Part shown: positions 1-64,000 of the stretch, piece by piece
Layout: every line of letters starts with the position of its first letter
How positions within the stretch are numbered: the first letter of the stretch is position 1
NCBI GenBank assembly: GCA_963969365.1
Contig: OZ017752.1
Location: 620,001 to 684,000, forward strand
Length of the DNA stretch: 64,000 bases
Direction: 5' to 3'
Source of the DNA: Asterochloris sp. CNOR1
Taxonomy: Eukaryota > Chlorophyta > Trebouxiophyceae > Trebouxiales > Trebouxiaceae
Made by a program: the position numbers and the translations under genes
The notes under the pieces: generated by a model
The model's input: the letters and a program-made list of their open reading frames with translations, nothing else
The model's database searches: none
Told to the model about the DNA's origin: nothing

Positions 1-281
1 CGTCACCACTGCCAAACCTGCAACAGGCAGTGCAGCCCCTAGGCCAAAGCCTCCCTGCCTGAGCTGTCTCCATCCACAAATGCCAGGTGGCTGCAATTGA
101 GGCAGATAGCCTGCAGGCACCCTGCTGAATGCCTACCTGGCTGTGCAGGTGGCACACAAGATGGCATGCATCTGCACCTTCACAGGCAGCCTGCTGCAGA
201 TGGCAACAGGTTGCCTGCAGGCGATCATGCCCTGCTCGTCCACGAGCACTGTGCTGACTGCCCATTCGCCTGACTGTGCAG

Positions 282-10699
<10,418 letters not shown>

Positions 10700-11510
10700 G
10701 CTGCCCCCTGGCTGGGGCATGAAGCTGCTGGCAAGGCAGTCTGCCAGAGAGTCAGCGGCAGCTTGAGGAGGTTGTGCCACCGCCCCCCTGCACCCCTCCT
10801 GCCGGTGGCATCGTGCGTGCTGCCTGCTGCCTTCCTGCGCCAGCCCAGCCAGCGCCTGCCCTGCCCCGCAAGGCTGCCCTTTGCTGCCCCGCAGCAAGAA
10901 CGCGTGCCCAGGGCGCCCAGCGGGAGCAGCTGTGGCCCTGGCTGAGCAAGTGTGAGAGCCTCGCCCTGTAGAGGTGCCGCAGCAGCCCGCTGCTGGTAGG
11001 CCGCACACACAGCTTGCACAGCCTGGTTGCTGCCTGCTCGCTCCTGCTGCGCTTTGGCCTGCGAAGAATTCTCAGAAAGCAGTCACAATCCCTCCAGTTG
11101 GTGTCTCTACAGAGCGCCCCTCCAAACAGAGAGCACCAAGACGAGGCTAGAAGGCAAGGGTGGCACGTTTGGGTCCCAACCTGAACAGGTGCTGCTCTGC
11201 CTGGAGCTGTCCCACCTGCATCTGACAACTACCTCTGCCAAGCAAGGCCCTGAACTCGCTCACCCTGTGTGGATGCAGAATGGCTGCCACCAGCGGCCTC
11301 TGGCCGCCGTCGCGCACAAGCCAGTGTGCAAAGCAAGCGGCAGCCCTTGAATGAATTTTGAGCCTTTCTCCTTTCGCAGTACAGCAACTTGTACCGCTAT
11401 GAATGACATGAACCTCAGGCTCTAAGACAAGCCCAGATCAGGGCTGTTGCAGAATGAGGCCGCTACATTGCATCAAGTGGTACACTGGCTAAGGAAGCTC
11501 TTCAATCTAT
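10700..11510. other. Convergent 3' flanks of PRP5 and MRD1
   Basis: This 811-base spacer lies between two stop codons on opposite strands and should hold both 3' UTRs. I see no convincing additional exon. Open frames here are short and show no recognisable protein. Confidence 0.6.
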
Positions 11511-14500
11511 TCACATCATGCGTTTCTGCTTTTTGACGACAGGCAGCTCATCAAACTCAGCCACCCCCTCGCCACGGAACTTGGCAGCAGTCTTGGCCCT
11601 GATGTCGTCAAGGCCATCCTCGCCCTGCTGGGCCCACTCTATGACCAGACGCCGCCCATACAGGTGAGCGCCTGCTACAGAGTCCATGGCCACCTTGGCC
11701 TCCTGCTTGGTGACAAATTCTAAGAATGCAAAGCCCCTGCAGGCAGTTGTAGCCTGCTCAAAGCCCAGGAAAGGACTGTCAAGATAAGCTGTCTGAGCAA
11801 ACAGGTCCTTTTGCGGCAAGCAGTTCCCCCAAAGCCATGACTTTGCAGCTGCCGCTTGCCGAGCAAAGCAGCATGAACTGCAGCGATGCACGTAGCATAG
11901 GGCAGTGCTCATCGACATGCAAACACAGTTGATGCAACTAGCGCAGCCCACCTGGGTGTGCCATCAAACTTGCGGGGCAGCCTGCAGGTCTTGATGTGGC
12001 CAAAGGGGCTGAACAGCGACATGACGTCCTTGCGTGTGGCCTCAAAGGCAATGTTCCGCACAATGAGTTTGGTGCTCTGCTTGGCAGCCTCCTCCTTGGA
12101 GGCCTTTTGGGATGGGGCGCTGGAAGCCTTGTGCTTACTCAGTTGGAGCACCAGCTGATGCTTGTCCAGCTTGGAGCCCTGCAGGCACATAAGAGCTTTC
12201 AGGTGCAGCCCATTGAACTTCACATGCGGTAATCTGAGCATCACAGGACAGCTGATCCTGCACCTGACCTGCACCTGTCCTGCATAAAGCCCTGCAAGCG
12301 CACAGAGCCTGAAGGGCGGATCTGTACAAAAAGTGCAACAGGAAGACGAGCTGATGCTGATTCAGCTGGGAGCCTTGCAGGTACCACAGCTTGGCTCACT
12401 TCAGCACCAACAGACGGACGTCGCTGTAATGCAGATCGGATGAGCCTCAGGGTGGCTACACAAGGCAAAGACTGGCACAGCTAATACAGCATAGCCTCTG
12501 CCCCAGAGTCCCTTGCAATTGTGCTCCACAAGCCCTCCTGGCCTCCCTGTTCCCAGCCCTGTGCTACCAACAGCATCAGCAGAAGACCGACGGAGCATGG
12601 ACTGATGTACTGCTCACCTGCAGCTTCTTGATGACTGCTGCAGCCACCGACTCCGAAGAGCACTCCACAAAGCCAAAGCCCATGGAAAGGGGCTTTCCAT
12701 CGGCGCCCTTCCTGGTCGCCACCTTGGCGCTGCGCAGCTGCCCGCCCACAGCCGCCACAGCACTGTCAAAGTGCTTCTGCAGCGCCTCATTGCCTGCAGC
12801 GGGCAGCATCAGCGAGACTCAAGTTGTGACAGGTCACAGCAGACGCCATTATCACCGCTGTCCCTGCTGGCGCCAGCAAGTCACAAGGCGGCAGCATGCG
12901 GCATGGGCTGGGGATTTGTGTGCATCTAGAAGTTCCTGTACCAATGAGCAATGGCATACCAACAGCTAATATGATGAACAGCGTTCACGCAGTAAATGCA
13001 GCAAGCATCCAACTGGGCTGAAGGCTAGGCGCTTCAGGGATGGTGCTGACACTACATCGACAGTTAAGCAACTGCACAGCGGCTGCATGAATTCTGGGTC
13101 AAAGAACTGCATAACCTCATAACACGGTGCTGTGTTGTGCAACCCAGTTCCATGAAGAACTGGGACAATACGCTGAGCACCTGGATGGTGCTGATGTCAG
13201 CGTGATGCCCAGCAGACCGAGCCAGAGACCATCGCAAGCTGCACACCTGTGCTGAAGGCCAGGTTCTTCACAAAGATGGTGCTGGTGTCTGCATCCTCCG
13301 CATCTGGGGTCAGCTGAGCCACCACTGTTGCCTCAGAGGGCTGCGCAGAGCTGCCAGGCGAGATGGTCCCCGTGGCGTGCAGCCCCAGGAGGGCGGGCTT
13401 CGGCGCATCTGGCCTGAAAATGTCCTTTGGGGCCCACTCCAGGTAAACGGGCACATGCTGGTAGCGCTTGAAGGCCAGCGCCCTGAAGGCCCTGCAGGGA
13501 GAGGACAGGCATGCTGAGGCATAGCCTGACTGGCAGGAAGCTTATGCTGGATGTCAGCACGCAGAACCCCTGCACAGGCCTGCTGATGAGTGCTGAAGGG
13601 TGGCTTTGCGCGCGCAAGGCGGCAGTGCTCAGGCCTGGCATGCAAAGCAACAGGCTACGTCTCTGATTGAGGACGAGACAGCTAAGAAGCAGCCACAGAC
13701 ACAGCCTGTCACCAACTGGCACATGTGTTGAGGCTCCTGGTTCTTCACGCCAGCCAGGAAACATGCAATCGGCACCTGCTTGACAGATTGCAGTGTGCTG
13801 AGGGCTTGTCACATACATGTGGTGGCCCTGATGGCACCTGAAGCAGGTGCTCTGACATATGTTCTGGGGGTGGAGGTGAAGTGGAGCCGCTCCACGTCCA
13901 CTGCCCACTGCTGACACCGTTCACACCTTGAAACAAAAAGATGCCCCAAAACATTGAGACATGACACATTGGGCGTCACCCCAAAGGGACACATGTCACA
14001 ATCACCTGCGGGCGTCCTGAGGCTCTTGGAACTCCACGATGGCCAGTGTCCTTGTGAGGGGCAGCACCAGGCGAGTCAGGGGGCCACACTTGCCAAACAG
14101 CTCAGCCAGCTCCCCCTCGTCTGCTGTGTAGGGCAAGTTTTTGACCAGGAGGGCGGTGCCACTTCGAGGCACGCTGCTGGTGGCTGAGGCCTTGCCGCTG
14201 GCAGCGGCTGCTGCCTCCAGAGCTTCCACAGACACACCTGCAGAGCTGGTGGGGGGATGGTGAGCACTGCCTCTGCAGCAATCACTGTGAGCAGCGCAGG
14301 GTCAGCCACTGCTTGTGGCCTGCTGTCTCACAAGCTTTGACGGACACGCCTGCAGGGTGGCTGGGGAGTTTAGAGCACTGGCGCTCCGGGGGCCACTGGC
14401 AGGCAGTGGAGACTGCAATTCTCAGACCCTTTAGCATTTGCATCAGATGGGTGATCTGAGAACTCATGCAGGCGGCCTGCTCTGCGACTGACACTGGCTG

Positions 14501-17500
14501 CAGCTGCCCTCATCGGAGCTTCATGTGCGGTTGGATGCGGTGGGGAGACACTTGCAGTGGTTGCACTGCAGTCAAGCGGCAGTCCTGGAAAGCGCACAGC
14601 CAGCACAGTACGTCACCTGACCTGACCAAGATTGCTCTCAACAAACACAGCTTGCTTCCCTGGCACACGTGATCAGGTGTGGAGTTGGCATTCCAGACGG
14701 ACGGACAGACAGACAGAGTGAAGTGATGACTGTGAGCGCCGCCCTGTCCTCTCCACCACTGCTTTGAAGATGTCATCTCAAAGCACCATATGATGTGTAG
14801 GCACTCAGCTTGGGCTCATCAACAAGGCCTGAGTCGGGCATACAAAGCCAGACCTGCATCTCCCAGCTTGCGCTTGGTCAGCGCGATGACGTGTGTCTCC
14901 CCCAGGGCCATGCGCACAGGCAGGTCTGAGGCCTCCTTGTCCAGCAGCTGGGCTTTGGTGATGCCATAGTGCTCCGCCACCGCCGCCGCCACCGTGTCAC
15001 TCCGCATGAACAGGGTGCTCCACGCTGCGCGGTCGCCAGCCTGTGCCCTCTGCTGGGCCTCCCGCTGCGCTTTGAAGCCGCCAGGACCTTTGGCTGTGTT
15101 GGCGCCCTCCTGCAGAAAAATCAGAAGCTGACGACATGCACAAAGCACTTTCATGTCGGCATGGTGGAGCCAGTCAAACCGAGATGGCTGTGTTCTCTGC
15201 ATACCTGTGTGATGGGTTTGGGCAGGCCTTGCGCGGCAGCAGTGAGCAGGCACCAGTCCTCCTGTCTTGTGGGTAAATGCACAGTGCCCAATGCAAGACC
15301 TATGCATGTCATTTGCTGAGGAGGGTTGAGTGGCCTTGAGGCAGCGACTTTGGCTGTGTCCCCACACCCTTGCAGCAAGCAGTTATTGCCTTGAAGCTTG
15401 GGCAACATGTCATTTGCTGCCATGGGGATGGGAGGCACGCACCTCAAGTTCTGGCTTAAGGGCTTCAGGCCGCTGTGAGGCTGGCAGCACGTGCAGCAGC
15501 CGCCCCTGGAAGCTGCTGCTGTCCAGCGCTGCTTGTGCTGCCACGGCGTCCCGTGGCTTCACAAACTGGACGTAGGCAATGCCACGAGAGTTGCGCGTGA
15601 CCCTGCAGGGCATCAGTCAGGCGGTGGCCCCGCAGTGCAGCAGGCGGACAAGACAGGAAATCTGGCAAGCAGAGCTGCGTCTCAGGCTCCAGCTGTAGCA
15701 GCAAGGCGTCCTGAACTGGGCAGCAGCTGCACACAGTCAGTGGCTGGCGCAAGGTGCAGCTGGGGCCACCTTGCTGCAACAACAGACAAAGCTGTGCACA
15801 AGTTAGGCCCCTTCCTTGGCAAGGCAGTCAGCGGCTGTGTATAAGGTAATTCCAGCAGGGAGAGCACCACATGGCACCCTTCACCAGAGGTTTGCTGAGC
15901 TCACCAGGAGGTTCACACGTACCCGCAGTTTATGCAGAACAAGTCACTTATCGCTTCGCACATGCCAAACTCAAAATTATTGACCAAGTCTTGGACTGCA
16001 GGCAGCTCACCTGTCCATGACTAAGTGGACCTCCTGAAGGTCCCCATGTGGCGCGAACAGGTCGCTGATCTCCGCCTCTGTGGCCGAGAAGGGCAAGTTG
16101 CGCAGGAAGAGGCGCCCAGTGTCTGCATGCAGCGGGCTGGGACATCAGTGCGATGATGGTCAGTGGTGGCACCCTCTGTGTTGATCAGAGGTGCAGACTC
16201 AGACTTCGCCAGACCGGGAGGTCTTGCCACGCGATGCGGACTCAAGGTCAGCACCTGTGGTCCACCCCAGGGCTAACTCTACAGGCTGGCAACACTCCAT
16301 CAGTTTGTTCTGAAAGCTGCCAGGTACTCAGGTGACCAGAGCAAAGGCGACACCAGATGCTGAAAGATGCAGACTGACAGGCGGAGGCTGACTGCCCAGC
16401 CTGGAGCGCAATCTGGGCAGGGACCTACTGTTCTGTTACGAAGCTGCACAGAAGTGCCAGAGGCTGACTACTGCAGGCAGCATGTGCAAACAGAAACCCT
16501 ATGGCTCACCCGGGGTGCAAGTAGGGTCAGCCCAAGCGGCCTGCATTGCGCATTCCAGCCAGCCATCTGGTGCTGCAACACAGCACCTCAGGCCAGCAGA
16601 TGCAGGAACAAACCCGCACCTTGATGAGCTGCTGAGAGACACCGCAAGCCGGATGCAGACAATTGTGTGACCAAGGCTCACCCTGTGTAGATGCTTCAGC
16701 ATGAGACTGCCGCCTCTCAATGAGCTGCTCAGCCTCTCCATCTGCGTCTGGTGCCTCCACAATGGCAACGCCCTGCTGCTGGCCCTCAGCTGAGGCTGTC
16801 TCTGCACCTGAGTCCCCTTCCAGGTGGCCATGCTCTGTGGAAGAGCTGCTCTGGGAGGTTCCACTGCAGAAGTGTGCACAGCGTCAGCCAGCACGTGTTA
16901 CACTGCAAGGCCATGCTTTTATGTGTCACGTGTCATGTGCTGAGCAGGCTCCTGGACGCGCTGAGTGCAACAGCAGCCGCCACTTTGCAAACAGAGTGAT
17001 CAAGCGGGGATGCACAACCTTTGCGCAGCTTCAACCAGCCTGAGGAGTACGCACTGCCTGCAACAAGAGCAGCAGGCAGGCCGTGTCAATGGACTACATG
17101 CCAGGAACCTGTGGGTGGAGTACGCCCTGCCCAACATCAGGCAGGCAGAGGCTACACTTGCCTGCTGTCGCCGTCAGCAGCATCTCCGCCTTCCTGTGAG
17201 GATGTCTCTTCGTCGCTGTCACGGAAGGTGCTACGCATGCGGCTGTGCAGGTAGTCCATGTCAGTCATCTCCTCCCCTGCAGGGCACGGCAGCAGTATTG
17301 AGGAGGCGTGCCAGATCTGTGGGCCGAGGCTGGCAGGCGAGTGGTGGCAGGCTGCCTGCCATCGTGCTGCACACCGCCCACTGCGCAGCGCAGAAGTCCC
17401 AGTGATGATTCCACACCACAGAGCCACACAGCATCAAAGTGTGTACGGCCTGGGTGTACTGGTAGGTGGTAGCTGGCAGAAAAGTCACCCGGGTGCTCTC

Positions 17501-19416
17501 ATGGCACACAGCTGCCCTGGGTGACACAGCATTGTTGGGGTCAACTGCAGCATACAGCTCTGCAGACGCAGGCCAAGAGGCCAGTGCTGTACAGCGGCCA
17601 CTGTCCAGCAGTCCCAGCATTGGCCGGTCCTGTTGCACGTGCTGCTGCTGCATCCTTTGTACCAGGATCCCAAGGCTCTCACCCTCCTCCTGACCCACAT
17701 CTGAGCTGTCCCCACTGTCTCCCTGCCCTGCATCTGCAGCCGCTGCTCTGGCTGCAGCCTGGCGCAGCTGTGCCAAGTGCTTGCCTGCCACCACAGGAGC
17801 TGTGGTTGCTGGGCCCTGTGCTGGAAGGTCTTCGCAAAGATCTGCCTCATCGTCCTCCACATCCTCCTCCTGCAGCCAGGCTGCGGGCTGAGGCAGGTGT
17901 GGGACTGCTGCCATGCATGGTTTAGATCCAGATGGCGCTTTGCAGCTTGTAGCAGGTGAGTGTGGGCTGCCAGGCAAGACCAAAGCGGAAGGGGCAGGCA
18001 TGGGCCCAGTGTCAGGGCAGTCTTTGGTCCTGACAGCCACCTGTCTGGCTGGTGTTCTAGGGCGTATAGACTGAAGTGGGCGGCAGAAAGACAGCAGGAA
18101 GGGGTAGCAGCATGTGCACGGCAGTCGTGCATGGGACGTAGGTAGCAGGCAGGGGCTGCAGGGGCCGCACCAGAGATGCACGGCAACTCTGCACGGTCCG
18201 TGTGCAAGCAGATGCACTGCTCACCTCTGCTGCTGCCGCAGTTGCATCAGCCTCAATCGCTGCCCGCTTCCGCTTGGGCTGCCTGGCCTCGCTGCCGGGC
18301 TGCTGCTGCGGCTGCTTGGTGGCACTTGGCGCAGCGGCAGGGTCGTCGTTGGCCCACAGTGCCCCCTTGCTGCGAGGCTTCATGAGGTCGAGAAACTCCG
18401 CCAGCTTGGGGTCATCTGCAGAAGCACAGAGCAGGATTGTAGCAGCTGTACAAAGGGGAAACATGTGATTTCTCTTCGGGCATCACATTTTTACGCCCTC
18501 CTTGGCTGGTGACCTGGGGTCTTGAGACAGCACACCTCGGGGTCGGACAGCGTACAGCAGATGCTTGGTCACTGATTGAACATGAGCAACTGTCTTGGCT
18601 CTGAGGAGGCGGGGACACAAGAACAGCGAAAGTCTGACAGCACCCGCACCAGCAGGGCCTGGTAATTTGCGGCCGATGCTGCACCAAGGGGCTTACCTTC
18701 CTCAGGGCCCCGCCTGGCTGCCCGCTTGGCTTTGATTGCAGCTCTCGCAGTCTGCTTGGCCTCAGGCTCAGCCGTGGCGCTGTCCTGCTGCAGCTTCGTG
18801 TTGGCGCTGCTGCCTGCAGTGTCCATTTGAGACGTCACATTCTGCACCCATTGCTGCACAAGCTGGCGGCCATACCCTCAAGTGATGCACATGGCAGGCT
18901 ACTGCTCCATCAGAGGCTGGAGCACGCAAAGCAGTTCACCTGTGGAGTACTTGCTCCAAGGCCTGGCCAGCTGATTGCTGCCAATCTTCTCAGCCAGCTG
19001 CAGCAGAGCATTGTGCGGATGAGGAGGGCAACAGCGCTGCCTGAACAGAGTACTGCAGGGCACTGCCAAAGGCAACTTGCCCAGGCACCGGGCAACGTAT
19101 GCAGACTGACCTCCACAGTGATGCGGGAGGTGTCAATGAAGGACCTGTTAAAGTACTTCAATGCAGCCTGGGTGTCATCAGCTGTTCGGAAGCCCACAAA
19201 GCCAAACTGCCGTGAAACTCCATCTCTGCAGCAGGAGGTGACACTTTAAACTGAGGGCCCACACATTTTGTCCAGTCTGTGCTCCGCTGGCCTGCACCTG
19301 GCTTTGATGATCTTGGCGTCTGTGACCTCTCCCCTCTGACTGAAATGTTCCCGCAGCCTTTCCTCTGTCAATCTCTTTGGCAGCCCTTTGACACAGATAC
19401 GGCTGGTTGAGTCCAT
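11511..19416 (-). CDS. MRD1: MRD1/RBM19-like protein with five RRM domains
   Basis: Nucleolar RNA-binding protein required for early pre-rRNA cleavage and small ribosomal subunit assembly. The ATG at 19,416 opens directly into the first RRM ([16 protein letters not shown]), as in the family. Visible exons run from 19,416 down to 11,511. RRM1 lies at about 19.42-19.11 kb. [14 protein letters not shown] block and an acidic linker with EEMTDMDYL lie at 18.4-17.2 kb. RRM2 (LFLRNLPF and SRGIAYVQF) lies at 16.12-15.44 kb, and a conserved [13 protein letters not shown] segment near 14.9 kb. RRM3 (LLVKNLPYT, then [10 protein letters not shown]) lies at 14.24-13.3 kb, RRM4 ([15 protein letters not shown]) at 13.3-12.6 kb, and RRM5 ([28 protein letters not shown]) at 12.15-11.5 kb. 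Five RRMs match MRD1; animal RBM19 has six. One intron has a GC donor at 17,161. Small exons near 18.9 kb are uncertain. Confidence 0.9.
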
Positions 19417-19729
19417 GCTTTTGCGGAGGGGCCGCCTATACAGCCTACCTGACAACAAGATGTTCCGCTTTGTCCGGTGTGTCTAAGGAGGGCTGATGTG
19501 TCTCACAGCCACACACTTTGCCAGGCACCTCTGTTCTCATGGCTGACGTTGTGTTTGATGTTGGCCTTGGAAATCCATAACATGTGCATCGAACGGGGAT
19601 GTCAGGCTCCAATCAAATCTGATGAATTATGTATGCTGCTGCCGCTCATCTGTTCTAGAAGTGGCCTGGATGACTCAATTAATTAAAGGGGTGGAAAGGC
19701 TGCAGGAGCACAGAAAGCTTTGTGGTTGA
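19417..19729. other. Spacer between MRD1 start and beta-helix gene stop
   Basis: About 310 bases separate two minus-strand genes. It should hold the MRD1 promoter and 5' UTR and the 3' UTR of the beta-helix gene. No further coding signal was seen. Confidence 0.5.
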
Positions 19730-22700
19730 TCACAGCAGCTTGCGGGACGATGCATTGATCAGCCCAGCTGTGCCGCCTGTATTGGCTGAGCTGCCGCTGC
19801 CTGTGGAGGAAGCGCCGCCGCTGCTGCTGCTGCTGCTGCTGGGACTCGTCACAGTGGTGGTGCTGGAAAATGGGGTGGTTGTCACATTTGTACCTGTAGC
19901 AGAGGCAGCTGCCGAGCGAGTGGCGCTGGCAGCAGCCTGGGAGGGTGTGCCATCCCTCTGGACGCCTGTCGTGATGGAGGTGTCCACCCCAGAGGTGCTG
20001 CTGCCAGAGGGGTTGATGTCCACATATCCTGCAGTAACAAAGACGGAGCAGGACATGGAGTGTGCTGCCATGCTGCGTGTGTGGTCCACTTCAATTGCAA
20101 GCTGGCATCCCAGCACGCAAACCCAACAGAGCTGGCAGAAGCAGCCAGCAGTTCGCCGAAGGACTGCTCCAGCATCCTGTGTCTATCATTGGTAGCCACA
20201 GCTGTCGATTACGGATCCTTAGGAGGTGACACTGTGTATTTGAATCTAGGGAGCCCGCGCAGCTGCTGCTTCCAGGGCCATGAATGCAACAAGATCCCAA
20301 CGTCTATGATGGCAACGTAACATTGTTTTACCTGGTTGCGAGTTAGCAACCACCACGTCCTGAGCGCTGGCATCATAGGTGATGCCAACGTTGTCCACCA
20401 GGTTGCCAGCACACAGGTTCCTGCAGCATGAGCACTTAGAGCTGTCACCACACCAGTTGAGAGCAGGGGTGGACCGCGAGCATACATCAGCAATGTCCTG
20501 GTCACCAGCAGAACCTGCCTGTAGATGCTCTTGGCCGAGGTCTTAGCAGTGTTGTCACTGAAGGTGTTGTCTGTGATGTTACTGGTGACATCCTGGTCGT
20601 ACACAGCGCCCCCAGATTGATAAGCACTGTTGCCATTGAATGTGTTGTTGGTCAGTGTGCCATTGGTCAAAGACCTGCAGGTGCAACCAGCCTGAGCCAT
20701 GTACCATACGAAATGCCTCATGGAATGGGTCCGCATTCACGGCAGAGCATGTGTTTCATTGCAGCCTCACCTGAACACTGCTCCACCAAACTGTGTGGCG
20801 CTGTTGTTGCTGAACATGTTGTTTTGGACCTGGGCATTGTCGCAGGAGTTCATGAAGATAGCTGCTCCCTTCTCACCCTTGTTCTGGGCAAAGACACTCT
20901 CTGAGACAAAGACGCTGGTAGCATTGCCCACGTAGAGGCAGGCGCTGGCCTGCAGCATGGCAGTCAACCCCCTCTCGGTATGTTACAAACCAGGCAGCAG
21001 CCGTCCACTGCGCGCAGCCAGCCAGCCAGCTTAAGTACAACATGCCTGCATTGCATGCAGGTGCCCCAGTCTGCACAGGCAGGCAGGCAGGCAACTCATG
21101 CACACCAAGCCTGCATCCAGTGCAGCTTTGCAAGGCAGCCAGCGAGCGCACACAGCACCTGGCCCCTCCTAGGAAGACACTGTTACTGCAAACAAGCAAG
21201 TTCAGCAAGTTCGCATCAGTGTTGAGGGCTGCTCACTGACTGAGCAAGGTTGAGGGTGAAGTTGCCCTGGTACTGAACCAAGTTGGCAGCCCTGTTGACC
21301 CACTGGGCACCGCCGACAATGGCAGAGTTGTTGAAGAAGACGCTGTCATATACCTCAACCTCTGTCAGGTCCTGCAGAAGGAGACAGGCTTGTGAGGTCC
21401 TGCAGAGACAGATGGGTAGATGTGCTGCCACTGCAGCTCACAAGATTGCATGCAGGTGCCTTTCAATGTGGGACTTGCTCACCGAAAAGAGGCCACCACC
21501 GTTGGTCAGCGCAGTGTTGCCCTTTGCTGTGACGTTGTACAAGAGAGCAGAGTCCACGCCGCTGAGGTAGATGCTGCCTACAGGGCACAAAGCGGCTGTG
21601 TGTGGCACGGTCAGGCTGCCTGCCACCCTCGTTACTGCCACATGCAGGGTCCTCAGGCGCCGCCGTGAAGCATTGCAGGCAAGCGACTGCAGTGCCTGCA
21701 GAAGTCGCAATACATGAGGGTGCAGTACTCACCTCCATTGCTGGCCACATTGCTGTCAAACACCGAGCTGGAGATATCCACTGTTGTGCCATTGCCAGCT
21801 GCCAGGGCACCACCCTGTGCTCCAGTGTTGTTGAAGAAGCGTGTCTGGTTGATGGACACAGAGCTGCCACCTGTCATATGAGAAAGGCATCAAAACCATG
21901 CTGTGATAAGCATGTCAACAAACTGCTGCAGTAGCGGCCTTTATGAAGGGTCAAATGCATCATGTAGCTTAAGTCCTGGGCAGTTTGCGTAGCTTTGAAG
22001 AAGAGCTTGCTTCTGAAGGAGGCGCCATGCTGCTGGACTCACCCTGTACTGCGATGCCACCAGCATTAGCGCCTGTGTTGCTGAGAAATTGGGAGTTGTA
22101 GATGGTGACGTTGGAAGTGGCGTTCACCATGATGGCAGCTGCCTGGGCTTGCACACAGGAGTCAAATGTCACCTGCAGCAAAGCACACAAGGTGTTCTTT
22201 GTATACAATTGCAGCAACTGTGCCAACAGAAGTGCAGCAGAGCTCTTTGCAAGCTGCTGCCGCTTTCAGACTGGAAGCATGCCTGTCATGAGCTGTGCAG
22301 TGAGCAGGGAAGCAGGTAGTGCCTCTGCTCAAGCCTCACATTGTCAAAGTCGACATTGGAATTGAGCAGGATGACGCTGCCCTGGCCAAAGAAGACCATG
22401 TTGGAGAAGGTGGAGTCCCTGACCATGATATCTTGGCCATCCAGCAGGATGGTGCCCTCAGGCAGATCGTTGCGCTGCTGGTACGTGACACCTGCAGCAG
22501 AAGTGTTGTAGCTCAGTGGTCTTGCAGGGTTAATGGATACGAGTGTTGCTGCACGCACTGCCCTGGGCTGCCATTGAAACTGCTGTGGCGCCTGTGACAG
22601 GGCACGGCAATGCCAGCAGTATAACATGCTAGAGAGGCCTTGTGCTGCACATGTCATCAGCGCACACTGTACCAAGGTGTTGGTACTGGTAGCTGGCCCC

Positions 22701-23464
22701 ATATTGAGACGAGAGGTGCAACATGCTGGCATGAGGATGTGCTACATTTGGCTTTGGAGCAGCAGCCCTGCCCAAGAAAACAGTTCTCAGCGTTGCAAGC
22801 GGGCACATCGGAGGTGCCCACCTGTCCAGGCGCTGGCAAAGCGCTCCAGAGCTGCGCCGCCCTCCACAATCACATCATTGGCGCTGCCAGAGCAGGCGAC
22901 CATGGCGCTCTTCAGGCCAGTGCTGGTGGTGGCAGCGTTGGTGGCGTTTGCGCCCAGGCCAACAACACTGAATTCACAGACAGCCCTGCAGGGCAGCCAC
23001 TGAAAGGTCAGTGGCGCGCTTGGCAGCTTCAGTTCACAGTGTGCACTAGCAGCTGCATGGCTCCCGGCTGTGCATGGACTGCCAGGGTTAGTGGCGCCAG
23101 CAGTGCACTCAGGCCCATGCCACACAGGGGGCCGCCAGGTGGAGCTCTGAACTATGCAGCTGGCCGCCTCTCTTGCTCACCTGCCAGCAGGGTTGACCAC
23201 AGGGGTCTTGCCGGCAATGACGCTGGCCTGGAGAGGTGTGATGGCCGTGACTGGCAGCTGCTGCTCCGCCAGAGCCTTGTGCAGGGTGACATTGAAGGAC
23301 TCCACTCCCTCAGGGGCTGCTTTCTGAGGCACGATGAGGCTTCCTGCAGTTGGCGCGGGGGCAGGGGCCCGCGCTGAGGTGGCGACCTTGGCAGTGGCAG
23401 GCACCAGCTGCGCATTGCCCAAAGCCAAGCCGGCTATCAGGCCTGAAAGCACAGACAACATCAT
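19730..23464 (-). CDS. Secreted beta-helix protein with Pmp-like FxxN/GGA repeats
   Basis: The start at 23,464 (a second ATG follows directly) opens a clear signal peptide, MMLSVLSGLIAGLALGNA, then an Ala/Pro linker. About eleven exons follow at roughly 23.46-23.18, 22.99-22.83, 22.49-22.34, 22.17-22.04, 21.87-21.73, 21.58-21.48, 21.37-21.24, 20.96-20.77, 20.67-20.52, 20.42-20.33 and 20.03-19.73 kb, for about 600 residues. Most encode one or two repeats such as FFNNTGAQGGALA, FSNNSATQFGGAVF and FNGNSAYQSGGAVY. These resemble the FxxN plus GGA[ILV] repeats of chlamydial polymorphic membrane proteins, which fold as a right-handed beta helix. The protein ends in a long Ser/Thr/Gly stretch with no membrane segment. 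Many NxS/T sites suggest N-glycosylation. A cell-wall or surface role is inference; no catalytic motif was recognised. Confidence 0.75.
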
Positions 23465-23680
23465 GAAATTCGGTTAGGGAGAGGCCCCAACCGCTGTCAG
23501 TTGACTTTTCTAGATGCAGTCAGACTGCTGCACTTGGGTCTCTGGAGGATCCCCTGTTCTGATGAGTGCTCGGTCGGTCGATCAGCCGGCAAATTGGGTT
23601 GCTGCCGCGGGCAACAGAGTCTGAACCTAGTAAGGGTTGCTCTGTTGCCTACTTGACGAGTCCCAGATAACGGGTATAGC
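23465..23680. promoter_or_regulatory. Divergent promoter region, beta-helix gene / MED19
   Basis: The ATGs at 23,464 (-) and 23,681 (+) are only 216 bases apart, so both 5' UTRs and promoters must share this stretch or overlap the genes. No specific element was identified. Confidence 0.4.
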
Positions 23681-24991
23681 ATGAGCTCTGACAACCAGCG
23701 GTTCCTCTTGCTGAGGCCTGGAAAGCGTAAGGCCTTGGCAGTGTACTGCTCAAACCTGCAAAGAAATGTGCTTGACCATGCTGACCATGCTGCTGCAGGG
23801 CAAAGAGAGGCTGCACTGGGCAGCGATGATCTCATTGCTCTGCATGGCCTCCTCAAAATCCAGGAACACAGCGTGGCGCTCAGGCCTGGCAACTACCTGC
23901 AGCAAGTGCCTGGCGACAAAGCCTTCTACAGGCAAGCCAGTGTTGTGTCACGTCTCACTCAAGTGCACCTTGACACATGGTGCTGTCATTGCAGGAAGGG
24001 CACCAGCTTTGATTTGGCGCCACTGGCTGGCCTCAATCCCATTGGTCTGGCAATCAAGCCACTCACCTCCCAGCAGCTGGCAACCTTTCGCTTTGCCAGG
24101 GTCAAGGCCGAGCTGGAGCAGGTGAGGGAAGGCAGAGCCTTCACGCAGCATGCAGGCGCTGTAAGTGCTGAGGCAGCACCAAGGCACAGCATGCAAGGGC
24201 TCTGCATGTTCAAAGGGCAGGACTGGTAGGGGCTGGTGGCGGACGTGCAGAGACTGCTGCAGCCCTGAGCCATGGACGACCTGCCTGCTGCACCACCTCT
24301 TCTCCAATGCAGCATGCCAGGTCAGCGCAGGCTGCCTGCTGCCCCAGCCGCCTGCACTGTCAACCCAGCTGGTGCAGGGACCCTTGCCAGGCCCAGGCAC
24401 TGCCTGCAGGAGGCCAGGGGAGACCTGATAGACACATCAGGCCTCAGTGCAGGCGCAGGGGTGCAGGGTGGGCTGCCCAGGCCTGCCTCTTCTCAGCAGC
24501 AGCAGGCCTCCAGGAAGGCCAAGAAGGAGAAGAAGGCCAAAAAGGAGAAGAAGGACAAGGTCTGCCCTGCACAGATAGTGGCTGGCAAGGTTCAACAGCT
24601 GCCAGGCCTGTTGCAGCAGGCAGACCCGCACGTGTCACTGCCCTGGTGATGATGAATGCCCACGGTGTCATTGTCCTGGCAGTCCCAGTACATGCAAAGG
24701 GGGCCGTCGCTTTACTTGAAGATACAAATGCTGTTGGCTGCGAGCATGCTGCATAGTGCATGGCGCCCTGTTTAGCACATGATCAGGGTTTGCAGATCAG
24801 GAAGATGCCAATGAAGGTGGGAGGTTCTGTATGCCAAGCTGGCCAGGCATAGCGTGCATCATCTCAATACACACGGCAAACGACGATCAGCAGGGACATG
24901 TCTTCTCTGCTGCTTGCAGCGCAAGGCCAGCAAGGAGCCCAGCGAGTCAGGCCATGCCAAGCGCCAGAGGTCACAGGCCCTCAGTGGCTGA
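23681..24991 (+). CDS. MED19: Mediator subunit 19-like protein
   Basis: Probable head-module subunit of the Mediator complex, linking activators to RNA polymerase II. Five exons (23681-23726, 23799-23931, 23995-24121, 24410-24559, 24920-24991) join in phase to 175 residues. The pattern fits MED19: an N-terminal block with DDLIALHGLL, then YLQQVPGD, then LNPIGLAIKPLTSQQLATF. Human MED19 has a DLPG motif followed by FNPITG...LAGFRL at the same spacing. The tail is Lys-rich (KAKKEKKAKKEKKDK) and ends in a basic SGHAKRQRSQ segment, as in plant MED19. Similarity outside these motifs is weak, so the name rests on order and composition. The second intron has a GC donor at 23,932. The start of exon 4 was chosen because its acceptor and phase fit; a slightly earlier one is possible. 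Confidence 0.62.
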
Positions 24992-25350
24992 CTTTGCTGC
25001 TATCAGGGCTGGAAACCAAGCGGCATGAGATCTGGGAGGGATGTGGGAACAAGCATGAGCAGATAACCAGATTCACATGGAGCTGGAGACGTCGCATGTG
25101 TGGTCCACACACCAGCAGATAGGGAGCCTGATGAGCTGCAGTACTGCAGCATCGAAGGCCTAGAAGACTCCCTGGGGCCCAGACAGCCCAGAGCAATTTC
25201 TTGCTTTGACTGTCTGAGACATCGTCAGCTGTACAGCAATGGCAACGACGAATTGTGTGCCTATATTTTTTGCTTTCTGACAACATTTTGCTGCACTTGT
25301 GTCTCCGAAGCTGAATGTGAAAGTGCTGGAATGGCACTGGCCTGGACGTC
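24992..25350. other. Spacer between MED19-like and F-box genes
   Basis: These 359 bases lie between two plus-strand genes and should carry the MED19 3' UTR and the F-box promoter. The stretch is less GC-rich than the coding regions. No other feature was seen. Confidence 0.5.
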
Positions 25351-27305
25351 ATGAGTGATGCAATCGTACAGAATGTCGACAAGGTGAATGCAGGCAGTCG
25401 ATTGTTCATGCAGGCGTTTGCACAGAGCTCTGGGAAAAATTTTGATGCCAGATGCAAGCTTGACCAACTGCCAGAGCCATTCAGAGCTGGCAGCATACCC
25501 CTTGCATCAACGGCATGCTTGCTGCATATTCATGCCTGCTGCAGGAAGGCATGTTGAGAGCTGCTTGACCTGCCTGCAGAGTGTGCAGCTGGAGGACCTG
25601 CCAGATCTGGCCCTCAAAGAGGTGCTGCAGAACGTCAGTACAGACCAGCGACGCAGGCTGAGCTGCACCAGCAGACGCTTCAGGCGACTCATTGGGGAGT
25701 CCTGGACACACATCAGCATTGCCCTGGAGGGCAGCAATTTGGTGGACTCTGCAAATCTGCAGCTCAAGTGGCTGCTGGCACGAGATGTCTTCAGGTTGGA
25801 GAAGCTGGTGAGCAGAGGTGCAAGGCATGTGTGCTGGGTGGGACCGCGTCTTCTTGCAGCAGGTCTCATGCCCGTCTCAACCAGCCTGGCAGGCAGGCCA
25901 GGCATCTGAGGCAGCAGGGTATCCAGACACGCGTTGAACACAGGCACATGTAGCCCACACCTGCGCCCATGCGGCCCTGCTGTCAGATGTGTGGCTGTGA
26001 CTGTCCCTTTGCGGCCCCATCTCGCTGTCTTGTTGTCCTACAGGTGCTGGGGTCTGCAGGATCAGCATGGAGGAGCTGAAGCCCTCTGAGAGCTTTGCCG
26101 CCGCACTGAGCTGTGTGCCATCAGGACTTTGCTGCACCTCAAGCTCACTTTCCGGCAGGAGGCTGCTATCTCAGCGTGCTGACTCACAGGTCTGGAGCCG
26201 CTGAGCTACGCTGGCTCACCAGGCTGTGCTTTGTCCTGCAGGAGCTCAACTTTGCGGGCCTGGAGCTCGGAGCGGCAGGGCTGGAGTACCTCCTCGGGGC
26301 TCTCATGGAGACCCTGGCCGCCAACAAGTTCCCCGCCTTGAGGTCCCTGACCATGTCAGGCAGCCAGGTCATGCTCCCACAGGGTCCCCTGATGGTGCCC
26401 TCGCTGGAGCACCTGGCCCTGGAGGAGCTGTACAGCCTGACCTCCCCCCTGCACTGCCCGCAGCTGTCGCAGCTGACCGTGCGCACCTGCAGCAGCATTG
26501 GGGGCAGCCTGCTGAGCGCTGCGCCCAGCGGGCTGCTGCTGTGCCAGCAGCTGAGGGTCCTGCACCTGGAGATGCAGGTGAGACTGGTTCAGACAGATGA
26601 CTGCCTGTCACGAACAAGCGTACCAGCTTGTCAGGCTGGGGTGCCTGTTCTCAGGTGTGCCAGCAGCTGGGGTAGCACTTGAGAGAGATGCAGGTGAACG
26701 ATGTAGTCAAGAAACTGACCAGCAGGCAGGCCTGTGCTGCTTGCTAATGCAGCTGTTCACAGCTGGCCTTGGCCTACACACGCCGTGAGTTTGTTTGCTG
26801 TCAGCGCTGCAATGCAAGCCTCCTTGGTCCTGTGCCTGACTGCCTGCTGCTGTCTCGCAGTGTCCCTGGTCTGAGCTCTGCAGAGGGCTTCTACCTGCAG
26901 GGTGCAGATTTTGACGACCAGAACTCCTGCAAGCCTAATTGGCTGGTGGCCAACCTACACAAGCTGCCCCGCCTGGAGCGCTGTGTCCTGCAGTGTGCTC
27001 TGTGCAACAAGGGGGCCGTCAAGATGCCAGCAGACACAGAATGGGCACCAGCGCTCAGCCACCTGGAGCTGCTGGCCCATCACATCTGCCTAGACTGTCG
27101 GATCCCTAGCTCGGTGGCCACAGTTGGCCTGTTCAGTGAGGCCTTGGAAGGGCGGGAACAGCACTGCCTGGAGTACTGCAGTTGGGAATCCCCTGCTGGC
27201 GTGCTGGAGTGCGGCAAACGTGGAGAGGGGCCCTTTCAGACTATAGATACATGGTCTGGCAGTGCAGTTCGCTGGGGTCTGGTCATGCCCTCCAATGGCT
27301 TCTAG
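25351..27305 (+). CDS. F-box / leucine-rich repeat protein
   Basis: Likely substrate-recognition subunit of an SCF ubiquitin ligase. Four exons (25351-25383, 25580-25807, 26242-26577, 26901-27305) join in phase to 333 residues. After a short start MSDAIVQNVDK comes an F-box with the expected spacing: LEDLPDLALKEVLQNV, then LSCTSRRFRRLI, then W. Irregular leucine-rich repeats follow, for example RLEKLELNFAGLELG (across the exon 2/3 junction), FPALRSLTMSG, SLEHLALEEL and PQLSQLTVRTC. The C-terminal third has a Cys-rich patch and a less clear repeat pattern. The substrate cannot be predicted. A possible extra exon near 26.1 kb was not used because exons 2 and 3 already join in phase inside a good repeat. 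Confidence 0.75.
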
Positions 27306-28508
27306 CAGGCGCGTTGCCCAACCCTTTACTCAGATCTGCAGCCCACCAGCACGACTAGCCTGCTTGTGGTGTAGTTGCCTCAGAGTGATCTAGCTACCAT
27401 CGCAGCCCACTTGATCTAAGTGCCCAACTTGTCTGACAAGTTCATGCCTCTGCATGCCTTGTTGCTGCTTGCTGCACACATATCTAATTCCCATCCTGCA
27501 CGACACCTGAAGGTCTCATTATTTTGGTTCTCTGGAGCTCTTCACTGGATGAGACTGCATCTGCTGCTGCGTGACAGACTGCTCTGCGTGCCCATGCTGA
27601 CTGGGACTTGTGCCAGGCTCAACAGAGTCTCCTCCTTCAGCCCTGTGCTTTGCTGCATCCTGCTGCTCTGGGTACTTGGCCTCCTGAGCCTCAAAGTGGT
27701 TGCGGATGGATGGCTCAAATGTGTAATAGCCAGTCGCAACTCCAATTCTGCAGCGCAGTGTACATGGCATCTGAAGGGATCTGCTGAGGTCTGGCTGGAA
27801 TCTGCTGTATCCTGAGATACTCATGTGTGGCATGCTTTGACATCAAGCTTACACAATTGCTGCCATATAGTTGATGGTAGATGGCCTCCTCATGGCTAAT
27901 GGGCGGCAGTTTCGCTGCTCCTTTAGATACACGATGCTTGACCTAATGACCAGCTTGAACCCGTCCAGCTTTGGTTGCAGGGCTTCAGCTCCGCATCAAG
28001 ATCCCTCTCTCTGAAGAAGGTGCCATGAATGCTGTAACAATACAAGGTGTTACATATATTTCATTGCACACTGCTTCACAGCTCTGGTGGGCTCCTCACT
28101 GCAATCGTGCTGTTCTTCCAGAAGCTCCTCAACGGAACTGCACAAAGGAAGACTATGGTGAGCGGCAGTCATTGGCCGCAGCGCGCTAATCCCTAGAGAG
28201 TATCGCTCCCATGCCAGCACCAAGCCAGCAAAAACCACTGCATGCATAGAACTGCCACCAAAGCTTGCAAAAGGCAGGCATGCCAGCACCAAGCCAGCAA
28301 AAACCAATCTTCTGATCCTTTCCACCAGCAGTTGAGCGCTCCATGTTAGGCACCACATCGCAAGCCAAGTGGAGACCGACATGCGCTAAACTCACCTCAA
28401 CCTGGCAATGGGGTCAAATGCAAAGCACGCCAAAGCCAGCGGGCGTGCCCTGTGCCGAGCTGCGCTACAGCCAGGAACCAAGCAAGACATCCACGCCCAG
28501 AGCCAGGC
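27306..28508. other. Convergent spacer between F-box gene and RPS29
   Basis: This 1.2-kb stretch lies between two stop codons. It contains 3' flanks and a direct repeat (28,210-28,306). A 104-codon minus-strand frame at 27,519-27,833 has no recognised homology and no supporting splice context, so it is not called a gene. Confidence 0.45.
28210..28306. repeat. 28-bp direct repeat, two copies 69 bp apart
   Basis: An identical 28-base unit beginning CATGCCAGCACC occurs at 28,210-28,237 and 28,279-28,306. It lies downstream of the RPS29 stop, probably in its 3' UTR or just beyond. No function is apparent. Confidence 0.85.
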
Positions 28509-29137
28509 TCAGTGCCACACCTTGATGAAGCCAATATCCTTTGCGTACTCCCTAAAGCATTGCCGGCACATGTTCAGGTTGTACTTCCGGATGATGCCCC
28601 ATTTGTTGCTGCACACGCGGCTGCAGCGCGGGAACACAGGAGTCAGAGGCCTGAGCAACAACCTGCTGCTGTAGGCAATTGGTTCTTGGCTGCCCCTTGC
28701 CAAGACTGGGTCTCAGCCCAATCCGCAGAGGTGAGCAGGCCTCTGGCGCTGGGCTGGCAGTGGACCCATGCCGGTCAGACGCAGGCTGACCGGCAGTCTT
28801 GCAGTGTCTTGCAACAAGTGTCACAGGATGCTGCAGCAGCACTGGCAGCCCGGCTTGCCCACAGCCTAGCCTTGCTTCCCCTGGCTGGGCGTGTGGCAAT
28901 CAGGCGCAGTGGCCACTGTGCTTAAGAACTCCAGAACAACAGCATGTACTCTGCAGCTCACCACGCTGCCTGTCCATAAGCAAGAAGACAGCCCTCCTGA
29001 TTGCAGCAGAATGTTGTTGCTGAACAAGCAATGCCAGCTTTCTCAAGCAGCCAATTTTTGTACATGACATCTTACCAGCCGCGGCCTCCCTTGCTGTGTG
29101 TGTTGTTGTGTGAGTTCCAGACCTCGTGGTGTCCCAT
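28509..29137 (-). CDS. RPS29: 40S ribosomal protein S29 (uS14)
   Basis: Small zinc-binding protein of the 40S subunit head. Two exons (29,137-29,076 and 28,620-28,509) join in phase to 57 residues, close to the usual 56. It begins [20 protein letters not shown] and continues with [19 protein letters not shown], then [15 protein letters not shown]. The four zinc-ligand cysteines are present as two CxxC pairs. The ending reads VWH instead of the usual YR or YH. A GT sits exactly after the conserved IK, so a further intron and a short last exon cannot be excluded. The single intron starts with GTAAG. Confidence 0.93.
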
Positions 29138-29422
29138 CGTGTCCAAGCAGCCGGCTGCGCTGGATCTATGAGCTGCGTCAACAGCTCCTGGCCCCTGGCA
29201 ACGCAGTCTCGCGCAACGTTCTGCTGAGGCCGCCTAAAATGTTGCTGAACCTAGCAGTTTGTGACCTAAACCTAAGGATTTTCTAACATTTGGCAGACTC
29301 AGGAGCAGGAGACACAGCATGTGCTTTCACGTACTCAAGCAGCAAGAGAAGATCATGGGGGCCAGATGACCTCTGTGTAGCAACAACAATTCAAGGGCTG
29401 CCTACGTTGTCTGTATTTACAA

Positions 29423-32400
29423 TCACAGAGTGATTGGCTCAGGGGTCCACTCAGCACCTTGCTCTGACAATTTGAGGTGCGCCTTGACATAGTCCTCAAA
29501 GAAGGCGTCCTGGGACTCGGCGTACTTCTCAGCATGTGGCCTGCAGACAGGGTGTGCTGGGTCAGCACAGCTTGACACATCTGAGGTAGCCTGAAGTGCC
29601 AGCTTCAGAACCAGCAGAGTGCTGCATGGGTCAGCACCACCACAGATCATGCTTGGACACGACGGGGTGGCCTGGTGGCCATGAATACAATGGTTTGCCT
29701 AAGCGTGCTGGCTGGGGTCAGCAGGGCCACATGCATGCAGGGCCAAGGACACAGGCTTGCATGCTGGTAGCCTCTCACCTGAAGCCATCATCAGCGAACA
29801 GGGCCTCGTCGGTGGGCATCACCAGCAGCTCAGGGTCATCGTGCTTCTTAACATCCTGCAGGTTGCAGGGCAACCTGTGAAGTGGGCATGCATGCAGGGC
29901 TGGTATGCTGCAGGGTTGGCGCTGAGCAGGACAGGGCAGGGCAAGGGCCTTGCATGCTGATGCTGCAGGCCGGCAGAAGCTGTCAGTCTCAGCAAAGCGA
30001 GATCCGTTGCAGAGAATTGCATGGGCTGCCAACATGAACACATCACGAGCGCACACCAACATCTGCTCAGTCAGCAACAGAGCTGCAGAGCATGGCAGAT
30101 CCTGTTTCAGCCCTTATTCAGTTGCCAAGTTGCAGCGTCAACAGCAGCTTGCCTGCTGCCAGGACCCTCCCTGCAGCAGCTGACTGCCGGCCGCCAGGAC
30201 GCGCTCACCAGTCAGCACAACAGCATAACATGATGTTCTGCAGACAGTGTTGGGGTGCTTGCCTTGAAGTAGGAGTTGTCAAACTTCAGCCACTCAATGG
30301 TCCAGGAGGAGCCCCCGGGGGTGCCTGGCCCATTCTCTGTGTACTTAGTCTTGTCCTTGCCAAAGCCAGACCTGGAGGGCTTGGCACGGCCCAGGGTGTG
30401 GGCACCTGTAGCCAGCAAGAAGGCAGGGCTACAGTGGGGCAGCTATAAGGGCATATGCTTGCATGGGCCTGCCCTGAAGGGTTTAGTGCGGCTCAGGGTG
30501 GCGCATCTGCAAAGGTCTCAGCAATGCAACCACAACTCCCCCTTGCACTGCAGCAGTCAAGCAACCCCAGCCAACAGTTCAGCAGTCTGCAGCGATACCT
30601 CACTGCCATGCTTGCATCACAGAGCGTTGCCAGCCAACCTGACTGGCATCGCACGTTCCACCCAGTTGACCAGGTCAAGTCATGCTGCCAGGCGACCTCA
30701 CCTGAGAGTGCCACGATCTCCTGGTCATTGAAGCCCATGCGGTAGAAGACCTTTCGCAGGTGGTCCCCGGGCCTCTCAGCGCCGTCAGGGAAGGGGCCCT
30801 CCCCAGCTGCAGGGCAGCAGCTCCAGACATCATCCAGGCTCTGCTGCCTGGAGAACAAGCCCTGCTCAGCAACAGGCAAGGCTGCGCCAGCAGCCTGCAG
30901 AAGCCCACAGCACTGCTTGAAAGCAGGAGCCAGGCCACTAGACGGTACCAAGGGGCAGCCAAGCGCAGGTGATGCAGCAGCATCAAGCAGTGCCCCAGCC
31001 CACTTGAATGGCGCCCCTCGCTTGCATGCTGCTCAGCGCCTTGCAGGAGTTTGATGCAGGGATGCCGCCCACCTGGCAAGCGGCCCTCTGGGGCACACTG
31101 CTCTGGATTCTCAGCGTCTCGCCGTCCATACCTCAGTGGGATCTCTGGTCCTCCAGCAGCCTGCATGAGGGCATCAGGGTCACGTGCCGGCCAGCTTGGG
31201 TGGGATGGGGGTCTGCATGGCCATGTTGACTCCAGGCAACCAGCAGCTGGGGCCTGCTTCAGACAGCGAAGGCTTGGCACAGCTGGGGTTTGAGGCAAGC
31301 AGGAGCTCCCCTCTCCTCTGATGCAGCCCAAAGCAATGGCACACAACACCTCTGGTCATAGGTCATAGGTCACCTCGATGGCGCATGCTGATGCCATCTG
31401 GAAGAGGTCTGCGTAGGACACGCCGTCGTATTTGTCAGCAATGGTCTTCAGCAGCTCGCAGGCTGTCTCCAGCCCTGCAAGCAAACCTTGAGGTCAGCAA
31501 GCACACTAAGCGGCAGCTTGCAGGCTGTCTTCAGGCCTGCATCCAGCTTGCGGTGCAGTGCCAGGCCCTTCATGAACAAGTCGACATCAAAGCCTTAGTA
31601 TGTCACAGAATCTCGCCCGGTGTATAACAGGGCATATGGGCAGCTTGGGTGGGCAGCAGCAGCATTGCTGAGATGGCTGCGCCACAGCCAGATCTGCAGA
31701 TGCGGCAAGTGCTGCCGCCTGCGGACACGCTTCCCTGGACAGCACTGCAAGGTTCATTGAGGCGTCTGTCTGAAAAACAGAATGCACACAGTACTGCATT
31801 GGCTGCACATTGCGACCACCGGCGTACCTGCATTGGCGCCGTGGGTGATCTCAGGGTAGAATCTCACAGACCCATTGGCTCCACCGCGCTGGGGCCACTC
31901 AGAGATGTTCTGCAAGGTAGATGCATGCTGCGTGAGGGTGCAGTGTCCCAATACGCCTCCATTGAGCTGCCACCACATTCCCCAGTCTGCAGAAGACCGC
32001 TGGCGCCAGCACGAGGAGCATGCACACCCAGCAAAGGAGTGCAGACGAGGTGAGCATAAAGCGCATAGCCTCTTCTGGCATCAACTGGCTGGCAGGCTGC
32101 AAGCCAGCCTTCCAACAGGCAGTTCACCTTGTCATAGGTGCCTGAGTCATGCCATGCCAGCCGAACCAGAATTGGATTGCAGTGCTTGCTCTTTATGAGC
32201 TCCATCACCTGCATGCACATCTGCATGTTGTGCCAGCCCAGTAACAAAAGGCCTGCATGCACCAATTCGGCCAGATCTCCACATAACATGTGCAGGCACC
32301 TGACCCCAATACCCTTGCTCACCTCCTTTCTGGCATCTACAAGGGCGTCCTTCTTGGTCTGCCTGCATCCTTCGAGCACTGCAGATTTCTCCTGGGCGAA

Positions 32401-32511
32401 GACCTGGCAGCGACGGGTGTGGACCCTTCCCAGGCCTACTGGGCGTGGGCGCAGGGCCTGTGAGTGAGCCTGGTTGATCTGCCTGAGCTGATGTGTGTGC
32501 ATGTTCACCAC
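29423..32511 (-). CDS. APX: Chloroplast (stromal-type) ascorbate peroxidase
   Basis: Haem peroxidase that reduces hydrogen peroxide with ascorbate in the chloroplast water-water cycle. Nine exons (32511-32323, 32208-32128, 31909-31828, 31474-31374, 31160-31073, 30806-30702, 30405-30263, 29855-29779, 29540-29423) join in phase to 327 residues. The distal-haem motif is VRLAWHDSG (Arg, Trp, His) and the proximal histidine lies in AHTLGR. The WLKFDNSYF segment carries the proximal Trp and Asp in the form seen in chloroplast isoforms. The first 40 residues are basic and lack acidic residues, as expected of a transit peptide ending near RRCQVFA. The protein stops at EWTPEPITL with no C-terminal membrane anchor, so it should be soluble, not thylakoid-bound. 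The intron after SYFK has a GC donor (30,262). The RPS29 start lies 285 bases downstream on the same strand. Confidence 0.95.
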
Positions 32512-32675
32512 TGGTTGGTAGGTTTGTTGGGTCTGCGATTTGATTTAGATTTTCATCATAGTTCAGGCTAGCCAGCAGAGCAGCTTTCATTCGGTCCTGT
32601 CTTGAGCTGGCACGTGCACGAACTGTACCGGCCAGAAGATACCAGCTGAAATCAGCTGCAACACAAGCCCTTGAG

Positions 32676-34307
32676 TCATTGGGTGTTGGCATCTGTGTGG
32701 TCACTGGTGCTCCCATCTGCTGCACTCGTAGGGATGACCTGCAGATTCAACAGGTTCTGGTTGACGGACTGCTCCAGCTCATCCACAAGGCAGTGGCTAT
32801 AAGAACAGGAGGGCTTCCTGTTGGCAAAAGTGGTAGCTTTGACAGCCCTGATGCAGCGAACCAATGCCCTTGCAGCAGTCGCTGGTCTTCAACTGGCAAA
32901 CTGGCAGAGCATCATTACTCACAACAATTCCAGAAATTGTTGAGAGGCAGCACCGCCTCAGTGCTGGTAAGAGTCTATAGCAAAGCCAGCCTGACCATGA
33001 GGAAATGAGCAGCTGGGATATGGCAGAGGCCCACCTCTGCAGGTGATGGTGTGAATTTGACATGTGTTGACTCTGCGGAGATCTCCACTGCGCTGGAGCC
33101 TCCCTTCTCCTTTGCTGTCTGGTCCTCCTGCAGGGCACAGCACCTGTTTATGATTCATGTCTATGACAGCTGTTGACCTGCAATAGAGAGGTGTCGGCCC
33201 TAGCTGCTGGTGCTGCCTTCCCGAACTGCGATGGCCTACTTCTGGAGCACACATGCCTGTACTGCTGTGATGCACCACTGGCAATGGCAATGAACAGAGT
33301 CGCCCTTGCCGTGCACCCATGCTGCCATCACTCAATGGCGCAGCCCTGACAGCCTGCCAGACTCCCACCTGCTTCTCCCTCTTGCCAAAGGAGAGCCGAC
33401 TGACCAATTTCCTGCCCATGTTCTTTATGCCTGCAGGTCGCAAGCGCAGTATGAGGGCATGTCAGCCTCTTCAAGCACATTGAGCTGCTCAGCGTGGCAG
33501 GAGCTTCTCAGGGCCAACGTGGCTGCTGCTGGCTGCATACTGTCTCAGAGGGCTGCTCAGCCTCAACAGTTCGGCTGCACTGCATGCTGGAAGGCGGCTG
33601 TATGACAGACATGCCCCGGCACTTGCTGAGAGGTCACGCCATGATGCCTGTACGCATACTGCAGGGAGCGTTACAGACCGCTGGCGCTGGCCCATATCCC
33701 CAGGGTACTTACAAAGCCCCAATTTCCAGCATCTAAAGGGCTGAGGTGCTGTTGATATTCTTACTCAGCACTGGAACGGCGCATCTGGCTGCTCCCAAAG
33801 GCTGGCTACAGCTGTCGAGGCAGGCTGGTCTGCAAGGGCAAGCATTGCATGCCATCCAAGTATGCGCAGTCTGATTGCTCATGCTGATTAGCTTCAGCTG
33901 CTCCATAGGGCGCTTGTGTGCTGCACATTGAGGTGCACACATGTCAGCAGCCCACCTGTGACCATAGTTGGAGTTTTCTTGGTGGGGGACTCCGGAGCAG
34001 GCTGCTTGGCCTCAGGCTCGTCATCGGCAAAGCGGGCCCTGGAACCCCCGAATCGGGATTTGGCCGGCTTGGGCTCGCTGTCTGAGCCCTTTAGAGCCCC
34101 CTTCTTCCCATCCATCCTCTTTTTGGCCAGGGCCACGCTATCAATGCGGGCCTGCACCTCTGTGTCTGCTGCTGGGGAGTCTGGCTGGTCCTCCATGTCC
34201 AAATCTTCATCGTCCTCTGCTTCATCCATGATTTTGGGTCTGCTCAGCCTGGCCTTGTGCACACTGAGGCTGTCTGCAGAGCGGTGGACACCCATCTCCT
34301 CTGCCAT
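32676..34307 (-). CDS. Uncharacterised acidic/basic protein
   Basis: I do not recognise this protein. The ATG at 34,307 starts exon 1 (34307-33956), and exons 33430-33369 and 33127-33035 join to it in phase. The product has an acidic patch (DEAEDDEDLDMEDQPDSP), then Lys/Arg- and Ser/Pro-rich sequence (KPAKSRFGGSRARFADDEPE, PESPTKKTP), then a basic segment GRKLVSRLSFGKREK. The C-terminal exons lie at about 32.98-32.93 kb and 32.87-32.68 kb, the latter with VDELEQSVNQNLLNLQ, which looks helical. The exact joins there are unresolved. Low complexity and charge suggest a nuclear protein, but this is only inference. It lies head-to-head with TMEM33 and 165 bases upstream of APX. Confidence 0.55.
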
Positions 34308-34800
34308 GGCAGGGCCTGCCTGGCAGGCACAGCTGGGAGTGCAGCTGGCAGTTAAGCTGGCTGGCACAAGCCCTGCCTCAGGGCTGGAGCTGGATTGCTG
34401 AAACAGCTGATGGAAAGTCCAGGGTGGGCAGGGCTGACTGTGAATGCCACCTTTCTGTGGATTCTGAATTTCGGTGTCTGACCTGAACAGCAAGCTGCTT
34501 GCCCAGATCGTGCCATGGAGGGCTTCAGGTGCGTTTGCTGACATCACGGGACATCTATGCGCCCTGAGCTGGAGCTGAAGTCGTATTCCTTTGCAGGGCC
34601 TTTGATTTTGAGAATGACCCAAGGTGGAGGTTGTATGCCTCCAGGTGACGCACTGATGTGCTTGTTTGCTTTGGCAGTAAGTTTTGGGCTGTAGCACTCC
34701 TGCATGTGCCCTTTGTCAGGGCGTTTTTGCAGCGGCATTGTGAGTACCTCAAGCATCCCTCAACAGCTGCAGGCTGGAGATTCCAGCTGGCAATGAGAGC
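34308..34800. promoter_or_regulatory. Divergent promoter region, acidic gene / TMEM33
   Basis: This 493-base interval separates the ATGs at 34,307 (-) and 34,801 (+). It should contain both 5' UTRs and a shared or paired promoter. No defined element was recognised. Confidence 0.4.
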
Positions 34801-36741
34801 ATGCTGGATCGCTTTAAGGCAAAGTGGTATGCTAAGGAGGTGGACACCACATTTGATCCCAGCAGCATAGCTCAGCCAAGTGCAGGCAGGCCAGGTATGC
34901 CTCTGGGCTCTGCAGCTGCTGCCAGAGCTGCATTGAAGCTGGGACCCGTCTCATTGGCGGCCACGCCTCCCCGTCGGCCTGCCATGGCTTGCATCAATTC
35001 ATGCAGGCAATGGTGACCCGCAAAGGTCAGCCAATGCCTCGACCTCAGGCTCAGTGCCAGCCCAAGGTGTGCCCCAGCAGGCACAGGCAGCAGCCACCAA
35101 GGCCTCAGCAGCAGCTAGCGTAGGGGCAGATGCAGCCAAGCAGGCAGCCTCCAAGGCCAAGGGGTGGCTGGGGCGCCAGGGCCTGGGGGATTCCCAGACC
35201 ATCCTTTTCGTCCTCCACTGCTCCCTGATTGGGTTGGGTTTGCTCTTCGCGCAGCCCTTCCTGGGAGGGCTGAAGATGTCAGCCTGGCGCTGGCTGCTGC
35301 AGGTCTCCCTGCTCACTCATGGGTACAAGGTGGGCTCTTGAAATCTTGCTGCCAAGCCGGCAATCAGCACGTCTTGCAAAAAGCAGAGGAGCTAGGAAGC
35401 TGCGCACTTGACGTGACTTAAGTTGGGCTTGGTGGTGCTGCAAGCTGCTGGGGCTTTCAGTATAGATTGGATGTACACCTGCAGCATGCACAGCTTATAC
35501 TAAGGTAGCCAGCATCCCTCCTTAGACTCTTTGCTACGGCAGCTTTGCTGGTCATGTGGTTCACAGACTTGGCGCTGCATGCTCCCCACATGGCAGTCGG
35601 CAGCGCTCAGAGCCAGTCCTGCACCATGCGGCATGTGCACAGCAACAGCACGTGCAGAGCTTGACCGCTCAGCTGCGCTGTACCTGCAGGTGTACCTGCA
35701 AGGGGGTGCACCGCCACTGCGGCCCTTCTCTCTGGTAGTCCTCAAGGACTGGCTGGTCCGCGTCGGCACCACCACCAACTTCCAGTATGCCTTCCTCTCA
35801 ATCATGCTGCTGCCCCTGCGCCCCATGTTTGTGGTGAGTCGCCCTGTACGGCTGAGCTGCCTGGACAGGCACAGTGGCTGCACAGTGGGTGCAGCTCTGT
35901 GCAGTATGTCAGCTGCGCCTGCCAATCTGCCATGCTCGGCTCCTGCAAAGTCAGCTCTGCCCAGCTTCAGACCCCTGCCCGCTATGCTTTGGCCTGTGGC
36001 AAACCCAGCACTGCCAGTGAGCTGCCTCGGTCACCTGCAGGCTGTCATCCCAGTTCTGATTCTGGCAGTCTATCACGCTTCTGCATACTGCGCACGCAAC
36101 TTTGGCCACACCCACCTCTGGCGAAAGTACGGCGTCAAGGCCCATGCCTGGCTCACGTCCCACCAGGTGAGCCCACACAGTGCTCTCCACATTGCTGCCA
36201 CCCATCAGCAGAGCCCTACAGTGTGAGGGTGCTGGCATGCAGAGGCAGGCGCTGCAGGTCAATGCGATCTCAGAAGTGGGCACCGGCATCTTCCTGGTCG
36301 TGCTGCTGGTCACGCCCCAGAGAAACTTCATGACGCTGTTCCTCTATTTCAACTTCCTGCGCATGCGCTACTTCAGCCCAGATGCAGCTGCCTACCATCG
36401 TGAGGTGGGTTGCACTGTGTGTCGGCACATGGAGTCTCAATCCTTCATCGAGAGGCACACAACGAGCTGCTACAGCAGTCAGGAATAGTGAAGATGGTCC
36501 AGTGAAAGCATATAGCACAAGGCATAAGTGGCATGCTTTCATTTTGCGCCATCTGTCGGCTGCTCTGCTGGCGCTTCATCACCTTAGTTGCATTGTCAAA
36601 GCATTGACTGCTGTGCAGGCGTGGGGCATGCTTGACGAAAAGATTCAGCCTGTGGTTCAGCGAATGCCAATTTTGCAGAAGGTCCTGGGATTTGCGCAGC
36701 GTTGGTTCCTTTCTTTGGACCCGCAGAGGCAGACCCGCTGA
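34801..36741 (+). CDS. TMEM33: TMEM33 / POM33 family ER-nuclear envelope protein
   Basis: Multi-spanning membrane protein of the ER and nuclear envelope; yeast POM33 and fission yeast Tts1 help shape ER and distribute nuclear pores. Six exons (34801-34894, 35007-35329, 35690-35833, 36041-36166, 36258-36404, 36619-36741) join in phase to 318 residues. The N-terminal 90 residues are an unusual Ala/Gln/Ser-rich extension starting MLDRFKAKWYAKEVD. Hydrophobic segments follow (ILFVLHCSLIGLGLLFAQPF, FLSIMLLPLRPMFV, VIPVLILAVYHASAY, IFLVVLLVTP). The family signatures are FNFLRMRYFSPDAAAYHR and, near the end, an AWGMLDEKIQPVV plus MPILQKVLGFAQRW block. No other family has this combination. All introns are GT-AG. 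Confidence 0.88.
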
Positions 36742-36947
36742 TGATTATTGCCTGTGCTCAGTGAGCTTGTTACCAAGTAGGGAGGGGCTGGCCCTGCAGG
36801 GTCTTCTCCCAGTGTCAAAGCTTCACAAATTGGATTTGCTCAGTGCCGTTGCCCTGACTCTGATGATGCATGTGAAGCAGTTGTAGTGCGTCATGTAGGT
36901 CTTGAATGCTGCACTGTGATCTCGTGCTGTGTACCTATTCATGTACA

Positions 36948-38769
36948 ATGACCTTGTACACTGCTCAAGTGCCCTCTATTGAGCAGCAGCAGTTCATCTC
37001 ACCAGCTGGGGAGCAGACAAGCATTCGCAGACATCGTGAGCTGGTGCTTCGAGTGGCGGAGGATGCTGTGCAGGTGAGGAGCGTGCTCCATGCAAACCAA
37101 GCTAGGGCCTGCTCTCGGTCACTGAGTGAACTGGTTCTCTTGTAGGCAGCACGCGGTCCTGAGCATGACAAGCCCCCGCCAGATGAAGCACAGCCAGACA
37201 GCAAGTCAGAGAGCAGAAGTGCAGCCCCAGTCACACCTCAGGTTGCGCTTGAAAAGCTGCATGCTGCCAAGGTGAGACGCATGCCACAGCTGGAAGTTCA
37301 TGCTGCAGTGCAAGTGGTTCCCAAGCAGCTGCATGCTCCACAGGGTGAGCTCCAGGTGCTGCTGGACTTCATCCACTTTGCCGGCGAGCAGCAATTCCTG
37401 ACAGTGGCTGCGGCTGAGCAAGCCCAGAGCGAAGTCATGCTGCGCCAGGAGGAACTCTTGAGCTCGCAGAACAAAAGGCAGAGGGGCCAGGTGAATTTGA
37501 GGAGGGACTGGCTGGTGCAGTTTGCCTGCTGCATTGCAGCATGCGATGGCCATGGTACAGCCGGTAGGCATGCCACAAGTCAATGCTCAGCTGGCGATAT
37601 CGCGCTCTGCTGGCGTCATTTGTGACCCATGTGCCCACGGTCTTGTGCCTCAGGTATGCTGACTTTTAAGCTGCAGGATGCAGGTCGCAGGAGGCCTGGC
37701 ACAGCACAGCCTGCTCAGCAGCAGGACGTGGACAGAGCCTTCCACGACCGCCTGACTCAGCTGCGGCAACGCTGGAATGTGCAGCAGGCTGCCACCGGGC
37801 AGTACCATGTGGACCTGGCCATCCCCCTGGGCCCGCAATGGCAGCTGACACGGGGGACGGAGCAGCCGGACTCTTGTGTGGATTTCCTGCAGGTGGCCTG
37901 TGCAAGGTGGTACTGATAGATCAATTGCCTAAGCAGGCCCGATGCTTGTATCCAGTCATATGCGCCCCTTTTAAGTGATTGCAGAGGTGCTGGTGGCGAA
38001 TGATGCTGGCTCTCTGAGTGGCAATGGTGGCTTGCTGCTTAGAATTCCCCTGGCACATGCAGCGCACCACCATAGAACGTGAGGAGGCTAGCAGAAATGA
38101 TGTAAGGTCCTGACAGCCACTGACTGCAGGGCGAAGGTGGAACCCTCACACTGGTCCTGCCGGGCGGCACAGTCATGACTTCTCAGCCTGCACCTGACGA
38201 AACAAAACCTGCACAGCCAGCTGCTGAAAGCTCAGGGCCCATGGATGTGGACTCTGAGTCGGATTCCGAGGAGGAGTCCGAGGCGGATTCTGAGCCAGAC
38301 TCCACCCAAAGAGAGACGCCACTACCGCCAGACCTGGCAAGAGCGTACTTGCTGCTGCTGAGGCGGCAGATGCAACTGGTGTGGCAGATACTGAGGCGGC
38401 GGCTGGAGGCAAAGGCTAGAGCCCTCCCAGAAGGAGAGGGGCTGGCTGGCGCAGCTGAACGGTTCTGCAGGGAGGTGGGGGCCTCTGCTGCATGATCGGT
38501 CATGTATTTCTGGGGTGTGTGCCACCCTGGCAGAAGACAGCTTCCATGAGTACTCCTTTGGTCCGCAGGTGCAGGGAGCTGAGCACCAGCGCTGTGCTGG
38601 CCTGCAGCTCAAGCTGCCTTTGCTGTTCCTCAAGGATGCAACGTCTGGCACAGATGAGAGCTTCTCTCGGTTTGTCCAGCAAGCAGTGCAACAGAAGGCC
38701 GTCCCAGATGCCCATGCAGACATAGATTGGGATGCAGTGTGGCGTGCTTTTCATGGTGCCAGCCAGTAG
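36948..38769 (+). CDS. MED17: Mediator subunit 17-like protein (short)
   Basis: Probable scaffold subunit of the Mediator head module. Seven exons (36948-37073, 37146-37271, 37344-37490, 37540-37653, 37677-37892, 38130-38474, 38569-38769), all phase 0, give 424 residues; MED17 is usually 560-680. Features that fit are LLDFIHFAGEQQFLTVA in the N-terminal third, the RLTQLRQRWNV motif (human RLRQHWKLRK, Arabidopsis RLQRNWKVK), the following beta segment, and the helix RAYLLLLRRQMQLVWQILRR after an acidic Ser/Asp/Glu-rich linker. The last exon has LQLKLPLLFLKD and ends DWDAVWRAFHGASQ. The large middle domain of animal and plant MED17 is missing or very divergent. The name rests on motif order, not overall identity. 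It starts about 200 bases after TMEM33 ends. Confidence 0.6.
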
Positions 38770-39257
38770 TGTTGGGGCCCCACGACTTGACAAGTGCGGT
38801 GCAGGAGGACCAGAGCTTGTTCAGCCCTTCCGAATTCACCACACATAAGGATGTGGACTGAACTACAGAGCTGATTTTAACACTACCTGAAGTGCTGAGC
38901 GCATCTGACAGTCACTGCCTAATCCTAACACCCTCGGTAGTAGCACACCGTTTTGCTGGTATGAGAAGAGTAGGGGATGTTGGTCTGATTCAGCAATTCA
39001 CTTTGTGCCCGTTCACTGTTGCTGTCGGCGAAGGCAGTCAACTTCCGTCAGGAGGAAGGCATGTGCCTCAGTACGATTGACTGGCTGCCGGCCGCTTGAG
39101 GTCACCCTTCCTGTGCCCAAGCTATCTCAGCATGACTGTCTCGGACGGCAGCCGGAAGTGAAAGCTGCAAACAGCGGAGACAGCACAGGCAAGCCTGAGG
39201 CGTGGCTCGTGCACAAGGTCATCTAACAGCCTGTGCCAGCAGCAGCCTGCCAACTGC
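38770..39257. other. Spacer between MED17-like and PHYLLO genes
   Basis: These 488 bases should hold the MED17 3' UTR and the PHYLLO promoter. No additional coding or RNA feature was recognised. Confidence 0.5.
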
Positions 39258-56396
<17,139 letters not shown>

Positions 56397-57564
56397 ACAA
56401 TGTGTATGCGCACCCATACCTTCCCTCAATGAACATCGCTAACATAAACCCAAATGCGAGCTGGAACATGCCCCGCGAATGGCCAGTCCACCAATTCTGT
56501 TGCTAGGGGCCTCAGGCACTGACTCAATGTTTCTGACCCTCTTTCTGAGCTTGCCTAGACTTCTGTGACTTTGATTTGATGCAGCAGTCCACTTGTTCAT
56601 GATCCTCTCTCTCTTCACTGCTCTGGTTAATGTTTCTTTCGCTAATCAAATGAATCATTATTTCCCCTTGCTGCTATGGGGTACTATTATGCTGTGTAGT
56701 TCCTAAGCTACTTCCTAAGGTTTGATGTGCCATTCCTGCTGACACCACGCTGCTGGCAGCTGGTTAGGCTGCAGCTGATGCTGATCTGCGCAGTTGCTCA
56801 GCATAGGGTACACGCTCGATCGCCTGGGTGATGCCCTGGACTGGCATAGCAGACATGCGCCACTATCTCACTCAGAATCCTGCTGAGTTCTGGGATGAGC
56901 GCGTGTTCAGCTGTCTTGGCACCAAATCAGCAGCATACAATGCCATCTGGCCAAGATATGATGCAACACAGCTGATATCCTTATAGTGCACCTGGGCAAT
57001 GGCGCGTAGAGGGCCAGAGCTGCAGCGGCATTCAGTCTCCTATGTCGCAACACTTTCCCTTCTGCTAGCACACTTGTCATCAGGCAACTTGGCTGCTGCA
57101 CATCTGTACCAATGGCATGGCTGAATGTGCATGTTATTGTGCAGTAAAATGGAACTGATGTGCGTGATGCAGGGCTTCACTGAGGATCAAACTGGCCGCT
57201 GCTCTTCTCGATGTGTGATGCTGATTGCAGAAGGCCAGGAGGTGCCAACCTTTTCTCTTATCTGCTTGAGCATCAAAGCAATCAGGAGCTATTGTGGGAC
57301 TGAGCACTCAGTGAGCTGAATAAGTGCCACACAGACAGGCACAGCAGCACAACAGCGGCACCAATTGTTGGAGCAGGTGCAAGTGACGGGGATGACTGGC
57401 GCCCCGCATATCTGAAGTGAGCTGTGCTTGCAGCCCCTTTAGGATCATCCTATACCCATTGCAGCACAAGCTGCACTCCATTCCTGCTATGCCCAGCATT
57501 GTTTCCATACTCTGTCAGGTTATGAACGCTTGAATGTAGCTTCTTGCTCGCAAGAAAGCAAACT
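56397..57564. other. Intergenic region between PHYLLO and tRNA-Arg
   Basis: This 1.17-kb stretch is less GC-rich than the genes around it. Short frames on both strands show no recognisable product. It should include the PHYLLO 3' UTR. No repeat or RNA gene was recognised. Confidence 0.5.
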
Positions 57565-57708
57565 GTTCCACTGGCGCAATGGATAGCGCGTTAGACTTCT
57601 ATTCATTTTCAGGGAGGCATCTAAAGGTTGTGGTTCATTTGAGCTGCCAAATGGGTTCGAGGGGACCAATAAATCCCACAACACCTGAAGGTGTAGGATT
57701 GTGGAATG
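57565..57708 (+). tRNA. tRNA-Arg (anticodon UCU) with four introns
   Basis: Five segments (57565-57601, 57619-57633, 57655-57661, 57674-57679, 57701-57708) together make a 73-nt cloverleaf. The acceptor stem GUUCCAC pairs with GUGGAAU (one G:U), the D stem GCGC with GCGC, the anticodon stem UUAGA with UCUAA, and the T stem GUGGG with CCCAC. The T loop is the canonical UUCGAGU. The anticodon at 57,598-57,600 is UCU. Intron 1 (17 nt) sits at the usual 37/38 site. Introns 2 (about 21 nt, T stem, edges ambiguous by up to 2 nt), 3 (12 nt, T loop 59/60) and 4 (21 nt, 65/66) are at unusual sites. Introns 2 and 4 each contain a 5-bp hairpin. An A box (57,572-57,582) and a T5 Pol III stop support a real gene. 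CCA is not encoded. Confidence 0.85.
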
Positions 57709-57714
57709 GCACAG

Positions 57715-57719
57715 TTTTT
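57715..57719 (+). terminator. RNA polymerase III T5 terminator
   Basis: A run of five T residues begins seven bases after the tRNA discriminator base, the expected position for Pol III termination. Confidence 0.75.
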
Positions 57720-58730
57720 GGGCCACCACCGCCTGTGATCAGATTGTTGCTGGTGGGGGGTGTGCCCGATCTCATGCCTCTCAGCCTGACCTAGGCGCTG
57801 CTGCGTGCTGGGTTCCAGTGTCTGCTTGCGTGTGACGCTGCTGGGCTGTCTGTACCCCTAAAGCCATCTACCTGCCACTACATGCAGGGTCTTTGGCAGA
57901 GCCACTTGCTGGACACCTGAAAGCAGCCACTCTGGTCCTTGCATGTGGCTAGACTGTCAGATCCATCAACTACCCCGCCGATAAAACATCCAGCACTCTG
58001 CCACAGATCCTGTGAAGGCACCAGAATTTTGTTGCTGCTGCTCCCAGCAATGTAGCTTCTGCTGCTGAAGTCCTGTTGGATTCATGGTGTCCGGCCACCT
58101 GCGCAGCCATTTCAATGCATACTGCAGCCCCAGGTAGGGTGCGTGCAGCCACGCATGCCTGTGGTGCCTTGCTTGGCCATGGACGACATGTGCGCACAGA
58201 GGTGTGCACATTGTGAGAGCCATGTCACCATGGCATGAGAATATTGCGGTCAGCTGTTGCAATAGGCTATAATAGCCCTGTCAGCGTGGAGCTGACTGGT
58301 TGCTGTGCCAGGAAGAACCTCCTCCATGTCACAGTCTGAGCCAACATCAGGCCGGTTGCTGTCCTGCATGGACTGTGCTAAAGCCGATCAGCTGCTACCA
58401 TCTGACTTGGCCTTGATGCCTGTCCAGCACTGCGGTCATCAGCGGTGACCTGCGCCTGCTCTTGTATTAGCCTCTTTATGCAGACCTGGCGGGGCATCAA
58501 ACGTGCTGTAGCACTCACTGCAGCCCAAGCTGTAATAGCTGACAACACAATTTGTTGAAGCTCCTTGTGTAAGGCCTTGACGAGGCGTCCAGTGATCTCT
58601 ACATGTCTGACTTGATGGCGTTGTCCTTGCCCTCTAAGTTCTACATGTCTGACTGAGTACACCTGCCAGGGCCAAGGATACTAAATTCAGTAATCTATTA
58701 TTGGCAAGCTGGGCTTGCTGCATAGATATC
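57720..58730. other. Intergenic region upstream of ZMYND12-like gene
   Basis: About 1 kb with no gene recognised. A 14-base direct repeat, CTACATGTCTGACT, occurs at 58,599-58,612 and 58,641-58,654, about 80-130 bases before the next start codon, and could be a paired regulatory site. Confidence 0.5.
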
Positions 58731-61280
58731 ATGAAGGCTCGTGATGTGCCTTTCAATCTGCTCACCCTTGCAAGCGTGCAGCTGCACCAGTTCCACACTG
58801 GTAATGTGAAGGTGGGATTTCCTCAGCTGGATGGGTACAAAAGCCCGCAGTTGGTGCCACAGCACTTTTTGGACGTCAGTAGACAGTACCTGACAGAGCT
58901 CAAGCTGCTGCAGATGTTCTTGGCTGGTGAAATTGCGCAAGAGCTGTTTGAGGAAAACCCCACAGCATTTCTCCAGGTGACTGTGCTCCAACAGACAGCT
59001 GCATGCCTGCAGATACTGCAGCAGTGGACTACGCGAGCTGCAATTGTCATAGGCCTTGCTGGTCATGAGTCTTGCTGGTTATGACAAGTCTGCCCACTGC
59101 CGCAGGAGCTCCGTCAGGGGAGGTATGTCAAGATCAACAGCCAGAATCGTGAGCTGCTGTACACCATCTCAAGGCTGGGCCTGCCAGTGGAGACTCGTGC
59201 CTCCCCAGGAGTTGCTCTGCTGCCCCCTGAGACTGTGGAGCAACTGCTGGCAGACAGGCGTAAGGTGGGAACCAAACAGTCCTGCTTTGAAGCTATCTGC
59301 AGGCTGTCCAGCAGCTCTGTGTCTGCCTGCTGCTGGTGGCAGTGTGCTCTGCTGGCACACAGAGATCCCAGGGGAAGCAGTCCTATCCTTTGCCCACAAC
59401 CGGCTGCTGCATGGATGTTCTTCACACCTGGCCTGTGCTGATTCGCAGCTCGTCAGTTGCTGCAAGACATCTTGCTGGAGGGAGGCACCTGCATCAGCCT
59501 GCTACCTGTATCAGCCTGCTACCTGCTGCAGGGTGAGCTGGTGCAGCCGTTCAAGCTGGCGCTGCTGAAGCTGGCCTCCCAGGAGGCAGCCCACCTGATG
59601 GCTGGAGGGCAGTACGATGCCGCCCTGCCCATTGCACTGGAGGCAGTCAAGCAGGGGCAGGCCCTGTTTCAGCCCCAACCAGCTATCCAGTTGTTTCCCC
59701 TCTACCTGTTGGCTGCGCAGGTGAGATCTGTGTGAGGCTACTTGAGTCTTGTCAGACAGGTTCAGCCCTCCTTCTAGGCCCGACCAGCCATCCAGCTATG
59801 TCTACACTACCTGCTGGCTGCGCAGATAAGGGCTTGTGAGGCGACTGGCTGCACAGGGGCCGAGGTGGATGTGGCGTGGCACCAAGCTGCTGACAAGTTG
59901 ACATTGGCAGACCGTCTTCGTCTTGCAGGCATCTCTTTGCCCCTTCCTAGAACTGTTGTTGAGTGCCCTGGGTTGCACACATTGACTTGTAGTGACACAT
60001 GGGACATCAAACATGGGCAGCAGGAGCATCAAGCAACCAAGCTTGTCGCGCCCCTGCAGGCACAGCTGGGGCTGCGCCGCAGCAAGCAGTGTGAGGACCT
60101 GCTGGGCCTGGCCTCCTGGCTTGCCTTTAACCAGCCGGCCAAGACCACGCACACCATGCGCAGCCAGCTCAGCCGCCTGTATGGACAGCTGTACGCCGTC
60201 ATGGGCAAGTGAGAACCAGCGGGGCAGGCAGCCTGCCTTGCTGCTCCCCTTGCACGTTGCTGCCTTCCTCCTGTTGAGGAGCCTGCACACCCTGACGTAC
60301 CTTGACCCATTGAGGAGGCCGTGAAGCCAAGGCTGCATGAGCTGGTTCTCGCATCTCCTGAGCACTGCGAGTATCAGAGCAAGGTAGTGCAGATCCTCCA
60401 TGAATGCCTGAAGGACCTGCTTGTGTCTGCTCTCGCAGGCACGAGGAGGCGCTTCAGGCCTTTGCGGAGGACGTGTACTACTGCAGCCTGGAGCATGGGC
60501 CTGAGGAAGTGCGCACCAGCCTGGGGTACTACAACCTGGCCAAGGTGTTCCAGGGGGCAGGCAGCATGGACCGGGCATTGGCGTGCACAGATCAGGTGGG
60601 CAAGCCGCAGAGAGGCTTGTTGAGCACTCCTGTGGTTGCCTGGGAAGCAGAACTTTGCTGGGTGGATAACAACCTGGCCCCTGAGCTGCAGCAGGCCCTG
60701 CTGGTGCTTAGCATGTAAAGTGGCTGCAACAGTCTCACCTGGCCAGTGATCTGTGAGTTACAGTGTCGTCTGACTGGCACTGACACACCCTGCGTGTAGG
60801 TGGTCACCATCTGGTTCAATGCCCTCCAGCTGGCAGTCCTGGGCATCCAACATGGCCAGGCCGCCCCTGAGGTAAGATGTGCCCAAACAGGTCGCTGCCT
60901 CACCTTGCATTGTGGTGACTTGTGAGGATCTCCACCTGTGATCCCCTCAGCAGGCCCCCCTGGGCACATTGCAGGATCTTGGCAGCCAGGCTGCTGTCCC
61001 CCAGGAGCTGCCACTGGGACGTTTGCAGCTGGCAGAGGTGATAGATATGTTGGACGACATCTGCAAAATCAGGGCCAGTGCAGCAGGGCCAGAGCACGAA
61101 AGCATTGGCGATGTGCAGCTGGTTGCAGCCCTGGCCTGTGTCTACCTCCATGATGAGCCCAAGGCTGCAGAGCACCTCCAGCAGGCCCGCAGCATTTTCT
61201 CACAGCACAACAGCGGTGGAGCAGCTGCATTGGTTGACATGACGCAAGCAGCAATCAACAGCATTGCTATCACTGCCTGA
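58731..61280 (+). CDS. ZMYND12/p38-like axonemal dynein-associated TPR protein
   Basis: Seven exons (58731-58976, 59106-59264, 59532-59720, 60060-60208, 60439-60595, 60800-60871, 60951-61280) join in phase to 433 residues. The helical-repeat core matches ZMYND12: MAGGQYDAALPIALEAVKQG, then LFPLYLLAAQAQLGL, HEEALQAFAEDVYYCS, GPEEVRTSLGYYNLAKVFQ and a TIWFNALQL helix, in the same order and spacing. ZMYND12 works with TTC29 on inner-arm dyneins of cilia; Chlamydomonas p38, linked to dynein d, is the algal relative. The N-terminal 135 residues (with FHTGNVKVGFPQLDGYKSPQ and LGLPVETRASPGVALLPPE) are unlike the MYND zinc finger of the animal protein, which is absent here. The first ATG of the open frame was taken as start. 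Confidence 0.8.
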
Positions 61281-61369
61281 AAACCCCCCTCTCAAAAGTC
61301 ATTGCTGCGCTGACTCATACTCTCCTATGGAGGTGCAGTGACGGTGGCTGTTGCATAACAACAACTGCC

Positions 61370-63713
61370 TCAAAGTTCGAGATTGAGACTGCCCGGCATC
61401 TTCATGCCCTTGCGGTGTGCTCTACTGGTCTTGTTCTGCCCCCCGTCTGTGGCATTGCCACTGATCTTGAGTTGAGCAGGGTCGTGAAGATTGAGCATGT
61501 CCAGTATAGAGTCCCTTGCATTGACTGCGCCTGCCCCAATGGAACCTGCAGAAAGGCAGATGCATGACACAGGACAACAATGGGGACATGTTGCTGACCA
61601 GCCCACTGTAAGGCTTGCTCACCTGCATCTGGAGTGTACGCAAACAATGCATACATGCTGGCTGCTGTGAGCGCAGCAAGCGCTGCACGGAGGGCGATGT
61701 TGAGGGATGTGTTGGGTGAAGCCTCATCCCAGGAGTAGAGAGGTTTGAAGGCATCAAAGAAGCCGAGCTCCTGCATGCATGCAGATGGCTGCCATGAGGC
61801 ACAGCATAACCTGTAGTGTGCCATCAAACATAAGTGTATGCAGCAGGTACTGAGATGACACAGTTACCCAGCTGGCAGCAGACAGATGCAGCACCACCCG
61901 AGCTGCAGTTGCCAGCTGCAGGGCCGCCAGCAGCAGATCATAAGCAGGGGGGGTGCTGCGCCTTGTGGAGCGCCCAATGCATTTGCAGCCTTTGCGCATG
62001 GCCCGCTCACCTCTGACAAGACATTGGGTAGGATCCAGAAGCCGCGCCCGAGGACCATCCAGGTCAGCCCCATGACCACCAGGCGGCACATAATGGTGCC
62101 CAGAATCAGACTCAGCAGCCCCATAGAGAGGTACACAACCACCAGCTTGATCCTGCAGCAAGGCAGGCAAGCTGTCACGAGGGTTCAGGAGGTGCTGGCA
62201 GCACTCCTGCCAGGCAGCTATGCTGGAAGCGACTTTAAAAGCCTGGGCCCATCCTATCGTTGGTGAACTTGGGAGCAGGCATGCGAATTGTGAGAGGGCT
62301 TGGGCGGGTCATGCATTCCTGTGTGGTCACCATGCAGTACAGAGCCTGATGGAGGCGCTGCAGCACCTTCATAGTTGCGACCCGGCGTGCTCACCTGTAG
62401 GGTGCCAGGGGGAAGAGACAGCACCCCACCACAACCAGCACGATTAGGGCACTGTACAGCAGCAGGTAGGGGGAGGCCGGGCGATCATAGGTCCAGGCAT
62501 AGAAGCCGTCCTCAGAGAATGTCTGCAGCACGCACGGTGCAGGACAAGTGAAAGAAGGCGCCTGCAGAAGCACTCTGTTGCTGCTTCATGGCAGGAGGCT
62601 ATCTGCAATGCAGGCTGACTGTAGAGTGCCGCTAGCGCATGTGGGTGCCTCTGCTCCAGCCAGAGTGCAGCCGACTGCCGTGGGGAATCACCTGCCCCTG
62701 CTTCAGGGGTGCAACAGCGCAGATGCTGACCACCAAGCTGAGCTAAAACATGAGCTGATACCCTCAGTGCTGATGCAGGTTGTGCAGCCGAAAAGCATGT
62801 GGAGTCTTGCTGCTCCCAGAGACAGCTCTGCTGTGAGACTGCATTGGAATTCCATCTCTGCGTCGCAGACATGTCTCTTCGGTGATTCCAATCACGACCA
62901 CAGGGTGGCAAAGAGATAGGATGAGGCACAGGGGACTGAGCGCCCTTGATGTGTGGGAGGCCTGGACACTTGATGAACAGAGCCTGCAGATACTTGCCCA
63001 CCTGGAGGTTGACATCAAGCACGTCCACCAGCTTGCGCGGCCACTTGACCCGTTTCAGCTTGCCCGGCTTGGGGTTCTGGTAGCGCCGGTCCACGCGCTG
63101 CACCAGGCGCCGCCGCATCAGCAGCTCGACAAAGGCGCCAAGGCACTCCTCCTCTGGCTTGCCTGCAGCAAGAGGGACAGCAGGTCACATTTGATTTGAG
63201 CAGCTAGTGAAGGTGCCCTGACACTCCTCCTCTGGGCTGCCTGCGGCAAGATGGAGAAGACTTATCCTCATGCAATGCAGTGGACCCACCAAGCACAGCT
63301 CTGCAGGATCACATCAAACGCGCACAAGTTCAGGGCATGCCTATTGGGACTGGCCCAGGACAGCCTCACCTTGGGCCCCCACCCACTTCTCAAAATTGCT
63401 GGGGTGCTTCTGGTAGTACCTCTGCAAGTCCTTGCCGCGGAAGAACTCCACCCGCTTGTCATGCAGGATGCCTTCTCGCCACTCCACCCCATGCTTGGCT
63501 CTCAGAGTGTTGCAAAACACTTTCAGCTCATCGGCGGGCAGCTGCAATCAGACATTCAGGCGCACCTGATGTTGTGCTGTTGCTGGCCATGTCAGGGGCA
63601 ACAGGCTGGATTGGGCACGGCCAAAGCATGCTGTGCACTACTGGCTGCTCCTGCTAACCTGCTCCTTACCATTTCACCTCCCGATCTACAGGAGTGCTCA
63701 CCTTCTTGGACAT
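61370..63713 (-). CDS. SEC62: SEC62 protein-translocation subunit
   Basis: ER membrane protein that works with the Sec61 channel and Sec63 in post-translational import. Seven exons (63713-63702, 63541-63370, 63162-63002, 62522-62395, 62152-62011, 61770-61623, 61545-61370) join in phase to 312 residues. The first encodes only MSKK. The cytosolic domain has DKRVEFFRGKDLQRYYQKHP, then PEEECLGAFVELLMRRRLVQ. FSEDGFYAWTYDRP leads into two membrane segments (LLYSALIVLVVVGCCLFPLA and VVVYLSMGLLSLILGTIMCR). The signature LTWMVLGRGFWILPNVLSE follows, matching plant SEC62. A third hydrophobic stretch (RAALAALTAASMYALFAY) and a basic tail end the protein. Its stop is only 89 bases from that of the ZMYND12-like gene; the two genes converge. 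Confidence 0.93.
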
Positions 63714-63832
63714 TGTTGCTGCTGCACCTCAAGGCGATCCAGGATTGAGGGGCCAGCCTGCAGCCTGCTGTTGTGCAAGCGTGATTTCCACAGCTGTGGG
63801 AAAGCCTCTCTCTCGAAGTTGCCAACCCGCAA
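63714..63832. promoter_or_regulatory. Very short divergent promoter, SEC62 / right-edge gene
   Basis: Only 119 bases separate the SEC62 ATG (63,713, -) from the ATG at 63,833 (+). If both starts are right, the two genes share a compact bidirectional promoter with short 5' UTRs. Confidence 0.35.
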
Positions 63833-64000
63833 ATGGCACAACTTCAACAGCCACTGAGTGCAGCTGATGGGTTGCAGCAGTTGAACAACGCAGCTGGGCT
63901 GATGGAAGAGGACAATGGGGATGCTGCCCGGGAGATGGAGCTGGAAACAGAGAGGGAGAAGCACAGGAAGAGGTTGGTCATCTAGCAGACCAGGCTGACT
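63833..64000 (+). CDS. First exon of an unidentified gene, cut by the window edge
   Basis: The ATG at 63,833 opens a frame reading MAQLQQPLSAADGLQQLNNA, then an acidic-basic helix ending REMELETEREKHRKR. A good donor (AG|GTTGGT) lies at about 63,973, just before an in-frame stop. The Glu/Lys/Arg-rich helix is of a kind common in nuclear or RNA-processing proteins, but the product cannot be named from this much. Confidence 0.45.

Follow-up and report, generated by a model that had tools for sequence, protein, structure and literature searches.

The 64-kb window analysed here, by which we mean the whole stretch of DNA examined, probably contains a functional nuclear tRNA-Arg(UCU) gene whose cloverleaf is split by four introns and which is the only such AGA decoder that we found in this green algal genome. 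The gene occupies positions 57565-57708 of the window, on contig C7 of a genome of 56.4 Mb in 21 contigs, and a multi-intron tRNA-Arg(UCU) had been reported at this place in a first-pass annotation made from the letters alone; at the level of sequence, that observation is confirmed. The nuclear location also holds up, as C7 is neither the plastid contig, C21, nor the 110-kb contig C20, which is taken for the mitochondrion. With PDB chains 8q04 and 1gk8, which we take to be green algal rbcL, the rbcL gene on the plastid contig gives scores of 1063 and 1044 bits, and with 1bwv, presumably red algal, 599 bits.

Organization of the tRNA-Arg(UCU) gene

All parts of the locus lie on the plus strand. 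Exon 1 (57565-57601) supplies the 5' strand of the acceptor, the D arm and the anticodon arm to nt 37, with the anticodon TCT and an A box, TGGCGCAATGG, that starts at 57572. It is followed by intron 1 (57602-57618), which has 17 nt and sits at the canonical 37/38 position, and by exon 2 (57619-57633), covering nt 38-52 with the 3' side of the anticodon stem, the variable bases AGGTT and the T-stem bases GTGG. Intron 2 (57634-57654, 21 nt) interrupts the T stem and holds an ATTTG/CAAAT hairpin at 57637-57652; it can be slid as far as 57631-57651, that is from 52/53 to 49/50, with the spliced product unchanged. Then come a micro-exon, exon 3 (57655-57661, GTTCGAG, nt 53-59), and the 12-nt intron 3 (57662-57673) in the T loop at 59/60, for which 57661-57672 is an alternative at 58/59; the T loop reads TTCGAGT with the first cut and TTCGAAT with the second. 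Exon 4 is another micro-exon (57674-57679, TCCCAC, nt 60-65), intron 4 (57680-57700, 21 nt) falls at 65/66 with a hairpin, ACACC/GGTGT, in the register of a bulge-helix-bulge (BHB) inner helix, and exon 5 (57701-57708) provides the 3' strand of the acceptor and the discriminator G73. Six bases past the discriminator, a TTTTT run at 57715-57719 is a likely RNA polymerase III terminator. The exons therefore measure 37, 15, 7, 6 and 8 nt, and the introns 17, 21, 12 and 21 nt.

Most of what the first-pass annotation had claimed for this gene was recovered. Removing the four segments gives exactly 73 nt, as it had said, with the acceptor, D, anticodon and T stems all paired and a sole G.U at the first acceptor pair, 1-72, and the product carries GTGGGTTCGA. 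The A box, the T loop and the T5 run are present, both hairpins are where they had been placed, and the B box is indeed split by intron 3. The intron sites stand as assigned (37/38, T stem, T loop and 65/66), with the correction that introns 2 and 3 have the alternative cuts given above. The identity is likewise supported: ARAGORN identifies the 73-nt product as tRNA-Arg(tct), the anticodon is TCT, and in the four-intron reading the body is like that of other UCU tRNAs.

That a standard scan would miss the gene was also borne out. ARAGORN finds no tRNA in the unspliced sequence, neither ARAGORN nor Rfam at its gathering score reports the gene in the window, and a genome search with RF00005, in which 63 of 857 first-look candidates were scored, did not include the locus; relaxing that search to E <=10 added one further locus elsewhere.

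The gene appears to have no nuclear counterpart. A genome search with the 73-mer matches this locus only. When the genome was scanned with four patterns for 5' halves of tRNAs whose D arm is intact, an approach that could miss divergent or D-arm-split UCU copies, one nuclear TCT half with a paired D stem was found. In the second nuclear TCT match, at C4:2402241, the D stem is unpaired and the parse score, 16.2, is at the level of the controls described below. The search for other AGA-decoding tRNAs proposed at first pass thus turned up no intact nuclear UCU copy by either route. Two other kinds of locus were ruled out here: a permuted tRNA gene, as the exons follow one another in the usual order, with the 3' half not upstream, and a tRNA-derived SINE, by the single locus returned with the 73-mer.

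Three or four introns

The first-pass annotation had proposed running a multi-intron tRNA finder. We built a parser that starts from a supplied 5' half and continues it across any number of introns, each of which costs score. Its best parse of the locus has three introns and scores 32.2, and the four-intron reading scores 28.2; both outscore all 1,392 control sequences placed behind the same 5' half (692 window segments, maximum 23.6; 700 dinucleotide shuffles, maximum 24.5). In the three-intron alternative, which supposes the same mechanism, the 37/38 intron is kept, exon 3 is missing, a 35-nt T-loop intron runs from 57637 to 57671 and a 20-nt intron at 65/66 from 57681 to 57700, so that TTC is joined to AATC in a 72-nt tRNA with the T stem TGTGG/CCACA. 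This parse came out on top at all three intron costs tried, its product is also accepted by ARAGORN, and TTCAA T loops occur in the Asp and Pro-AGG tRNAs of the same genome. It requires, however, a 4-nt variable loop and the T loop TTCAATC, which are seen in 0 of 24 intact UCU tRNAs. In these tRNAs, which come from viral contigs (17 distinct) and were retrieved by a pattern resembling the Arg(UCU) 5' half, the distance between anticodon arm and T loop and the length of the variable loop equal those of the four-intron product in 24 of 24, and the T loop is TTCGA in 22. Moreover, three introns would leave GGGTTCGAG unused within the 35-nt intron and would cost intron 4 much of its BHB pairing, with one of four inner-helix pairs instead of four and two central pairs instead of three. 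We regard the three-intron alternative as unlikely and, given that the gene is real, consider four introns quite probable. The count of four given at first pass is the likelier one; the parser's top reading, which merges introns 2 and 3, speaks against it.

Introns in the nuclear tRNA genes

The four pattern scans gave 183 matches including those in organelles (53, 54, 61 and 15), from which the tRNA-looking nuclear ones were picked by eye. Two matches that had initially been passed over parse at control level (9.2-16.2), and 14 loci were left unparsed, being judged chance by eye (L036, L039-L042, L044, L046, L049, L052, L058, L061, L070, L085 and L086). The 45 parsed rows, less three tRNA-Cys-like repeats and one degenerate Trp and with Ile-TAT (L083) added by eye, make up a set of 42 nuclear tRNA genes; other Cys-like repeats (including L075-L079, L081 and L082) and the Ser-like L080 stand outside it. 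The survey is blind to D-arm introns, permuted genes and isoacceptors such as initiator Met or Lys-TTT. As the parser misread several genes (Lys, Phe, Gly-GCC, Leu-TAG and others), splice points there were set by hand from stem pairing and paralogs.

Introns are present in 26 of the 42 genes, and in 22 they lie outside 37/38. At least two introns are found in 14 of the 42: nine genes have two, four have three (both Gly-GCC copies and both Pro-AGG copies), and Arg(UCU) has four. Of the 46 introns, 15 are at 37/38; the other 31, with lengths of 11-38 nt and a median of 20, lie elsewhere. Among the latter, 12 are at 59/60 (11 by script, plus that of Ile-TAT), a label that for some introns is a choice among near-equivalent cuts, six are at 62/63 and three at 65/66; the remaining ten are in the T stem, variable loop, anticodon stem and acceptor. 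The T-loop site 59/60 corresponds to the anticodon-loop site 37/38: each lies between loop bases six and seven above a 5-bp stem. In the Phe and Gly-GCC copies there is an apparent micro-exon of about 3 nt between T-arm introns, although the 3-nt micro-exon GCC is a hand reading, the parser output having micro-exons of 2-4 nt at that point. All 26 intron-bearing genes match their loci letter for letter. ARAGORN accepts every one of their spliced forms with the expected anticodon, and 16 of the 26 go undetected by it when unspliced.

BHB register of the introns

Cleavage at a BHB motif falls after the second bulge base. The register that we tested sets the four bases ending 2 nt before the 5' cut against the four intron bases ending 2 nt before the 3' cut; the available text of one review describes the motif as two 3-nt bulges flanking a 4-bp helix (PMC3978253). 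In this register the 30 testable non-canonical introns (that of Leu-TAG was left out because its 5' exon is too short) form 92 of 120 possible pairs and 12 full helices, compared with 68.3 pairs (sd 4.6, maximum 84) and 2.8 full helices (maximum 8) in 2,000 shuffles that preserve the sliding of the introns. Among 64 shifted registers the highest counts are 81 and 80 pairs, both from diagonal neighbours, in which the helix is shared; pairing in the inner intron helix is likewise highest at the BHB register. When one copy per paralog pair is kept, leaving 23 introns, there are 71 pairs against 52.1 in shuffles, or 68 against 52.0 if the other copies are used, values reached in none of 2,000 shuffles in either case. 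The two Ser-GCT introns keep both helices despite their different sequence. For the 15 canonical introns the BHB register is weakly the best (43 pairs against 31.2 shuffled, with 41 in the next register), and there is no inner-helix peak. As a set, the non-canonical introns fit the archaeal BHB register.

Within Arg(UCU), intron 1 has four of four central pairs, and intron 4 has three of four together with a full inner helix. Intron 2 has at best three of four, with the cut at 49/50 or 51/52, and intron 3 has one of four at 59/60 and three of four at 58/59. The suggestion made at first pass that introns of this gene could form BHB substrates can thus be maintained for introns 1 and 4 and partly for intron 2, but intron 3 fits poorly; the reading as BHB-type processing is strengthened by the non-canonical introns of 21 other nuclear tRNA genes. 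The lowest-energy predicted fold of the precursor has GUUGUGG/CCACAAC around the intron 2 hairpin, plus a GGUUC/GGACC hairpin, and, as a point against our reading, lacks an anticodon stem. In this fold intron 1 (57604-57613) pairs with intron 4 (57684-57693) at ten positions, which may be chance. In the inner part of the model, cleavage at the 5' end of intron 3 would fall within a loop and cleavage at its 3' end within a bulge, an arrangement that might be read as a bulge-helix-loop.

Introns rather than decay

Paralogs offer a view of how these segments behave. The intron-bearing and intronless copies of Ala-AGC differ solely by one 12-nt insertion, and those of Asp-GTC solely by two insertions, of 13 and 20 nt. 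In five pairs in which both copies have introns, the mature sequences agree at 71/71, 72/72, 81/81, 73/73 and, for Phe, 71/73 positions, with the proviso that the hand-set splice points of the Phe and Gly-GCC pairs were placed so that a few bases at the junctions match. The Phe copies differ by one compensatory pair, C6-G67 to T6-A67, whose two bases lie on either side of two introns. Intron identity in the same five pairs ranges from 53% (19/36) to 81% (13/16). A run of four T begins no more than 20 nt past the 3' end in 22 of the 26 intron-bearing genes and at 2.1% of random window places, a criterion that played no part in the parse.

These comparisons bear on the possibility that Arg(UCU) is an unexpressed tRNA-Arg pseudogene, or a tRNA-derived repeat, broken by insertions. 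Most eukaryotic D- and T-arm insertions are taken for pseudogenes in the available part of one review (PMC4090602), and a tRNA-Cys-like repeat family is present in this genome. Yet every stem of Arg(UCU) is intact, the T5 is in place, the locus is single and no other nuclear AGA decoder was found by our searches, and similar introns recur throughout the genome with exons conserved, introns drifting and the BHB register fixed; we consider decay very improbable. Even more remote is a chance array of tRNA-like words 3' of a real 5' half, since, for all the freedom that multi-intron parsing leaves, neither Arg(UCU) score was reached by any of the 692 window segments or the 700 shuffles.

A proposed processing pathway

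If the four-intron gene is functional, RNA polymerase III would transcribe it by way of the A box and of an internal B box that intron 3 splits. The tRNA-splicing endonuclease, Sen2/Sen34 with Sen54/Sen15, would then cut each intron at a BHB or at a relaxed bulge-helix-loop, and to do so it must recognize the BHB structure around each site, beyond measuring how far the site lies from the mature tRNA body. The 37/38 intron would probably be the last to be removed, after those in the T arm and at 65/66, an order reported for one Cyanidioschyzon merolae tRNA, and the five exons might be joined by an RtcB-type or Trl1-type ligase. Homologs of the Sen34 and Sen2 catalytic domains are present in the genome. 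The matches to Sen54 (25.6 bits against a cut-off of 24, with an in-frame stop) and Sen15 (24 bits against a cut-off of 22) are weak. RtcB-like exons lie at two separate places, G000:C3:2766353-2770095 and C13:184511-190023, perhaps two genes.

We are inclined to think that a nucleus of the green lineage has taken up an archaea-like tRNA architecture, with BHB introns from acceptor to T arm in about half of the genes, as many as four in a single gene, micro-exons as short as about 3 nt, an apparently complete Sen2/34/54/15 and gains recent enough that intron-bearing and intronless copies coexist. The eukaryotic tRNA endonuclease has been described as a ruler that places its cut at 37/38; should our proposal be right, some thirty non-canonical introns would mean that a Sen enzyme of the plant lineage reads BHB motifs. 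It would also help to explain the incomplete tRNA sets obtained with standard scanners, and the coexisting copies would offer a natural series for tRNA intron gain and the order of removal.

Relation to known disrupted tRNA genes

The closest resemblance is to the red alga C. merolae, for which the available text gives at least 12 multi-intron tRNA genes, three of them with three introns (PMC9602550). There, as here, non-canonical BHB introns occur in several arms of nuclear tRNA genes and several in one gene, and over 62% of the tRNA genes of C. merolae contain introns. The present case differs in its host, a green alga, in having four introns in one gene, in its micro-exons of about 3, 6 and 7 nt, in introns at 62/63, at 65/66 and in the acceptor, and in a possible Sen15, none having been found in C. 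merolae according to the part of a review available to us (PMC4090602). The nucleomorph of Guillardia theta has short D- and T-arm tRNA introns, up to three per gene, whose excision was confirmed by RT-PCR (Kawach 2005 and Maruyama 2010, as described in PMC4090602 and PMC3978253, both in part), but many of them form no defined BHB motif, and the genome considered here is a free nuclear one. On chlorarachniophytes, whose nucleomorph is of green algal origin, the accessible sections of the reviews conflict, one listing non-canonical introns (PMC4090602) and the other almost none (PMC3978253). Archaea of the Thermoproteales also have BHB introns at many places in the cloverleaf, and multi-intron genes are common among them; these differ from our case in a stated maximum of three introns per gene and in the archaeal endonuclease (PMC8450103, PMC4033280, as far as their available text goes).

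Disrupted nuclear tRNA genes of another kind are known in the green lineage. Permuted tRNA genes are described for prasinophytes (PMC3978253, in part) and for the trebouxiophyte Auxenochlorella, in which the tRNAscan-SE set is incomplete (PMC12636532, in part); the halves are reversed there, whereas the exon order here is normal. The same portion of PMC3978253 states that green algae have almost no tRNAs with ectopic introns, although its table includes a 27/28 intron in a permuted Ostreococcus Ser gene. One sentence in the available text of PMC4033280 mentions multiple-intron and permuted tRNAs for C. merolae and green algae, with no example, and a scanner paper from 2021, in the part available, limits eukaryotic tRNA genes to one intron and archaeal ones to up to three (PMC8450103). 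In the open-licence literature searched we found no multi-intron tRNA gene from a green algal nucleus. The accessible portions of these sources give at most three introns per tRNA gene, in agreement with the statement made at first pass that no green algal nuclear tRNA with four was known. As far as these sources go, the kind of gene is already known, and the novelty lies in the lineage of the host, in how widespread the introns are, in the four introns of one gene and in the micro-exons.

Other tRNA-like sequences and individual introns

At 39968-40061 of the window ARAGORN reports a tRNA-Cys (gca), which is probably a false positive; Rfam at its gathering score finds no tRNA in the window. 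A tRNA-Cys-like repeat occurs on several chromosomes (L020-L025, L038, L072, L073, L075-L079, L081 and L082), most copies sharing a tail (CACCCCCACCCAGGGTATAAATT...), and is probably a tRNA-derived SINE family. The Ser(UGA)-like tRNA at G000:C10:822993-823060 (L080) is without a matching acceptor strand and is either a pseudogene or a further disrupted gene. Beside the intron-bearing tRNA-Trp gene there is a degenerate second Trp-like copy on the minus strand (L062, G000:C4:2065143), which has a parse score of 13.2 and no sensible parse. The 59/60 intron of the tRNA-Trp gene itself (L062) is flanked by two copies of GATTCA, as if it had been gained by a short duplication. In tRNA-Leu(TAG) (L063), the 5' strand of the acceptor is interrupted at 5/6 by 17 nt, whose removal would restore seven acceptor pairs.
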